This document shows, one piece after another, positions 1 through 64,000 of a DNA stretch of 64,000 nt. Under the pieces are notes generated by a model that was not told the origin of the DNA, ran no database searches, and worked only from the letters and a program-made list of their open reading frames with translations. Source of the stretch: Saccharicrinis carchari (GTDB taxonomy: Bacteria > Bacteroidota > Bacteroidia > Bacteroidales > Marinilabiliaceae); NCBI RefSeq assembly GCF_900182605.1, contig NZ_FXTB01000001.1:1-64000 (forward strand), written 5' to 3'. The translations under genes and the position numbers were made by a program. Position 1 is the stretch's first letter, and each line of letters starts with the position of its first letter.

Positions 1-185
1 CACGGGGCGAATATGGGCATAAGGCTAATATTCGTCCCGTGTGTTGTTTAAGTATTGCATTGTGTTAATTCAAAACATTGTCAACACTCAACGAGGGATG
101 GGGATTGGTACGTAATTTACTTTCAGATGTGAGTTGTTTTTAGGGGCAAGTCTTCCAACCACGGCGTCTGCTTTTTCGTACCTCA

Positions 186-222
186 TAGCATCCACCCCGC
201 CTTTAAAAGGCGGGGAATCCCT
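186..222. repeat. Palindromic intergenic repeat, copy 1 of 2
   Basis: This is a palindrome with a CCCCGCCTTT left arm and an AAAGGCGGGG right arm. It is preceded by CATCCAC and followed by GAATCC. A copy with the same flanks but an altered stem (CCCCTCCTT / AAGGAGGGG) lies at about 41433-41472. Retention of pairing despite different stem bases suggests a REP-like structured repeat. Its function is unknown. Confidence 0.6.
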
Positions 223-407
223 TGCGTGTGGTATTTGCTGGATAAGTAAAAATTCTCCGCAGTAAATCAGCCCCCCCCGTTAGAAAATTTTGCGCAGCAG
301 CATTGCAGGAGGTTGGGGGTAGATGTATGCTCTAAAACAATTCCTACCTTTCCCAGCTACATTCAAAGCGCTATAAGTGTGTTTTCTAAACTCTCTATTT
401 GGGGAGA

Positions 408-435
408 TATCCCTGCCAGACGGCCGGCAGGGATA
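408..435 (-). terminator. Hairpin 3' of GH20 gene
   Basis: A perfect 10-bp stem (408-417 with 426-435) and an 8-nt loop lie 5 nt beyond the stop codon of the minus-strand hexosaminidase gene. There is no clear U-tract after the stem on the minus strand. It may therefore be a 3'-end stabilising hairpin or a weak terminator ending PUL1 transcription. Confidence 0.5.
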
Positions 436-440
436 GATTT

Positions 441-2771
441 TTAATGTATTTCTATTTCATCCAAGGCTGTTTTACTCTGTTCGCCTGCCCTGTAGTATCC
501 GTCGGGTATTACCCCCCAACTTAAAATTTCCAATCGAACATATTTAGCTTCACTCGTGGGGAATGATATGGACACCGGGAAACGGGTTCCCTCAGTTGGC
601 GAGAAATCATACTTTAACTCCTTAGCCGCTCTTTTTGTATAGGTTTTTCCATCTAGCGACGAAAAGACAGTAAGCTTGCGTGCTGGCCATGTGTAGTTTA
701 CCGGTCTCCATACAAAAGAACTTGCGACATTGCTAATTGTCTGCGGCCTGCTTAATGCCAGGTCAATTTGTATGGTATCCTGACGATAATGAACCCAACG
801 ACGCACATTCTTGGCGTATCCGCGAATCCCGTCGGTTAAACCAAAGCCCTTGTTCACATTTTCTGACACAGGGTGGGGTGTACTAATATATGAACATCCT
901 GTTGCTTTATTCACGGCGAAGCTCTTTTGTGTTGTTTTCCCTTGAGCTACGCCATCTTTATAAACGGCTGCATAAACAGTAGCATCCTCGTTTAAACGGA
1001 TAGGCTCGTTGTAGAGCGAAGAGGAAGTTGTAACAATAGCGTCGTTTATGGCATAGAATATTCTTGTGTCGGGGCTGAATGTTTTTAAGCTCACCTCGAA
1101 GCTGTTCTTCGTGCTATTCCATGCTCCCGTGATGTTTACATCGTAAAAGTTGCGCGAGGCGTTTATACCATGATAATCCAAGCGCTTAAAATCTTTAGCT
1201 AATCTATGGGTAAAATCATTAAAATCTTTATTTCCGGGTTGTGTCCATTGTACCTCGGCCATAGCCAGTAATCTCGGGAATGTCATATATTCAAAATAGT
1301 CGGTCGTTTGAATATATTCGCCCCAAATATTGGCTTGCGTTCCGATGATGTAGGATTGTTCCTCCGCAGTGAGTTCAGCAGGAAGTGGATTGTAGGCATA
1401 TACGCTATCTAATGGCAGGAAACCACTCATTGCTAATGGAGCAAATTCAGGATCTTCCTGATAATGATCAAAATAACACTCATCTCCGGGCGTCATAATT
1501 ACATTGTGCTTCTGTTTTGCTGCAATAATTCCACCTTCCTCTCCTCTCCAGGACATAACAGAGGCATTTGGAGCCAGACCGCCCTCCAGTATTTCATCCC
1601 AACCGATGATGTCGCGCCCTTTGCTATTCACAAACTCTTCAATTCTGTGGATAAACCAGCTTTGTAATTCATCTTCATCTTTCAGGCCTTCTTTTTTAAT
1701 CAAAGCCTGACAATGGGCACATTTCTTCCATGCTTTTTTTGGGCATTCATCACCACCGATGTGTATATAATGACTCGGGAACAGGTCAATGACTTCTGTT
1801 AACACATCCTCAAGAAAAGCAAATGTGTTTTCTTTAGGGCAATACACTTCATCGAATATATCGAAATAGTCGCGAACAACATACTCTTTACCCAAGCCAC
1901 AGGAGAGCTGGGGGTATGCAGCTAGAGAAGCAGAGGTATGCCCGGGCATTTCTATCTCCGGGATTACCGTTATAAAGCGATCGGATGCATATTGAATAAT
2001 CTCTTTTATATCTTCCTGGGTATAGAAACCTCTGTGCTCTATACCGTCGTACCGTCGAGGCCAGTAATAGTCTGAATGGCCAACCTGGGTTTGACTGCGA
2101 TACGAACCTATTTCGGTTAGTTTGGGATACTTCTTTATCTCTATACGCCATCCTTGATCATCCGTTAGGTGCATATGTAAGCGATTGAGCTTATACACAG
2201 CCATCATATCAATAAACTTGAGCACCGTTTCTTTAGGTAAAAAGTTTCGGGCAACGTCCATCATAGCACCCCGGTAAGGAAAACGTGGTGCATCCTTAAT
2301 GCTGGCTATGGGCAACTCAATTTTTGAAATACCCTTTTGGGAGGTATCGTGTATCTCGGCAGGCATTAATTGTATCAGTGTTTGGATACCATAGAAAAAA
2401 CCTGCCGCTGTGCTATTTGACTTAATTTCGATTTTCTCGGCACTTATGTTTAAAGCATATGCTTCATCCGGTAAGGTGTTATCTACTATAAAACTTATGG
2501 CGGACTGCTGGTTTTCTGAAGCCTTTTCTACTTGGATAGAAGTGTTTTTTAGCACCTCCTTAAAGTAATTGAAAAGAGTTGATAATGGCAGTTCCGATGG
2601 CAAGGATACATTTACTTTATCTTGTAATATCAAATGGCCTGAATTGGTTCTTATTTCATTTGGTAAAGGAATAAGGCTGTATGTTTTTTTCAGATTTTTA
2701 TTCCCATTACTAGTGGAACAAGAAATAAAAACCAATGTTATACAAAGAATACTAAAAAAATATTTTTTCAT
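441..2771 (-). CDS. GH20 beta-N-acetylhexosaminidase lipoprotein
   Basis: This exo-glycosidase is predicted to release terminal beta-linked GlcNAc or GalNAc by substrate-assisted catalysis at the cell surface or in the periplasm. The 776-residue protein has a lipobox Cys near residue 18, a GH20 N-terminal domain (about 28-165) and a TIM barrel. The barrel carries the hallmark HIGGDE, placing the catalytic Asp-Glu pair at about 341-342, and an upstream HLTDDQGWR segment. The C-terminus has a chitobiase-like segment and then a discoidin (F5/8 type C)-like domain, probably carbohydrate-binding. The reading frame stays open to 2924, but that extension would overlap the next gene. The ATG at 2771 begins a good signal peptide, so I chose it. 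It is the most distal gene of PUL1. GH20 assignment is firm; linkage specificity is not readable. Confidence 0.93.
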   Translation of the reverse strand: MKKYFFSILCITLVFISCSTSNGNKNLKKTYSLIPLPNEIRTNSGHLILQDKVNVSLPSELPLSTLFNYFKEVLKNTSIQVEKASENQQSAISFIVDNTLPDEAYALNISAEKIEIKSNSTAAGFFYGIQTLIQLMPAEIHDTSQKGISKIELPIASIKDAPRFPYRGAMMDVARNFLPKETVLKFIDMMAVYKLNRLHMHLTDDQGWRIEIKKYPKLTEIGSYRSQTQVGHSDYYWPRRYDGIEHRGFYTQEDIKEIIQYASDRFITVIPEIEMPGHTSASLAAYPQLSCGLGKEYVVRDYFDIFDEVYCPKENTFAFLEDVLTEVIDLFPSHYIHIGGDECPKKAWKKCAHCQALIKKEGLKDEDELQSWFIHRIEEFVNSKGRDIIGWDEILEGGLAPNASVMSWRGEEGGIIAAKQKHNVIMTPGDECYFDHYQEDPEFAPLAMSGFLPLDSVYAYNPLPAELTAEEQSYIIGTQANIWGEYIQTTDYFEYMTFPRLLAMAEVQWTQPGNKDFNDFTHRLAKDFKRLDYHGINASRNFYDVNITGAWNSTKNSFEVSLKTFSPDTRIFYAINDAIVTTSSSLYNEPIRLNEDATVYAAVYKDGVAQGKTTQKSFAVNKATGCSYISTPHPVSENVNKGFGLTDGIRGYAKNVRRWVHYRQDTIQIDLALSRPQTISNVASSFVWRPVNYTWPARKLTVFSSLDGKTYTKRAAKELKYDFSPTEGTRFPVSISFPTSEAKYVRLEILSWGVIPDGYYRAGEQSKTALDEIEIH

Positions 2772-2844
2772 AATGTTGCTGCCAATAAGTGAGGATGCTC
2801 TTGTGATGTTTTTATTTTTTTCTATTGTTAGTATTGAATAAATC

Positions 2845-3714
2845 CTACTGTAACTGAATACGTACCAATATGGGGGTATGGTCTGATAAGAATTGCTTAT
2901 TTTCGGTTTCTGCCAAAATACCATGTTTTAATACTTCAACATCCTTACTCACAAAAATATAATCTATCAGAGGGCGCTTTTCGTAAGGGATTCTTCCGAA
3001 ATTATGGAAAGTCCATGAAGGACCATATACTATGGGTGAAACCGCGCGGGAATCGATTAAATGGTTAGCATTAGATTTATCTGTTATTTGATTGATAACA
3101 TCCGATTCGGGCTTGGCATTAAAATCGCCCATAAGAATAATGGGTAAGTCGTTTGAAAGTTCAGCAAGTCTGTCGAGTATTAACTTTACACCCTCTCTAC
3201 GGGCAGTTACTCCAACATGATCTAAGTGCGTGTTTAAGGCTATAAGTGTATTTCCTGACGCTTTATCTTTCAATTTCGCCCACGAAGCAATTCTTTCACA
3301 TGCTCCGTCCCAACCTCTGGAACCGGCAACTTCGGGTGTTTCGCTCAACCAGAAATAACCGGAGTCGAGAACAGAAAAGCGTTCTTTTTTATAAAAAAGA
3401 GCACTGTATTCTCCCTTTTCTTTGCCATCTTCACGACCTACGCCAACGGATTCATAACCAGGTAATAATCGTTTTAAATCTTTCATTTGATTGTGCAATA
3501 CTTCTTGTGTGCCAAGTATATCCGCATCGTAGAACAAAATTGAATTGGCAACACGCTCTTTTCTATTTTGCCAATTATTCAAGCTATCTCCCGGGTTATC
3601 ATACCTGACATTAAAAGTCATTACATTTAATTGTACAGATGAATCAACTTGTTTGTTTATGTTACAGCACGCCATAGCGAGAAAGGATAATAGAAGTAAA
3701 GAAATATTTTTCAT
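2845..3714 (-). CDS. Endonuclease/exonuclease/phosphatase (EEP) family lipoprotein
   Basis: This 289-residue exported protein has the EEP metal-dependent phosphoesterase fold. Visible motifs are GTQEV (metal-binding Glu at about 71), NTHLDH (about 161-166), GDFN (about 196-199) and a C-terminal SDHTP (about 277-281). The N-terminus is a signal peptide with Cys at 16-17, compatible with lipidation. The family includes nucleases, inositol-phosphate phosphatases and sphingomyelinases; exported Bacteroidota members in PULs are largely uncharacterised. It sits 73 nt upstream of the GH20 start and is followed upstream by a second phosphodiesterase gene, so I infer removal of a phosphate ester from the glycan or lipid substrate. 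A decayed partial copy lies at about 20.32-20.63 kb. Confidence 0.85.
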   Translation of the reverse strand: MKNISLLLLSFLAMACCNINKQVDSSVQLNVMTFNVRYDNPGDSLNNWQNRKERVANSILFYDADILGTQEVLHNQMKDLKRLLPGYESVGVGREDGKEKGEYSALFYKKERFSVLDSGYFWLSETPEVAGSRGWDGACERIASWAKLKDKASGNTLIALNTHLDHVGVTARREGVKLILDRLAELSNDLPIILMGDFNAKPESDVINQITDKSNANHLIDSRAVSPIVYGPSWTFHNFGRIPYEKRPLIDYIFVSKDVEVLKHGILAETENKQFLSDHTPILVRIQLQ

Positions 3715-3952
3715 AACAATTATTTTTAATGATTATTAATTTAAAAAGTGAGGGTGTGAAGATAAAAACTCTTTTTATGAACTATCGATGCCCAATATAA
3801 ATACTCTTCTTCGTAATGTAAAAATAATACAGTGTGTAGGGATAAAACCCATTACTCAATACTATTGCACCATTTTTGGAGCATTGAATATCATTTGAGG
3901 GGCTTAATTTAGCTTTTGTGGCTCGAATAGATCGTTATTAATTGGTACAGAT

Positions 3953-4741
3953 CTATTCTTTAAAATACATATCATATTTTGAATCAAGTTGCACATGGTT
4001 TATATTCAGTGTTTTTAATTGTTGCACAATTTCTTTAACCACTGTTTCTTCTTTATCTTTTGGAATTGCCCATTCATTAATAACCCCGACAATCATAATT
4101 CCATTATCTTTTGCCCATCTTGCATCCTGGGCCGATGGATTTCCGAAGTAGTAATAATTGTCAGGATCGTAATCTTTACCTTGCATATTGGTTTCAAGCT
4201 GTTCTCTGGTACAGCTTAATCGTACTTTTCCTGTAAAAAAATCTGTAGTAGCTGATGTGCCAATCATTAAGGCATTTTCTCTCAAATTATAGGTGTCAAG
4301 TAAGTCAATTATTTTTTCGCAAACAGCTTTGTCGTAGCCTTTAATCTTATTATCAATCATTATGTTCATGCCTGTTCTTTGACATAGGTGAAAAACATCC
4401 TCTAGTTTTTGTATGGATGTTCCTCTGTCAGACTTAAGTAAAGCTATTTCATCCCAGGTCATGTCGGCTACATTTTTATCAACATTAAAATACTTCTGTA
4501 AGTTTTTGTCGTGATGTGTAATGAGCACCCCGTCTTTGGTTAACCTCATATCTACCTCGACCATCCAATAGTTATTTTCTATGGCTCGTAGCAATGCTTC
4601 TTTACTATTTTCAGGAGTTTTAGTATCAACAATACCACCTCTATGTGCAATAAGATGGTACTTCGTATCTGTTTCCTGTGCACTTAAAAGGGATAATGAG
4701 CACAAGAATAAAAGGGCGATTGAAGAAAAAAAATGTTTCAT
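3953..4741 (-). CDS. Exported glycerophosphodiester phosphodiesterase family protein
   Basis: The 262-residue protein has a classical Sec signal peptide (cleavage near the SAQ at about 20-22) and then a GDPD TIM-barrel domain. Recognisable motifs are HRGG (33-36), the TPENS segment with Glu near 44, EVDMRLTKDG (Glu and Asp near 62-64) and THHD (about 75-78). These match the catalytic and metal-binding residues of the family. The expected reaction is hydrolysis of glycerophosphodiesters to sn-glycerol 3-phosphate and an alcohol in the periplasm. Its location between an EEP lipoprotein and a GH123 gene in PUL1 suggests a phosphodiester-containing glycoconjugate substrate, which is inference. 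Confidence 0.88.
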   Translation of the reverse strand: MKHFFSSIALLFLCSLSLLSAQETDTKYHLIAHRGGIVDTKTPENSKEALLRAIENNYWMVEVDMRLTKDGVLITHHDKNLQKYFNVDKNVADMTWDEIALLKSDRGTSIQKLEDVFHLCQRTGMNIMIDNKIKGYDKAVCEKIIDLLDTYNLRENALMIGTSATTDFFTGKVRLSCTREQLETNMQGKDYDPDNYYYFGNPSAQDARWAKDNGIMIVGVINEWAIPKDKEETVVKEIVQQLKTLNINHVQLDSKYDMYFKE

Positions 4742-4825
4742 ATTAGTACTTTTTGTTTTTCGAGAGTAGCGATTATATCAACTGATTAATACTTCTAAGA
4801 TAGCTTTGTATTAGATACATTCTCA

Positions 4826-4985
4826 ATCGTGATTACCCCTAAGCTCCAAAAATACTACGGGACAGGCTCTAAAGGGGGATTAACCCTCACCGGACAGTTC
4901 ACGTTCTACCTGAAGTAAGTTGCTTGTGTTCCTTGTGCAGGGAGGGTTTTGAAAAGAGAAATGTTGCTTTTTATTATCAACACTA
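4826..4985. repeat. Dispersed 3'-flank repeat, copy 1 of 2
   Basis: The ends of this segment match those at 31883-32116. One end is TTCTC...GATTACCCCTAA and the other is CAGGGAGGGTTTT followed by AAAAGAGAA and a T-rich ACTAAT tail. The interior differs, and a GGACAGGCTCTAAAGGG stretch here appears as its reverse complement in the other copy. Both copies abut the stop codon of a PUL glycosidase gene (GH123 here, GH110 there). Its nature is unknown. Confidence 0.6.
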
Positions 4986-6779
4986 ATAGCTAAAGAGCTC
5001 CGGATTGTTCAAAAAGCGCTTTCCATCTGCAAGCAATTCTTCCATATTGCCAGGGTCTTTAAACAGATTGAATTTGGCAAGCATTTGATTGAACGCTTCC
5101 AGCTTTTCTTTGGCTTCCGCTGAGTTGTCTTGCGCAAGGTTAGTTTTGATTATCCTTATTTTTTCAGCGTCTTGAATGCCTTCTATCAGGCGTTCGAAGC
5201 GGATGGAACTCCGTCCGTTGGGATAAACAATGTGGGTATCTCCGGCCGGCCAGGTTCTGAAACGGGAATCGATGGGCGCATCTTTCACATAACTGTTGTA
5301 GGCCCAGCGTAAAAATCCATCAAAACCCGCCGCCCTGGTGTACCAACCGATAAACGCGGCTTCAACAGGTTGCGAAAAAGTAAATACATTAGGGAATTGA
5401 TGGGCACAACTTACATACCAGGTGGTCACGTAATTTTTTCTGGCACGGTAGGCCCTGTCTTTTTCATCTACGGTAACGCCATGGGCCACGCATAAATCAA
5501 CCAATTGATCAGGGTATAACTTGTAGCTTTTATGGTTGTCGGCCAGTGCTACTTTTAAGGAGGGTGCTGTTTCATTGAGCAGCTTCAACATGGCCTTCAT
5601 CTCCTTGGGCGAACGTTCGTCCATGGCAATGAGGGTTTTGTTTTCCCAACCTTTGGTTTTTAGGTGCGCTATAAAATCGGTAAGAAAGGGTTTCCATAAG
5701 GCTTCGTACGCCTTTGTTCCTGGATCGGCAGAAACTTTAATTTCCTGATTCGTCTTCTCGTCAAAATAAAATAAAATATTTCCCCAGGGTACCATTGAAT
5801 AGCAGTTTATTTGTTTGGTAATCCCCAAAGCCATCATAAACTCCACCCAGTTATCGAACACGGTATAATCGAATTCCCACGTGCCATCCGTCTTCTTTCT
5901 CCATTCAATCATCGTATCGAAGGGATCCTCGGTTTGACCATTCCAGGGGCGTTTGTTTAAGGTGGTGGTAATCACTTTCTGTCCGGCATTGGCCAACATT
6001 TGCATGGGTTTTTCTAATGCTGCCCAATGTTTGTCGGACCATGGTTCAACATTTTGGCTACGCGCAACGGCGTAAGGGTTTTGCCATAGGTCCAGATGAA
6101 AAGCCCATTCCGAGGCAGGGGGCAAGGTTCGATTGAGTACGGTAAGCGATAAATTGAGTTCCCTTGCCGTTTTACCATCCGTTAATATTTCTAAAGTAGC
6201 ATCATAATCTCCGGGAGAAGCATCCATCGGCACATCAATGCTAACCCATACCGGACGTGCTGTTTTTGGTTGCAAATTCATGCAATCGAGGTTGTCCAGT
6301 ACATCTGCGCTTAAGGATTGGGCGTAGTCTTCCGGCTTTCGTTCTCCGCAACCCTGGCCGAATTCATCGGTAATAACATATCGAACAAATCGTACCTGCA
6401 TGTTGTTGGCCTTGATCGTTTCATTATTCCCGGAACGAAAGTTCGAGAGCTTGAGTTCTACGTTCGGCACGCTGTCCTTACTCCAAAGAATAAGTTGGCC
6501 TGAGACCCGTTCTCCTTTCCAGGCCGTGCCACTCCACTCAGAAGTGCTCGCTGTTTCAGGGACTTCGTGTTTTACGTAGCGCGCATCAATGCTTCCAACA
6601 GCGGCTTGCAGCCCGGCGGGAACTGCTGCCCAATTCGTGGTTATGGTAACCGGCAATTCCGCTTCTTCGTAGTTGAGGGTGCAATCTTTTTTATCAGCCC
6701 GCTGTGTGCAGCTTGCCACAATGAATATGCTTAATACAATTAATAATGTTTTTGGATTCGTTACTTTGTTCATTTTCAT
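4983..6779 (-). CDS. GH123-like N-acetyl-beta-galactosaminidase lipoprotein (DUF4091)
   Basis: The protein resembles the GH123 catalytic family, formerly DUF4091, which hydrolyses terminal beta-GalNAc, for example on glycosphingolipids. About 598 residues are encoded from the ATG at 6779. The longer frame to 6791 begins with TTG and adds only four residues. A lipobox Cys lies near residue 24. An N-terminal beta-rich domain covers about 30-220, followed by a barrel. An MDERSP segment places an Asp-Glu pair near 387-388, as expected for the catalytic pair of the family. It is part of PUL1, next to the two sulfatases. The family call is reasonably sure; substrate specificity is inferred from family and context. 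Confidence 0.82.
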   Translation of the reverse strand: MKMNKVTNPKTLLIVLSIFIVASCTQRADKKDCTLNYEEAELPVTITTNWAAVPAGLQAAVGSIDARYVKHEVPETASTSEWSGTAWKGERVSGQLILWSKDSVPNVELKLSNFRSGNNETIKANNMQVRFVRYVITDEFGQGCGERKPEDYAQSLSADVLDNLDCMNLQPKTARPVWVSIDVPMDASPGDYDATLEILTDGKTARELNLSLTVLNRTLPPASEWAFHLDLWQNPYAVARSQNVEPWSDKHWAALEKPMQMLANAGQKVITTTLNKRPWNGQTEDPFDTMIEWRKKTDGTWEFDYTVFDNWVEFMMALGITKQINCYSMVPWGNILFYFDEKTNQEIKVSADPGTKAYEALWKPFLTDFIAHLKTKGWENKTLIAMDERSPKEMKAMLKLLNETAPSLKVALADNHKSYKLYPDQLVDLCVAHGVTVDEKDRAYRARKNYVTTWYVSCAHQFPNVFTFSQPVEAAFIGWYTRAAGFDGFLRWAYNSYVKDAPIDSRFRTWPAGDTHIVYPNGRSSIRFERLIEGIQDAEKIRIIKTNLAQDNSAEAKEKLEAFNQMLAKFNLFKDPGNMEELLADGKRFLNNPELFSY

Positions 6780-6796
6780 ATTGTTATTCAAATTTG

Positions 6797-6865
6797 CCTG
6801 AACTATTTATAAATGGTTGAAAATACGAATAAATTTGATGTTTACCCCCACTTAGCTAGCCTCCC
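6797..6865 (+). repeat. Decayed copy of palindromic leader element
   Basis: Starting 5' of the GH123 gene, this matches the elements at 16181 and 34114: CCTGAACTATTTATAAAT, then AAAATACGAATAAA, then TTTACCCCCACTTAGC. Stem 1 is largely lost and the inner stem has a mismatch, so it seems decayed. It faces an inverted and better preserved copy at 6949-7058. Its ACTTAG (near 6850) can still pair with CTAAGT of that copy (near 6954). Confidence 0.5.
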
Positions 6866-6948
6866 GCTATTTTTCGGGACAGGTAGTCCCGAGCTTGCCC
6901 TCGGGAAAGTTAACCCAGAAAATTTTTTGAATTTTCTCTGTCTCCAAC

Positions 6949-7058
6949 AGCGACTAAGTTTCACCTCCATTTTTGTGCGCCAAAAATGGGTTCAGCTATG
7001 TCGGGGTAACCCGCATTTGCATTCATCTCGGTGCAATGTGATGAATAATGCGGGTTAA
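6949..7058 (-). repeat. Palindromic leader element, inverted copy
   Basis: Read on the minus strand this copy has the same order as the elements at 16181 and 34114. It has a long hairpin (outer 9-bp stem 7008-7016/7048-7056, inner stem ATTCATC/GATGAAT), then ACCCCGACATAGCTGAA, then a second stem-loop, then GTGAAACTTAGTCGCT. The outer stem sequence differs almost completely from the other copies but still pairs perfectly, which argues for selection on structure. A further CATTTTTG/CAAAAATG stem lies inside. Confidence 0.6.
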
Positions 7059-7369
7059 ACTCTTGTAAAGAGGTATTACTGAATTGGAAATAGACCGCCT
7101 ATAAACTGATTTGATTACAGGATGTAAAACTTTGTTCACTTGATAGTTATTGGGCGTTATAAGCAAGCAAAATATCATTATAGTTGGATGGGTATGCTAA
7201 GGAGGTTAGGAGATTGCCATAAAATTGCAAAACCATAATTGCAGTATTCTAGTGTGAGTTTAGGTGAATGGCCATTCTCAGTTTTGCAGAACGATCTCTT
7301 CCTAAGCATTACAAAAGGCTTGCTCAACCCTATGCGATCTTATCCCATATGGTTATATGCTAATCATTG

Positions 7370-7411
7370 ATAAGAAAAAAAGAAAGGGTGTAATTTAGGT
7401 AACTACACCCT
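7370..7411 (-). terminator. Terminator of first sulfatase gene
   Basis: An 8-bp stem (AGGGTGTA at about 7385-7392 with TACACCCT at about 7404-7411) is followed, reading the minus strand, by a T-rich tract. It lies about 50 nt past the stop of the sulfatase gene and so suggests transcription can end within PUL1. Confidence 0.7.
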
Positions 7412-7460
7412 CTAAAATATTGCCGTGATTTAAACTTACCTCAAAAGTATTTTATGAGTC

Positions 7461-8972
7461 TTAATTTTCGGATTTGATACCCTCAAATATTTTCATCATC
7501 TGCTCTGTTTTTTCCGGATAGTCTTCTGCTAAGTTCATTTTTTGGCCGGGATCATCTTTCAGGTTATACAACTGGGGCCGTAATGAAAAACCGGTTTCCA
7601 TATCTACTCCCCAGCTAATTTTTTTACCACCTTTGTGTGGCGGTATCAATACCCAGTCTCCCTCACGGAATGCCAAACGTCCTTGTAAACCTTCCGTGAT
7701 ATGATGGTCTCTTCCTTTCACGGATTTTCCCATAAGTACATTTAACAGGTCTTGACTGTCGGGTCGCTTGTTTTCTGTTTTAAACAGAGTTGCAAATGAA
7801 GCATACAGGTCGATTTGAGAAATCAAAGCATCTGATACGCCCGGCTTTATTTTACCTTGCCACCGTAGCATGAACGGGACGTGAGTGCCGGCATCATAAA
7901 GGCTGTATTTACCCCCTCTAAGATTGCCCCAGGGCGTATGTGTACCCACTAATTCGGGCGATTGATCGTGATAGCCATCATCCAGCACGGGACCGTTGTC
8001 GCTGGAGAAGATTACGATGGTGTTTTCGGATAGGCCCAGTTCATCCAGTGTTTTTAGAAATTCATCTACACACCAATCGGCTTCCAGTATCACATCACCT
8101 CGGGGTCCCATACCTGATTTGCCCGCAAATCGTGGATGTGGCACACGGGGTACATGCGGTTGGTGTAAAGCATAATACAAGAAAAAGGGCTTGTCTTTAT
8201 GTTTCTTTACAAACTGCTTTGCCCTTACCAGAAAGGTATCTGCCATATCTTCATCTACCCATAAAGCCGATTGCCCGCCTTTCATAAATCCAATACGCGA
8301 GATGCCGTTTGTAATGCTCATATTATGGCCATGGCTTGGGTGAACTTTTAGCAGCTCAGGGTTCTCTTTGCCGGTAGGTTCCCCTTCAAAGTTCTGCCTG
8401 TAGTCAACCATAATCGGATCGTTCTTGTCCAGGTCAACGACATCCCCGTTCTGCACATAAACGGTTGGTACACGGTCGTTGGTGGCCGCCATTATATAGG
8501 AGTAATCAAAGCCAACCTTATTGGGTCCCAGGTCAATATGCGTGTTCCAGTTAATATTTCCATCGCCAAGTCCGAGGTGCCATTTGCCCACTACACCGGT
8601 GGAATAGCCATTTTCCTTAAAAAGCTTGGGTAGGGTGGGTGCGGATGGATCTATTAACAGGGCAGCATTTCCCTGTAGTACGGCTGCACGCTTATTCCTC
8701 CACGGGTACTCGCCCGTAAGAAGGCTGTACCTGCTGGGTGTGCAAGTGGCAGAGGTGGCATAGGCATTATCAAAGCGGATACCCTCGTCCGCAAGCCTAT
8801 CTATTCCCGGTGTTTTCAACTGCCCCATTTGATAGGAGCTTACATCGCCTATCCCGAGATCATCGGTATAGATAATAACAACATTTGGCTTTTCGGTTTC
8901 TATAGATGAGGTGCAGCTCAGGCTAAGCCCCATCAATATTAAACAGCCATAAAACTTTATCAGATAGATCAT
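7461..8972 (-). CDS. Exported Cys-type sulfatase (S1 family) lipoprotein
   Basis: This is predicted to remove sulfate esters from a sulfated sugar in the periplasm or at the surface. The 503-residue protein has a lipobox Cys at about 20 and the N-terminal metal-binding TDDLG. The sulfatase signature CTPSR spans 77-81, and its Cys would be converted to formylglycine by a maturase encoded elsewhere. GKWHLGLG and SSDNGP follow further on. The overall sequence resembles S1 enzymes acting on amino sugars, but the subfamily cannot be fixed by eye. It lies between GH123 and a second sulfatase in PUL1, so sulfated GalNAc or GlcNAc residues are the natural guess. Confidence 0.93.
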   Translation of the reverse strand: MIYLIKFYGCLILMGLSLSCTSSIETEKPNVVIIYTDDLGIGDVSSYQMGQLKTPGIDRLADEGIRFDNAYATSATCTPSRYSLLTGEYPWRNKRAAVLQGNAALLIDPSAPTLPKLFKENGYSTGVVGKWHLGLGDGNINWNTHIDLGPNKVGFDYSYIMAATNDRVPTVYVQNGDVVDLDKNDPIMVDYRQNFEGEPTGKENPELLKVHPSHGHNMSITNGISRIGFMKGGQSALWVDEDMADTFLVRAKQFVKKHKDKPFFLYYALHQPHVPRVPHPRFAGKSGMGPRGDVILEADWCVDEFLKTLDELGLSENTIVIFSSDNGPVLDDGYHDQSPELVGTHTPWGNLRGGKYSLYDAGTHVPFMLRWQGKIKPGVSDALISQIDLYASFATLFKTENKRPDSQDLLNVLMGKSVKGRDHHITEGLQGRLAFREGDWVLIPPHKGGKKISWGVDMETGFSLRPQLYNLKDDPGQKMNLAEDYPEKTEQMMKIFEGIKSEN

Positions 8973-9183
8973 AAATCAAAAATATATTGCTAATTATAAG
9001 ATATTATTTGCGATCGAATAAAAAAACCATCATTTTTTACGTCCTGTTGTGGTTAAATATAAACAAAGGGTTCAAATAATAATTCAAATTGAATTTTAAT
9101 CCCTCAGGTTGGGCTTGTATTATACTCTGTAACTCTCTGTAAAATAGCTGGTCAGTGAATTAATGAGAGGCAGAAATATTAAT

Positions 9184-10578
9184 TTATTTAGGTTGTTCCA
9201 ATGGATAGGTGAGGTCGTACAATTCCAATTGTCGGATTTTCCATACGGCCCCTTCCAAAAATAGGGGATGAGGCTGATGTATATCCCAATCGCCCAGCTT
9301 TTTAAGCATGGATTTTGTTCGCTCCAAATGCTGAAGAGCCACATTGTTCTGTTCTGAAATATCCTTGGATAAATTGTAGAGCATGGGCAGGCGGTCGGGC
9401 AGCCGTATCAATTTCCAGTCACCCTCGCGAATGGCCGCACTTATAGTAAAACGCCAATTAAACGATTCGTGTGGTTTTGTTTTTTTTATACCGCAAATAT
9501 AAGGTATCAGGTTTACGCCATCCAGTTTTTCTGAATGCTTTGGGGTGACTCCCGCCGCTTGTAAAAAGGTGGCCGCAAAGTCAAGAGATATCACAGGATG
9601 GTGATATGTTTTACCCGCCGGCAAGTGATCGCTCCACTTCATGATAAAAGGGACATGGATGCCTCCTTCGAGCAGAGTACCTTTTTGTCCGTTAAGCGGG
9701 GCATTTATCGAAGCGTTCGAATCCACCGGACCACCGTTGTCGCTGATAAAAACAATCAAAGTATTTTCGTTTAAACTCTCCTCTTCCAGGGTTTGTAGGA
9801 TGCGCCCTATGTTTACATCGAGCCTATGGACCATGGCGCAATAGGTTCTTCTTCGTTCGTTTGCTATGTGCCGATAAAGTTCCAAATCGGCTTTGGTGGC
9901 TTGCATAGGTGTATGCGGTGCATTAAACGAAGCAAATAAAAAAAAAGGCTCCTCTTTATGCCTCTTGATAAAATCTACGCACTCATCCCCTTTGTCGTCG
10001 GTAAGGTACGTAATGGTTTGTGGTGTTTTGTAGTTGCACTCGATGGGCGACAGATAGCCTTTGCCATTTGGTTCGGCCTTAAAATAATCATGCCCGCCAC
10101 CGGTGTATCCCCAAAACTCGTCGAAGCCCCTTTTAGTAGGATGAAATTGAGGCTGGTCGCCCAAATGCCATTTACCTATCAAACCGGTTGCATAGCCTAG
10201 TTCCTTAAGTCTGTCGGCAATGGTAAGTTGGGTAATGGGCAGACCGAGATATGCTGGATCGAAACCCGGTTGGTTACCGGCCAAATTATTGTCGTAACCA
10301 AAGCTCACTTGATTTTTACCTGTTAGCAATCCGGCACGCGAAGGGCTGCAGACAGGTGCCGAAACATAGCCATTGGTAAAGTTGACGCCGTCGCGCGCCA
10401 GGCGATCGATATTTGGGGTGGCTATCTGCCCGCTGCCATTGATGCTCAAATCTGCATAACCCAGGTCGTCGGCTACAATTAAAACAAAATTGGGAGATTG
10501 TGTTGATTGAGCTTGAATTTGTTGAATACTTAAAAAAGCTACAACAGTTATAGATAGAAGTAATTTAAGTTTCGTCAT
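9184..10578 (-). CDS. Secreted Cys-type sulfatase (S1 family)
   Basis: This is the second sulfatase of PUL1, 464 residues from the ATG at 10578. The open frame extends to 10617 but begins with TTG, and only the ATG gives a compact signal peptide (cleavage near QAQ at about 22-24). Metal-binding VADDLGYAD is followed by CSPSR with the modified Cys at residue 77, then GKWHLG and ISDNGGP. The sequence differs clearly from the neighbouring sulfatase, so the two probably remove sulfates at different positions or from different sugars. It has a Sec-type signal peptide rather than a lipobox, suggesting soluble periplasmic location while its neighbour is lipidated. Confidence 0.92.
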   Translation of the reverse strand: MTKLKLLLSITVVAFLSIQQIQAQSTQSPNFVLIVADDLGYADLSINGSGQIATPNIDRLARDGVNFTNGYVSAPVCSPSRAGLLTGKNQVSFGYDNNLAGNQPGFDPAYLGLPITQLTIADRLKELGYATGLIGKWHLGDQPQFHPTKRGFDEFWGYTGGGHDYFKAEPNGKGYLSPIECNYKTPQTITYLTDDKGDECVDFIKRHKEEPFFLFASFNAPHTPMQATKADLELYRHIANERRRTYCAMVHRLDVNIGRILQTLEEESLNENTLIVFISDNGGPVDSNASINAPLNGQKGTLLEGGIHVPFIMKWSDHLPAGKTYHHPVISLDFAATFLQAAGVTPKHSEKLDGVNLIPYICGIKKTKPHESFNWRFTISAAIREGDWKLIRLPDRLPMLYNLSKDISEQNNVALQHLERTKSMLKKLGDWDIHQPHPLFLEGAVWKIRQLELYDLTYPLEQPK

Positions 10579-11061
10579 GATGGCTGATATGTTTATCTTA
10601 TGTTTATTAACTTTCAAATATTAATGATACCCTCGTTGATTTAAGCGGACAATCGTTTGGATTTTGCTTTTTAGTGTTTTAGGTAACACAAATAGTATAT
10701 ATTCTGTCCAATTTATGTTTGCTACCTGTCGGCCACAAGCAGGAAATTTGAGAGCTGTTCTTCTTTCACATTTTAAACAGACTTAATATGCTACTTAAAA
10801 AGTAACCACAATGAAAAAGGAGGATGCTCAACGGGCACTTAGAATATTCTGGATAATGTGCTGCGCGTTTTTACATGGGGCTTAATAGCTACAAACAACA
10901 AAGAACTAACTATAGATTTACCAAAAGAGCCTGATCTATAATGATTCTTTAATTTTGTCTTTAAAACTAATCTGAAATTTTAAAAATGGCTGGTTAAAAA
11001 GATTGGGTTATGACTAATGAAGTAGACATAACCCAACCTGTTACATAATTACATTTAATTG
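10579..11061. other. Gene-free gap between sulfatase and SusD genes
   Basis: No supportable gene. A plus-strand 24-codon frame near 10811 looks like chance. An AAGTAACCACAATGAA stretch near 10800 resembles the ends of the CCACAATG repeats at 31.7 and 59.2 kb and may be a remnant. The SusD terminator hairpin lies at 11003-11036. The gap of nearly 500 bp suggests the sulfatase genes downstream can have their own promoter. Confidence 0.5.
10990..11036 (-). terminator. Terminator or attenuator after SusD
   Basis: A perfect 10-bp stem TTGGGTTATG/CATAACCCAA (11003-11012 with 11027-11036) encloses a 14-nt loop. On the minus strand it is followed by a T-rich stretch. It sits 26 nt after the SusD stop and may reduce transcription into the downstream enzyme genes. 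Confidence 0.7.
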
Positions 11062-12654
11062 TTAAAACCCAGTGTTGTTAGGGAGTAAATTTGGATTTTT
11101 ATCGATGGCACTTTGTGGAATAGGCAGTAAATAGTTTTTTGGTGCTTCAAAGGTTCTTGTTTCGACCGTAATTTGTGGCTGATCTAACAATACGTTGTGA
11201 TCACCGTTAACCATTTGAGATTCCAGCACAACACCTTCTTTGACTCCTTTATGGATGCCTGACATTACCTGAGGTGCAATTTCCCAGCGGATGATGTCGT
11301 CTCGTCGTAATCCTTCCATGGCAAACTCTACCCTTCTCTCGTTTTGGAGCAACATGCGTAACTGATCGGCAGTATTGTACTTTACGCGATCAACGGCAGG
11401 CATTCCGGCTCTTGTTCTAACATCGTCCAAGGCCTTATATAACTCATCATCTATCTGACCAAGCTCAATTTTTGCCTCTGCAATGGTGAGAAGTACCTCG
11501 GCATAGCGGAAGATAAAAATATCAGCACCTGAATTCCAATACTGTGCATCGGGTGCATCATTTAAATAGTTGAGATACTTGCGGAAATTATAACCGGTTT
11601 TAGAGGAGTTGTTGGCTTTTTGATAATGATTTACATCATCCTTTTCAACCGAACGATAAGGTTCACCCTGCCACATTTGTCCGGGATATATAATGGTGGC
11701 CCTCAAGCGCGGATCACGATCTTTATATGGGTTTTGCGGATCGTAATCACCTGTTACGAGTGCTTCGTCAATGGTAAGTCCGTTGGCCATTTCGTAGCTG
11801 TCGACCAATTGTTGGGTTGGTACCACCGATGACCAACCACCGCTTCCATTGGGGAGGAAAGGTGTGTAGTTTAAGCTATAAAGGTCGGGCGTATATTGTA
11901 CTGACATGATTACCTCCTTGTTTTGCTCGTTATCCGGATTAAATAATGTAATGTAATCAGGATGAAGTTCATAACCCTCTATACTTTTGGCTACAGTCAA
12001 TGCTTCTTGATATTTGCCATAGTACAACTTCATGCGCATAAGTAAAGCTTGGGCTGCCCCCTTGGTAGCTTTTCCAAAGTCTTCCTGTGGATAACTCTCT
12101 GGAAGAATATCGATAATGGTAGTTAACTCATCTTCAATGAATTTAATTACCGTTTCCTTTGGGTCGCGCGGAATTTTAGCCTCATCCGGATGATCAAAGT
12201 TTACTGTTATCAATGGCACATCGCCATGGTTTACAACCATTTGATAATACTTATAGGCCCTGATAAAACGTGCCTGTGCCTCATATACCGTTAAATCTAT
12301 GCCCGGTATATCGGCCTCGCCTAAACTAGTTAAAAACTCGTTGCAACGATAAATAGTAGAGTAGCCAAAGTAGTTGCTACCGGGATTGGCTGCCGTAACA
12401 CTTCCGTTACCAATATTGGTCCAACCTTCCCAGGGGAAGTTATTGTAACCGTTATCCGATCCACACTCGCGGTACATTAAACCGCTACCACTCTCAAATC
12501 CGTTATAACACCCGGTAAGCGCTAATTGAACATCTTGCTCTGTCTTCCAAAAGGTAGAAGGGGAGAGCGCATCTTTTGGTGCGACATCTAGAAAAGACTC
12601 GCTGCACGACATGGCCGTTAGAGCCAGTAAAAAAAGAAATGTATATATTTTCAT
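11062..12654 (-). CDS. susD: SusD/RagB family glycan-binding lipoprotein (PUL1)
   Basis: This is the outer-surface lipoprotein that covers the SusC pore and helps bind oligosaccharides. The chosen ATG at 12654 gives 530 residues with a lipobox Cys at about 17 (AMSC), followed by SFLDVAPKDALSP, a typical SusD start. TPR-like helices form the N-terminal half. The C-terminal RagB/SusD region has AEVLLTIAEAKIELGQ, NERRVEFAMEGLRRDDIIRW and LLPIPQSAIDKNP, all characteristic. An in-frame ATG seven codons upstream is possible but gives a less compact signal peptide. It follows SusC by 108 nt, so the two are probably co-transcribed. Confidence 0.95.
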   Translation of the reverse strand: MKIYTFLFLLALTAMSCSESFLDVAPKDALSPSTFWKTEQDVQLALTGCYNGFESGSGLMYRECGSDNGYNNFPWEGWTNIGNGSVTAANPGSNYFGYSTIYRCNEFLTSLGEADIPGIDLTVYEAQARFIRAYKYYQMVVNHGDVPLITVNFDHPDEAKIPRDPKETVIKFIEDELTTIIDILPESYPQEDFGKATKGAAQALLMRMKLYYGKYQEALTVAKSIEGYELHPDYITLFNPDNEQNKEVIMSVQYTPDLYSLNYTPFLPNGSGGWSSVVPTQQLVDSYEMANGLTIDEALVTGDYDPQNPYKDRDPRLRATIIYPGQMWQGEPYRSVEKDDVNHYQKANNSSKTGYNFRKYLNYLNDAPDAQYWNSGADIFIFRYAEVLLTIAEAKIELGQIDDELYKALDDVRTRAGMPAVDRVKYNTADQLRMLLQNERRVEFAMEGLRRDDIIRWEIAPQVMSGIHKGVKEGVVLESQMVNGDHNVLLDQPQITVETRTFEAPKNYLLPIPQSAIDKNPNLLPNNTGF

Positions 12655-12762
12655 CTCATTAAATTTATTTGTCATTTATAGACATTTGATGGAACTCACC
12701 AATAATGTAATCTGCTTTGTGAGAGAATGCGCTTATGGCTCGTTTCATCTTATTTATTGTTG

Positions 12763-15700
12763 TTAAAATGTAACATTCACGCCAAAGGAATTAACCATCA
12801 CTACGGGGTATCCACTTCCTCGACCAGAGGGTGCCTCAGGGTCGAACCCTTTTAAGTAGTTGGTAAAAGTTAAAAGGTTGTCGCCGCTGTAATAAATCCT
12901 TACCTTAGATATACCCACATTTTGAAGTACGCTTTTCGGTATATTGTATCCTATTTGCAAGTTCTTTAGTCGTAAAAAGTCGGTACTCCTGAGCCAGTAT
13001 TCAGTAGTTGAGTTTTGCGGCATACTTACACCGGATGTACTTGCTGTAACACGGGGTACAGAGGTATTGGTGTTGCTCGGTGTCCATCTGTTTTTCCACA
13101 AGGCCGATGGCTTGCTGGAATCGCCACTAACTGCGCCTACGGCATCAAAGTCCATATAGCCATAACCTCCCAAAGTTCCCTGGAAAAGGGCCATGATGTC
13201 AAAATTCTTATAATTGGCACCCAGGTTAAAACCAAAAATAAAATCAGGTGTAGATTTACCCAAAATAGTGCGATCGTCACTAGTAACTTTTTTGTCACCT
13301 GTTACATCCACATATCTCAGGTCGCCGGGTTTAATTTTTGAAGTTCCGTACAAGGTGTTCTCAGCCCAATCGGCTATGTCCTGTGTCGATTGATATAGTC
13401 CGTTGGTTTTGTATCCGTAAAAAACATCTACTGGTTCACCGATCCTACGCAGGTATCTGCCATCAATTACTTGATTTTGTCCGGCCAGCGAAATCAGCTC
13501 GTTGGTGTTTAAAGCAAAGTTGCCTCCAAAGTTGAACCCTACCTCACCAAATTTATCGTTGTACTGGAATGTAGCTTCAAATCCTTTATTTGACATCTCA
13601 CCCACATTGTCATAAAAATCGGACAAGGCAAATGTTTCAGGCGAAGGAACCTTCATAATAATATCTTCAGTTCTGCGGTCGTAATAATCTAAAGTAAGGT
13701 TAATCTTTGATTTGAGCATAATGTCAAGCCCGATACCCCATGAAGTTGTTTTTTCCCAAACCAAATCTTTGTTTTTGGCGTTTACAATGGCAGCGCCTGA
13801 GTTTATTTGGCTGTTAAAAGGATAATCTTTTCCCAACGAAAGGGTGGGTATGGTAGGGTAATATTCGTTTAAGGCATCCTGATTACCCAGCATTCCCCAC
13901 GAAACCCTTACTTTTAAGTTGTCTACGGTTTCTCGGAGACCGGCCATAAAATTCTCTTCCGAGAGTCTCCATCCGGCAGAGAAGGATGGAAAGGCGCCCC
14001 ATCGGTTGTCCTCGTGAAAACGTGATGACGCATCGTAACGCAGGTTGGCCTCAAACAGGTACTTGCTGTTCAGGTCGTAATTGACACGGCCAAAATACGA
14101 TAGCATATTTAGCTCGCGGGTATATCCCTCAGCTACCATACCTTTAGTAGCACCACCGTTTAAATCACCCAAGGAAGTGCTGGGGAAGTTCTCGCGGTAG
14201 GCTTTTGTACGCTTATAATCATACGACTCGGCATGGTAACCGACCATGGCAGCAATATTGTGCCCGCCACCGAAGGACTTTGTGTAATTGGCTACCAAAT
14301 CGCCTGTAATCCTTTCTGTATTGGTGTACAACTGCTCCATTTTTGTAGGGCCATGGTACTTTGAGGGATTATATTGTATCTCTTTGTTTAAAGAGTTTTT
14401 GTCCTCCTTATATGTTCGGATGGATGCGGTACCTTTAACGGTCAATCCTTCGGTAACGGTAAAGGTTAGCGAACCTACACCGAGAAAAAAGTTCTGCATC
14501 TTATCGATCTGCTTTCCTTGGTCAATCCAAGCCATTGGGTTGCCATCGGAGATTGTTCCATAAGTGCCATCCTCGTATTTGTATGGTATCCAAGGTGCTA
14601 TTCGATAGGCTTGTCTGATAATCTGATCTAGGCCTCCACCTACATAAGCATTGTTGGGCTCATATACGGATTGACGCGTGTAAGAAAGGTTTACGTTTGA
14701 GGTGAGCCAACTGTACGGACTGCTGGTTACGTTGGTTCGTACGTTGTATCGATCTTTGCCGGTATGTTCAATGATGCCCTCTTGCTTTTGATAGTTTACA
14801 GAGGTGCGGTAGGTGGTGTTTTCAGTACCGCCTGCCAATGAAACATTGTGTGATGTTTGAAACCCGGAGCCTGAATATAGCATATCCAACCAATCGGTGT
14901 TGGGATGGCCGTAGGGATCCGTACCATTTTTAAAAAGTGCTATGTCTTCGGGAGTAAATCGTTCTGTTTTACCGTCGTTAAGCAATGCCTCATTATACAT
15001 CTCGGCATATTCGGCAGAGCCCAGATATTCGGGCAAGTCTGTGGCAGCCTGCCAGCCAAAATCGCCGGAGTAGCGTACCTGTGGCACACCTACTTTACCG
15101 CTTTTTGTAGTAATGAGGATTACACCGTTGGCGGCTTTTGAACCGTAAATGGCGGCCGAGGCGGCATCCTTCAATACGGAAATGGAACCAATATCCTCGG
15201 GGGATATTTCGTTCATGCTCGACTCTACACCATCCACAATAACCATGGGCGATGAGTTGTTTAAGGTACCTGTTCCTCTAATTCGGATACTACCACCGTC
15301 ACCACCTGGCAGTCCGCTGGTTTGCTTAACATATACCCCTGGTAGTAATCCTGATAAACCGGCCGAAACGCTACTCATCGGTCTGTTTTCGAGCATCTTG
15401 CTATCTACGGTGGCAACCGATCCGGTAACATTCACCTTCTTCTGTACACCATAGCCCACAACAACAACTTCGTCAAGGCCCATTGTTTCTTCTTGCAGTA
15501 CAATGTTAAAAGTGCTTTGTCCAGCTGCCGACACCTCAACGCTGTTCATCCCCACAAATGAAAATTGCAGCGTTGCATCTTCGGGTACACCCGACAGGGT
15601 GAAATTCCCGTCCATGTCGCTGATAGTGCCGGTGGTGGTGCCTTTCACCACGATGGAAGCACCAGGGATGGGCTCTCCGTTGGCATCGCGAATGGTACCT

Positions 15701-16125
15701 GTAACGGTTTTGCCTTGCTGCTGCACATTGGCAAGTGCTATCTCTGCACTGCTTGTTTGATTATCTTTTTTCAGCACAATGTACCTGTCAATAATTTCGT
15801 AGCTTATATCGGAACTGTTTAAAATTTGCTCCAATATCACATGAATATCCGAATCCTTGGTGTTGACCGATACATGCACCGAGGGATCGATTTCTTTACT
15901 GTCGTAAAAAAACCGGAATTCTGAGGTGTTTTCAATTTCCTCAAAAACCTCTTTAAGCATCACATTCTGGAAGTCCAGGGTCAGTTTTGTTGATTGCGAA
16001 TAGCTTGTTGAGGCCGAAGCCTGCACCAGGGCTATCGTTAAAAGCAGCCATGTAATTTTCATAACTCTTAAAAGTTTCGTGAAATGAAGGTTGCCGGAAC
16101 CTCCATCAGTTCTGTTTTTTTTCAT
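12763..16125 (-). CDS. susC: SusC/RagA TonB-dependent outer-membrane transporter with STN domain (PUL1)
   Basis: The product is the 1120-residue outer-membrane importer for the PUL1 glycan. The order is: a short basic leader, a signal peptide from about residue 22, an STN (secretin/TonB short N-terminal) domain at about 45-120 that signals to the FecR anti-sigma factor, a carboxypeptidase-regulatory-like domain (about 140-215), a plug with the SusC hallmark LDEVVVVGYG and VIVDGVES, then the beta-barrel ending in an aromatic residue. The STN domain with FecR and ECF sigma genes upstream indicates trans-envelope regulation. Residues 143-194 are identical to those of the PUL2 SusC although the rest is diverged. 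The leader on the opposite strand carries a predicted antisense RNA. Confidence 0.96.
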   Translation of the reverse strand: MKKNRTDGGSGNLHFTKLLRVMKITWLLLTIALVQASASTSYSQSTKLTLDFQNVMLKEVFEEIENTSEFRFFYDSKEIDPSVHVSVNTKDSDIHVILEQILNSSDISYEIIDRYIVLKKDNQTSSAEIALANVQQQGKTVTGTIRDANGEPIPGASIVVKGTTTGTISDMDGNFTLSGVPEDATLQFSFVGMNSVEVSAAGQSTFNIVLQEETMGLDEVVVVGYGVQKKVNVTGSVATVDSKMLENRPMSSVSAGLSGLLPGVYVKQTSGLPGGDGGSIRIRGTGTLNNSSPMVIVDGVESSMNEISPEDIGSISVLKDAASAAIYGSKAANGVILITTKSGKVGVPQVRYSGDFGWQAATDLPEYLGSAEYAEMYNEALLNDGKTERFTPEDIALFKNGTDPYGHPNTDWLDMLYSGSGFQTSHNVSLAGGTENTTYRTSVNYQKQEGIIEHTGKDRYNVRTNVTSSPYSWLTSNVNLSYTRQSVYEPNNAYVGGGLDQIIRQAYRIAPWIPYKYEDGTYGTISDGNPMAWIDQGKQIDKMQNFFLGVGSLTFTVTEGLTVKGTASIRTYKEDKNSLNKEIQYNPSKYHGPTKMEQLYTNTERITGDLVANYTKSFGGGHNIAAMVGYHAESYDYKRTKAYRENFPSTSLGDLNGGATKGMVAEGYTRELNMLSYFGRVNYDLNSKYLFEANLRYDASSRFHEDNRWGAFPSFSAGWRLSEENFMAGLRETVDNLKVRVSWGMLGNQDALNEYYPTIPTLSLGKDYPFNSQINSGAAIVNAKNKDLVWEKTTSWGIGLDIMLKSKINLTLDYYDRRTEDIIMKVPSPETFALSDFYDNVGEMSNKGFEATFQYNDKFGEVGFNFGGNFALNTNELISLAGQNQVIDGRYLRRIGEPVDVFYGYKTNGLYQSTQDIADWAENTLYGTSKIKPGDLRYVDVTGDKKVTSDDRTILGKSTPDFIFGFNLGANYKNFDIMALFQGTLGGYGYMDFDAVGAVSGDSSKPSALWKNRWTPSNTNTSVPRVTASTSGVSMPQNSTTEYWLRSTDFLRLKNLQIGYNIPKSVLQNVGISKVRIYYSGDNLLTFTNYLKGFDPEAPSGRGSGYPVVMVNSFGVNVTF

Positions 16126-16132
16126 AAGTTTG
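16125..16132 (+). promoter_or_regulatory. Antisense TAnnTTTG box abutting susC start (PUL1)
   Basis: TAAGTTTG matches the Bacteroidota -7 box (TAnnTTTG). It lies on the strand opposite to susC, overlapping the first base of the susC ATG. A clear -33 TTG at the usual 19-21 nt spacing is not visible. The same arrangement (TACCTTTG) occurs at the PUL2 susC start. Confidence 0.4.
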
Positions 16133-16180
16133 CATTGTTAATGTTCGATAATGAAGCCAATGGGCTTTTTATTGATTTTT

Positions 16181-16329
16181 AACCTGGACTATTCATAAAT
16201 TTTCGAAAATATGAATGGAGTCCGGGTTAACCCCGACTTAGTTGAACTTTAATTTTTGATAAAAAATTATTAGTGAAACGTAATCGCTACCGGAGGTAGA
16301 AATAATTCTTTAATTATTTGGGTTTTAAA
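16181..16329 (+). repeat. Palindromic leader element upstream of susC (PUL1)
   Basis: Element 1 of the family. Outer stem AACCTGGACT (16181-16190) pairs with AGTCCGGGTT (16219-16228). Inner stem ATTCATA (16191-16197) pairs with TATGAAT (16210-16216), with a conserved 2-nt bulge between. Then come TAACCCCGAC, an AT-rich part, a weaker second stem (CGA..TTA with TAA..TCG near 16286), and CTACCGGAGGTAGAAATAAT followed by AATTATTTGGG. The same order is found at 34114-34275. Confidence 0.65.
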
Positions 16330-16331
16330 AC

Positions 16332-16351
16332 GGAAACACGACCATGTTTCC
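16332..16351 (+). other. Hairpin preceding antisense terminator (PUL1)
   Basis: GGAAACA (16332-16338) pairs with TGTTTCC (16345-16351) around a 6-nt loop, directly before the terminator hairpin. PUL2 shows the same hairpin-then-terminator order at its FecR-susC gap. Confidence 0.55.
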
Positions 16352-16358
16352 TTTACGG

Positions 16359-16393
16359 ACGGGAGATGTTGGTAGCATTTCCCGTTTTTTTTT
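16359..16393 (+). terminator. Plus-strand intrinsic terminator in FecR-susC gap (PUL1)
   Basis: A 10-bp stem (16359-16368 with 16376-16385, including one G-T pair) and 7-nt loop are followed directly by nine T on the plus strand. Both flanking genes run on the minus strand, so the terminator serves no annotated gene and points to antisense transcription. On the minus strand the stem is preceded, not followed, by the A/T tract. Confidence 0.8.
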
Positions 16394-16424
16394 GTTAAAT
16401 TATGGTTTGTTACATAGGCAGCGG

Positions 16425-17414
16425 TTATTTTATAGATTTTAAATAGATTTTATTTCTATCCACTCGGTAATCAAAAGCTTCGCCGGAGGCTTGTTTAAAA
16501 ACTTCCATCATGGTGTAGATGTTGTCGTCGATATTAAATGTTCCGGTAAAAGTGCGATTCTTTAAAAGCTCATCTTCAAAAATAAGTTCAACACCGAATA
16601 TGCGGTTAATTTTCTTGGTTAGGCTAAGGAACGATTCATCTTGAAATTGATACATCCCTTTGCGCCAGTAGTTTAAAAAATCATCCTGAATTTTGGATCG
16701 GCTTAGCTTACGCGATGTTTTATCCAGCACCAAACTATGCAAAGGTTCCAGTGCGGCCGACTTATAATTGTCAGTTCCGTCCCCAAGGTTTACTTCCATT
16801 TCTACTTTCCCCGATAGCAGGTCAACTTGAATTTCATTGTCGTCGGGGTAGGCTACTAAAGAGAATTCGGTGCCCAATACCCGGATGCGGTGTTGCCCCA
16901 CGTTTACCATAAAAGGTTTTTTTGCGTTGTGCGCCACGGTAAAAAATGCCTCGCCCATCAATTGCACGTCTCTTGTTTTTCCGTTGAATCGTTCAGGGTA
17001 AATTAATTTAGAACCATTTGTTAGCCATACGTTGCTTCCGTCGGGTAGGGTAAGGTAAGTACGATTACCTTTTGGTACGGAAATTTCGGTCATGGCAATT
17101 TTTTGGTTGAGGGTATGCGGATGGATAAAATACCCGGCCATTAAACCGAGTATTATGATGGCTGCATATTTAAGGATTTGTTTAAAAGAAAACGACCTGT
17201 GTGCTCTGTTAGTTTTAGCTTTCACGCGGCGCATGCCATCCCGGATTTGTTCGTCATCCATTTCCTTTCCTCGTTGCATCAAAGCGCGTAAATTTGTATA
17301 TCGGATATATTCTTGCCTGTTTTCTTCGGCAAGTTCTACCCAGGCCAACAGCTCCGGCGAGTCCGTCAACTTTTCTCCGTTCAGTATTTTTTCTATTATT
17401 TTTTCTTTATCCAT
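16425..17414 (-). CDS. fecR: FecR-family anti-sigma factor (PUL1)
   Basis: This inner-membrane anti-sigma factor holds the PUL1 ECF sigma factor until the SusC STN domain signals ligand. From the ATG at 17414 it has 329 residues; a longer frame to 17444 starts with TTG. A cytoplasmic N-terminus (about 1-75) is followed by one transmembrane helix (about 77-95, YAAIIILGLMAGYFI). Next comes the periplasmic FecR domain with TLPDGSNVWLTNGSKLIYPE and VLGTEFSL, and a C-terminal DUF4974-like region. It lies 299 nt before susC. The 540-nt gap to its sigma gene is unusually long and filled with hairpins. Confidence 0.93.
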   Translation of the reverse strand: MDKEKIIEKILNGEKLTDSPELLAWVELAEENRQEYIRYTNLRALMQRGKEMDDEQIRDGMRRVKAKTNRAHRSFSFKQILKYAAIIILGLMAGYFIHPHTLNQKIAMTEISVPKGNRTYLTLPDGSNVWLTNGSKLIYPERFNGKTRDVQLMGEAFFTVAHNAKKPFMVNVGQHRIRVLGTEFSLVAYPDDNEIQVDLLSGKVEMEVNLGDGTDNYKSAALEPLHSLVLDKTSRKLSRSKIQDDFLNYWRKGMYQFQDESFLSLTKKINRIFGVELIFEDELLKNRTFTGTFNIDDNIYTMMEVFKQASGEAFDYRVDRNKIYLKSIK

Positions 17415-17954
17415 GATCGTTTTGTTACGGGTATAATGCGTCAAATTGGAAATACCCTATGTGGAATGTTAATTTTTTTTAATAAAAGTAGAAAAAAGAT
17501 AGATGTGGTTTTTTGTTATCCACGAATTTCACAAATTTTCACGAATTGAAAGGGATGATTGTATCAACCATTTAAATAGATTCTCTGTTTGTCAAAAGGC
17601 AAGCTGGCTGACAGGCTGGCTGTCATTACTAATTAGTAAGGCTGAAAGCCTGATTTTATTCAGCCCAATGGCAAAGGTTGGATTTATATAAAATAAATAG
17701 CCGCTGAATAGCCTGCCCCGCAGCATTGCGGGGGGCAGCTTATATTTAATCTGTCCATAGTGTTTAAGCTGCCCTTACAGGGCGAAATTTCAAATTGCAT
17801 TTTAACCCAACGCGTCACTTCGTTTTGCGTTGGGCTGAATTAAGTTGTCCTTTCAGGACGGATAATAACTGCCTAATTTATAAATATTCAGGGTAAATGT
17901 ATGTATTTATCTACTGACATCTAAAAGATGAAACAGGAACTTACTTTGTCTGTC
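17415..17954. other. Gene-free 540 bp between sigma and anti-sigma genes
   Basis: No reading frame here looks real. At about 17519-17548 there is a CACGAATT...CACAAATT...CACGAATT type repeat. From 17609 to 17859 a dense series of short hairpins follows (separate entry). About 17870-17954 shows nothing recognisable. Confidence 0.6.
17609..17859. repeat. Cluster of seven short palindromes
   Basis: Hairpins read in order are: TGACA/TGTCA (17609-17625); the perfect palindrome TTACTAATTAGTAA (17626-17639); AGGCT-gaa-AGCCT (17639-17651); a GC-rich stem around GCAT (17713-17738); GCCC/GGGC (about 17771-17783); CCCAACGC/GCGTTGGG (17806-17834); and GTCC-ttTCA-GGAC (17847-17859). This resembles REP-type or decayed mobile palindromic clusters. 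No transposase is nearby. Confidence 0.6.
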
Positions 17955-18542
17955 TTAATTATTCAAAAACAGATAGGTAAGCAAGGGTAAAAAATCTTTA
18001 AGAGCTATCTTCAGTACTTTCAAGGCCTTGGAAATTTGTGCTTCAACCGCTTTTACCGAGATATTTAGTGCCTTGGCTACTTCCTGGTTTTTTTTATTCT
18101 CAAAACGGCTGAGGGTGAAAATTTCGCGGCAGCGGGGCGGCAGGTCGGCCATCGTACGTTCAATGATGGATTCTATTTCCTGAAATGATACAATGGAAGT
18201 ATCCAATTGCTTTAAGGCAGAAAGATGTAAAAGGTTTTGCATCTCGAGGGCAGCCATCTCGTCATAACGTTTTTTTACCTTTTGGTGCCTGAGGTGCATC
18301 AAACAATTATTCTTTACACTGGTGTACAAATAACTTTGGAGTTGAAATTTATTCGTTAGGGACGGATGCTTTTCCCAAAAGGCGATAAATGCATCCTGAA
18401 CAAGTCCCTCGGCATCTTCGTGGGGGACATATTCCTTTGCAAAGTAAACCAAACGAGGATAATACAGGCTAAAAACAACTTCGAAAGCTGCCTCCTGTTT
18501 TTTGTTCAATAGCTCTAGTAGCTCGTTGGTCAGTACGTCCAT
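17955..18542 (-). CDS. ECF (extracytoplasmic function) RNA polymerase sigma factor (PUL1)
   Basis: A sigma-70 family regulator of 195 residues, expected to transcribe PUL1 when released by the FecR protein. Region 2 is seen at about 20-90 (YYPRLVYFAKEY and DAEGLVQDAFIAFWEKHPSL). Region 4 is at about 125-180 (DLPPRCREIFTLSRFENKKNQEVA and NISVKAVEAQISKALKVLK). The frame is open to 18551, but that codon is TTG; the ATG at 18542 is preferred. A TATTTTTG box lies so close upstream that the mRNA could be leaderless. It is divergent from the YfcC transporter gene, sharing a 160-nt gap. Confidence 0.94.
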   Translation of the reverse strand: MDVLTNELLELLNKKQEAAFEVVFSLYYPRLVYFAKEYVPHEDAEGLVQDAFIAFWEKHPSLTNKFQLQSYLYTSVKNNCLMHLRHQKVKKRYDEMAALEMQNLLHLSALKQLDTSIVSFQEIESIIERTMADLPPRCREIFTLSRFENKKNQEVAKALNISVKAVEAQISKALKVLKIALKDFLPLLTYLFLNN

Positions 18543-18548
18543 GAGGGA

Positions 18549-18556
18549 CAAAAATA
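18549..18556 (-). promoter_or_regulatory. -7 box for the PUL1 sigma gene
   Basis: On the minus strand this reads TATTTTTG, matching TAnnTTTG. The expected start of transcription falls at about 18542-18543, on or next to the ATG. No -33 TTG is evident at standard spacing. Confidence 0.4.
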
Positions 18557-18641
18557 TTAATTTATTTTATAACCTTGTTTTTATAAAAGTCTTTTAATTA
18601 CGGACACGGATTGAAAGTCATGGTTCTTTAAAATTATATTC

Positions 18642-18649
18642 TATTTTTG
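18642..18649 (+). promoter_or_regulatory. -7 box for the YfcC transporter gene
   Basis: TATTTTTG on the plus strand matches the Bacteroidota -7 consensus and lies 53 nt before the transporter ATG. No good -33 TTG at the normal distance. Confidence 0.4.
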
Positions 18650-18702
18650 TCCGATAAGTTCATCATCTTAAAAATAATACTTATACTCCAACACCCTGTC
18701 GC

Positions 18703-20292
18703 ATGTTTAAAAAAGTACCCCATACTTATGTTATTGTATTTTCCCTGATTGTTATGGCCGCCGTAGCTACCTGGTTTGTTCCGGGTGGTGAGTATGTTCA
18801 GGAATCCATTACCGTAAATGGCGTAGAACAAACACAGGTGCAGTTTAAAAGCATCGACAGCCAGCCCCAAACCTGGGAGATATTTGCCGCCATGGTGCAT
18901 GGTTTCGAAAAGGGAGCCGGCATCATTGTTTTTATCCTGATGATAGGTGGGGCTTTCTGGGTTATGAACGACTCTAAAGCCATTGATGTGGGGATTTTAT
19001 CTTTTCTGGGTTTTGTTAAAAAGCTGGATCGTTACAGGGCTATACGGTTCGTTGGTGCCAATAACCTTATTTTAATTCTTATCATGTTGATGTTCTCGGT
19101 GTTTGGTGCCGTGTTTGGTATGAGTGAAGAAACCATTGCTTTTATGGTGGTGCTGGTACCATTGGCAATCTCCATGGGTTATGACAGCATTACCGGTGTG
19201 GGTATAGTTTTTGTGGCGGCCGGCCTTGGGTTTGCCGGTGCCGTTTTAAATCCTTTTACCATTGGCATTGCTCAGGGATTGGCCGGTTTGCCCTTATTCT
19301 CCGGTTTTGAGTACCGTTTGGTGTGCTGGTTAGTGATTAATGTGGTGGGTTTTGCTTACATCCTTTGGTACGCCCGAAAGGTGAAAAAGCACCCTAAGCA
19401 ATCCCCTGTTTATGCCGAAGACGAATACTGGCGATCGCGCACAGCGAGCAACATAGAGGGTATAAACGACGCAACGCCCCGTGCCGCCTGGTGGGTGTAT
19501 GCGCTTACAACGCTGGTGCTGATTCTGTTTGCTTTTAAATACCCGCTTACCACCTTAAAAATGGGTGGGGGAGATGGGGTAACCTGGCCTGTGATGCCCG
19601 CGATGGCTGTATTTTTCGTTATTGCAGGCTTCTTGTCGTTGCGTAAAAAAGTGCATTTCTTTATATTGAACCTGCTGGGTTTCACCATTCTGTTTCTGAT
19701 TATTGGGGTGATGGGCTATGCCTGGTACATTACCGAGATTGCTGCCTTATTTTTTGCCATGGGTCTGTTGTCGGGTGCTGCCATTGGACGTGATGCGGAT
19801 AAGATTACCCAATTGTTTTTGGAGGGCGCCAAAGATATTATGTCGGCAGCACTGGTAGTAGGACTGGCCGGGGGTATTATTGTTATTTTGGAGGATGGTA
19901 AGATTGTACATACCATTTTACACGGCATGGCTCAATCCATGAGCGATTTAGGTAATATAACCTCGGTAGGTATTATGTATGGCATTCAAACGATGATTAA
20001 CATTTTTATTCCCAGCGGATCGGCCAAAGCAGCACTAACAATGCCCATTATGGCGCCCTTTAGCGATTTAATAGGTCTGTCGCGGCAGGCAACCGTAATG
20101 GCCTTTCAGTTTGGAGATGGTTTTACCAATATGATTACGCCTACTTCGCCCGTATTGATCGGTGTGCTGGGTGTGGCTAAAATTCCCTATACAAAATGGG
20201 TGAAGTGGATAGCACCCCTGATTACGATTCTGATGGTTCTTGGATTCTTATTGCTGATTCCTACCGTTACCATGGAGCTCAATGGTTTTTAA
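18703..20292 (+). CDS. YfcC-family (DcuC-like) membrane transporter
   Basis: A polytopic inner-membrane protein of 529 residues with about 12 hydrophobic segments. The N-terminus MFKKVPHTYVIVFSLIV followed by WFVPGGEY is characteristic of the YfcC family in the DcuC/ArsB-type ion transporter group. Members are annotated as basic amino acid, peptide or dicarboxylate carriers; the substrate cannot be read here. Conserved-looking loops include NPFTIGIAQGLAGLP and IPSGSAKAALTMPIMAP, typical of the two re-entrant halves. It is divergent from the PUL1 sigma gene, and whether it serves PUL1 is uncertain. Confidence 0.87.
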   Translation: MFKKVPHTYVIVFSLIVMAAVATWFVPGGEYVQESITVNGVEQTQVQFKSIDSQPQTWEIFAAMVHGFEKGAGIIVFILMIGGAFWVMNDSKAIDVGILSFLGFVKKLDRYRAIRFVGANNLILILIMLMFSVFGAVFGMSEETIAFMVVLVPLAISMGYDSITGVGIVFVAAGLGFAGAVLNPFTIGIAQGLAGLPLFSGFEYRLVCWLVINVVGFAYILWYARKVKKHPKQSPVYAEDEYWRSRTASNIEGINDATPRAAWWVYALTTLVLILFAFKYPLTTLKMGGGDGVTWPVMPAMAVFFVIAGFLSLRKKVHFFILNLLGFTILFLIIGVMGYAWYITEIAALFFAMGLLSGAAIGRDADKITQLFLEGAKDIMSAALVVGLAGGIIVILEDGKIVHTILHGMAQSMSDLGNITSVGIMYGIQTMINIFIPSGSAKAALTMPIMAPFSDLIGLSRQATVMAFQFGDGFTNMITPTSPVLIGVLGVAKIPYTKWVKWIAPLITILMVLGFLLLIPTVTMELNGF

Positions 20293-20319
20293 TAATGCAA
20301 CATGCTTTACTGTATTTCA

Positions 20320-20630
20320 CTGTATTTCAATACTCGCTAATTTTGGGTATGGCCTGATAGGAATCTGTCATTATCGGTATCTGCTAAAATCCCTTGTTTA
20401 ATACTTCTATACCTTTACTTACAAATATATTATCAATAAAAGGGCGCTTTACGTAAGGAATCTTTTTACAATTATATTAGGTTCACGAAGCAATTCTTTC
20501 ACAAACGCCATCCCATCCTTTTGAACCGGCAGCTTCGGGTGTTTCGCTCAAAAAAAATAACCGACATCGAGCACCGAAAAGCGATCTTTTTTATAAAAAA
20601 GAGCACGATCTACTCCTTTTTCTTAACCAC
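20320..20630 (-). pseudogene. Decayed partial copy of the PUL1 EEP lipoprotein gene
   Basis: On the minus strand this region matches the 3' part of the EEP gene at 2845-3714. Bases about 20335-20465 correspond to about 2870-3000 (shared AGGGCGCTTT, CTGATA, TTAATACTTC). Bases about 20483-20625 correspond to about 3280-3425 (shared CACGAAGCAATTCTTTCACA, TTCGGGTGTTTCGCTCA, TTTTTTATAAAAAAGAGCAC). Some 275 bp between these blocks is missing, and stops and frameshifts are present. It is therefore a remnant of a second copy, with no intact product. Confidence 0.8.
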
Positions 20631-20820
20631 AACGTTCACAATGTTCGCCATGTTGCATAGTGACTTTTCTGCAATAATTTGGAATTTGCGCCATATTTTA
20701 TATTCCTGCACCATAGTTTTTATCGTATTATAAAACTTAACATATTTAGCCGCATAGCTGTTGTGTACTGCCCTGTCTTTTGCCCCACCTTTGTATCAAC
20801 AGAAATTTAAAAATACAATC

Positions 20821-21060
20821 ATGAAAACGCTAAAAATTAATTCAAAGCAAACCTTGTTAACCATTTCAATCATTGTCCTTTTACTAACAAATATTTTTGC
20901 ACAGTCTGGCAATAATGTACAATCAGATGCCTGCACCAATACGGAGTCAGTTGTAGCTAAACCAAAATTGGATATTTACACGGCCGTATTGTCTGGTCTC
21001 TATGAGCTTGTTAAACAACATATTGAAGGGCAAAGCTATATTGAGGAAACAAAGCCTTGA
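20821..21060 (+). pseudogene. Truncated ankyrin-repeat protein
   Basis: The 79-codon frame starts at the ATG at 20821, with a signal peptide (MKTLKINSK..., cleavage near FAQS). It ends with a sequence like the first half of an ankyrin repeat: LDIYTAVLSGLYELVKQHIEG. In related proteins this would continue into further repeats, but a TGA follows at 21058. It may be a remnant rather than a functional small protein. A frame extension upstream to 20761 begins with TTG and is unlikely. Confidence 0.55.
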
Positions 21061-21239
21061 TTATTTAATCTTTGGAGGTACATCCTATGCTAAAATCCGT
21101 AGCCATAGTAACTTTTATGGGCAGTTTTTGTCATCTCATGTATGAATTTATAGAATGTACTGCAGTTAAAGAAATAAGATACCGGCCTACTAAAGACAGG
21201 TCTCTGAGAGGTTTGTGTTTGTTTTCGATGATCGCCAAT

Positions 21240-21551
21240 TAACTTTCGAATCATCTCATAAATTTTTCTGGTAATTTTGGTGAAATTACTGATTTGACCG
21301 GAATTGAGGGCTTTGTAAACCTAAAGCTATTGGCAGCGTTTGGGCATAAAATAGAGAATATTGATTTAAGCTTAAATACCAAGTTAGGTACTTTATTACT
21401 TCGGGGAAATAATCTTACCAGCGTTGACGTTAGTAATAATCCAAATTTAATTTTGATAGATATTCAGTCAAATGGTCTCAGTTCAATTAACGGCCTATCA
21501 AAAGCGACAAAATTAAAAAAGTTGTATTTTTATGGAGGAATTTTTTATTAA
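21240..21551 (+). pseudogene. Leucine-rich-repeat protein fragment
   Basis: The frame following the TAA at 21240 encodes about 100 residues of the LRR type common in Bacteroidota surface proteins: GEITDLTGIEGFVNLKLL, IENIDLSLNTKLGTLLL, LTSVDVSNNPNLILIDI. It has no signal peptide and no good start, only TTG at 21294. The same frame upstream of the TAA is open from an ATG at 21087, preceded by GGAGG, but that 51-residue stretch does not look like an LRR protein. It is best viewed as a leftover LRR gene piece. Confidence 0.55.
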
Positions 21552-21586
21552 TAAATACGAGTCAGTAATCACTTATTTGAAAAATA

Positions 21587-22150
21587 ATGAACCGATTAAC
21601 TAAAATTTTAGAAAAAAACATTTCGAACAAAAAAGTATTCCTACTTTTTATGCTGACAAATATCGTTTACGTATTTATGTTGATGGTAACGATTCCAAAA
21701 ACTATGGGATTCTCGAACGGAATGAAATTGTTGGATATGCTACCAACGGGATATAATCAGAAATACGTAAATGAATTATTTAGAACACTTGGGGAAAACG
21801 GACGTGACATTTACTTGACAAATCAAATACCTTTGGATATGATTTATCCACTACTTTTTGGTCTGACCTATTCTTTGTTATTGGCATATTTTCTAAAAAA
21901 ACTGAACAAACTCAAATCCCCTTTTACCTACCTATGCTTGTTACCAATAATTGCGGGAATCGCAGATTATCTGGAAAACTTTGGCATCATCGCTATGCTA
22001 AGGAGTTATCCGACCTTAAACCCAACAATTGCGAAATTAACGAATATATTTACATTAATAAAAAGTGGTTCAACTACCCTTTATTTTATTGTCATAATCA
22101 CAATACTAATAGCGGTTGGATATAAAGCCATTGGGCAGAAAAAACAATGA
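21587..22150 (+). CDS. Unrecognised four-helix inner-membrane protein
   Basis: I do not recognise the 187-residue product. It has an N-terminal amphipathic stretch, a first hydrophobic helix at about 19-37 (FLLFMLTNIVYVFMLMVTI), and a roughly 50-residue extracytoplasmic segment. Further helices lie near 85-103, 113-135 and 160-180, and the tail is basic. The stop codon overlaps the ATG of the next gene (ATGA), so the two are translationally coupled. That suggests a functional link with the aspartic protease-like lipoprotein, perhaps as membrane partner; this is inference. Base composition is rather AT-rich compared with the core genes later in the window. Confidence 0.7.
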   Translation: MNRLTKILEKNISNKKVFLLFMLTNIVYVFMLMVTIPKTMGFSNGMKLLDMLPTGYNQKYVNELFRTLGENGRDIYLTNQIPLDMIYPLLFGLTYSLLLAYFLKKLNKLKSPFTYLCLLPIIAGIADYLENFGIIAMLRSYPTLNPTIAKLTNIFTLIKSGSTTLYFIVIITILIAVGYKAIGQKKQ

Positions 22151-23340
22151 GAAATAAATTTATCATACTTCTCCTGACAGGGTGTTTGATTTTTATAACA
22201 TGGGGATGCTCACTTAAATGGACCCAAGCAATCCGTTATGGAGAGGTTTCTCGCGATGAGTTTAGGGAAACCGTTAATATAGAAATTCAAAATGGGCTCG
22301 TATTTTTGCCTGTTACAATTCGAGGAAAACAATATCGTTTTTTATTTGACACAGGAGCACCATTCAGTATTTCAAAACAGCTTCAGCATGAACATGCTTT
22401 TGAAATAATTAGCAAAGGAAACATTATTGACAGTGACCACAACAAAAAAAAGGTTGACTGGGCTCAGGTTGACTCTATCCATGTCGGTAATGTATCATTT
22501 ATGAATCAAACGGCATTTGTTGGGGATTTTAATGCAAACCCACTATTGAAATGTTTGGAGATAGATGGGATTATTGGTTCAAACCTCATAAGGCATGCCA
22601 ACTGGACAATAGACCAGGAACAAAAGACTGTTTCTTTAAATTCAACTATTAATAAGGATGCTTTTCAGGATTGCATCATTATCCCATTCAAAACGGATTA
22701 TCAATACAATATCTTCATAGATGTTCATATTGGCCCGGCTACGGTAAAAAATGTATTGATGGATTATGGCTCCAACGGGTCGATATCATTGAATAATGAA
22801 ATATTTACTACCCTTAAAGGTAGAAATATCATCGGTGCAGTGTTATTGGAAAAAGGCGTGCAACAAGCCGGTATTATTGGTAAACCTGTAAACTTTGATC
22901 GTAAGATTACATATAACGACTCAGTTGGCATAGGCAGGTTAGGCCTTAACAATATCATGCTGCGAACAGGAAAAACTGTTTCCCTTGGAAATAAATTGCT
23001 ATCCCGATTTCCGGTAACTATCGATTGGGATAAACAAAACCTTTATTTTAGACAAAATGACACGTCCGAAGAATCAAATCGTTTCCCTCGTTTTAGCCTG
23101 GGTTATTCAACTGAAAAAGGCATTTATGTTCAGTCTGTTATAAAAAACTCAAACGCCTGGGTCAAAGGAGTTAGACCAAATTGTATAATAGAAAGAATTG
23201 ACAGTTTGGATTTTGAAAATGGCAATGATTTTTGTGATTACGCAAAGCATGAGCTTGGAGATAATATTTTTGTACAATTAATTGATACAACAGGCCAAAG
23301 GCAGGAACTTAATATTCGTCAGACTCCTATAATAAAATAA
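22147..23340 (+). CDS. Retropepsin-like aspartic protease with PDZ domain, lipoprotein
   Basis: The 397-residue exported protein has a lipobox-like Cys at about 21. The first half carries the aspartic protease motif FDTGAPFSIS (Asp at 68), followed by GIIGSNLIRHANWTID, typical of the retropepsin-like fold. The second half repeats the fold but shows MDYGSNGSISL (Asp at 206), with Tyr in place of the usual Thr/Ser. The C-terminus (about 315-390) looks like a PDZ domain (KGIYVQSVIKNSNAWVKG). Such two-fold proteins form an active site from both halves, so the altered second motif may weaken or change activity. It overlaps the previous gene by 4 nt. Confidence 0.8.
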   Translation: MRNKFIILLLTGCLIFITWGCSLKWTQAIRYGEVSRDEFRETVNIEIQNGLVFLPVTIRGKQYRFLFDTGAPFSISKQLQHEHAFEIISKGNIIDSDHNKKKVDWAQVDSIHVGNVSFMNQTAFVGDFNANPLLKCLEIDGIIGSNLIRHANWTIDQEQKTVSLNSTINKDAFQDCIIIPFKTDYQYNIFIDVHIGPATVKNVLMDYGSNGSISLNNEIFTTLKGRNIIGAVLLEKGVQQAGIIGKPVNFDRKITYNDSVGIGRLGLNNIMLRTGKTVSLGNKLLSRFPVTIDWDKQNLYFRQNDTSEESNRFPRFSLGYSTEKGIYVQSVIKNSNAWVKGVRPNCIIERIDSLDFENGNDFCDYAKHELGDNIFVQLIDTTGQRQELNIRQTPIIK

Positions 23341-23431
23341 CGAATGCCAATCGAGTAATTCGCTGGCCTTCATTTGACTGCCAGTGCGCATCTCGCCATC
23401 AAAGGATATTCTACATACAAATAAATAAACC

Positions 23432-23968
23432 ATGGAAAGAACATTAGAAGAGCAAAGAATAGCGTATGCCAGCCGAAAATTTGTTGCCACGCCACTTGCA
23501 GGTTTAATTGCATGGCTCGTTATAGGCATATCCGGCCTTGTATTGCCTGTTGAGGCAACGATTTGGGTGTTGTTTATCGCAACGGGCAGCATTGTTTATC
23601 TGGGTATTTTTATTTCAAAATTTACGGGCGAGGATTTTTTGGACAAAGAGAAATCCAAAAATGTTTTCGACAGTCTTTTCTTATTTACGGTGGGGCAAGC
23701 GGTGTTGGTATATGCCATCGCCATTCCGTTTTTTATTCTGGATTATACCTACTTGCCCCTGACCGTTGGGGTTTTAACGGGAACCATGTGGTTGCCCTTT
23801 TCGTGGATCATCAAACATTGGGTGGGCCTATTTCATTCGCTAACCCGAACAGCGACGGTCACTGCCCTCTGGTATCTTTTCCCGGAGAATAGATTTACGG
23901 CTATCCCCTTTGCCATAGTGGGCGTTTATGTGACCACCCTGATTATCCTTAAAAAGAGGAAGAAATGA
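23432..23968 (+). CDS. Small polytopic membrane protein (possibly DUF7010-like)
   Basis: A 178-residue protein with about five hydrophobic helices: about 21-38, 44-60, 82-104, 106-125 and 150-172. The N-terminus ERTLEEQRIAYASRKFVATPLAG resembles small membrane proteins called DUF7010, but I am not certain. No catalytic motif is visible. It ends in a basic KKRKK tail, consistent with inner-membrane orientation. It stands alone, 91 nt after the protease gene and 186 nt before the SRPBCC gene. Confidence 0.72.
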   Translation: MERTLEEQRIAYASRKFVATPLAGLIAWLVIGISGLVLPVEATIWVLFIATGSIVYLGIFISKFTGEDFLDKEKSKNVFDSLFLFTVGQAVLVYAIAIPFFILDYTYLPLTVGVLTGTMWLPFSWIIKHWVGLFHSLTRTATVTALWYLFPENRFTAIPFAIVGVYVTTLIILKKRKK

Positions 23969-23976
23969 TTTGCAGC

Positions 23977-24017
23977 TGTAACAGGGCGGTTGTGGGGTTG
24001 CCCGGATAGAGGTTACA
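23977..24017 (+). other. Inverted repeat after membrane-protein gene
   Basis: TGTAAC...GGGC pairs with GCCC...GTTACA across about 41 nt, giving two nested stems. The layout recalls an integron attC site or a terminator-like structure, but the core bases do not fit RYYYAAC/GTTRRRY and there is no T-run. Confidence 0.35.
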
Positions 24018-24154
24018 TCGAGGTTCATCAAAAAAAACTGAATACAATTAAACAAGAACCCGGCACAACCATCTGGCGGTGTGTATTGTTCATGTTGCAT
24101 GGCATCCATATATCCGGTTGATTGTATGGTGGCGTTAAATATCAAATCTTTAAA

Positions 24155-24598
24155 ATGAAACCAATCAATAGTTCCGCACCGGTTAAAGCTAAAAAATCAA
24201 TTGTCATACATGCAGACATTGAAAGGGTGTGGAACATACTTACGCATATAAACAAGTGGTCCGCTTGGAATGCGGATATATCCATATCAAAAATGAATGG
24301 CCAAATACAGGTAGGGCAAACATTTGATTGGAAAACAGGGGGAACAACACTTCACTCTAACATCCACACTTGTAACCCGAATACCCAATTTGGCTGGACC
24401 GGGAAAGTTTTTGGAGTATATGCCATCCACAACTGGATTTTAAGTGAAACCGCGAATGGCACCAAGGTCACTGTAGAAGAGAGCATGGAGGGTATTTTAG
24501 CAAAATTATTCCGCAAGTCGTTTCAGCAGACCCTCGAAAACGGAATGGCCAACTGGCTCGAGTCACTAAAAAAGGAATGTGAAAAAAAGACAGGATAA
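24155..24598 (+). CDS. SRPBCC (START-like) domain protein
   Basis: The 147-residue cytoplasmic protein has the helix-grip fold typical of polyketide cyclase/AHSA1-like proteins. IVIHADIERVWNILTHINKWSAWNADI forms the first beta strand and helix, followed by GQTFDWKTGGT, a strand pattern, and a long C-terminal helix (QQTLENGMANWLESLKKECE). Such domains bind hydrophobic ligands or act as aromatase/cyclase-like enzymes; the ligand is unknown. The ATG at 24155 is preferred over the TTG at 24122. An AraC-type regulator gene begins 2 nt after its stop, suggesting the regulator may control or sense what this protein handles. Confidence 0.85.
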   Translation: MKPINSSAPVKAKKSIVIHADIERVWNILTHINKWSAWNADISISKMNGQIQVGQTFDWKTGGTTLHSNIHTCNPNTQFGWTGKVFGVYAIHNWILSETANGTKVTVEESMEGILAKLFRKSFQQTLENGMANWLESLKKECEKKTG

Positions 24599-24600
24599 CA

Positions 24601-25416
24601 TTGAAATTTTTGAAAGACATAAGGCAATTATACACTCCAATTCAACCGACTGTGCAGCAATCGGCCGGCAATGTTAGCTATGTAGAAATGCTACCCGACG
24701 TAACACTACAACCATTCATCTATTGCTATTGGGAACTGAAAACCTTACAAACGCTTAAAGATCCGTTCAATTACAAGGTTGTTTCAGACGGTTGTATCGA
24801 CATTTTCTTTGAGCTTAACAATCCTTGTGAGAATTTTGTAATGGGCTTCTGTAAAAAATACACTGAGTTTCTGCTTGGCAATACATTTCATTATGTGGGC
24901 GTACGTTTTTTGCCGACAATGTTTCCCCAGATATTTAATGTAAATGCTTCCGAATTAAGCAACAAATTTGAAAACTTAAATCTAATCGTACCCAAAACAT
25001 CGCAATTTATTTCTGGGTATTTTGAACCTAACAAAGATATCAATCAAATAAAACAACTGTTCGACCATTATTTTACCGGACTTATCTCAAAAATTAACTT
25101 CAACAACGACATCAGGATTTATAAAGCCATCTCAATTATTGCAGAAAACTCAGGCACCTTAAATATTGAAAAAGATATAGATACAGGCATTAGTGTAAGG
25201 CAACTTCGCAGACTGTTTAAATTTTATATTGGCGATACAGCAAAAACATTCAGCCAGGTAGTTCGTTTTCAAAATATACTGAACGCAAAACCATCATCAC
25301 AAAGTTTGCGGCAAAAAAAACTCTTCTTTGATGTTGGCTATTACGACCAGGCACATTTTATAAAAGAGTTTAAAAACTTTTACGGAGGTACCCCCGGCAA
25401 TGCTTTTGGCAGATAA
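24601..25416 (+). CDS. AraC-family regulator with DUF6597-like N-terminus
   Basis: A 271-residue transcription regulator. The N-terminal part (about 20-150) resembles the DUF6597 ligand-sensing domain (LQPFIYCYWELKTL, VVSDGCIDIFFEL, GVRFLPTMFPQIF). The C-terminal HTH region (about 185-271) has ISVRQLRRLFKFYIGDTAKTF and LFFDVGYYDQAHFIKEFKNFYG, the second being the well conserved AraC helix. The start is a TTG placed 2 nt behind the SRPBCC stop; an internal ATG at codon 30 would remove part of the domain, so TTG is likely. The regulator is probably co-transcribed with the SRPBCC gene. Confidence 0.84.
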   Translation: MKFLKDIRQLYTPIQPTVQQSAGNVSYVEMLPDVTLQPFIYCYWELKTLQTLKDPFNYKVVSDGCIDIFFELNNPCENFVMGFCKKYTEFLLGNTFHYVGVRFLPTMFPQIFNVNASELSNKFENLNLIVPKTSQFISGYFEPNKDINQIKQLFDHYFTGLISKINFNNDIRIYKAISIIAENSGTLNIEKDIDTGISVRQLRRLFKFYIGDTAKTFSQVVRFQNILNAKPSSQSLRQKKLFFDVGYYDQAHFIKEFKNFYGGTPGNAFGR

Positions 25417-25486
25417 ATTTTGTCCGATTTTTACAATGTTTGGAGCGTAATCTGTAAGAAATTTGTATCGTAAATCAACTATCGAA

Positions 25487-25987
25487 ATGATGAAACAAAT
25501 ACTAACAATGCTATTGGTGGCTTGCTTAACAGCGAATGCCTATTCACAAACGGATCCGTCAATTAAAAATCGAAACACAATGAAATTAAATGCAGGTATT
25601 ATAACAACAAAGCTGGCAGAGAGCAAAACTTTTTATACCGATAACTTAGGATTTGGGGTAACATTCGAAAATGAATTTTACCTGTTGATGCACACACCCA
25701 ACCGCGAAGCAGAAATTAGTTTTTTGCTCCCCGACCATCCAAGTCAGCAAGCTCTTTTTCATAAACCATTTCAAGGACAAGGAATGTATTTGACCATTGA
25801 GGTGGAGGATGTGGACCAAATATACGATGAGCTAAAGAAGAAAGGAGTTTCAATAAAAATCGACATACGCAACGAACCTTGGGGCGATAGGCATTTTGCT
25901 ATCCAGGACCCTAACGGTGTAGGTATCGACATTGTAAAATATTCACCACCTCAAGATAAAGACAATGGATACAGCAGTGAGAAATAA
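25487..25987 (+). CDS. VOC/glyoxalase-fold protein with signal peptide
   Basis: The 166-residue product joins a signal peptide (MMKQILTMLLVACLTANAYSQ) to a glyoxalase/bleomycin-resistance VOC domain (KLNAGIITTKLAESKTFYTDNLGF, YLTIEVEDVDQIYDELKKKGV, DPNGVGIDIVKY). VOC proteins are metal enzymes or binding proteins, usually cytoplasmic, so export is unusual. An internal ATG at MKLNAGI, codon 41 of the longest frame, would give a cytoplasmic form. The frame upstream to 25463 starts with TTG. The 3' end overlaps the next gene by 23 nt, indicating coupling. Confidence 0.82.
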   Translation: MMKQILTMLLVACLTANAYSQTDPSIKNRNTMKLNAGIITTKLAESKTFYTDNLGFGVTFENEFYLLMHTPNREAEISFLLPDHPSQQALFHKPFQGQGMYLTIEVEDVDQIYDELKKKGVSIKIDIRNEPWGDRHFAIQDPNGVGIDIVKYSPPQDKDNGYSSEK

Positions 25988-26237
25988 CTTGATGGGAGCA
26001 AAAAACATCGGCCCCACTATACTAAAGCATCTCCATGAAATTGACATCTACTCGCTTGCTGACTTAGCCGAAACGACACCGGCAAAGGCTTATGAAAAAA
26101 TTTGCAAGCAAAATCCGGGGAAGACTTTTCCGGTTTGTTACTATCTTTATTCTTTGCAGGGCGCCTTGCACGGTCTGCATTGGAACGAGTTGCCAAACGA
26201 TCTGAAAAAAGATTTACTCAAACAGCTTGGACGATAA
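25965..26237 (+). CDS. TfoX/Sxy C-terminal domain protein
   Basis: A 90-residue protein made only of the helical C-terminal domain found in TfoX/Sxy competence regulators: NNLMGAKNIGPTILKHLHEIDIYSLADLAETTPAKAYEKI, then a CYYLYSLQGALHGLHW stretch. It contains a helix-hairpin-helix-like GxKNIGP element, which can bind nucleic acid. Stand-alone copies are common and mostly uncharacterised. It overlaps the VOC gene by 23 nt, and the next gene's TTG frame overlaps its end, but the next regulator more likely begins at 26266. Confidence 0.85.
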   Translation: MDTAVRNNLMGAKNIGPTILKHLHEIDIYSLADLAETTPAKAYEKICKQNPGKTFPVCYYLYSLQGALHGLHWNELPNDLKKDLLKQLGR

Positions 26238-26265
26238 AAATACCTGCGCACAAAAAAATGTAATA

Positions 26266-27123
26266 ATGACAAGGGACTTTATACATATCAACGATTTTAT
26301 TGTTTTGGTGGAAGAAGCCGATGCGGAGCGGCCCACCATCGATTCCTGCGCCTTTGAAGAGCCGCTTATCGCGGTGGCCTTTTATGGTTCGGGCAACGTG
26401 GGGCTTTCGGTAATGTACGGTCACAGACAAAAGGAATTTGATTACACCAAGGGGATGGCGCTCTCTTTTTATGCTGACGAAAAGGTGGAGTTCGTCCATC
26501 GCGTATCGGCTACAAAGCCCTTGCAATGTATCGTTATTGCCACGGCGGCCCGGAACCTTCAAAAGCTACCCTATAACGAGGGCGAACTGTTTTCACAATT
26601 GCTGCATCAGTTGGTAAACCCCGCCGATCATTATGTGGAGGGCCCACGTTTTTTTATGACACCCCAAATGCAGGACATCGTAAACGGAATTTTTAACATA
26701 CAATACCAGGGCAAGGCCAGGATGATGTTTTTCAGGAGCCAGATAACCGCCTTGCTGTCGCATTTCTTCGGACAGCTCTCCATGGCAAAAGAAAGTAGCA
26801 TCAAAGCCTCGGAACGCGAAAAATTGTTCGAGGCCAAGGAAATACTTAGCAATAACCTTGAAACGCCGCCCTCGCTCAGCGAGCTGTCCAAACAAATAGG
26901 GCTCAACAGTTTCAAGCTGAAAAAGAATTTTAAGCAGGTCTTCGGTGTCCCCGTATTCAAATATCTACAAAACGAACGCCTGACCAAGGCACATCAGCTT
27001 ATACGGAACAACGAGGCCACCGTTCAGGAAGCCGCCTGGCATGTGGGCTACGATAGCCTGAGCTCTTTCTCCAATGCTTTCAGCAAAAAATTCGGTTTCC
27101 GCCCAAGCGAGATAAAGCAATAA
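26266..27123 (+). CDS. AraC-family transcription regulator (PchR-like)
   Basis: A 285-residue regulator from the ATG at 26266; an open extension to 26227 begins with TTG and overlaps the previous gene. The N-terminal 170 residues are a ligand-binding domain without recognisable motif. The C-terminal domain has both AraC helix-turn-helix units: PPSLSELSKQIGLNSFKLKKNFKQVFG (about 197-225) and ATVQEAAWHVGYDSLSSFSNAFSKKFGFRPSE (about 250-282). It lies upstream of DUF5367, DUF1772 and NmrA genes in the same direction, and I infer it controls them. Confidence 0.9.
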   Translation: MTRDFIHINDFIVLVEEADAERPTIDSCAFEEPLIAVAFYGSGNVGLSVMYGHRQKEFDYTKGMALSFYADEKVEFVHRVSATKPLQCIVIATAARNLQKLPYNEGELFSQLLHQLVNPADHYVEGPRFFMTPQMQDIVNGIFNIQYQGKARMMFFRSQITALLSHFFGQLSMAKESSIKASEREKLFEAKEILSNNLETPPSLSELSKQIGLNSFKLKKNFKQVFGVPVFKYLQNERLTKAHQLIRNNEATVQEAAWHVGYDSLSSFSNAFSKKFGFRPSEIKQ

Positions 27124-27212
27124 TCCCGCCCGAACAAATCATCCTCCCTCTCGAACAAACGACTTGCCCGTACAACTGCCATCTTTGTAGTATAAATTTA
27201 AAACTTACAGAA

Positions 27213-27608
27213 ATGAGCAAAGTCAGAGCAATTATCGTCGGAGGCATTATTTGGATACTTGGATCGAGTTTTTACGCCGCCTCCTATTTATTCCCTTTAT
27301 TGAACGATCCGGAACTGCAAGCCGACCTGGTATTGGCCGTCGCAATAATTCCCAACGCATGGCTGGGGGCGCACATCTTTTATAGGAAATCTAATTTGTC
27401 AGGGCCCAAGCTTGGCGCCATCGTGGTGCTTACAGCTATAATTTTGGATGCCCTTATCACTGTACCCTATTTGATTGTGCCCCAGGGAGGAACCTACTAC
27501 AGCTTTTTTAGTGCGCCCGCTTTTTGGCTCATCGCCTTTGAGTACCTGATGGTGGTGGTGCTGTATTGGCACTTCAGGGTAAAATCCTCTCTTGCCAAGT
27601 CTAAGTAA
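27213..27608 (+). CDS. DUF5367-like small membrane protein
   Basis: A 131-residue protein with four predicted helices (about 7-28, 38-56, 67-88 and 100-122). The opening KVRAIIVGGIIWILGSSFY resembles the DUF5367 family, a small group of uncharacterised membrane proteins. It sits 89 nt after the AraC gene and 24 nt before the DUF1772 gene, so it is likely first of a three-gene operon. Role unknown. Confidence 0.75.
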   Translation: MSKVRAIIVGGIIWILGSSFYAASYLFPLLNDPELQADLVLAVAIIPNAWLGAHIFYRKSNLSGPKLGAIVVLTAIILDALITVPYLIVPQGGTYYSFFSAPAFWLIAFEYLMVVVLYWHFRVKSSLAKSK

Positions 27609-27632
27609 TAACTACAGCAAACAACAGAAATC

Positions 27633-28130
27633 ATGGAACTATCGGTAAAAATAATCACACTGTTAATGGCAACACTATTCACCGGACTCTCTGCAGGGCT
27701 TTGCTTTACATGGGCCAATGTCGTTACCCCGGGGATAGCACGCTTGAATGACATGGCATATTTACAGGCTTTTAGGCAGATGAACAAAGCCATATTAAAC
27801 CCACCGTTCATTGTAGTTTTCTTTGGTGCAATTTTCTTGATTATCGCCACAACTATTCTGCATTGGGCTCTTCCATCCTATATGGTTTGGATGTTGATAG
27901 GAGCTTTGGTACTCTATTTTGTGGGCGTGGTGCTCGTTACCATATTCGGGAACGTACCCCTGAACGAAATGTTGGACAAGACAGATTTATCGGAGCTAAG
28001 CCTTGATGGGGCCAAATCATTACGGGACCGGTTTGAAGACAGTTGGAACAAACTCCATCTGGTCCGCACCGTTACTGCAATTATTTCTTTCTCGCTGTTG
28101 TTACTTACGTGTGTAACAAAAGCTGTGTAG
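27633..28130 (+). CDS. DUF1772 (anthrone oxygenase-like) membrane protein
   Basis: The 165-residue product has four hydrophobic helices and the DUF1772 pattern: an N-terminal helix with LFTGLSAGLCFTWANVVTPGIARL, a helix after FRQMNKAILNPPF, and the late NVPLNEMLDK...FEDSWNKLHLVRT segment. The family is named for anthrone oxygenases of fungi and many bacterial members are uncharacterised. It is placed between DUF5367 and an NmrA-type NAD(P)-binding protein gene, suggesting redox chemistry on a small molecule, which is inference only. Confidence 0.87.
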   Translation: MELSVKIITLLMATLFTGLSAGLCFTWANVVTPGIARLNDMAYLQAFRQMNKAILNPPFIVVFFGAIFLIIATTILHWALPSYMVWMLIGALVLYFVGVVLVTIFGNVPLNEMLDKTDLSELSLDGAKSLRDRFEDSWNKLHLVRTVTAIISFSLLLLTCVTKAV

Positions 28131-28170
28131 TTGGCCAATAAAAAAAACAATAATTTAAAACAAATATATC

Positions 28171-29022
28171 ATGAACAACAAGATTTTAGTACTCGGAGGA
28201 AAAGGAAAAACAGGTCGCAAGGTGGCCGAACGTTTGATCGCATTAAATCAGACAGTACGCATTGGATCGCGGACAGAAAACCCGGCATTCGACTGGCAGA
28301 AACCATCTAACTGGGATGCTGCCCTGGAAGGCATGGATAGGGTGTATATTACCTTTCAGCCCGACCTGGCTGTGCCGGGCGCATTGGGGGCAATAGAGGA
28401 ACTGACCAAGAAGGCCAAACGAAAGGGCATCAAAAAGCTGGTGCTGCTCTCGGGCAAGGGCGAACGGGAAGCCGAACTATGCGAACAGGCCGTTATGCAT
28501 TCAGGGATGGATTACACCATTGTGCGCGCCAGTTGGTTCAACCAAAATTTCAGCGAAAGTTTCTTTCTCGACCCCATCCTGGCCGGTCTTGTTGCCCTAC
28601 CTCAGGCGCAGGCTAAAGTACCCTATGTTGATACCGGCGATATTGCCGACGTGGTGGTAGAGGCACTAATGGACAACACGCACAACGGCCATATCTATCA
28701 ACTGACCGGGCCGCGCCTTCTGACTTTTGAGGACGTCGTCCGTGAAATATCGGAAGCAAGCGGCAGGGATATCGCGTTTTCGCCCATTTCGATGAGCACC
28801 TATACCAGGATGCTGAAAGAGCTTGAAGTGCCATCGGAATATATTTGGCTGATCAATTACCTGTTTACAGAAGTATTGGGCGATCCCCGCATTTCGGAAA
28901 TAAGCGATGATATTGAAAAAGTGTTACACCGAAAGCCAAAGGATTTTTCGGAATTCGTAAAAGAAACCGCAAAGAGTGGGGTGTGGGATCCGGCTTGTGT
29001 ATCGGTGATCGGTAAACAGTGA
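28171..29022 (+). CDS. NmrA/SDR-type NAD(P)-binding protein
   Basis: A 283-residue cytoplasmic protein with an N-terminal Rossmann fold (ILVLGGKGKTGRKVAERL, glycine motif GGKGKTG at about 9-15), typical of the atypical SDR/NmrA group. KLVLLSGKGERE lies in the middle, and HSGMDYTIVRASWFNQNF matches the family's conserved region. Such proteins act as NAD(P)H-dependent reductases or redox sensors. It is last of the AraC-DUF5367-DUF1772-NmrA cluster, 40 nt behind DUF1772, and is followed by a strong terminator. Confidence 0.9.
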   Translation: MNNKILVLGGKGKTGRKVAERLIALNQTVRIGSRTENPAFDWQKPSNWDAALEGMDRVYITFQPDLAVPGALGAIEELTKKAKRKGIKKLVLLSGKGEREAELCEQAVMHSGMDYTIVRASWFNQNFSESFFLDPILAGLVALPQAQAKVPYVDTGDIADVVVEALMDNTHNGHIYQLTGPRLLTFEDVVREISEASGRDIAFSPISMSTYTRMLKELEVPSEYIWLINYLFTEVLGDPRISEISDDIEKVLHRKPKDFSEFVKETAKSGVWDPACVSVIGKQ

Positions 29023-29092
29023 TCGGTATTCCGTGACCTGTCCGGCTGCAGAAGGATATTAGGTTAGTAAAAACGAAAGTTTAAACTAAACA

Positions 29093-29136
29093 ATCTTCCC
29101 GGACACCTTTTCTCCGTGTCCGGGAAGATATTTTTA
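29093..29136 (+). terminator. Terminator of the NmrA cluster
   Basis: A perfect 14-bp stem (29093-29106 with 29116-29129) with a 9-nt loop is followed by an A/T-rich tail containing five T. It ends the plus-strand cluster before the convergent GH95 gene and may act in both directions. Confidence 0.85.
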
Positions 29137-29263
29137 TATTGATTAATATAACCAATAAGCTTCACTGTACTTTGCCCTTAAAATATCTCCATGTTATCCA
29201 CACCGGTAATAAAAAATGCGGATGACCGAAAAATCAAAAGGAATTTACGTGAATCATCGTTGT

Positions 29264-31678
29264 TTATTCAAATTTCAAAACAGTTTTCTGGTCTTGCTTC
29301 ATTTCAAGCGTTACGAAACCATCTTTGATCTCAGCCGTTTTTCCGTCTATTTTAACGCTTGCTATTCCGGCAGGTACTTTTAACCTGAAAGTGTTATCGG
29401 TGGAAGCCAGTATTTCAGCATTTTGCAGGCGATTGTTTTGCCAGGTAGCACTCACTTCTGCGCCGCCGCGAACTTTAAGACCTTTATAGTTGCCTGTTGC
29501 CCATTCATCAGGGATGGCAGGCAGTAATTCAATAAAACCATCATGGCTTTGAATAAGCATTTCGGCAATGCCCGCAGTTCCGCCAAAATTACCGTCGATT
29601 TGAAAAGGTGGATGGGCACAAAACAGGTTGGGGTAGGTTCCGCTGCCGCTGCCGTCCATAAGCACAGCATCACCAATGGCCGGTTGTAACAGGCTTTTGA
29701 GCAATTTGTAGGCTCTGTTACCATCCAGCAGGCGAGCCCAAAAGTTTACTTTCCAGGCACGTGACCAACCTGTTCCTCCGTCGCCACGGCGCTCCAGGGT
29801 TTGACGGGCAGCTTCGGCCAGTTCGGGGGTCCGCTCAGGGCTTATTTGGTTGGATGGGTATAATCCATAAAGGTGCGAAACATGGCGATGGTGCACATCG
29901 GTTTCTTCGTAATCTTCGAGCCACTCCTGTAAGTAGCCTTTAGGGCTAACTTGCATGGGAGGGAGTTTGGGGAGCGTTTCACGGATGTTGTGGGTAGTTT
30001 CATCTTCAAGGCCTAATATTTTGGCAGCTTCCAGGGTGTTTGTAAACAACTCGGTAATAATTTGCACATCCATGGTGGGACCCATACATACATAAACCGC
30101 ATCCCTGCTTCCGGGAAGAAAAAAGCCGTTTTCGGGGGAGGAGGACGGCGCTGTTACCAACCAGCCGTTTTTGGGTTCGGCTATCATATTAGTAAGGAAA
30201 AATTCGGATGCGCCTGCCAGGGTGGGATAGATGCTTTTCAAATAGTCCTTGTCCTGCGTAAAGGCATAATGTTCCCAAAGGTGTTCGCAGAGCCAGGCCC
30301 CGCCGGTATTGGTGGCGCCCCAGGAGGCGTGTTCGGCGGGAGCGGTAAAGAGCCAGGGGTTGGTGATCACGTGGGCCACCCAACCATCGGCACCGTAAAA
30401 CGTTTCTGCAGTTGCGGTGCCGGACGGAACCAGGGATTTTGTAAAGTCTATCAGCGGTTTGTGCAGTTCCGATAGGTTGCAGACCTCGGCAGGCCAATAG
30501 TTCATTTGCACGTTTATGTTTAGGTGGTAGTCGCCGTTCCATGGTGTTTGAACCGTGTTGGCCCACAAGCCTTGCAGGTTAAGCGGCATGGAGTTTTCAT
30601 TTGTGCCACAAATCATCAGGTAACGACCATACTGAAAGTAAAGGGCGGCAAAAGAAGGGTCGTCCTGGTTCTGGAACTGCTTGAGCCGGGTATTGGTGGT
30701 AAGCGTATTGTTTTGTTGGCCCAGGTTTAGCTCTACGCGATGAAACTTCTCCTGATACGCATTTACGTGATTTTTTCGGAGTGTGTTGTAATTCGTATTG
30801 AGGACATCTGCAATCCGTTTTTCTACGGTAGTTTCATAGTTTGCATCTAACATATCGGTAGCCGTTGATATCATTATCAACACTTCGTTGGCATCGGAAA
30901 CGCTAAGTTCATTGTTTTGGGCAGCCATTTCACCCCCCTTGTTGATTAGCTGCACCTTGGTGACGTAGCGCACCCCTTTGTTGTCGTTGCGTCCGTCGTT
31001 CAATTGACCTTTCATGTAAAGGGCATTGTCCTTGATAAAAACTTCTGTCCGTTCCGGACGCGAAAGTCCAAGATTAAAATGGATTGATTGTTTTTTATCG
31101 GCACTTAGGCGGATAAACATTACATCCTCACTGTGCGACACGTAATACTCGCGGGCATAATTTACGCCCCCTTTTGTAAAGGAAGTATGGGCAAGTGCAT
31201 CGTTTAAATCCAACGAAAACCGATAGTCTTCTGCGTTGGTTTTGGCCGGGTAGTCGTACTTGATGTTTAAGTTGCCCACCATTTGAAAACAACCATAGGG
31301 CGCATCTTTCCCGTTGCCGAAAGCTGAACCTTGCCCCTGGCACCGAAAATGTTGATACATCATTTCCTGGGCTTCCAGGTTTTTTCCTTCCAACAGGAGC
31401 TGACGAATTTTGGGCAGATAATCAATGGCTTCGGGGTTCAGCGCTTCGGGGTCTTTGCTCCCCGACCACATGGTGATGTCGTTGAGGACAATTTTTTCGG
31501 CGTCAATGCCACCATCGGGCATCATCCCAATCCGTCCGTTTCCGAGGGGCAGTGTTTGTTCCCACACTTGGGCCGGGGAATCGTGCCATAAAACAAGTTC
31601 TTGTTTGGGCGGCGTGGCATTGGTGCAGCCCGCAAAAAGTAGGGCTGCAAACAAGGCGAAAAACAGATTAAATTTCAT
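29264..31678 (-). CDS. GH95 alpha-L-fucosidase lipoprotein (PUL2)
   Basis: An inverting alpha-fucosidase family member of 804 residues; GH95 enzymes cleave alpha-1,2-linked fucose, and some act on alpha-L-galactose. Lipobox Cys near 18. The N-terminal beta-domain begins with LWHDSPAQVWEQTLPLGNGRIG, the family hallmark. The central (alpha/alpha)6 barrel includes LQGLWANTVQTPWNGDYHLNIN, MNYWPAEVCNLSELH and TAPSSSPENGFF. A late DGNFGGTAGIAEMLIQSHDG segment and a C-terminal beta-sandwich follow. It is the last PUL2 gene. Next to a GH110 alpha-galactosidase, a B-type epitope with both terminal sugars is a plausible target. Confidence 0.94.
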   Translation of the reverse strand: MKFNLFFALFAALLFAGCTNATPPKQELVLWHDSPAQVWEQTLPLGNGRIGMMPDGGIDAEKIVLNDITMWSGSKDPEALNPEAIDYLPKIRQLLLEGKNLEAQEMMYQHFRCQGQGSAFGNGKDAPYGCFQMVGNLNIKYDYPAKTNAEDYRFSLDLNDALAHTSFTKGGVNYAREYYVSHSEDVMFIRLSADKKQSIHFNLGLSRPERTEVFIKDNALYMKGQLNDGRNDNKGVRYVTKVQLINKGGEMAAQNNELSVSDANEVLIMISTATDMLDANYETTVEKRIADVLNTNYNTLRKNHVNAYQEKFHRVELNLGQQNNTLTTNTRLKQFQNQDDPSFAALYFQYGRYLMICGTNENSMPLNLQGLWANTVQTPWNGDYHLNINVQMNYWPAEVCNLSELHKPLIDFTKSLVPSGTATAETFYGADGWVAHVITNPWLFTAPAEHASWGATNTGGAWLCEHLWEHYAFTQDKDYLKSIYPTLAGASEFFLTNMIAEPKNGWLVTAPSSSPENGFFLPGSRDAVYVCMGPTMDVQIITELFTNTLEAAKILGLEDETTHNIRETLPKLPPMQVSPKGYLQEWLEDYEETDVHHRHVSHLYGLYPSNQISPERTPELAEAARQTLERRGDGGTGWSRAWKVNFWARLLDGNRAYKLLKSLLQPAIGDAVLMDGSGSGTYPNLFCAHPPFQIDGNFGGTAGIAEMLIQSHDGFIELLPAIPDEWATGNYKGLKVRGGAEVSATWQNNRLQNAEILASTDNTFRLKVPAGIASVKIDGKTAEIKDGFVTLEMKQDQKTVLKFE

Positions 31679-31728
31679 GTTGAATGTTTTATTTTAAAGT
31701 TTAATACGTTTGTTTAGCTTCAGGCTTT

Positions 31729-31814
31729 TTAACCACAAAGGACACAAAGAAAACATGGTAAACACTGTGCATCCATTGTGCCTTTTGAGCATCCCTTGAG
31801 TTCATTGTGGTTAA
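31729..31814. repeat. MITE-like element with 10-bp terminal inverted repeats
   Basis: The 86-bp segment is bounded by TTAACCACAA and TTGTGGTTAA, perfect inverted repeats. The interior contains GGACACAAAGAAAACA and CATTGTGCC. A related 81-bp element occurs at 59216-59296. It carries no coding capacity. Confidence 0.6.
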
Positions 31815-31882
31815 TTTTTGAAGTGCCATTGGCGCTTGCTGAGTAATTAGTGTTTTTAGGAAAACTCTCTATTCTGTAAATT

Positions 31883-32116
31883 CTCCTTTGCGATTACCCC
31901 TAATCCCTTGTTCCTCCGCTACAGCTCAGGCGACACGCGGAAAGGGGAATTAGCTCTCTCCGGGGATTCTGGTTCTCCCTTTAGAGCCTGTCCTGAACTC
32001 GTATTCGGGAGCGTTACCTGTCTGCCACAACGTGTCCCGAACTTGTCCCGAACTTGTTTCGGGAGCCAGGGAGGGTTTTTAAAAGAGAATTGTCGCCTTT
32101 TCTTATAGCCACTAAT
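31883..32116. repeat. Dispersed 3'-flank repeat, copy 2 of 2
   Basis: Ends match the segment at 4826-4985. The interior here is longer and contains tandem-like GTCCCGAACTTGT units and CGGGAG stretches. It ends about 25 nt after the GH110 stop codon (minus strand), matching the position of copy 1 relative to GH123. Confidence 0.55.
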
Positions 32117-32140
32117 TACACATATTTCAGTTGTGTATGT

Positions 32141-34006
32141 TTATTCAGCAGTATTATTTTCCATTACTACCGAATTGGGTTCCGACAGCTCGGTGCGTAC
32201 CGCCTTGCTCCAATCCATTTCCTTCTCAAAATGATTGTTGCTGATTGTTATGTTATCCACTTTCTCGAAGAAGAAGGGATGCTTGTTCCAATGAAAAGGC
32301 TCAAACTCGCTGTTGTACTTGATAGTATTGTTGCGGAAGATAAGTCCGTTGGTGGATTTGGCATACAGTATAGGCTGGTCGAACATCTCAAAGGTGTTGT
32401 CTTCTATCACAATACCGGAATGAAAAAACTGCTCCTGATCTTCCAGGTTGGGGATTTCGGGGTAAATGGAAATGGCGGCATTGGTAAACTGGTAATATGC
32501 CGTGAGCCCGTTGATAAACTGGTTGTTTTTTATCAGCACGTCCTTGCATGGTCCTGTCTCGTACCAACCGTTACAGTCGCCGCAAAGCAGGATGGCCGTT
32601 CCATGGGTATGGTCGAAAATGTTGTTTTCGCAAACCACTCTTTTTGGCGTGCTGAACAAAGTGCCACGTGCCCGGTTGTTGCGCACGGTATTGTTGGAGA
32701 ATAGCACCTCGGGCGTCCACGTCAGGTTTTCTATCCCGTACTTGCCCATTTCCGAAATTTGCTGCGGCAGTGCATCGGCAAAGGTTATTTCAAATTCCTT
32801 GGCACCAAATTCGGTGGGCTTGTCAACGGCTTTGATCGATTGTAGGGTGTTGAGGTGTTGATCAACCAGTTCCATTTTTTCCGATTCCACAAATTGTACC
32901 TGATCCCCCGGCTCTCCCCATTTAAACCCCCAGGCCTGCGGATGCATATAGCGGGCTTGCAGGGTATGGTCGTCGATGCGTTTGGTTACCCTCAAATAAG
33001 TGCCGTGCACGTTGATGGCATCGTCGGCCATGCCTTCGTACAATCCGTTTTTAGATATGATGATGCCCTTGCACGCCGAAAAATGGGTGGCATCAGCCTG
33101 CGTGGTAAAAAAGCGCTCGTCGTCGTCGCCGCGCAGACAAACGTTAAAGCCGTCCAGGGTAATATTTTCGCTCATCTGCACCAGCAATCCCATGCCCTCA
33201 GCATAATGTACCGTAACATCCTTAAAGCCGGTGTTCAAACATTCGCTCACGAAAATACCGGGTGTGGGACGGTGGTAGGTGCGCAGCACATAGCGCTCGC
33301 CCGGTGAGGTGTGGTTTACCTGCTGCCAGCCTTTGATGCTGAGGGTGTTGGGCGACTTTTCACTTGCGGAAGCGGGGTCAAAGGCCACATCGGCCCTGAG
33401 GTAAGTAAGGCGTTTGTCGGCACGGAAGGCCATGGAGGTGAATGGTGTAAACTCGTAGCTTTCGCCCTCCACAACCAACTTGTTGTCCTGGATGCGGTAA
33501 TTCCCGGGCGGATATATCTCGGCCACCACTTCGTCGGCCTCCTTGTTAACCTTCGTTATCTTTAGCTGGCGCAGCGCGGGCACTTCATAATCGATGTGCA
33601 TGTTTTTTAGCGTTACGTTGCTGTTGTTCAGTAGGGCAAAGGGTATCATCCGGCCGTGGAAGATAAGATCCGAGCCCTGTCCATCGATGACGATGTTTTG
33701 CAGGTTCTCCAACGCGAAGCCTACTTTTTTGGGATTGTCCTGATCGTGGTTGGAGATGTAATACTCGCGGACAAAGGAACCCTCCTCGTAAAAATCGTAC
33801 CTGCCCTTGGGAAAAATAACGGTAACAAGGGATGTGTCTTTTCGAGCTTGCAGATGTTCAATAAGTTTAGCGGCAGCCGTTGATGCGTTTTCCTGTGAGT
33901 CAGGATCAACGCCAAATTCATTGAAGGAAATGGTGGTTTCAGCTGGTGTGCAGCCGAAGCCCACTAAAAGAAAAAGAGATAGGATAAAGATGGATGCTTG
34001 TTTCAT
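32141..34006 (-). CDS. GH110-like alpha-1,3-galactosidase lipoprotein (PUL2)
   Basis: The 621-residue protein is predicted to be an exo alpha-1,3-galactosidase of family GH110, which removes terminal alpha-1,3-Gal from B-antigen-type or linear structures. Lipobox Cys at about 19. The body is a right-handed parallel beta-helix with recurring Asn/Val-rich turns (NIVIDGQGSDLIFHG, NVTLKNMHIDYE). The ATHFSACKG segment, ADDAINVHGTY and the late NNTVRNNRARGTLFSTPK motif are shared with GH110 enzymes. It is in PUL2 upstream of GH95, with a structured element in its 292-nt upstream gap. The beta-helix is sure; GH110 is likely. Confidence 0.86.
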   Translation of the reverse strand: MKQASIFILSLFLLVGFGCTPAETTISFNEFGVDPDSQENASTAAAKLIEHLQARKDTSLVTVIFPKGRYDFYEEGSFVREYYISNHDQDNPKKVGFALENLQNIVIDGQGSDLIFHGRMIPFALLNNSNVTLKNMHIDYEVPALRQLKITKVNKEADEVVAEIYPPGNYRIQDNKLVVEGESYEFTPFTSMAFRADKRLTYLRADVAFDPASASEKSPNTLSIKGWQQVNHTSPGERYVLRTYHRPTPGIFVSECLNTGFKDVTVHYAEGMGLLVQMSENITLDGFNVCLRGDDDERFFTTQADATHFSACKGIIISKNGLYEGMADDAINVHGTYLRVTKRIDDHTLQARYMHPQAWGFKWGEPGDQVQFVESEKMELVDQHLNTLQSIKAVDKPTEFGAKEFEITFADALPQQISEMGKYGIENLTWTPEVLFSNNTVRNNRARGTLFSTPKRVVCENNIFDHTHGTAILLCGDCNGWYETGPCKDVLIKNNQFINGLTAYYQFTNAAISIYPEIPNLEDQEQFFHSGIVIEDNTFEMFDQPILYAKSTNGLIFRNNTIKYNSEFEPFHWNKHPFFFEKVDNITISNNHFEKEMDWSKAVRTELSEPNSVVMENNTAE

Positions 34007-34113
34007 TTTTTATGGTTTTAAAGGAGATGATTTGTTTGTTAACTGTATTTTGTGTGAATATATAATAAAAGCGGCTGAATCGTAATGAAACAGCCGTTTT
34101 TATCAGGATTAAT

Positions 34114-34275
34114 TAACCTGAACTATTCATAAATTATCCAAAATATGAATAAAGTTCAGGGTAACCCCGACAAAGCTGAAGTTAAACTTTTGAAAAAAGC
34201 TTACTGAAACTTTGTCGCTACCGAGGTAGAAATAATGCTAGAAACAACGTTAGACGTAGTCAATTATTTGGGTTA
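34114..34275 (+). repeat. Palindromic leader element upstream of GH110
   Basis: Element 2 of the family. Stem 1 CCTGAACT (34117-34124) pairs with AGTTCAGG (34153-34160). The inner stem ATTCATA/TATGAAT is retained with the same 2-nt bulge. Then come TAACCCCGAC, a second 8-bp stem CGACAAAG (34168-34175) with CTTTGTCG (34210-34217), then CTACCGAGGTAGAAATAAT and AATTATTTGGG. Compared with element 1, one G-C pair is replaced by A-T and one G-T by A-T. Confidence 0.7.
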
Positions 34276-34298
34276 AATGCACGGTAGTTACCGATGAG

Positions 34299-34757
34299 TT
34301 ATTTGTTAAACTCCGACACCTCAATTGTCCAGGTTTTTGAATCGCCGTTGGCGGCTCTTACGGTATAGGTATTTGTCGAGGTCCAATCGCCGGGCGTGCC
34401 CAATGCAGGGGAACTACCCTCGGGTATGATGCTGGCAGCGGAAGATATGGTAGTGTAGGCAATTATATCGCTTAATACCACATTGCTTCGCACAGCTTCG
34501 GTAAATTCACCATCGGCGGCCGGAACTGTTACACTGCATGTTACCGTATTGGAACTATTGTTAACTTCATAGTCGGTAACCATCATTTTAACTCTTAGCT
34601 TATCGCTGGTGCCCTCTTTTACTGACCAACGATATTCAAACTTAACGTTAATAATCTCAGCATCGCTATAGGTCGGCAAATCATCCAGTCCGCTGGTCAG
34701 GCAAGAACTGAGAAAGGACGTTGCGATAATCAGAAAAGCAATTTTTATATATTTCAT
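34299..34757 (-). CDS. Small PUL2 surface lipoprotein (DUF5018-like)
   Basis: A 152-residue lipoprotein (Cys at about 19, LSSC). The body is beta-rich and ends with NTYTVRAANGDSKTWTIEVSEFNK, a pattern of the DUF5018-like immunoglobulin-type domains often found in proteins behind SusD. It begins 25 nt after SusD in the same operon. By position it may be an extra surface glycan-binding protein, but no binding site can be identified. No enzymatic motif is seen. Confidence 0.82.
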   Translation of the reverse strand: MKYIKIAFLIIATSFLSSCLTSGLDDLPTYSDAEIINVKFEYRWSVKEGTSDKLRVKMMVTDYEVNNSSNTVTCSVTVPAADGEFTEAVRSNVVLSDIIAYTTISSAASIIPEGSSPALGTPGDWTSTNTYTVRAANGDSKTWTIEVSEFNK

Positions 34758-34782
34758 ATCTCAATAATTTATAACTGTTATA

Positions 34783-36510
34783 CTATTCCCAGCCGGGATT
34801 TTGATTGATGTTGGGATTTTCATTGGTTTCGCTTTTGGGTAATGGAAGTAAATACCTCCTGCTTGTAAAATTCCGATCGTTAGCTCCGGCCACCACCGGA
34901 ACCGGTATAATTTCAAAAGTTTTACCGTCTTCGCCGATGGAAATAGCCGTAGGGATTTCGCTTAGCTCGGGGATAACAGATAAATTATCTTCTTTGCCCC
35001 AACGCAACAATGACCAGTAGCGATCGTTTTCCTGAAGCAGATCGACTCGGCGTTCTATTTTGTAAGCATCCCACAATTCATCTATAGATATAGAGGTGCT
35101 CAATGGAGACAGACCACCATGTTCTACCCTTGTCATATTGATATATTCAATGGCGGTTTCCATGTTGGCGTTTGCGTCTATGCGCATTAGCAACTCTGCG
35201 TAGTTCAGATAAGCCCTTCCCAATCTAAGGATCGTATAGTGATAATCTGTGGGTACGTTGTAGTACAACCACTGTGCTTCATAAATAGCCTTCCTAAAAA
35301 CATAACCGCTCTTGGTCATATGCCTATCTTGCTGCACGTTGGAGGCATAGTGTACATTTCCGCCAATACGGGTGGTTAACAATGAGGTGTACATCATTGA
35401 GCTATCCTGAACAATACTCGCATAGAAACGCTTATCGCGATTTTTGTACATAGCGTCCTGTACCGATGACACATGGGGGACGAATGCTTGAAAATAGCTC
35501 GTCTGGTTCCAGGGTTTTGACTCCCCATCTGCATCATTTACCAAATAAGCATCTACCAATTGCTGTGGAGGGGTTTTTTCCAGCCATCCCTCAAGAGGTT
35601 TGTCAAGAGGCCATCTCTCCAAAACGCCTTCCGCTGCTTTGTCTCCTCCAAAATTAGGCACCAGAAATTGCATCCATGTATTGGACATCTGTGTGTTGGT
35701 GCTGAGCCTATACTGGGCTAAAATAATCTCAGGTGAACCTGATCCTCCTTCAAAGGTGTTAAACATTCCTTTGTAGTCCGAATCAAGTGCGTAGATACCC
35801 AAGGCAAAAAGATTTTCACTTGCGGTTTTGCCTGTTTGGTAGTAGGCATCCTTGTCGGCCGAATTATCAAGATAAGCCGCCCCGTGCAAAGCTACTTCTG
35901 CCAGCAGAGCGTAGGCTGCTCCTTTCCCGATGCGGCCGGTGGCCACTTGCGTTGGCAATAGGTCGGCGGCCATTTGTAGATCATTGGCGATAAAATCGTA
36001 GGTGTCTTTTATGCTTGCCGTGCGCGACAATAGCAAATCGTCTTCCGGATTCAGCACTTCTTCCACGATGATTATACGGCCAAACTTTCGGGCGGCGGTA
36101 AAATTAGTTACGGCTCTCAAAAAATAAGCTTCTCCCATCATCACGTCTTTGTCAGCTTCTGAAAAATTGGATTCCGCCACTTTCTCAAGTATCAAATTGC
36201 ATTTGCGGATATCGGAATAAATATTCCATCCAAAATTGTTTTCATTGGAAATTTTTTCCTGAACCATGTTGCTGGCACCCGACTGTGAGGGGTTTAAAAC
36301 CATATTGTCGGACCAGGCATCGTCTTGAATCATGTGTCCAAGAATGCCGTATGCTTCATTTACAAAGGCCCGAGCGGTAATGGCATCCGACCATACCACA
36401 TCGCCTGAAAACTTATCTAATGGTCTGGTATCCAGCTCGTCGTTACAACTGGCGAGCAGGAGTATGGACATGCAAAGCAAAATCCATGTTGATTTAATAT
36501 TTATTTTCAT
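34783..36510 (-). CDS. susD: SusD/RagB family glycan-binding lipoprotein (PUL2)
   Basis: The 575-residue surface lipoprotein partners with the PUL2 SusC. Lipobox Cys near 22 (LLASC) is followed by NDELDTRPLDKFSGDVVW, a standard SusD opening. The C-terminal half has LRLGRAYLNYAELLMRIDANAN, YKIERRVDLLQENDRYWSLLRWG and RRYLLPLPKSETNENPNINQNPGW, as in other RagB/SusD proteins. The gap to SusC is only 13 nt, clear evidence of co-transcription. It is distinct from the PUL1 SusD, in keeping with a different glycan. Confidence 0.95.
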   Translation of the reverse strand: MKINIKSTWILLCMSILLLASCNDELDTRPLDKFSGDVVWSDAITARAFVNEAYGILGHMIQDDAWSDNMVLNPSQSGASNMVQEKISNENNFGWNIYSDIRKCNLILEKVAESNFSEADKDVMMGEAYFLRAVTNFTAARKFGRIIIVEEVLNPEDDLLLSRTASIKDTYDFIANDLQMAADLLPTQVATGRIGKGAAYALLAEVALHGAAYLDNSADKDAYYQTGKTASENLFALGIYALDSDYKGMFNTFEGGSGSPEIILAQYRLSTNTQMSNTWMQFLVPNFGGDKAAEGVLERWPLDKPLEGWLEKTPPQQLVDAYLVNDADGESKPWNQTSYFQAFVPHVSSVQDAMYKNRDKRFYASIVQDSSMMYTSLLTTRIGGNVHYASNVQQDRHMTKSGYVFRKAIYEAQWLYYNVPTDYHYTILRLGRAYLNYAELLMRIDANANMETAIEYINMTRVEHGGLSPLSTSISIDELWDAYKIERRVDLLQENDRYWSLLRWGKEDNLSVIPELSEIPTAISIGEDGKTFEIIPVPVVAGANDRNFTSRRYLLPLPKSETNENPNINQNPGWE

Positions 36511-36523
36511 AATTGGTTAATTT

Positions 36524-39500
36524 TTAGAAGGTTACGTTTAATGATACCGAATAGGTGCGCTGGATTGGATACGCATATCCTGCATCTGATATAATTTCGG
36601 GATCAAAATACTTGGTTACATCAGATATTGTAAACAGGTTTGTTCCTGAGAGAGAAAGCCTCATAGCAGAGATTCCGTTGAGGTTTTTAACCACATCTTT
36701 AAAGTCATAGCCTACCTGAAGCGACTTTAGGCGCAGATACGATGCATTGTGGTACCAGAAATCAGCCGCAACCGTATAGTTTTGGCCAGCGTTTAAATTC
36801 TGATATGTTGACAAACGCGGAAAAGCTGCATTGGTATTGTCGGTTCGCCAGTAATCTTTCTGAAAGTCGTAGGTCATGTATTCTGTATTGGATCCTCTCA
36901 TAAATTCATTCAACTGCATATAGCGTTTACCTGTTCCTTGAAACAATCCGTTCATAAATATATTTTTGTACTCCAAACTAAAGTCGATACCGTACGAGAA
37001 AGAGGGGAAGGTAGGCTTTCCTATCCTGCGGAAATCTTCGCCATCAATTTTTCCGTCTCCGTTTGCATCTTGAAAAAACAAATCGCCCGGTTTGAGTTCA
37101 TTGGCGGTTTCGCGCCTTGGGTTCGTTAATATCTGATCGATGGATTGGTATAGACCATTTGTTTTATAGGCTCTTCCATAATAGTTTTTGGTGTGTGTTA
37201 TCCTTTTGTTAGGATCCATCAAATCCGACATTGTTTCGTCTTCCTTCTTCTCCCACAACTCATCATAACTAGTGAAGTTAGCACCCACCTCGTATTTTAG
37301 CTCGCCAACAGTGTCTTCCCATCTTAGGCTTAACTCATATCCGGCACGGCGATGGGCACTCTCGCTTTTAACCAATGGCAAGTCTTTTCCCAAGGGGGTA
37401 GTGTACTGATTCTGAGGTGATATTAAATAACCCTGCGTCCTGTAATAATAGTAATCGAAGGTAGCCGTAAGCTTGTTCCGTAGAAATGCCGCATCAAAAC
37501 CTATATCCAGCACTTCGCGCTCATACCAGCTAAGGTCATTTGATACCAGTGGCCCTTCGCTGAAACCGGTTTGAAAATTTCCATCGACAACAAGCGCTTG
37601 GGGATCCATTTCATATACGGGCAGATAGCCGAATCGGGCGCCTGCTTCCAGTCCTACAATACCATATGAGGTTCTTACCTTTAAAAAGTCAATTATACCA
37701 TTATCTTTTAAGTCTTGCATAAACGATTCTTCGGATATTGTCCAAGCAACGGCGCCCGATGGAAAAAATCCGGTTCTTTCGCCGGGTGCAAAATTGTCGG
37801 ATTTGTCCACCCTAAAGTTACCCTCGAACATATATTTGCGGTCAAAATCGTATTTAACACGGCCTACATAACCTATACGAGCAGATTCGCGGCCAGCACC
37901 GTAATTGGTTTGGGTAGAAGCATCACCAGCAAACAATTGGTCGAAACTCGACGATAAATATTTCTCCCGTTGTGCCCAAAAGTTTTCTCCATTCGATCGG
38001 AAGAAGCTGTAAACCCCTTGTAATTCAAAACTATGGCGGTCGATGGATTTTTTGTACATCAAATTAGCGTCGAAAGAGGTTTGGGTGCTGTGATCATTGG
38101 TCATCCGCAGGTAGTTGCTGGTATACGGTACCGCATCTCCGTTTGGTTGATACTGAGGTGCTTTGGACTGGAATATTTTTTGGTTATAATCGCTATAACG
38201 CACATTTGCCAATGCTCCAACCTTTAGTCCCGGTAGGCTTGGAACGTCCCAGTTGGCATTTAATTGGGTGTTGACATACTTGTCCTTTTCATCGTTATAT
38301 CCCGCCCTTTCATCTAATATAACCAAAGGGTGTATTGATATGGAACTGTAAGTACCATCGGGATTAAATGCGGCGTAATTTGGTTTTACGTTCTGAATCT
38401 GGCTCCAAACAGTATAATCGCCCCAAACTGTTGGATTCCGATTCTCCAATGCTCCATCGATATTTATTCCCACTTCCAAACCTATATCGTCGAAGCGGGT
38501 AGATATGTTGCTTCGTAAATTGGCACGGTCGTACTCGTTGTTATGCGACTGCTTAAATATGGAGTTTTGTTTAAGGTAGCCTACTGCCGCATAATAGTTA
38601 ATACCGTTATCGCTAACGCCTGACATTGATAAATTATGGCGGTGTCCGGAAGCAAAGTCATTAAGAGCCAGGTCTCTCCAATCTGTGTTTGCGGTAATGC
38701 TTCCATAAGGGTCGGAATTGTTAGCTATCTTATTAATCTCATCCTGCGAATAGATAGGGTCGCGTCCGTCGTATGCAGCAGCTTGGTTTGCAGCGTTAAC
38801 ATAATCCAAGGCATTTATTTTATCGGGAAACACAGCGGGCTGACTGAAATCCACACCTCCCGAATACTGAATCTTAATATCCCCAGCTTGACCTCTTTTG
38901 GTTTGAACAAGTACAATCCCGTCTCCCGCTCGCGAACCGTAAACGGCTGTGGCGCTGGCGTCTTTTAGGATGCTTATTTTGTCGATATCGGACGAGTTAA
39001 GGGAATTAAAGTCGCTTTCGTCTCTAATGACGCCATCAATTACGTAAAGAGGCTTTTCGCCACCACGGATTGAAATACGTGGTTTTGAGCCCGGTGCTCC
39101 TCCGCCCGATTGAATGACTACCCCGGCTGTACGGCCTTGCAAGGCATCGCCCGTATTTGTAAAAGGCAGCTCGTCAATTTTATCAGTTTGTAAGGAAGTA
39201 ACCGACCCTACGGTCATCCTGGTGGAGGTAGTGCCATAACCAACAACTATAACCTCATCCAAGCCCAGGCTTTCTTCCTGCAGCACAATGTCAAAGGTGT
39301 TTTGATTCGTTACCGACGCTTCTACGGTATTCATGCCCACAAATGAAAATTGAAGCGTTGCATCTTCGGGTACACCCGACAGGGTAAAATTCCCGTCCAT
39401 GTCGCTGATAGTGCCGGTGGTGGTACCTTTCACCACGATGGAAGCACCAGGTATAGGCTCTCCGTTTGCATCGCGGATAGTGCCGCTAACGGTTCTTCCA

Positions 39501-39910
39501 TCCTGCTGAAGATGGCTTAAGGTAATGGAGGAAGTGCTGTCCGCATCGTTGCGCATCACCACCACATTATCACCTATAATTTGGTAATTGTACTCCCCGT
39601 CGGCAAACACCTTGGCTAGGGCTTCCTCCAACGAAGCGTCTTCAAGGTTCAGGGAGTAGTGTTTTTCCAGGTCCATCTGGTTATCTTTAAAAAAGAAGCC
39701 GAAGTCGCTTTGGGCTTCTATCGCGCGGAAAACATCCAGAATGGTGGCGTTTTCCAGGCTAATGTTTCGAAGACGCTGCTGGGCATCTGTAGTTTCGGCC
39801 GTAAGGGTAAGGCCGAAAAAAAGCAGCATAAGGGCTGATAATTTCATAATTCGACAGATTTTTTGAAGGCGATGCCTGTTAGGACATGAACCTACACGAT
39901 TTTTTTTCAT
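36524..39910 (-). CDS. susC: SusC/RagA TonB-dependent transporter with STN domain (PUL2)
   Basis: A 1128-residue outer-membrane importer. A basic leader precedes a signal peptide (about 22-43). The STN domain lies at about 45-120 (ISLENATILDVFRAIEAQSDFGFFF), followed by a carboxypeptidase-regulatory-like domain (about 143-215), a plug beginning with LDEVIVVGYG, and the beta-barrel ending with VSLNVTF. The STN domain together with the FecR and ECF genes upstream predicts signal-dependent transcription. Residues 143-194 are identical to the PUL1 SusC. The start codon, a run of A, and the AACAATRCAAA leader are also shared between the two. Confidence 0.96.
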   Translation of the reverse strand: MKKNRVGSCPNRHRLQKICRIMKLSALMLLFFGLTLTAETTDAQQRLRNISLENATILDVFRAIEAQSDFGFFFKDNQMDLEKHYSLNLEDASLEEALAKVFADGEYNYQIIGDNVVVMRNDADSTSSITLSHLQQDGRTVSGTIRDANGEPIPGASIVVKGTTTGTISDMDGNFTLSGVPEDATLQFSFVGMNTVEASVTNQNTFDIVLQEESLGLDEVIVVGYGTTSTRMTVGSVTSLQTDKIDELPFTNTGDALQGRTAGVVIQSGGGAPGSKPRISIRGGEKPLYVIDGVIRDESDFNSLNSSDIDKISILKDASATAVYGSRAGDGIVLVQTKRGQAGDIKIQYSGGVDFSQPAVFPDKINALDYVNAANQAAAYDGRDPIYSQDEINKIANNSDPYGSITANTDWRDLALNDFASGHRHNLSMSGVSDNGINYYAAVGYLKQNSIFKQSHNNEYDRANLRSNISTRFDDIGLEVGINIDGALENRNPTVWGDYTVWSQIQNVKPNYAAFNPDGTYSSISIHPLVILDERAGYNDEKDKYVNTQLNANWDVPSLPGLKVGALANVRYSDYNQKIFQSKAPQYQPNGDAVPYTSNYLRMTNDHSTQTSFDANLMYKKSIDRHSFELQGVYSFFRSNGENFWAQREKYLSSSFDQLFAGDASTQTNYGAGRESARIGYVGRVKYDFDRKYMFEGNFRVDKSDNFAPGERTGFFPSGAVAWTISEESFMQDLKDNGIIDFLKVRTSYGIVGLEAGARFGYLPVYEMDPQALVVDGNFQTGFSEGPLVSNDLSWYEREVLDIGFDAAFLRNKLTATFDYYYYRTQGYLISPQNQYTTPLGKDLPLVKSESAHRRAGYELSLRWEDTVGELKYEVGANFTSYDELWEKKEDETMSDLMDPNKRITHTKNYYGRAYKTNGLYQSIDQILTNPRRETANELKPGDLFFQDANGDGKIDGEDFRRIGKPTFPSFSYGIDFSLEYKNIFMNGLFQGTGKRYMQLNEFMRGSNTEYMTYDFQKDYWRTDNTNAAFPRLSTYQNLNAGQNYTVAADFWYHNASYLRLKSLQVGYDFKDVVKNLNGISAMRLSLSGTNLFTISDVTKYFDPEIISDAGYAYPIQRTYSVSLNVTF

Positions 39911-39917
39911 ACCTTTG
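39910..39917 (+). promoter_or_regulatory. Antisense TAnnTTTG box abutting susC start (PUL2)
   Basis: TACCTTTG on the plus strand overlaps the first base of the susC start codon, in the same place as TAAGTTTG in PUL1. It would drive an RNA antisense to the susC leader. No -33 TTG at the usual spacing is visible. Confidence 0.45.
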
Positions 39918-39923
39918 TATTGT

Positions 39924-40010
39924 TTTAATTACACATTATGAAGCTGTTGACGCAGCTTCGTTATTGATTGTTAATCAGGGCACTTCGTTGACGCGGAGTG
40001 CCTTTTTTTT
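39924..40010 (+). ncRNA. Predicted cis-antisense RNA at susC leader (PUL2)
   Basis: An RNA of about 87 nt would begin just after the TACCTTTG box and end at the eight-T tract. It would contain hairpin 1 (39940-39959, stem GAAGCTG/CAGCTTC) and the terminator hairpin (39979-40002). Both hairpins carry the same 6-nt loop, TTGACG. The RNA is fully complementary to the susC mRNA leader, where the same stems would show CGTCAA loops. This resembles the cis-encoded RNAs known to repress susC-type operons in Bacteroides. Terminator and stems are visible; expression is inferred. Confidence 0.5.
39979..40010 (+). terminator. Plus-strand intrinsic terminator in FecR-susC gap (PUL2)
   Basis: A 9-bp stem (39979-39987 with 39994-40002, one G-T pair), a 6-nt loop TTGACG and eight T directly after. 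Both neighbouring genes are on the minus strand, so it would terminate only antisense transcripts. Confidence 0.82.
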
Positions 40011-40053
40011 AGGTGTTTAAATTCACTTGTTTTTTTAGGTCATATAAGGAGTT

Positions 40054-41025
40054 TTAATTAAAATTTACAATGCAACTGCCATCTTCTAAATCCTGAATAG
40101 TGTAACTCAAATTAGCAGATATCTTTAATACTTTAAGTATATGCTCCAAGCTGGTGCGCCGTTTTATTACGCCCGAAAATAGCTCCTTCTTCACCTTGTC
40201 GTCGGCAAATACGAATTTAACGTCGTACCACTCTTCCAACTCTTTGGCTATTTGTTCCAATGTTTTATTTACAAACACAAACTTGCCCTGTTTCCAGGCG
40301 GTAATAAAGTCGGCATCTGCTTTGGCTAGCGAGAGCTTTTTGGTACTCAAGTCGAGAGAGAACATGGTTCCGGGTTTCAGGCCATCCAGAATTACTTTGT
40401 TGTGGGTACTAAATTCAATAGCACCTTCAAATAGTGCTGTGGACAAAAGATGGTCCTCAGGATTGTACTTTACATTAAAGCGGGTGCCCAGGTCGAGGAG
40501 TCGGTAATGGCCTGTCTGCACCCAAAACTCACGAGTTTCGTTATGGGGTACGTCAAAGTAGGCCTCACCTTCCAAATCTACTTCTACTTTTTTAGTACCG
40601 TAGGTGGTAATAGTAGCTTTAGAAGAAGAGTTGAGCCAGATGTTGCTGCCATCGGCCAGGGTAACCTGAGAGATATTGCCTTTTGGTGCCGAAAAAACCA
40701 TGGTTTCAGGCGCGGGCTGCCACAAACCGGGAATTAAAATAGATGATGCCAACAATGCCACTAACAGCGCGGCGGCGGTGGCAGCAATGCTTTGCCATAG
40801 TCGGATGCGTTTTTCGGGATGGATTGTTTTCCAAAAGGCTTTGAAACTTTTTAACTTTTCTGCCGATGAAGTTTCGCGATGCACCATGTTGTTGGCTACC
40901 CACAGTTTCTCAAAAGCCATGAATGCTTTCTTCTTTTCTGCGTCGTGTTGCAGCTCTGCAAAAAAGGTGGCACGCTCTTTTCCGGTAATCTTATTTCGGA
41001 TTATATGTAAAAATTGTTCTTCCAA
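40054..41025 (-). CDS. fecR: FecR-family anti-sigma factor (PUL2)
   Basis: The 323-residue membrane protein has a cytoplasmic N-terminus, one transmembrane helix (about 80-103, SIAATAAALLVALLASSILI), and the periplasmic FecR domain (QVTLADGSNIWLNSSSKATITTYG, LDLGTRFNVKY). The C-terminal region is DUF4974-like and ends near FSGVIKRRTSLEHILKVL. It is expected to bind the PUL2 ECF sigma factor and receive the signal from the SusC STN domain. The start at 41025 is a TTG; no in-frame ATG occurs upstream before a stop. The gap to the sigma gene (673 nt) is very long for such a pair. Confidence 0.92.
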   Translation of the reverse strand: MEEQFLHIIRNKITGKERATFFAELQHDAEKKKAFMAFEKLWVANNMVHRETSSAEKLKSFKAFWKTIHPEKRIRLWQSIAATAAALLVALLASSILIPGLWQPAPETMVFSAPKGNISQVTLADGSNIWLNSSSKATITTYGTKKVEVDLEGEAYFDVPHNETREFWVQTGHYRLLDLGTRFNVKYNPEDHLLSTALFEGAIEFSTHNKVILDGLKPGTMFSLDLSTKKLSLAKADADFITAWKQGKFVFVNKTLEQIAKELEEWYDVKFVFADDKVKKELFSGVIKRRTSLEHILKVLKISANLSYTIQDLEDGSCIVNFN

Positions 41026-41698
41026 TGTTTTGTGTTTTATATTCCCGCCTAATTAAATTTCTGGCGGGGGGATGAACTTTCAGTTCAGTTGTGTTTAGTG
41101 TTTAAAATATAAGGTTCAAAGTTTGTATGGTTGTTTTACAATTACTTTAGCCTTTCTTAACACTAAACACATTCAAGCGCTGATACCCTATCAAAAAAAG
41201 TGTTTTTTTTAAATAAATTTACAATTATTTACATGTGTGAGTTTAAGGCGTTGTATATAAGTGCATTGCGAGTTGGTCTTTAAGATGAGAAAAAGATGGT
41301 GCATTGTTTGCGTAAAAAGATGTCTCGCTTCGTTGGCACGATAACGGTGGATGTTGTCATTCCCACTGAAGTTTGTAAAAAGCGATGGAAAGGCTTACAA
41401 GCACCCCGTTTGATGCGCTGTGCCTACGCATCATCCACCCCTCCTTAAAAAAGGAGGGGAATCCGTTGATAGGCAAACCTATCATCACGTTATTATATCT
41501 CGTTGCAAATCAGATTTAACTTTTTAAAAGTTGCAGTCCTGACAAGCATATGAGTAGTATAATAGTAAGATTTTCTCTCGAAGACGGCTCTTCCCTTTCC
41601 CAATTTTGAAGGGAAGGGGAAGTACTGGTGCGCAGCGTCAGAGATGGGGTAGTTTGTTTGGCAAATAAGGATTTGTCTTTTTAATAACAACTGCTCAT
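41026..41698. other. Gene-free 673 bp between sigma and anti-sigma genes
   Basis: No supportable gene. At about 41433-41472 it contains the second copy of the CATCCACCCC palindromic repeat. At about 41591-41622 there is a CCCTTCCC...GGGAAGGGG hairpin. The rest shows no recognisable feature. It mirrors the repeat-filled gap at the same place in PUL1. Confidence 0.55.
41433..41472. repeat. Palindromic intergenic repeat, copy 2 of 2
   Basis: CATCCA followed by CCCCTCCTT / AAGGAGGGG and GAATCC, matching 186-222 in layout. Changed stem bases on both sides keep the pairing. Confidence 0.6.
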
Positions 41699-42274
41699 TT
41701 ACAAACCTAAAAAGCCCAAAACGGCCTGTACCGCAGGTAAATAATCTTTTAAGTCTTTCCTAAGAATTTTCAATGCCTTGGATATGCGGGCTTCTACTGT
41801 TTTGGGGCTGAGCTCCAGCTTGTCGGCAATTTGCTGGTAGCTTAAGCTCTCAAAACGGTTAAGCTTAAAAGTTGTACGGACGTTTTCGGGAAGGCGATCG
41901 ATAGCTTCATCTACCTTTTCTATCAGCGATTCCAATTCACTGTACGGGTCGCCAAATGATTGGAGTGCTTCCTGCCTGTATCGCACTTCCGGGATGAGGT
42001 AATCGCGGTTGTTTCGCAGTATAATCTCTTGCTGCCGTAAATGGTTTAGGCACGCGTTTTTAGTAATGGTATAAAGGTAATTGCGTAGGTTGGTTTTGAT
42101 ATGGAGCTCTTTGCGGCATTCCCATAGTTTAGCAAAGGTATCCTGAACTAAGCCATGCGCTGTTTCGTGCTCACCAATAAAACCCAACGCCAAATGAAAA
42201 AGCATATCGAAATAGTCGATATACACTGTTTCAAAGGCTTTTTTGTTTCCTTTTATTAAAGCATGCACAAGCAT
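41699..42274 (-). CDS. ECF RNA polymerase sigma factor (PUL2)
   Basis: A 191-residue sigma factor with region 2 at about 15-85 (YFDMLFHLALGF, ETAHGLVQDTFAKLWECRKEL, NLRNYLYTITKNACLNHLR). Region 4 is at about 120-180 (RLPENVRTTFKLNRFESLSYQQIADKLELSPKTVEARISKALKILR). It should direct transcription of PUL2 upon release by FecR. A TAnnTTTG box lies about 38 nt upstream of its ATG. It is clearly different in sequence from the PUL1 sigma factor, so cross-talk is not expected, though not excluded. Confidence 0.94.
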   Translation of the reverse strand: MLVHALIKGNKKAFETVYIDYFDMLFHLALGFIGEHETAHGLVQDTFAKLWECRKELHIKTNLRNYLYTITKNACLNHLRQQEIILRNNRDYLIPEVRYRQEALQSFGDPYSELESLIEKVDEAIDRLPENVRTTFKLNRFESLSYQQIADKLELSPKTVEARISKALKILRKDLKDYLPAVQAVLGFLGL

Positions 42275-42643
42275 AGTAGGTAAATTCTTTTTTTAATTTT
42301 TTTCAAACAAACAAATGTAAATATAATTTGATTTTAAGTAGGGATATAAATTTAAAGAATTTGATTTCGATTGCTGCTATCAATACTGCCGGTCCGATTT
42401 GCCCATCTCAATTGTAGCACTTCAGTGGTTTCTTTCTTTAATTATTTCACAATATATACTTTTTAAACAGTAAAGAACCTATCTGTTTATCAAATTGACA
42501 AAAGAGTATAGTCAAATTCTTTATCGTTAAAATAATATTTTGTACATTAAAGCTGCTATTTTATAAGCTTATTGTTGTGTTTGCTTGTTAACGAAAACAG
42601 AATCTCACTCTGTTATGGGTACTCACCAAAATATGAACCTATC
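42275..42643. other. Divergent intergenic region, sigma gene / DUF2851 gene
   Basis: This AT-rich 369 bp lies between divergent genes. On the minus strand a TACATTTG box at 42312-42319 fits a promoter for the PUL2 sigma gene. No clear TAnnTTTG box was found for DUF2851. Nothing else was recognised. Confidence 0.45.
42312..42319 (-). promoter_or_regulatory. -7 box for the PUL2 sigma gene
   Basis: CAAATGTA on the plus strand is TACATTTG on the minus strand, matching TAnnTTTG, and would give a leader of about 30 nt. No clear -33 element. Confidence 0.45.
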
Positions 42644-43921
42644 ATGACCGAAGAGTTTATCCATTATATATGGTACTATAAAAAGTATAATTCTTTGCCC
42701 TTGCGCACTGAGTGTAATCAAGAAATAGAGGTGATAAATCCGGGTGAATCCAATAATCATGCGGGACCTGATTTTTTTAACGCAAAAATAAAAATCGGGG
42801 GAACGCTTTGGGCAGGAAACGTAGAGGTTCATATACGAGCTTCCGACTGGTTCGAACATATGCACCAAACAGACAAGGCCTATGATAATGTTATTTTGCA
42901 TGTGGTGGAGGTCAGTGATGCTACGATAAAGCGAAGCAATGGGGAACCTATCCCTGTTTTAAAATTGCAGTGCCCTGTTCGTCTCTATCGCGAATACCTT
43001 AGACTCAAAAGCAGTGTTCAGTGGTTGGCCTGTGCAGGGAAGCTCCACAATATAAATCCTCTTGAAATATCTTTGTGGCTGCAGCGCATGTTGGTAGAAC
43101 GCCTGGAGTATAAAATGTATAACATACAACGCATCTTAGATCAAACCACACAAAATTGGGACGAGACATTTTATAGATTGCTCTTCCGGAGCTTTGGTTT
43201 CGGTGTAAATGGCGATCCCTTCGCGCTGTTGGCGCAATCTATCCCTTTAAAGGTATTGCTAAAATATTCCGACAAGCTTCCGCTGCTCGAAGCCCTCTTG
43301 TTTGGGCAGGCCGGTTTTTTGATGGGGGATTTTAAGGATGCCTATCTCATCTCGCTAAAAAAAGACTATCGTTTTTTGCAACAAAAACATGGCCTTCATC
43401 CAATAGAAGTTCATTTATGGAGGTTTTTACGCCTGCGTCCTTCAAATTTCCCTACTATCCGTATTGCCCAACTTGCTGCCCTGCTAGTTGAGTTAAAGGG
43501 CGTTTTTGGGCGCCTCATAAACAATGCCCGTTTAAAGGATATTGAGCATCTGCTGGAGGTGAACGTCTCAGAATATTGGCGGGAACATTATGTGATGCAG
43601 AAAAAGTCGGATAAAAAAAACAAGAGTCTGGGTAGTAATTCTAAAAATGGGATTATTATCAATACCATAGTTCCTTATTTATTTGCTTTTGGCACTATCA
43701 CGGGCAACCAGACAGTTGTAAAACGTGCTTTGGATTGGTTAATAAACTTAAAAGCAGAAAATAATTCGGTTTTAGACAAGTGGAAGGAACAGAATATAAA
43801 GGTAAACAATGCCGGAGATTCTCAAGCTTTAATATATTTGTCGAACAATTATTGCAAACCTAAAAAATGTTTGCGGTGCAGTATCGGCCATAAGGTTTTG
43901 ACCATTAAAAACACGGAGTGA
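42644..43921 (+). CDS. DUF2851 family protein
   Basis: A 425-residue protein typical of Bacteroidota and of unknown function, recognised by the N-terminal block MTEEFIHYIWYYKKYNSLPL and NPGESNNHAGPDFFNAKIKIGGTLWAGNVEVHI. The latter has a PD-(D/E)xK nuclease-like look (GPDFFNAKI, GNVEVH), so a nuclease role is possible. The C-terminus has Cys-x-x-Cys near the end (CLRCSIG). The ATG at 42644 is chosen because the family begins with MTEEF; the frame is open to 42572. Its TGA overlaps the GTG of the K+ channel gene by 4 nt. Confidence 0.87.
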   Translation: MTEEFIHYIWYYKKYNSLPLRTECNQEIEVINPGESNNHAGPDFFNAKIKIGGTLWAGNVEVHIRASDWFEHMHQTDKAYDNVILHVVEVSDATIKRSNGEPIPVLKLQCPVRLYREYLRLKSSVQWLACAGKLHNINPLEISLWLQRMLVERLEYKMYNIQRILDQTTQNWDETFYRLLFRSFGFGVNGDPFALLAQSIPLKVLLKYSDKLPLLEALLFGQAGFLMGDFKDAYLISLKKDYRFLQQKHGLHPIEVHLWRFLRLRPSNFPTIRIAQLAALLVELKGVFGRLINNARLKDIEHLLEVNVSEYWREHYVMQKKSDKKNKSLGSNSKNGIIINTIVPYLFAFGTITGNQTVVKRALDWLINLKAENNSVLDKWKEQNIKVNNAGDSQALIYLSNNYCKPKKCLRCSIGHKVLTIKNTE

Positions 43922-44946
43922 AGCAAAGTGTATCATATTTAGATAATTTTAGGACTATTGTATATGGATTGGTTGCGCTGTTCCTTATTGTACTGATGGG
44001 TAGCGTTGGTTTTATGGCCATCGAAAAGTATGCGTTTATAGATGCCCTTTATATGACGGTGATTACAGTTTCTACCGTGGGCTTTCGCGAGGTGTTCCCT
44101 TTATCGGATGCAGGCAAATTATTTACAGTTGTACTTATTATTTTTAGTTTAGGTAGTTTTGGTTATGTTATTACTTCTGTAACCCGTTTGGTTGTGGAGG
44201 GTGCCTTACGGCAATCGTATAAACAATATAAGGTGAATAAAAAAATTGTTAAACTCGAAGACCATATTATTGTATGCGGATATGGCAGAAACGGTTATCA
44301 GGCTTGTATAGAGCTTAAGGAACACGGCGAGAAATTTGTGATTGTAGACAAACGTGATAATGTGGTAACCCGAATTTTGAAAGATCCCGATTTACTTTAC
44401 GTTCAGGGCGATGCCAGCTCGGAAGATGTGTTGGATGCTGCACAAATACGCCGCGCCAAAGCGTTAATTACTGCGCTACCCAGCGATGCCGATAATATTT
44501 TTGTGGTGCTCACCGCGCGCGAAATGAACCCAAAGCTAAAAATCATCAGCCGGGCAAGTCAATTTCGTTCCGATATTAAATTGCGTCATGCCGGTGCCAA
44601 TAACGTTATTATGCCAGATAGGATTGGCGGGCAACGGATGGCCAAGTTGGTAACGCAACCCGATGTGGTGGAGTTTGTAGAGTATATCTTATTGCAAAAG
44701 AGCAAAGAAGTGAAACTAATTGAGGTGGAGTGCAATGCTATGAGCGCCCAGAGCGCTGATAAAACTATCCTTGAAATGAACCTGCGTAAAAAGACCGGGG
44801 CTAACCTGATGGGGCTGAAAACGCCGGAGGGTACGTACATCTATAACCCATCGCCTTTACTTAAAATATCGCCCAGAGATAAGTTATTTGTGTTGGGTAC
44901 CGACGAGCAGATAGAGAAATTTATGGAGGTTTTAACAGAAAAATAA
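43918..44946 (+). CDS. Two-helix potassium channel with TrkA-N and TrkA-C domains
   Basis: The 342-residue inner-membrane protein has TM1 (about 13-34), a pore loop and TM2 (about 66-87). The selectivity filter reads TVGFRE (about 53-58) rather than TVGYGD. This is followed by a cytoplasmic RCK/TrkA-N Rossmann domain (HIIVCGYGRNGYQACIEL, VDKRD, QGDASSEDVL) and a TrkA-C domain (about 255-340). It probably conducts K+ under control of a nucleotide or ion ligand. Translation starts at GTG, overlapping the DUF2851 stop by 4 nt. Confidence 0.88.
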   Translation: MKQSVSYLDNFRTIVYGLVALFLIVLMGSVGFMAIEKYAFIDALYMTVITVSTVGFREVFPLSDAGKLFTVVLIIFSLGSFGYVITSVTRLVVEGALRQSYKQYKVNKKIVKLEDHIIVCGYGRNGYQACIELKEHGEKFVIVDKRDNVVTRILKDPDLLYVQGDASSEDVLDAAQIRRAKALITALPSDADNIFVVLTAREMNPKLKIISRASQFRSDIKLRHAGANNVIMPDRIGGQRMAKLVTQPDVVEFVEYILLQKSKEVKLIEVECNAMSAQSADKTILEMNLRKKTGANLMGLKTPEGTYIYNPSPLLKISPRDKLFVLGTDEQIEKFMEVLTEK

Positions 44947-45054
44947 TAACAGAGTCAAACCTTAGTAAATTGGATACGTACAAACAATTTTTAACTTTGG
45001 CTTTATTTTTGATCCAAGGAAAAACGGAAAGAGTATTCACAAAAAAAGTTCATT

Positions 45055-45642
45055 ATGAAATTAAAACAAACAATCGGATGGGGTGTGTTAGCAGTTTTCT
45101 TAAGCTTTGCTGCTTATAGCTGTAAATCGAAAGAAAAAGTGGCCACAAATAGTGAGGTAGGTCAGATACTGGATGATATGCCTTGCGAAAAAGCAGGCAA
45201 ATCAGATAAAAAGTATTTTAGGGCTTTCTCCATGTCCACCAGCAGCGATTTGAGTCTGTCCAAAGAAAAAGCTTTACTTTTGGCAAAACAGCGATTGGTC
45301 ACCCTCATACAGTCCAACACCAAATCGGTGACAGATCGTTACGTGAACGAACGCGAAGTAGGTTCGGCATCCGAATTTGAACAAAAATTTGAGAACTTAA
45401 CACGGGAAGTAGCCGATGAAACTATTAGTAACATTGTTGTAGCCTGCGAAAAGTCGAGCGTATTACCCGATAAAAAATATCGTTCGTTCGTTGCCATCGA
45501 AGTTGCAAAGGAAGATGTACTAAACTCTATGAACAACCGTATTTCGAGTAATGCAAAACTGCAGGTTGATTACGATAAGAAAAAATACGAAGAAATATTT
45601 AACGAAGAGATGCAAAAAATGGCCAACGAGAGAGGGTATTAG
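45055..45642 (+). CDS. LPP20-like lipoprotein
   Basis: A 195-residue lipoprotein with a Cys at about 23 (AAYSC). The body resembles the LPP20 family: SLSKEKALLLAKQRLVTLIQSNTKSVTDRYVNE, followed by VACEKSSVLPDKKYRSFVAIEVAKEDVLNSM. Such proteins are outer-membrane lipoproteins of unclear role. A long charged helix forms the C-terminus. It stands alone, about 108 nt after the K+ channel gene, and ends with its own terminator. Confidence 0.82.
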   Translation: MKLKQTIGWGVLAVFLSFAAYSCKSKEKVATNSEVGQILDDMPCEKAGKSDKKYFRAFSMSTSSDLSLSKEKALLLAKQRLVTLIQSNTKSVTDRYVNEREVGSASEFEQKFENLTREVADETISNIVVACEKSSVLPDKKYRSFVAIEVAKEDVLNSMNNRISSNAKLQVDYDKKKYEEIFNEEMQKMANERGY

Positions 45643-45666
45643 TGTCATCGTAATCCATAAAATAAT

Positions 45667-45694
45667 AAAAGCCGGTATTTTACCGGTTTTTTTA
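45667..45694 (+). terminator. Terminator of LPP20-like gene
   Basis: The stem CCGGTA/TACCGG (extended by G-T and A-T pairs) with a 3-nt loop is followed by seven T, about 25 nt after the stop codon. Confidence 0.8.
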
Positions 45695-45800
45695 TTCATT
45701 TTATCGTTGACCTACATATGCTTTTAGCTACTCGAAGGGTTCATGTTAAACTCTTTTTTTTAACTTGCTAACATTTCGTGTTAAAGGTGAAATTTTAAAA

Positions 45801-46037
45801 ATGGAAGATGTAACGAGTAGAGGGAAAAGAATAAAAAAGGAGTTTATTATCCTTATGATTTGTTTGCTGTTAGCGTTTGGTATAAATATTTATTTCATCA
45901 TTATACACCAAACCCGCTGGGTGGAATTATGGACCTATTTGCCAACCGTAATTTTACTGGGTATCATGATTTACCTACTGCTTGCTGCAGTAAGGTCGCT
46001 TATTTATATTGTACGCATGGTTTTTATAAAGAAATGA
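45801..46037 (+). CDS. Small two-helix membrane protein
   Basis: A 78-residue protein with a charged N-terminus (MEDVTSRGKRIKKE) and two hydrophobic helices (about 15-34 and 42-65). The tail is basic. The ATG at 45801 is preferred to the upstream frame from 45765, which lacks an ATG. I do not recognise the family. It lies between two terminated units and seems monocistronic. Confidence 0.6.
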   Translation: MEDVTSRGKRIKKEFIILMICLLLAFGINIYFIIIHQTRWVELWTYLPTVILLGIMIYLLLAAVRSLIYIVRMVFIKK

Positions 46038-46591
46038 CGATGAAATAGTTTTATACAGGGTTCCGGATTTGCATTGAGCAAAGGATTTTGTTTTGTTCAG
46101 GTTCGTGATGGCATTGTTTATTTCGGCTAAGTATATAAATCTTAGGTTCAGGATATAAGAGTCTGTATTCTAAAATTTCGTGCCTTTGCCAGGCAGGTGC
46201 TTACCATTACAACTTTATGTTTATACTACGCGAGGTGGTATTCCCCGATCTTTTATCAACTCCTTAAGATACGCCGAAGGTATACGAGCATTGTACCACG
46301 CATCAATAGCTTTGCACACCTAATACGGTTGTATCTTTAGTTAAGGCTTATTAAACCACCCCTTTCGTTTCTGTAGCTGTTGTAACCGAGGATTTCAACA
46401 GGTAATATTACCTCAAGTTGCTAACTATTATCACTTTAAAATTCTAATGGGGGAGTGCAATATCCATTACTTTTATTTTAGTTGCTTACTTGTATGATAT
46501 AAACAGAGAAACTAAAAACTTTTCTCTTTGCACCGTTGCTACATTTGAATAAATGATTATCTTTGCACGCGAATTTTAATATATAAGCTTT
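46038..46591. other. Gene-free region before rpsO
   Basis: No reading frame or RNA gene was recognised in about 500 bp. A small TGCCTTTGCCAGGCA hairpin lies near 46180. The rpsO promoter occupies 46536-46565. Confidence 0.5.
46536..46565 (+). promoter_or_regulatory. rpsO promoter, Bacteroidota type
   Basis: TTG at 46536-46538 and TATCTTTG at 46558-46565 with 19 nt between match the Bacteroidota consensus TTG-N19-TAnnTTTG very well. The transcript would start near 46571, about 20 nt before the ATG. This is the clearest promoter in the window. Confidence 0.75.
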
Positions 46592-46861
46592 ATGTACTTG
46601 ACAAAAGAAAAAAAGCAGGAAATCTTCGAGAAATACGGAAAGTCGAATACTGATACTGGTTCAACAGAAGGCCAGATAGCATTATTTACCTACCGTATCG
46701 CTCACTTGACCGAACATTTAAAGGTCAACAAAAAAGATTATAACACAGAGCATTCTTTGGTTAGATTAGTTGGTAAACGTCGTAATCTTCTTGATTATCT
46801 CAAGGATAAAGATATTGAACGTTACCGTTCATTAATTAAAGAATTAGGAATACGTAAGTAA
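46592..46861 (+). CDS. rpsO: 30S ribosomal protein S15
   Basis: The 89-residue protein is of the usual S15 length and binds 16S rRNA in the platform of the small subunit. Family motifs are visible: EKYGKSNTDTGSTEGQIALFTYRIAHLTEHLK, then DYNTEHSLVRLVGKRRNLLDYLKDKDIERYRSLIKELGIRK. It has its own promoter and terminator and lies upstream of pnp, a gene order found in many bacteria. Confidence 0.98.
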   Translation: MYLTKEKKQEIFEKYGKSNTDTGSTEGQIALFTYRIAHLTEHLKVNKKDYNTEHSLVRLVGKRRNLLDYLKDKDIERYRSLIKELGIRK

Positions 46862-46877
46862 TCCTGCAACGAAACAA

Positions 46878-46908
46878 AAAGGCAATCCATAATGGGTTGC
46901 CTTTTTTT
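46878..46908 (+). terminator. rpsO terminator
   Basis: The stem GGCAATCC/GGGTTGCC (46881-46888 with 46894-46901), extended by A-T pairs and followed by seven T, lies 20 nt behind the rpsO stop. Confidence 0.88.
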
Positions 46909-47234
46909 AATGGTCAATGAGGTATTGTCAGTAAAAGCCTTATCGTACATCCATGTTAATGCATAATGCAGCATTCCGAAAGTTGCGGTTGAGTTTTATT
47001 ATTAGGAATACCATTTTTTGTATTTGAACCATTGTTGACAAACAGTTTTTTGTTACGGACAAGGCAAAATCACTGCACAAGCTTTGCCAACCCAAAGGAT
47101 ACAGTTATCCGTCAATCTGCAAACCACCAAGTACCATAGCTCAACACCGATAAACCGCATCACCACCAAACCGCAATAAACCAATCAAAAATTAAATAAA
47201 TCACCTTATCCCCCTATAATAAAATGATATTGCA

Positions 47235-47242
47235 TATATTTG
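47235..47242 (+). promoter_or_regulatory. -7 box for pnp
   Basis: TATATTTG matches TAnnTTTG and lies 29 nt before the chosen pnp ATG. It lies inside the longer open frame from 47224, which supports the later start. Confidence 0.5.
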
Positions 47243-47271
47243 GGGCGTTAAAAAGAAATAAAGAAGAAAAT

Positions 47272-49395
47272 ATGATTAATCCAATTGAAAAAAAAATTGA
47301 TCTTGGCGATGGAAGATCAATCACTATCGAAACAGGTAAATTGGCCAAACAGGCCGACGGTTCGGTAGTTGTAAAAATGAACAACACGGTTTTATTGGCC
47401 ACTGTGGTAACGGCAAAAGATGCTGCTCCCGGGGTCGATTTTATGCCTTTGTCGGTAGAGTACAGAGAGAAGTTTTCGGCCATAGGCCGTTTCCCCGGTG
47501 GGTTTATGAAACGGGAGGCCCGGCCTTCCGACAGCGAAATATTGGTATGCCGATTGGTGGATAGGGCTTTGCGTCCGTTGTTCCCCGAGGATTATCATGC
47601 CGAAACATTTGTGACTATTAATCTGCTTTCGGGCGATAAAGAAGATTTGCCCGATGCATTGGCAGGATTGGCTGCCTCGGCCGCTTTAGCCGTGTCCGAT
47701 ATTCCTTTCCAGGGACCTATTTCGGAGGTACGTGTGTGCCGTATAAACGGTGAGTTGGTGCTTAACCCTACGCGTTCTCAAATGGAAGAAGCCGACATGG
47801 AAGTGGTGGTAGGTGCAACCAAGGAGAATATATTAATGGTAGAAGGCGAAATGCAAGAAGTGTCGGAGCAGGAAATGCTTGAGGCCATGAAATTTGCACA
47901 CGAAGCCATTAAAGTTCAGTGTCAGGCTCAGATAGAGCTGATGGAGGAAGTTGGTAAAACTGTAAAAAGAGAGTACTGCCACGAAGAAAACGATGCCCAA
48001 CTGCTGGAGCATATCAAGGCGGCTACTTACGATAAGGTATATGAAGTGGCTAAAGCAGGACTGCCAAAGAATGAGCGCGCAGATAAGTTTGCAGCCATTA
48101 AAGAGGAGTATATACAAGCCAATTATGCCGATGTAGAAGCATCCGAGATACCTAAAGAGTTAATAGGCAAATACTATCACGATGTAGAAAAAGAAGCGGT
48201 TCGTCGTTGTGTTCTAGACGAAAGAGTACGCCTGGATGGACGTAAAACGGATGAAATTCGTTCCATATGGAGTGAAGTGGATTACCTGCCGGGTCCCCAT
48301 GGATCAGCGGTGTTTACCCGTGGCGAAACGCAAGCTCTTGCTACAGTTACATTGGGTACCAAGCTCGATGAGAAATTAGTGGACGATGTGCTTAACAGAA
48401 CCACAGAACGTTTCTTGTTGCATTATAATTTCCCCCCATTCTCAACCGGTGATGCAAGAATGTCAAGAGGCACCAGCCGTCGCGAGATAGGTCATGGTAA
48501 CCTGGCCTTTAGAGCATTAAAAAACATGTTGCCCGAGGATTATCCTTATACGATCCGTGTTATGTCCGATATTCTGGAATCCAATGGATCGTCGTCAATG
48601 GCTACCGTATGTGCCGGAACATTGGCTTTGATGGATGCCGGGGTGCCTATCAAAAAGCCTGTAACAGGTATTGCCATGGGATTGATTACAGATGAGCAAA
48701 AGAATTTTGCCGTCCTTTCAGATATTTTAGGCGATGAGGATCACTTGGGAGATATGGATTTTAAAGTAACTGGAACCAGAGAGGGTATTACGGCTACACA
48801 AATGGATATTAAGGTGGATGGCCTTTCTTATGAGGTGTTGGAGAAAGCACTCTTACAAGCTCGCGAGGGTCGTTTGCATATCCTGGATAAGATTATGGAA
48901 ACGATGGACGAGCCACGTGCCGACCTTAAACCTCATGCGCCACGTATGGAATCCATTACCATACCAAAAGATATGATTGGTGCGGTAATAGGACCGGGAG
49001 GTAAAATTATACAGGAAATACAAACCAGCACAGACTCTACTATCACCATCGAAGAAATCGGAGATACAGGTAAAGTAAGTGTTTCGGCCAGCAATGCCGA
49101 CGCAATTAATGCAGCTATGGCTAAAATAAAAAGCATTGTGGCGGTACCCGAAGTGGGCGAAGTGTACAAAGGCAAGATTAAGTCAATTGTACCTTTTGGT
49201 GCTTTTGTGGAAATTATACCCGGAAAAGAAGGTTTGCTTCATATATCGGAGATAGAGTGGAAGCGTCTGGAAAAAGTGGAAGACGTACTAAAGGAAGGTG
49301 AAGAAGTAGAGGTTAAGCTGATAGAAGTTGATCAGCGCTCAGGTAAACTAAAACTATCGCGCAAAGCCCTTCTGCCACGTCCCGAACGAAAGTAA
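47272..49395 (+). CDS. pnp: Polyribonucleotide nucleotidyltransferase (PNPase)
   Basis: A phosphorolytic 3'-5' exoribonuclease of 707 residues, the usual length, acting in mRNA turnover. Two RNase PH domains are seen (about 10-145 with [31 protein letters not shown], and about 310-530 with [26 protein letters not shown]). They are followed by a KH domain ([16 protein letters not shown], about 565-600) and an S1 domain ([33 protein letters not shown]). The ATG at 47272 (MINPIEKKI) fits the family start and lies after the -7 box. Confidence 0.98.
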
Positions 49396-49430
49396 AAAAG
49401 AAGCTACAATTAGTTAAATCATTAAAATTA

Positions 49431-49453
49431 AAAGGCCGCGAGGCCTTTTTTTA
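49431..49453 (+). terminator. pnp terminator
   Basis: AAAGGCC-gcga-GGCCTTT is followed by further T, 36 nt beyond the stop. Confidence 0.88.
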
Positions 49454-49547
49454 TTGCTCTTACTTTTTGTATGTTTACTGATGATTTTTTTTAGTTATTT
49501 TACCGAACACCGGACACCGATTAGCCAACTTAAAACATTATATACCT

Positions 49548-50039
49548 ATGAACCAACTACTATCATACGACGAATGGATGTCTGATCTGGAAGAAAAGGT
49601 GGATAAGATACCCAGGGTGCAGGCTGTAATCTCAAGTTTTGAAGTACTGCCCCGTTTGGGTAAATTGCTTTCCGATAAATCAAACTCTTGTAGTGAGTGT
49701 TTTATGTATTGGCAAAAGCTCCAGGAGTCAACACTGCACTTCGATCAGTTTTTTGAAGACGGAAACAGATATTCAATAGATTTTGAGAATCTGGTGGAGA
49801 TAATAATGCAGCATTTAAAGATAAGCCATGCTATTCGGCCTAAAGGTTATCTACTTTCTTTATATACATTGGCCGGAATGGTTGTTGGTGTATTGCTTGG
49901 TGCCATAGTGGGTTTTGCATTTCTTTCGGGTGAATATAAAGGGGCAGTACTACTGGGCTGGCTTATAGGAATGTTGCTGGGCTGGTCTGCCGGCACCCGA
50001 AAAGAGAAAAGAATGCGGAAACAAAGTAGAATTTTTTAA
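49548..50039 (+). CDS. Unrecognised membrane-anchored protein
   Basis: A 163-residue protein. The first 100 residues are soluble and partly helical, with a Cys pair at about 48 and 51 (SNSCSECFMYW), and the C-terminal part has two hydrophobic glycine-rich helices (about 103-125 and 131-150). The C-terminus is strongly basic (RKEKRMRKQSRIF). I do not recognise it. It is followed after 56 nt by the prolyl oligopeptidase gene in the same direction and may be co-transcribed with it. Confidence 0.7.
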   Translation: MNQLLSYDEWMSDLEEKVDKIPRVQAVISSFEVLPRLGKLLSDKSNSCSECFMYWQKLQESTLHFDQFFEDGNRYSIDFENLVEIIMQHLKISHAIRPKGYLLSLYTLAGMVVGVLLGAIVGFAFLSGEYKGAVLLGWLIGMLLGWSAGTRKEKRMRKQSRIF

Positions 50040-50095
50040 ACAAAATGAATTTATACAATAAACACTATTTATTTTTGCCATCAAATTTTATCGAT

Positions 50096-52234
50096 ATGAA
50101 ACCTAAATTACTGAATAATATCACCTGCTTAAGTGTGTGCTTGCTTATTGTGGCGTGTAATACGAAACCTAAAATGGAAAAATTATCCTACCCCGTAACC
50201 AAAAAAGTGGATACAACTGATGTGTATTTTGGAACCGAGGTACCCGATCCCTATCGCTGGTTAGAAGACGACAGATCGGAAGAAACACAAAATTGGGTAG
50301 TGGAACAAAACAAAGTAACTAATTCCTTCCTACAAAATATCCCATTTCGCGATGCAATTAAAGATAGACTTACCGAAATTTGGGATTACACCAAAATGGG
50401 AGCCCCTTTTAAGCAATCCGGTTTAATCGTTTACGCTAAAAATGATGGCCTGCAAAATCAATCGGTTTATTATTATAAAAAAAGTGAGCAGGACGAAGAG
50501 AAGGTGTTAATAGATCCAAATAAGTTATCTGCAGACGGTACGGTATCCTTAAGTACCTTCAGTATATCCAAAGACGGTAAATACTTGGGTTATGCTATTT
50601 CGCGTGGAGGTTCCGACTGGCGCGAGATATATGTAAAGGACATTGAAAGCGGAACTTTGCTCGACGATCATATTATGTGGGCCAAGTTTTCGGGTATCGC
50701 GTGGTATAAAAATGGTTTTTTCTATTCCCGATTCGACGAGCCCAAAGAGGGTGACGAATTGAAGGGAGAGAATAAAAACCCGAAATTATATTATCATAAG
50801 CTGGGCGATAGGGTGGAAGAGGACAAAGTGATTTTTGAAGACCCCGAACATCCCGGGCGTATGGCCAGTGCAAGCGTTACCGACGACGATAAGTATTTGC
50901 TTATTTATCAAACGGAATCAACCAGCGGTAATGCACTTTATATAAAGGATTTGAGTAAAAAGTCATCCCGCATAATTAAAGTGGTTGATGATTTTGATAA
51001 CGACCATTCCATCGTGGATCATCACAAGGGTACATTTTTGCTTTCTACAAATTACAAAGCTCCCAAAAAACGTATCGTAAAGTTCTCCTTAAATAAGTAT
51101 GCCAAGGAATACTGGGAAGATGTTATCCCCGAACAAAACGATGTGTTAAACAGTGTTTCTGTTTTGGATGGTAAAATGGTAGCACAATACATGAGCGATG
51201 CACAGGATATTGTAAAAGTATTCGATACAAACGGAACGTACCTCTACAATGTTGATTTGCCTGCCATTGGATCGGTGGCTGGTTTTAGCGGCAAAAGGGA
51301 AGATACCGAAACATACTTCTCTTTTAATTCCTTCGTTTATCCTTCGGCAATTTATAAATACGATGTTACAAGCAATAATACCGAGTTGTATTGGCAACCT
51401 GATATAGATATAGATTTTAGCCAATACGAAACCAAACAAGTATTCTTTACAAGTAAAGACGGTACGCAGGTACCGATGTTTATTGTGCACAAAAAGGGGC
51501 TGGTGCTCGATGGAAATAACCCAACCATGTTATATGGCTATGGAGGTTTTAATATATCGCTCACGCCCTCATTTTCGTTGAGCCGTATGGTTTTACTCGA
51601 AAACGGAGGTGTGTACGCTATGGTAAATCTGCGTGGTGGGGGAGAGTACGGGAAGGAATGGCATCAGGCAGGTACTAAATTGCAAAAGCAAAATGTGTTT
51701 GATGATTGCATAGCGGCGGCTGAGTATTTGATAGCGCAAAAATATGCCTCACCACAAAAATTGGCGCTCATGGGTGGATCCAATGGGGGATTATTAGTGG
51801 GGGCGGTAGTAAACCAGCGTCCCGATTTATTTCAGGTAGCTATACCGGCAGTGGGTGTGATGGATATGTTACGATACCATAAGTTCACCATCGGTAGGTT
51901 CTGGGCTACTGATTATGGCACATCTGCCGACAGCAAAGAAATGTTCGATTATCTCTATGCTTATTCACCCATACATAATATTCGTAAAGAAGTGGAATAT
52001 CCGGCAACAATGGTTTTAACCGCCGACCACGACGATAGGGTGGTGCCGGCGCATTCGTTTAAATATATTGCCGCATTGCAAAATACTTACCAGGGTAACA
52101 ATCCCGTCCTTATTCGTATCGATAGTAAAGCGGGGCATGGAGCAGGTAAACCCACCAGTAAACAAATTGAGGAAGCGGCCGACTTGTACTCTTTTATGTT
52201 TTACAACATGCACTTTGCTCCGTTGTATGAATAA
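50096..52234 (+). CDS. Prolyl oligopeptidase (S9A family), lipoprotein
   Basis: A serine peptidase of 712 residues that cleaves short peptides after proline. The chosen ATG at 50096 gives a lipobox Cys at about 21 (LIVAC), indicating an exported lipoprotein. A seven-bladed beta-propeller follows the N-terminal YPVTKKVDTTDVYFGTEVPDPYRWLEDD. The alpha/beta hydrolase domain at the C-terminus carries GGSNGGLL (nucleophile Ser), a DHDDRV Asp and a GHGAGK His, completing the catalytic triad. The upstream frame from 50045 would place residues before the signal peptide and is not used. Confidence 0.95.
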   Translation: MKPKLLNNITCLSVCLLIVACNTKPKMEKLSYPVTKKVDTTDVYFGTEVPDPYRWLEDDRSEETQNWVVEQNKVTNSFLQNIPFRDAIKDRLTEIWDYTKMGAPFKQSGLIVYAKNDGLQNQSVYYYKKSEQDEEKVLIDPNKLSADGTVSLSTFSISKDGKYLGYAISRGGSDWREIYVKDIESGTLLDDHIMWAKFSGIAWYKNGFFYSRFDEPKEGDELKGENKNPKLYYHKLGDRVEEDKVIFEDPEHPGRMASASVTDDDKYLLIYQTESTSGNALYIKDLSKKSSRIIKVVDDFDNDHSIVDHHKGTFLLSTNYKAPKKRIVKFSLNKYAKEYWEDVIPEQNDVLNSVSVLDGKMVAQYMSDAQDIVKVFDTNGTYLYNVDLPAIGSVAGFSGKREDTETYFSFNSFVYPSAIYKYDVTSNNTELYWQPDIDIDFSQYETKQVFFTSKDGTQVPMFIVHKKGLVLDGNNPTMLYGYGGFNISLTPSFSLSRMVLLENGGVYAMVNLRGGGEYGKEWHQAGTKLQKQNVFDDCIAAAEYLIAQKYASPQKLALMGGSNGGLLVGAVVNQRPDLFQVAIPAVGVMDMLRYHKFTIGRFWATDYGTSADSKEMFDYLYAYSPIHNIRKEVEYPATMVLTADHDDRVVPAHSFKYIAALQNTYQGNNPVLIRIDSKAGHGAGKPTSKQIEEAADLYSFMFYNMHFAPLYE

Positions 52235-52261
52235 TTATTATTGATGTGCAATTTCAATGGA

Positions 52262-52894
52262 ATGTTAAATAGGTATATTGTTATCGAAGGAAACATTGGG
52301 GCAGGCAAAACAACATTGGCAGAAAAGGTAGCTAAAGATTTGGGAGCGAGGCTTATATTGGAATCTTTCAAAGAAAATCCTTTTCTGCCTAAGTTTTATT
52401 CCGACCCACAACGATACGCATTCCCCCTGGAACTTTCGTTTTTAGCCGCACGATACAAACAATTAAAGAGTGAACTTAAACAGGGCGATTTATTTAATAA
52501 TTTAACTATTGCCGATTATTATTTGATGAAGTCCTTTATTTTTGCTAAAATTACATTGTCGGATGATGAGTTTCAGCTGTACAGGCAATTCTTTGATATG
52601 ATTAGGTCTTTGTCGGCAAAGCCGGATGTGATGTTTTATATTCATAGAGATGTGAATATACTGAAAAACAATATTATGCAAAGAGGTAGGTCGTACGAAG
52701 TGAGTATTGAAAAAGCGTATTTATCATCCGTGACCAAGAGCTACTTTGACTACTTTAAGGAAGTGAAGGATTTTCCTGTTGTTATATTGGATGCATCCTA
52801 CGCTGATTTTCATCAATATATTCATTACAAACAATTTATCGGCCTGATAAATAAATCGTACCCGCCGGGTGTAACGAGAGTTAAGATAGTTTAA
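52262..52894 (+). CDS. Deoxynucleoside kinase family protein
   Basis: A 210-residue cytoplasmic kinase in the dCK/dGK-like family, phosphorylating deoxynucleosides for salvage. It has a P-loop (EGNIGAGKTTLAEK, about 8-21), a LESFKENPFLPKFY segment resembling the substrate-binding Glu region, DREV-like HRDVNILKNNIMQRGRSYE, and a basic lid region. The start at 52262 (MLNRYIVIEGNIG) is preferred to TTG/ATG codons at 52241-52244, since the P-loop is then near the N-terminus as usual. It follows the peptidase gene by 27 nt. Confidence 0.9.
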   Translation: MLNRYIVIEGNIGAGKTTLAEKVAKDLGARLILESFKENPFLPKFYSDPQRYAFPLELSFLAARYKQLKSELKQGDLFNNLTIADYYLMKSFIFAKITLSDDEFQLYRQFFDMIRSLSAKPDVMFYIHRDVNILKNNIMQRGRSYEVSIEKAYLSSVTKSYFDYFKEVKDFPVVILDASYADFHQYIHYKQFIGLINKSYPPGVTRVKIV

Positions 52895-52980
52895 ATATTG
52901 TAATGTAAAACATCAGTTAATATGCATTTTTCAAATAATAATTCATGAAATGAAGTTTATTTAGATTAAATGACTTGGTG

Positions 52981-53012
52981 TTGTGTTTATTTTGGTAGAA
53001 TATATATATTTG
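52981..53012 (+). promoter_or_regulatory. Promoter of the OmpA/TPR lipoprotein gene
   Basis: TTG at 52981-52983 and TATATTTG at 53005-53012 with 21 nt between fit the Bacteroidota consensus. The leader would be about 90 nt. Confidence 0.6.
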
Positions 53013-53109
53013 CACTAAATGAAAGGATAGCTTTTATTTGTTCAAAACATTGTTAAATTTGTAAATACTTATCGATAGTTAATTGAAAACACGTAATCGG
53101 ATTAATACT

Positions 53110-54831
53110 ATGAAACAATCAAGGATTAAAATTTTTGCTTCGATAGCTTTGGCAGCGTTATTAGTAAGTTGTGCAGGCTTAAACAAAATGAAGAAGAAAG
53201 CAAACGACGTAACCTACACAGTTACTCCTGAAGTGCTTGAGGCACATGCGGGCAAAGTGGATGTTACCGTAAAGGTAAAAGTTCCCGAAAAATACATGGA
53301 TAAAAAAGCAACCATTGAGCTTACCCCCGTGTTAAAGTATGATGGCGGTGAAACAGCATTTCCTTCTAAAACTGTTCAAGGGGAAAGTGTGGACGGAAAC
53401 AATCAAGTGATTTCTTACCTCAATGGTGGACAATACACTTATACCGGTTCAGTTCCTTATAACGACAACATGAAGGTATCGGACTTGGTTGTGCGTATTA
53501 GAGCCGAAAAAGGTGGCGAGAGCATGGGCTTCGACGATGTTAAAATTGCCGAAGGTGTTATTGCTACAGCTGGATTGGTTAAAAGTAAAGGTGCTGCAGT
53601 TGCATTGGGTAGCGATAATTTTAAGCGTATTGTACCTGAAAGCAAAAATGCAGAAATATATTTTATGATACAACAAGCTGCTTTGCGCGGTACAGAGTTG
53701 AGAAAAGAAGAAATAAAAGCACTTAAAAGCTACATCAGCGAAGCGGAAGCGGCTGAGAACAAAGAGTTCAAAGGCGTATCTATTTCGGCTTATGCATCTC
53801 CGGACGGTCCAACAGATCTGAATACCAGATTGTCGGAAAAAAGGCAAGACGTAACCAAAGGTTATGTGGCCAGAGAGTTGAAGAGAGCCAAAGTGGAAAA
53901 AAGTGGCGAAGATTTCTTCAACCTGAAAAATACACCGGAAGACTGGGAAGGATTCAAAGAATTGATGCAAGCTTCAAGCATTCAGGATAAAGAGCTAATA
54001 TTAAGAGTGCTTTCTATGTATTCTGATCCTCAGGTTCGCGAGAGAGAAATCAAAAACATGTCGGAAACTTACAAAGTTATTGCTGATGACATATTGCCTC
54101 AGTTGCGTCGTTCTAAAGTGGCCGTAAATGTAGAAGTTATTGGAAAATCAGATGAGGAAATTGAAGATCTTGCAGCTTCTAGCCCAAGTGACTTGAACGA
54201 AGAGGAGTTACTTTATGCAGCTACTTTAACTGACGACTTGAACGAAAAGCTGTCTGTTTATAAAAGCGTGAATAAGGTATTTCCTGAAAGCTGGAGAGGC
54301 TATAACAATGTGGCCTACATATTAATACAACAAGATAAGTTGGACGAAGCTAAAACAGCTCTGGAAAAAGCCAACAGTATTGATGCTAACAATCCGGTAG
54401 TTCATAATAACCTTGGTGTTGTTGCATTACGTCAGGATGACATGGCAAAAGCCGAAGAGCACTTTGGTGCTGCCGCGGGTGCCGGTCCTGAGTTGGATAC
54501 TAACCTGGGTATCGTTTCGATTTACAAAGGCGATTACGATGCTGCTATGCGTTATTTCGGAAACAGCACTACATGTAATGCGGCTTTAGCTAAAATTTTA
54601 GCCGGTAAATATGATGCTGCTCTATCTACATTGAACGCCAACACTATGGAAGTTGGTTTTAAATATTACCTGAAAGCTATCGTAGGTGCTCGCACCAATG
54701 ATAACGATATGGTATTTGATAGTCTGCGCAAGGCCGTTGAACTTGATTCTTCGCTTAAAGCCGACGCTGCAAAGGACAAAGAATTTGCCAAGTACATGGA
54801 GGACGCCAGCTTTAAAGCTATCGTTCAGTAA
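53110..54831 (+). CDS. OmpA-like/TPR outer-membrane lipoprotein
   Basis: The 573-residue lipoprotein (Cys at about 21, LLVSC) has a beta-rich N-terminal domain (about 35-180). A middle domain (about 195-365) resembles OmpA-type peptidoglycan-binding folds, with ISAYASPDGPTDLNTRLSEKRQDVTKGYVARELKR. C-terminal tetratricopeptide repeats span about 400-540 (SWRGYNNVAYILIQQDKLDEAKTALEKANSID, VHNNLGVVALRQDDMAKAEEHFGAAA). It may link outer membrane and cell wall or scaffold a surface complex. The start at 53110 gives the signal peptide; the frame upstream to 53083 does not. It has its own promoter and terminator and is monocistronic. Confidence 0.87.
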   Translation: MKQSRIKIFASIALAALLVSCAGLNKMKKKANDVTYTVTPEVLEAHAGKVDVTVKVKVPEKYMDKKATIELTPVLKYDGGETAFPSKTVQGESVDGNNQVISYLNGGQYTYTGSVPYNDNMKVSDLVVRIRAEKGGESMGFDDVKIAEGVIATAGLVKSKGAAVALGSDNFKRIVPESKNAEIYFMIQQAALRGTELRKEEIKALKSYISEAEAAENKEFKGVSISAYASPDGPTDLNTRLSEKRQDVTKGYVARELKRAKVEKSGEDFFNLKNTPEDWEGFKELMQASSIQDKELILRVLSMYSDPQVREREIKNMSETYKVIADDILPQLRRSKVAVNVEVIGKSDEEIEDLAASSPSDLNEEELLYAATLTDDLNEKLSVYKSVNKVFPESWRGYNNVAYILIQQDKLDEAKTALEKANSIDANNPVVHNNLGVVALRQDDMAKAEEHFGAAAGAGPELDTNLGIVSIYKGDYDAAMRYFGNSTTCNAALAKILAGKYDAALSTLNANTMEVGFKYYLKAIVGARTNDNDMVFDSLRKAVELDSSLKADAAKDKEFAKYMEDASFKAIVQ

Positions 54832-54852
54832 TAATAAAAATCAAATAATACT

Positions 54853-54886
54853 AAAAAAGGCCGGTCAGTTGTGATCGGCCTTTTTT
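54853..54886 (+). terminator. Terminator of the OmpA/TPR gene
   Basis: A stem of 11 bp (AAAAAAGGCCG with CGGCCTTTTTT) encloses a loop that can pair partly itself. It ends in six T, 22 nt after the stop. Confidence 0.88.
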
Positions 54887-54938
54887 GATCGAATGCTGGT
54901 GGAGCTTGGTGGCTCTTATCTAATTTCCATATCAAAAC

Positions 54939-54980
54939 GTATATAAGAAAAACCCGGATTAACCGGGTTTTCTTATATAC
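54939..54980 (-). terminator. Long palindrome, bidirectional terminator
   Basis: GTATATAAGAAAA at 54939-54951, one extra A, then CCCGG face CCGGGTTTTCTTATATAC at 54963-54980. This gives about 18 bp with one bulged A and a short loop. It lies 9 nt after the stop of the minus-strand 625-residue protein gene and also ends any readthrough from the plus strand. Confidence 0.85.
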
Positions 54981-54988
54981 GCCACTAC

Positions 54989-56866
54989 TTACACTTTACA
55001 AAAGGCCATCTGGTCCCAAATGTCGTGGTGGGTTATCTCACCGTTGGTAAGCTTCATATCGGCATGTAGCCAAACAATGTAGGCGCAGTTGGGCAATGCG
55101 CTTACCGAGCTTCCATAAGCTACCTCGCCATGTGCTTCTTCTCCCGGGGTATTATGCGCAATGGCAGGGAAAGCGTATGGCCCACCGGGTCCTGTCATTC
55201 GTACCCATACATTACCTAGATTGGGGTTTGCGGCAGTATATTGAACGGTCAGAGAATTGGTGATTTTACCACATCCGGCTCCTACCATTTCTTTGATATC
55301 CATGCTCGCTACCCCTATCTCACTGCTCACGGAGGTTGGTATCCACGAACCGTTTTTAGGTACGTTCTGGTATCTGAAATTAAATAGTGCTAATACTTTT
55401 GAAACACCTACAGTTATTTCGCTTGGTTCATTTCCTTCTTCGCGTATTCGCATGCGTAGCCTATAATACCTGTTTTTTTGTAATGGCTGAATGCTCGTTA
55501 CGTTGTCGCCCGGTACAAGTCCAGCCATATCAACCGAATCGTTCATCAGTTTTGTCGAAATAAGGTTGATGAGCAGTCCGTTTCGATTAGGCAGGAAATT
55601 ACTCTCCTGGGGTACTTTTATCCAATTATCGGACGCGAAAGATACTTCCATCTCGCCCGATTGGTGATCAATTGCATAGGGGGTTTCTATTATTTCGTAT
55701 CCATCCGGGGTAGGAATTAATACTTGCGTATAACCGATAACCGTATGGGCAATATCAGCTTTTTCAATGTCCGTCCAAGTCGCACCCATTTTTGGTACGC
55801 CCGGGGCGTCCCACTCTTCGTACTGGAATTTGTACTCCAGTGGCTTGCCATTCATCTTTTTGTTTAAGCTGCCCAATAAACTCAATTTATCGTAAAAGGC
55901 TAACCCGTTCCACCCGGCTGTGGGCTTGCCCGTGGTACGGCCGGTGGTAGAGTCTATGTTATGGAGGATATGATATGCCCTGTTTTGTCCGATCCTTAGA
56001 AATGTAGGATTTGTGGGGTCTTCGGGTCCGGGTATGGGGCCTTCGTTAAGGCATAGGCTCACACAAAAGCAGTTCCCCACGTTTTCCCTATCCTTATCGC
56101 GGCCTCTCGATGGTGGCTCGTCCAAAGATCCACCGCCGAGTGAATATTTGAAATAAACATCGGGTCCGTTGTTCCAAGGCAATATGGGGGTTTCCACATT
56201 AATCCAAGGCGAAAGGAAGGTCTTTTTAAATTCTTTGGAGGTGTAAACAATTAAAAAACGTCCGCTGCTGTCCGTTAGGGCGCTTCCCAGCTTGTCGTCG
56301 CTTATCCAGTCATCGTCCATTGCGGTTACTTCAATGCCAGGTATGGGGGATTGCGTGTTACAAAAGGTAAGCCGGCCAAAGATGAACCAAAGATCGAGCA
56401 GACCCATCATATAACACCAGTTTTTTGAATTAAAGGTGTAATTAAAAGTGGCGATAACAAAACCTTCGTTCGTTTCCCTCCACTTGGGCTGAAAAACATT
56501 TACGCGCACATCAAACTCTTTAAAGCCCTTTGGCTTGTCCTGATTTTCCTGCCCATAATCCGGCACATCGGGATAATTAAGTACGATCTCGACGGGGCCG
56601 CCGCCATATTTTTGTTTTTTTTCGTCCAAATCGAATGAGTAGGCCCCGTTTCCATCAGTTCGGGTTTCGGCAATTAAATCTTTTGATTTAGCACTCAACT
56701 CCTCTTTAGAGTAGATTTTAAACAATTCTTTGGGTTGGGCGGTAGCCATCCCAACTACTGAATCCTGGTTGTTGTAACGGTAAAGCCGCACAATGGTTTC
56801 TTTTACAGGTGTTCGTTGCTCCCTGCATATTAAACCATAAAGGTGTCCTCTTAAAAAAAAACGCAT
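54989..56866 (-). CDS. Unrecognised 625-residue multidomain protein
   Basis: I do not recognise this protein. It has no signal peptide or membrane helix. Two N-terminal segments look like transthyretin/carboxypeptidase-regulatory folds. These are residues about 5-110 (GHLYGLICREQRTPVKETIVRLYR, TRTDGNGAYSFDLDEKK) and about 165-250 (GRLTFCNTQSPIPGIEVTAMDDD, TDSSGRFLIVYTSKEF). The middle (about 270-480) is rich in Trp, Gly and Pro. The C-terminal region (about 525-625) is another beta-rich domain with conserved-looking Cys residues. It stands alone with a strong terminator. Binding or structural function is possible, but there is no basis to name one. Confidence 0.75.
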   Translation of the reverse strand: MRFFLRGHLYGLICREQRTPVKETIVRLYRYNNQDSVVGMATAQPKELFKIYSKEELSAKSKDLIAETRTDGNGAYSFDLDEKKQKYGGGPVEIVLNYPDVPDYGQENQDKPKGFKEFDVRVNVFQPKWRETNEGFVIATFNYTFNSKNWCYMMGLLDLWFIFGRLTFCNTQSPIPGIEVTAMDDDWISDDKLGSALTDSSGRFLIVYTSKEFKKTFLSPWINVETPILPWNNGPDVYFKYSLGGGSLDEPPSRGRDKDRENVGNCFCVSLCLNEGPIPGPEDPTNPTFLRIGQNRAYHILHNIDSTTGRTTGKPTAGWNGLAFYDKLSLLGSLNKKMNGKPLEYKFQYEEWDAPGVPKMGATWTDIEKADIAHTVIGYTQVLIPTPDGYEIIETPYAIDHQSGEMEVSFASDNWIKVPQESNFLPNRNGLLINLISTKLMNDSVDMAGLVPGDNVTSIQPLQKNRYYRLRMRIREEGNEPSEITVGVSKVLALFNFRYQNVPKNGSWIPTSVSSEIGVASMDIKEMVGAGCGKITNSLTVQYTAANPNLGNVWVRMTGPGGPYAFPAIAHNTPGEEAHGEVAYGSSVSALPNCAYIVWLHADMKLTNGEITHHDIWDQMAFCKV

Positions 56867-57300
56867 GACATTAAAATTTAAGTTAAACTTGAGAGTATAT
56901 AGTAGATATGGAAAGGCTAATTTATATACTTTACATTATTGTAGTTCCGATTAATACAATTTACGATGTTTCGCTGTGAATGTCAATAGGAATGAATGGC
57001 AAAGCACTATTGATTTATGGGCGATTTGCCTATATATGAACAGGAAACGTTAAAAAGAGAGAGGAGATCGGTAAGCGGTTTTTGCTAATTGGCTTATGGT
57101 AATGGGTATTCGGTAATGGCTAATCAAACGATTTGTGAAATGAAATGATGGAATAAGCTACGAAGTAAGGACGGCGGGAGGTGTAAAACAACGGCGAATA
57201 AAAGCTAAATAAGGGGCTTGTTATCCAAAAAACCCAAAGAAGGTCCCTGAATCAATCACTTTAGGGATAGCGTAGGAAATAGCGCAAATACATCCAATGG
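56867..57300. other. Gene-free region
   Basis: The 434-bp stretch between two minus-strand genes has no recognisable gene. Around 57090-57130 there is a run of imperfect GGTAATGG/GGCTAAT-type units. No clear promoter or terminator was found. Confidence 0.5.
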
Positions 57301-57837
57301 TCATACCATCCCCCGGATATATTTGCCGGCTTCCCAAAGTACGATACCGGCACTTACACTGATGTTTAACGAATGCTTGGTGCCAAATTGGGGAATCTCG
57401 ATACAAGCGTCGGCCGTGTCAATTACCGCCTGCTGAACACCTTTTACTTCGTTGCCAAAAATCAGGGCCATTTTTTGATCTTGTACAGGTTTAAAATCTA
57501 ACAAGGAGGTGCTTCCCACGGCCTGTTCCACGCAATATACTTTATAGCCTTTATTTTTAAGTGCTAAAATTGCCGATATAGTATCTTCGTGGTAGCTCCA
57601 TCGCATGGAATCTTCAGCGCCCAGTGCAGTTTTATGTATGTCGTTATGCGGAGGAGTGGGGGTAATGCCACATAAATATATTTCTTGAAGGCAAAGCGCA
57701 TCGGATGTCCTGAAAACCGAACCCACATTGTTCAGACTTCTCACATTGTCGAGAACTACCACAATGGGGGTTTTTTTGGCATGCTTGAACTCTTCTACGC
57801 TTAGTCTGTTTAGTTCTTTGTTTCGCAGTTTCCTCAT
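57301..57837 (-). CDS. TrmH/SpoU-family RNA methyltransferase
   Basis: A 178-residue SPOUT methyltransferase that 2'-O-methylates tRNA or rRNA with S-adenosylmethionine. It shows the three motifs of the family: NVRSLNNVGSVFRTSDA (motif 1, about 31-47), ALIFGNEVKGV (motif 2, about 123-133) and EIPQFGTKHSLNISVSAGIVLWE (motif 3, about 147-169). The protein is only the catalytic core, without an RNA-binding N-terminal domain. It is divergent from sucC across about 130 nt with TAnnTTTG boxes on both strands. The exact RNA target cannot be predicted. Confidence 0.93.
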   Translation of the reverse strand: MRKLRNKELNRLSVEEFKHAKKTPIVVVLDNVRSLNNVGSVFRTSDALCLQEIYLCGITPTPPHNDIHKTALGAEDSMRWSYHEDTISAILALKNKGYKVYCVEQAVGSTSLLDFKPVQDQKMALIFGNEVKGVQQAVIDTADACIEIPQFGTKHSLNISVSAGIVLWEAGKYIRGMV

Positions 57838-57876
57838 GTTTCTTTTTATTATCGGTATGGTAATTATTTAAGCTGA

Positions 57877-57884
57877 CAAAAATA
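57877..57884 (-). promoter_or_regulatory. -7 box for the TrmH-type gene
   Basis: TATTTTTG on the minus strand, about 40 nt before the ATG at 57837, fits TAnnTTTG. No standard -33 TTG. Confidence 0.4.
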
Positions 57885-57900
57885 AGCATTTTCAACGTTT

Positions 57901-57908
57901 TATTTTTG
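57901..57908 (+). promoter_or_regulatory. -7 box for sucC
   Basis: TATTTTTG on the plus strand, 59 nt before the sucC ATG, lies 16 nt from the opposed box of the methyltransferase gene. The two promoters may compete. No standard -33 TTG. Confidence 0.4.
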
Positions 57909-57967
57909 CCATCAAAATTGTACATTACAAAAAATTTAGATAGATAACCTTTTTATATAAAATCTAC

Positions 57968-59158
57968 ATGAATATTCACGAATATCAAGGTCAGGAAATC
58001 CTCAAACGATATGGGGTCCGGGTTTCGGAAGGAATTGTGGCTGATAACCCGGACAGGGCAGTAGCCGCAGCAAAACGTTTAAAGCAATTAACCGGAACAG
58101 ATATCTGGGTTGTGAAAGCTCAGATACATGCCGGGGGGCGTGGCAAAGGTGGCGGAGTTAAGGTGGCTACCTCATTAGACGAGGTAAAAGAAGTGTCCAA
58201 GCAGATTTTGGGTATGCAGCTGGTAACCCACCAAACAGGTCCGGAGGGAAAAAAAGTGAATAAAGTGCTTGTAGCACAAAATGTGTTTTATGCAGGCGAA
58301 TCGGAGCCAAAAGAGTATTACATGAGCGTACTCCTTAATCGGGATACCAGCCGGAATATTATCATGTATTCTACCGAGGGAGGGATGGATATTGAAAAAG
58401 TAGCTGAGGAAACGCCTCATCTTATTTATAAGGAGGAGATTGACCCTGCCACCGGTGTTTTGCCTTTTCAGGCACGCAGGGTAGCTTTTAATCTGGGTTT
58501 GTCGGGTAAGGCATTTAAGGAGATGACAAAGTTTGTAACCGCACTTTATAAAGCCTACGAAGGAGCCGATGCTTCGTTGGTGGAGATTAACCCTGTGCTT
58601 AAAACTTCCGACGATTTGGTTATGGCCATCGATGCAAAAATTAACCTCGACGACAATGCCCTTTACAGGCATCGCGATTTTATTGAGATGCGTGATTTGG
58701 ATGAGGAAGATCCGGCAGAGATAGAAGCATCAAAGCACAATCTTAATTTTGTAAAGCTCGACGGTAACGTGGGCTGTATGGTTAATGGTGCCGGTTTAGC
58801 AATGGCTACCATGGACATCATAAAACTATCAGGTGGCGACCCGGCAAACTTCCTCGATGTGGGTGGTGGTGCCAATGCACAAACGGTGGAGGCAGGTTTA
58901 AAGATAATTCTGGCCGACCCTAATGTAAAAGCCATACTGATAAATATATTTGGGGGAATAGTACGCTGCGACAGAGTGGCACACGGCGTGGTAGAAGCCT
59001 ATAAAAAGATAGGCGATATTGATATTCCAATCATTGTTCGGCTTCAAGGAACAAATGCCGAGGGAGGCAAAAAGATTATTGATGAATCCGGTTTGAAAGT
59101 TTTCTCGGCTATTACACTTAAAGAAGCATCCGACCTGGTGCAGGAGCTGGTGGGTTAG
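57968..59158 (+). CDS. sucC: Succinate-CoA ligase beta subunit
   Basis: The 396-residue ATP-grasp subunit forms succinyl-CoA or succinate in the TCA cycle together with the alpha subunit. MNIHEYQGQEILKRYGV is the standard start. The ATP-grasp domain includes WVVKAQIHAGGRGKGGGVKVA and EINPVL. The C-terminal ligase domain has NFLDVGGGA, AILINIFGGIVRCDRVA and VRLQGTNAEGGKKIIDESGL. The length is normal for the family. sucD is not next to it; the following gene is on the other strand, so the alpha subunit must be encoded elsewhere. Confidence 0.97.
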   Translation: MNIHEYQGQEILKRYGVRVSEGIVADNPDRAVAAAKRLKQLTGTDIWVVKAQIHAGGRGKGGGVKVATSLDEVKEVSKQILGMQLVTHQTGPEGKKVNKVLVAQNVFYAGESEPKEYYMSVLLNRDTSRNIIMYSTEGGMDIEKVAEETPHLIYKEEIDPATGVLPFQARRVAFNLGLSGKAFKEMTKFVTALYKAYEGADASLVEINPVLKTSDDLVMAIDAKINLDDNALYRHRDFIEMRDLDEEDPAEIEASKHNLNFVKLDGNVGCMVNGAGLAMATMDIIKLSGGDPANFLDVGGGANAQTVEAGLKIILADPNVKAILINIFGGIVRCDRVAHGVVEAYKKIGDIDIPIIVRLQGTNAEGGKKIIDESGLKVFSAITLKEASDLVQELVG

Positions 59159-59215
59159 TTTATCGAAATGTTTTATTAACAGCGGGGTAAGTGACGTAAC
59201 GCCGCACTTAAAAGT

Positions 59216-59296
59216 AGCCACAATGAACACGAAGGGTGCACAAGGGACACGAAGAAACATTGTGAACCTTGTATGGCCTTTGTGTACATTGTGCTT
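59216..59296. repeat. MITE-like element related to 31729-31814
   Basis: An 81-bp segment with imperfect terminal inverted repeats AGCCACAATG and CATTGTGCTT. The interior has GGGACACGAAGAAACA, similar to GGACACAAAGAAAACA in the 31.7-kb element. It lies between the converging sucC and epimerase genes. Confidence 0.55.
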
Positions 59297-59379
59297 GTAA
59301 ATTAAAATAAACCCCCGACAAAATCGCCCCAATACCGAAAGAACGGGAGCTATATTATTTTTTGTGTTTTTAAACCCAC

Positions 59380-60336
59380 TTACTGTTTCAAGTACCAATT
59401 TATAAAAGCTTGTAATCCTTCCTTAAGAGATGTAGTGGGCGCATATCCCAATAATTGTTTTGCTTTATTTATATTGGCGTAAGTGATGTTTACATCGCCG
59501 GGTTGCATGGGCAGTCGCTCTATTTCCAGTTTTTGTCCGCTTACTTCGGCAATGGTGTGTATCAGGTCAATCAGTTTTACAGGTGTATGGTTGCCCAGGT
59601 TGATGTTTTCAAAAACATTTTCGTTGTTTTGCAAATACGTAATAGCTTTGATGATACCCGAAACGGTGTCGTCCACAAAAGTGTAATCGCGCGCGGTAGA
59701 ACCATCGCCAAACATAGGAATGGGCTTTCTTTCGTAAAGCAGCCTTGTAAACTTATTGATGGCCAAATCAGGTCGCTGCCGGGGGCCAAATACGGTAAAA
59801 AACCTTAGGTTGATAAAATCGAGCTTATAAAGATGATGATAGGTGTGGTTGAGGAGCTCGCACGATTTTTTGGTGAACGCATAAGGTGAAATAGGCATCG
59901 AAACATCCAGAGTTTCGCTCCATGGTGTGTCGGTCATGTTGCCATACACCGAAGATGAACTGGCAAAAGCCATTTTCCTGCTACCTGTTTCCCGCATCAG
60001 GTCAATTAATATTCGGGTGGCACTTATGTTATTGTCAATATAAGCTTGTGGATTTTCAATGGAAGGACGCACTCCCGCTTTAGCCGCCAGATGAACAATG
60101 CAATCGAATTTTTCAGATAATTTTTCCTTTACCCTGGCTTCATCGCATAAATCCAGCTCGTAAAAGCTAAAGTTCGGATGATGACGGAATTCGCTCAGAT
60201 TACCTTCCTTCATTGTTCGCTTGTAAAAAGGATCGAAGTTATCAACCCCAACCACCTTGTAGCCTTTTTTTAGCAGTGTTTGAGATAGATGTGAACCAAT
60301 AAAACCGGCACAACCCGTTACTAATATCTTGCTCAT
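59380..60336 (-). CDS. NAD-dependent nucleotide-sugar epimerase (UDP-glucuronate 4-epimerase-like)
   Basis: The 318-residue SDR-family enzyme is expected to interconvert nucleotide sugars for surface polysaccharide synthesis. The Rossmann motif ILVTGCAGFIGSHL (about 4-17) binds NAD. The catalytic Tyr-x-x-x-Lys is seen in SPYAFTKKSCE, with SSSSVYG providing the Ser. FTVFGPRQRPDLAINKF and GDGSTARDYTFVDDTV are typical of GalE/UDP-glucuronate epimerase-type proteins. The ATG at 60336 is used; the frame to 60357 starts with TTG. Substrate assignment is approximate. Confidence 0.9.
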   Translation of the reverse strand: MSKILVTGCAGFIGSHLSQTLLKKGYKVVGVDNFDPFYKRTMKEGNLSEFRHHPNFSFYELDLCDEARVKEKLSEKFDCIVHLAAKAGVRPSIENPQAYIDNNISATRILIDLMRETGSRKMAFASSSSVYGNMTDTPWSETLDVSMPISPYAFTKKSCELLNHTYHHLYKLDFINLRFFTVFGPRQRPDLAINKFTRLLYERKPIPMFGDGSTARDYTFVDDTVSGIIKAITYLQNNENVFENINLGNHTPVKLIDLIHTIAEVSGQKLEIERLPMQPGDVNITYANINKAKQLLGYAPTTSLKEGLQAFINWYLKQ

Positions 60337-60519
60337 AAACTTATTTATTTTATGCAAAGATATATTTATATGTTGCGTACAGGGTGTTTTTTTGTATAAA
60401 GTGTATTTTTTTCACATAAATAGTTGATTTGGGCTAACCAGTTGTTTTATGCACGCTTTTTAATGCCCGATAAAGCAGATTGATGTTATAAAATTAATTC
60501 AAATTACAATGATTTTAAA

Positions 60520-60527
60520 TATCTTTG
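60520..60527 (+). promoter_or_regulatory. -7 box for lepA
   Basis: TATCTTTG matches TAnnTTTG, 71 nt before the lepA ATG. The identical octamer is used in the rpsO promoter. A TTG at the usual -33 distance is not clear. Confidence 0.5.
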
Positions 60528-60597
60528 CCCATTGGAATAAAAGGAACCTGGTTCTTGTTTAAGTGATATTAATTTACGCGTACGGTAACATTAGCTT

Positions 60598-62385
60598 ATG
60601 AAGCATATAAGAAACTTTTGTATTATTGCCCATATCGACCACGGTAAAAGTACCTTGGCCGACAGATTATTGGAATTCACCTCTACCGTGTCCGAAAGGG
60701 ACGCTCAGGCACAGGTGCTCGACAATATGGACATTGAAAGGGAAAGGGGGATCACCATTAAAAGCCATGCCATACAGATGGATTATTTGCTCGATGGTGA
60801 AAAGTATGTTCTTAACTTGATTGATACGCCGGGGCACGTGGACTTTTCGTATGAGGTTTCGCGATCCATAGCAGCTTGCGAAGGTGCTTTGCTGATTGTG
60901 GATTCAACCCAGGGTATTCAGGCGCAAACAATTTCGAATTTATACAAAGCCATAGAGCACGATTTACATATCATCCCGGTGATGAACAAAATGGATTTGC
61001 CCAATGCCATGCCCGATGAAGTGGAGGATCAAATTCTGGAGTTGATTGGGGGAAAACGTGAAGATATAATTCATGCCAGTGGAAAAACGGGAATGGGTAT
61101 AGAGAACATACTGCGCGCCATTGTTCATGATGTGCCACCACCGGTGGGCGATTCGGCAAAACCTTTGCAATGTATGATCTTTGATTCTGTTTTTAATTCT
61201 TTTAGGGGGATTATCGCTTATTTTAAGGTGGTAAACGGAGAAATACGTAAAGGCGATTTGGTCAAATTTATGGCTACCGGAAAAGAATATCATGCCGATG
61301 AGGTAGGGGTGCTACGGTTGGAAATGGAACCAAGGAAAATGTTGGGTGCAGGTGATGTGGGCTATATCATATCAGGGATAAAAACAAGTAAAGAAGTTAA
61401 GGTGGGCGACACCATTACCCACGTGAAGGGAGGATGCCAAAATAGGGTAGAGGGTTTTGAAGAGGTTAAACCCATGGTTTTTGCCGGGGTGTACCCTATC
61501 GATAGCGACGACTACGAAGATTTGAGAGCTTCGATGGAAAAGCTTCAACTCAATGATGCTTCCCTTACATTTGAACCGGAATCATCGGCCGCCCTGGGTT
61601 TTGGTTTTCGTTGTGGCTTCCTGGGGATGCTCCATATGGAAATTATTCAGGAACGTTTAGAGAGGGAGTTTGATATGAATGTGATAACAACTGTTCCGAA
61701 CGTGCCTTATATCGTACATACAAAAAAAGGAGAGCAGGTAGAGGTGCACAATCCCTCCGGATTGCCCGAGCAGACAATTATCGACTGGATAGACGAACCG
61801 TATATCCATGCCCAGATAATTACCAAGTCGGAGTATATAGGACAGATAATGAATTTGTGTCTGACTAAACGCGGCGAGATGGTGAAACAGGAATATTTGA
61901 CTGCCGACAGGGTGGAGTTGAGTTATAACATGCCACTGGCCGAAATTGTATTCGACTTTTATGATAAGCTCAAGAGTATTTCTAAAGGATATGCCTCTTT
62001 CGATTATCAGCCTATAGGTTTTAAACCCGCCAAATTAATTAAGCTCGATATACTGCTTAATGGCGAAAGTGTGGATGCCCTTTCAACACTAATTCATTTT
62101 GATAATGCCCAACCCCTGGGACGACGAATGTGCGAAAAGTTAAAGGAACTGATACCCCGACAGCAATTCGACATTGCCATACAGGCCGCTATCGGCAGTA
62201 AAATTATATCGCGCGAAACGGTAAAAGCGGTGCGTAAAGATGTTACCGCCAAATGTTATGGTGGCGACATTAGCCGTAAGCGTAAACTGTTGGAGAAACA
62301 GAAGAAAGGTAAAAAACGGATGAAACAGGTAGGTAACGTGGAGGTGCCCCAAAAGGCATTTATGGCGGTGCTAAAACTGGATTAA
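60598..62385 (+). CDS. lepA: Elongation factor 4 (LepA GTPase)
   Basis: A 595-residue translational GTPase of the normal length that acts on the ribosome. G motifs are visible: [13 protein letters not shown] (G1, about 11-23), RGITIKSH (G2), DTPGHVDF (G3), NKMDLP (G4) and SGKTG (G5 region). The C-terminal domain specific to LepA has [16 protein letters not shown] and [37 protein letters not shown]. It is transcribed alone, with a promoter-like box upstream and a terminator downstream. Confidence 0.98.
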
Positions 62386-62957
62386 AGCCCCTCCCTGCCT
62401 GCGGTAGACATGTGGCTTTAGCGGAAAGGGGATAGAATAGTAATCCCATTTCGGGTCTTCGCGTAATGAAAGGCGGAGAGAAAATAATAAAACTTAAAAA
62501 ACGTCCGATACGCGAAAGTATCGGGCGTTTTTCGTTTTCAAAGTGGTGTTTATCACCCTCTAAAATCTATATACCTTGCCGAAACAAATACTAACTGCCA
62601 TCTCATGTTGGGTTCTCCTGGCTTGTGTCGTATCTGCCCTTGAACTCTTTGAAAGTAAATCTGTAACAATTGCCAAAGCCCAGCTCGCTTCGCAACGCAA
62701 TGGTATTGGTTATCTTCAGTTAGTTGTAAGCGGATAATGAATTGATGTACAGTTCACTACTGTATCTGCTTGCTTAAATACGGGCTTGTTACGCCAAGTT
62801 ACTGGCAAGCAGAGTTCCCGGAAACAATAGGGTTGCTGGATTCAAGTTTGACTTTCATAACAAAATAGCTAAGCATTAAATTATCACCTACAACCATAAT
62901 TTACAAAGTATTATAGCAGTTTGATATATCACTTTCCTACAAGCTGATGCGCTTCCT
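62386..62957. other. Gene-free region between lepA and receptor gene
   Basis: Contains a GGTAGACATGTGGCTTTAGC stretch with weak CCCCT...AGGGG pairing at about 62392-62432, and the lepA terminator at 62502-62536. The rest to 62957, the 3' side of the minus-strand receptor gene, shows nothing recognisable. Confidence 0.5.
62502..62536 (+). terminator. lepA terminator
   Basis: A 12-bp stem (AACGTCCGATAC with GTATCGGGCGTT, one T-G pair), 6-nt loop and five T. It lies about 117 nt after the lepA stop and may also serve the receptor gene on the opposite strand. Confidence 0.82.
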
Positions 62958-64000
62958 TCAAAACGTCCAACTGTAACTTACCGAGGGGATAATGGGGAAG
63001 AGGGTTTGTTTGTACAGGCGGGGCTCTGTCAGTTCCCATCCGATGGCATTCAATTCGTTGTCCCAGAAATAATAATAGGCATTTTGGCGGTTGTAGAGGT
63101 TATATACGCTGAGGCGCCAGATACGCTCTCCCCGGCTTCTTTTTTTAATAAAGTTTATGCCTACGTCCAGGCGGTGGTAGGCTTGCATGCGGGTGCTGTT
63201 TTTACCGTCGTATATTTCCACGCTAACATAGGGCTTTTCGTATTCATCTTTTGGTTCGTGGGGCACCATGAAATGTTCCTTGGCCAGGGTAATGGCATTG
63301 CCCGTGTTATATACCCATGAGGCAAAAACATCGATGCTGGGTCTTATTTGGTGCTGCACCACAATACTGATGTCGTGCGGACGGTCATAACGGTACGGAT
63401 ATCGTTTGCCCTGGTTTACCTCCCCGAACTTGCGGGTGGTCTCCGAGAGGGTGTAGCCAATCCATCCCGTTGTTTTGCCCTTATTTTTCTTCAGGAAAAA
63501 TTCAATGCCCCTGGCGGTTCCTTTGCCCTTGCCTTCTACATGGTTTTCCCAATTGCCCAGGCCCGTAAAGTAGGACACCCCGTCCTTGAACGAAATCAGA
63601 TTATCCATCTCCTTATAATAGGCTTCAACGCTTATCTCAAATTTTTTATCGGCGGTGGTATGTGCCCACCCCACGGAGTACTGTACCGATAGTTGCGGGG
63701 CGAGCCGTTTTGTGGGCGGCAACCAATAATCCGACGGCATGCCGGTGCTGCTGCCCGTGAGCAGGTGTACGTTCTGCTGCATTTGGGCATATCCCAACTT
63801 TAACGAATGGTGCGGCATAAAGCGGTAGTTGAATGCCAGGCGGGGTTCAATGCTTGGGTATATTTTTCTGTCCACCTTATAATTGGCATATCTCAAACCC
63901 AAATTAAAACTGATGTTGGGGCTAAGCTGAATTTCGTTTTCGATGTAAACATTGGCCTCCATAGCCTCCTCGCGGTAGTTTACATGCGTAGAGTCGTTGG
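62958..64000 (-). CDS. TonB-dependent receptor, C-terminal part (truncated by window)
   Basis: The frame is open through the right end of the window; an internal ATG at 63962 is not the true start. The visible 346 or so residues are the last part of an outer-membrane beta-barrel. Typical beta-strand segments are YIENEIQLSPNISFNLGLRYANY, PSIEPRLAFNYRFMPHHSLKLGYAQMQQNVHLL, SVQYSVGWAHTTADKKFEISVEAYYKEMDNL and GWIGYTLSETTRKFGEVNQGKRYPYRYDRPHDISIV, with the terminal aromatic SYSWTF. The sequence looks like carboxypeptidase-regulatory/TonB receptors of Bacteroidota rather than a SusC with SusD. Substrate unknown. Confidence 0.88.
   Translation of the reverse strand, partial: NDSTHVNYREEAMEANVYIENEIQLSPNISFNLGLRYANYKVDRKIYPSIEPRLAFNYRFMPHHSLKLGYAQMQQNVHLLTGSSTGMPSDYWLPPTKRLAPQLSVQYSVGWAHTTADKKFEISVEAYYKEMDNLISFKDGVSYFTGLGNWENHVEGKGKGTARGIEFFLKKNKGKTTGWIGYTLSETTRKFGEVNQGKRYPYRYDRPHDISIVVQHQIRPSIDVFASWVYNTGNAITLAKEHFMVPHEPKDEYEKPYVSVEIYDGKNSTRMQAYHRLDVGINFIKKRSRGERIWRLSVYNLYNRQNAYYYFWDNELNAIGWELTEPRLYKQTLFPIIPSVSYSWTF

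Follow-up and report, generated by a model that had tools for sequence, protein, structure and literature searches.

The cis-antisense RNA DonS and the PUL-associated cis-antisense RNAs of Bacteroides were reportedly described by Cao et al. in 2016. According to passages of a later account, DonS belongs to a family of antisense RNAs, 78-128 nt long, that are directed against susC homologues (PMC7366714), and repression of its own PUL is reported for one PUL-associated antisense RNA (PMC7366714 and PMC10994844, passages). For B. thetaiotaomicron, 32 such RNAs are given in a passage of PMC10994844. A passage on Flavobacterium places the -7 box at -12 to -5, and the antisense RNA list of the same paper is offered as a starting point for such studies (PMC9723704), while a cis-acting intergenic region in PUL repression is mentioned in a passage of PMC5635687. 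The FopS and GibS sRNAs are portrayed in passages of PMC11697453 as multicopy RNAs with a single-stranded 5' seed that act on several PULs; FopS RNAs target the start region of susC mRNA, and, according to the same source, a FopS model was deposited in Rfam.

A candidate antisense RNA in the window, the whole 64,000-nucleotide stretch of DNA analyzed here, resembles DonS in lying opposite the start and leader of a susC homologue within a PUL, a likeness of position only, and in its predicted length of 90 nt, which falls within 78-128 nt and includes its own terminator (Table 1). Judged against descriptions of DonS, the arrangement differs in that it is found outside Bacteroides (a Prolixibacteraceae MAG, Sphingobacterium), is tied to FecR-linked SusC proteins with an N-terminal STN extension, and combines a box anchored at the start codon with a two-hairpin form and, at some loci, twin loops. 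A DonS-type promoter is of the housekeeping type (sigma ABfr) with -33 and -7 elements; here the -7 box stands at a fixed offset and the -33 element was not seen. FopS shares the target region, but the window RNA has no Rfam match to a multicopy, 5'-seeded family of that kind: Rfam gave no match at the gathering threshold and no FopS/GibS-like family at E up to 1, on the assumption that the copy searched holds the FopS model.

Complementary loops on antisense and target hairpins also recall the kissing antisense RNAs of plasmids, ColE1 RNAI/RNAII and R1 CopA/CopT, which control replication and are not known to carry the same loop on both of their hairpins. Among the titles, abstract beginnings and passages searched, nothing was found that describes a box at the start codon, twin loops or a link to FecR, which is weak evidence of novelty because most subscription journals lay outside that scope. 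The new part is the breadth, the anchored promoter and the twin loops; DonS-like RNAs were already known in Bacteroides.

A predicted antisense RNA in the fecR-susC gap

On the minus strand, the PUL is ordered ECF sigma factor, fecR, susC, susD, a DUF5018-related gene, a beta-helix gene with GLAA-B domains and a GH95 enzyme, and the plus strand of the 143-base gap between fecR and susC holds a box, a hairpin and a terminator (Table 1). The spacer between the sigma factor gene and fecR (41026-41698) is about 670 bases without a convincing ORF and contains G+C-rich hairpins by eye.

Table 1. Features of the PUL and of the predicted antisense RNA (window coordinates)
Feature	Coordinates	Strand	Remarks
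ECF-type sigma factor gene	41699..42274	-	PUL member
fecR-type anti-sigma factor gene	40054..41025	-	PUL member
susC (STN, CarbopepD_reg_2, Plug)	36524..39910	-	
susD	34783..36510	-	
susC 5' leader, fecR stop to susC start	39911..40053	-	presumed target
Antisense -7-type box	39910..39917	+	TACCTTTG (sense CAAAGGTATG); one-base overlap with susC start codon
Predicted antisense RNA, ~90 nt	39922..40011	+	start from box position, end from T-run
Hairpin 1	39938..39961	+	7 Watson-Crick pairs 39940-39946/39953-39959 plus outer pairs
Loop 1	39946..39953	+	GTTGACGC
Intrinsic terminator	39979..40010	+	stem 39979-40002, T8 run 40003-40010, -16.9 kcal/mol
Loop 2	39987..39994	+	GTTGACGC, identical to loop 1

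The earlier note had described a sequence at the susC start codon, a hairpin at 39940-39959, a terminator at 39979-40010 and identical loops in the two hairpins, and all of these are present, the minus strand exposing CGTCAA in both loops. The note's extent for the RNA, 39924-40010, needs a small change: a plus-strand RNA of nearly that length is predicted, but its likely start is 39922, two bases earlier, if the box is placed at -12 to -5 as in the Flavobacterium passage of PMC9723704. Box and start codon share one base because the first base of the box complements the A of the start (CAT at 39908-39910). The segment 39924-40010 folds at -32.5 kcal/mol, compared with -15.8 (sd 2.9) for shuffled sequences (z -5.8; 0/200 as good), and the hairpin and terminator rank at the top of 13 terminator-like sites in 34000-44000, where shuffles lead one to expect 10.1. 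The 8-mer of the loops is not rare in itself, with three occurrences in the window versus 1.3 expected; what stands out is its location in both loops.

Neither TTTG nor TTG was seen at the -33 position in the susC codons, and no CAAA or CAA peak occurs 19-26 nt inside susC. Upstream of the terminator, no convincing sense promoter motif for susC was found. A small ORF of nine codons within the antisense RNA (ATG at 39938, plus strand, by eye) was considered and dropped because the similar leaders L078 and L080, also by eye, lack the ATG.

Read from its sequence, the window is very likely to specify a short antisense RNA, beginning at the first susC codon and able to pair with the susC leader. 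The preferred explanation, to which a probability of roughly 0.8 is assigned, is a cis-antisense RNA of about 90 nt, made from a housekeeping-type promoter at the susC start codon, that would repress susC by pairing in the manner of DonS, with a first contact that is probably loop-loop. Transcription itself, its start point, repression and kissing are steps that we infer. Transcription of the plus strand would begin at a promoter whose -7 box touches the start codon and would stop, short of the fecR end, at the intrinsic terminator, giving an RNA complementary to about -12 to -101 of the presumed susC mRNA leader. Its largely unpaired 5' tail would lie opposite A/T-rich sequence immediately 5' to the susC AUG, the ribosome landing site. 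Either of the two equivalent loops could make the first contact, and pairing would repress the susC operon through blocked initiation and/or duplex cleavage, perhaps with a contribution from RNA-polymerase interference; because promoter and start codon lie so close, transcription of either unit would probably disfavor the other. The PUL would be kept silent until the sigma/FecR switch fires. By analogy with the reported action of DonS, and with that of FopS at susC start sites, repression of susC is the most likely function.

Recurrence at FecR-linked SusC genes

All 31 leaders of the 31 SusC proteins over the family cut-off in this genome were read. Eight of these proteins follow a fecR gene, and all eight have an N-terminal extension, in which Pfam STN scores over its cut-off in seven and weakly in L030; the domain is absent from two non-FecR SusC proteins scanned as controls. 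Seven of the eight leaders (L003, L004, L011, the window locus, L030, L031 and L065) carry both the box, CAAANNT directly followed by ATG, and an antisense terminator. L004 was scored at a later start; in L003 the score rests on a weak terminator at -50, and about 235-270 bases upstream there is a stronger one. The eighth, L022, has neither element. None of the 23 other leaders has the box, and an antisense hairpin with a T-run (-8 kcal/mol or better) is found in one of them within 260 bases (L012, at -206) and in none within 200.

To these were added 88 leaders from relatives, drawn from the matches listed (29 returned loci and 59 further regions, 48 of which were picked since the match reached the N-terminus and 11 since it did not), giving a main set of 119 leaders. 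With upstream fecR called by a profile built from the window FecR and its hits, 71 are FecR-linked and 48 are not. The start was taken as the first in-frame ATG unless a later in-frame ATG carried the box, which moved eight loci; at first ATGs only, the box counts are 50/71 and 1/48. A perfect box at the same offset is present in 57 of the 71 FecR-linked leaders versus 2 of the 48 others (Fisher 7e-18, with related loci treated as independent), and 11 more of the 71 have five of the six box bases. An antisense terminator is present in 65/71 versus 3/48 (Fisher 2e-22, with the same treatment of related loci), and both elements occur together in 54 of the 71. Within the FecR-linked leaders, the box falls at offset -7 in 57, and no other offset between -80 and +60 has more than one. 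For background, ORFs of 150 codons or more were taken from 400 kb of sequence in two of these genomes; the first ATG carries the box in 2 of the 261. The predicted RNAs of the relatives (n=65) measure 47-151 nt with a median of 83, so that some fall outside 78-128 nt.

Six of the 71 FecR-linked leaders have no scored terminator and 14 no perfect box. The earlier note took absence of the terminator and -7 box in close relatives that keep the PUL as counting against the antisense RNA; with relatives judged by their SusC, one or both are missing or imperfect in some. Box and hairpins without a scored terminator are seen in L088 and L110, and L036 has five of the six box bases. Both elements are missing from L035, a same-genus leader (G004) counted among the 48, which also lacks fecR and the N-terminal extension and whose SusC is 45% identical to the window SusC from residue 103 on; it looks as if the whole control module was lost or never gained. 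In L110 (G014), which has the box and both hairpins, the T-run comes after the upstream hairpin when the sense strand is read, which gives the terminator the opposite orientation. Two leaders, L115 and L117, carry the box and the antisense terminator although no upstream fecR was detected, and the RNA is thus not strictly bound to FecR.

Further genomes were added in three ways. From G167, which belongs to another family of the same order, 22 of 31 matches were taken and one was dropped for want of an ATG. Each of the remaining 21 is FecR-linked, with the box in 15 and the terminator in 14. Sphingobacterium siyangense CGMCC 1.6855 and a Prolixibacteraceae MAG (G179/G180), whose SusC (32% identity) was the nearest of three SusC relatives from a contig scan, supplied 30 leaders of 106 matches: box and terminator occur in 9/14 and 11/14 of those linked to FecR, and each in 0/16 of those not so linked. 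One MAG leader belongs to both the earlier and this set (L062 is L220), and the four FecR-linked leaders of S. siyangense have one box and two terminators. For the S. siyangense SusC of L221, a terminator is predicted 107 nt upstream of the start. A class-wide draw of 119 genomes yielded 27 with a match and 28 loci that were read, two of them from G167 and counted there. Six of the 28 have no ATG; 20 of the remaining 22 are FecR-linked, with the box in 7/20 and the terminator in 10/20, and four of the boxes lie outside the order (L149, L151, L152 and L156). On the sequence evidence, the same arrangement is found at most FecR-linked SusC genes examined in related Bacteroidota.

Twin loops, box and strand

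A locus was called a twin when, besides the terminator, it has a second hairpin of -3 kcal/mol or better and a run of six or more bases is common to the loops of the two. In the main set, 40 of the 65 leaders with a terminator have a second hairpin, and 12 of the 40 are twins versus 1.35 expected when loops are re-paired between loci (0/5000). In a second set (G167 plus the class draw), the figures are 4/14 versus 0.48, with L200 and L204 sharing the same loops; in a third (G179/G180), 1/6 (P 0.17), the twin being the 8-mer GTGACAGC. Given these counts, 16/54 in the first two sets and 1/6 in the third, most two-hairpin loci lack twins. With one leader per group under a stricter clustering (28 groups), 5.8 twins are counted versus 0.6 (P 0.002 at the smallest observed count); a first, coarser clustering, which merged 34 of the 71 loci into one group, gave 2.7 versus 0.6 (P 0.098 at the smallest observed count).

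A protein partner for the twin loops, comparable to the RNA-binding protein RbpB of FopS/GibS in B. thetaiotaomicron, in place of loop-to-loop pairing, is unlikely but has something to recommend it. Terminator apices reading GTTNNNGC or GCNNNAAC occur in 36 of the 65 leader terminators but, across 400 kb of G000 and G004, in only 8 of 211 other terminators of -10 kcal/mol or better (5 of 77 with the limit at -13), and such sharing across loci fits a common partner. However, the twin loops differ by locus (TTGACG in the window; elsewhere TTGGCG, TTGGAG, TTCCAG, TTGCCG, CTGCAA, CTCCAC, CGTCAA, CGCCAA and CGGCAA), their middle bases varying between loci yet matching between both loops of one locus (16/54 loci). 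Furthermore, for three loop types the antisense strand carries one form at some loci and its complement at others (TTGACG/CGTCAA, TTGGCG/CGCCAA and TTGCCG/CGGCAA), unlike a protein site, which would be on one strand; conservation of the loop:loop duplex itself would be expected to give both forms. That twin loops recur and covary lends the idea of loop-loop contact indirect support.

Other ideas about the loops were rejected. U-turn (YUNR) loops are not enriched as a common feature (24/65 leader versus 92/211 background terminators); PUL-specific insulation by loops finds 7 of 193 within-genome pairs sharing a 6-mer versus 8.0 expected (P 0.46); and for a DNA-binding site at a fixed helical phase, the two loops of the 12 main-set twins lie between 28 and 42 nt apart. 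Self-complementary loop pairs number 0/54, with only 0.9 expected.

It is improbable that CAAANNTATG is a translation-initiation signal of this class of SusC and that the terminator only stops stray antisense transcription from entering fecR. The box was defined at the start codon and has no -33 element alongside, and an A-run follows the ATG in most box-bearing genes, each of the seven bases after it being A in 48-57 of the 57 box-bearing FecR-linked leaders; on the antisense strand these bases form a T-run just upstream of the box. Yet the box is seldom present in other SusC genes of the same genomes (2/48 and 0/16), and it is absent (0/5) from receptors whose fecR ends no more than 20 bases from their start (L161, L163, L164, L165 and L171). 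In G167, box and terminator co-occur (13 leaders with both, 2 and 1 with a single element, 5 with neither; p 0.0055), so that leaders without a box are mostly without a terminator, and a bare insulator would need no conserved upstream hairpin with a matching loop.

Support for a structured RNA came from an alignment (A2) of nine leaders with similar hairpins, chosen by eye, whose SusC N-terminal parts are 33-44% identical to that of the window. Double compensatory changes occur at 13 of its 24 pairs, 4/10 in hairpin 1 and 9/14 in the terminator, and its covariation score is 0.547 versus 0.249 when shuffled (0/500). Cells are paired in 94.9% versus 80.8% in shuffles and 31-48% with partners slid, the advantage over the slid controls being inflated because the structure was derived from these same sequences. 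The leaders of the two closest SusC proteins (L033 and L034, 45-46%) have the box, two hairpins and the terminator in other sequence and were left out of A2; adding them gives a consensus of 22 pairs, of which 16 show double changes and some are broken in these two.

Inverted repeats were also sought with G-U and A-C scored equally, the controls being given lower stem cut-offs so that they yielded stems. On the antisense strand, stems of the 71 FecR-linked leaders contain 107 G-U and 12 A-C pairs, with 54 loci leaning to G-U and 3 to A-C, compared with ratios of 359:191 in shuffled leaders, 29:40 in non-FecR leaders and 49:59 inside susC. The bias is repeated in thirteen G167 leaders (29:4) and in twelve from Sphingobacterium and the MAG (26:2). 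Since an excess of G-U over A-C on the antisense strand indicates that selection sees the antisense RNA, and structure in the sense strand would give the reverse bias, the structure is assigned to the antisense strand. It is accordingly very improbable that the functional RNA is the susC mRNA leader, its hairpins a sense-strand protein site or attenuator and antisense transcription incidental: the same hairpins do fold on the minus strand (-23.3 and -28.3 kcal/mol) and sense-oriented terminators occur in 5/71 FecR-linked leaders, including L110, and in 3/48 others, but stem departures that are G-U antisense are A-C mismatches in the sense strand, and the T-runs and -7 box point to the antisense strand.

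Comparison of sequences thus reveals a conserved antisense transcription unit opposite susC together with its RNA structure; same-offset box and terminator, compensatory changes and the G-U/A-C asymmetry support the antisense RNA that the earlier note had proposed. On a broader reading, which is held tentatively, a class-wide family of antisense RNAs might control most FecR/sigma-type SusC importers in Bacteroidia. Promoters anchored at start codons would make the two units mutually exclusive, and the mRNA would be found by kissing of two hairpins, often with the same loop; the loop:loop duplex would be the conserved thing, each half being free to lie on either strand, and a pair of identical loops would double the contacts and prevent self-kissing. 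If true, importer operons of a large class in other Bacteroidota would regularly include a repression layer known from gut Bacteroides, one that could be found from DNA by its fixed signature of box, ATG and terminator. Which PULs are held down by antisense RNA would become testable genome by genome, and the loops would provide a natural series of variants for studying bacterial RNA-RNA recognition. Most of these bacteria are not known to have Hfq.

Genome searches with the covariance model

The earlier note had also put forward a covariance search with the two-hairpin form, and the A2 model, of which the box is not part, did match other SusC leaders. In 61 genomes it has 25 matches, the one at the window locus spanning 39922-40013; 17 lie antisense just upstream of SusC starts, nine of these being the model's own members, and 16 of the 17 are FecR-linked and 15 have a perfect box. 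All 12 matches with E < 1e-7 are antisense SusC leaders, nine that built the model and three that did not. The 16 matches beyond the members divide into eight SusC leaders and eight weaker ones away from SusC (E 3e-6 to 6e-4; L186, L188, L189, L191, L192, L194, L195 and L199), which may be chance hairpin pairs or unrelated small RNAs.

At 16125-16393 (plus strand), a similar region belongs to a second SusC of the window, a paralogue with 36% identity that starts at 16125 and bears the box TAAGTTTG at its start codon. A plus-strand terminator with the loop GTTGGTAGC lies about 235-270 bases on from this start, so the locus may give rise to a longer antisense RNA, about 257 nt in length.
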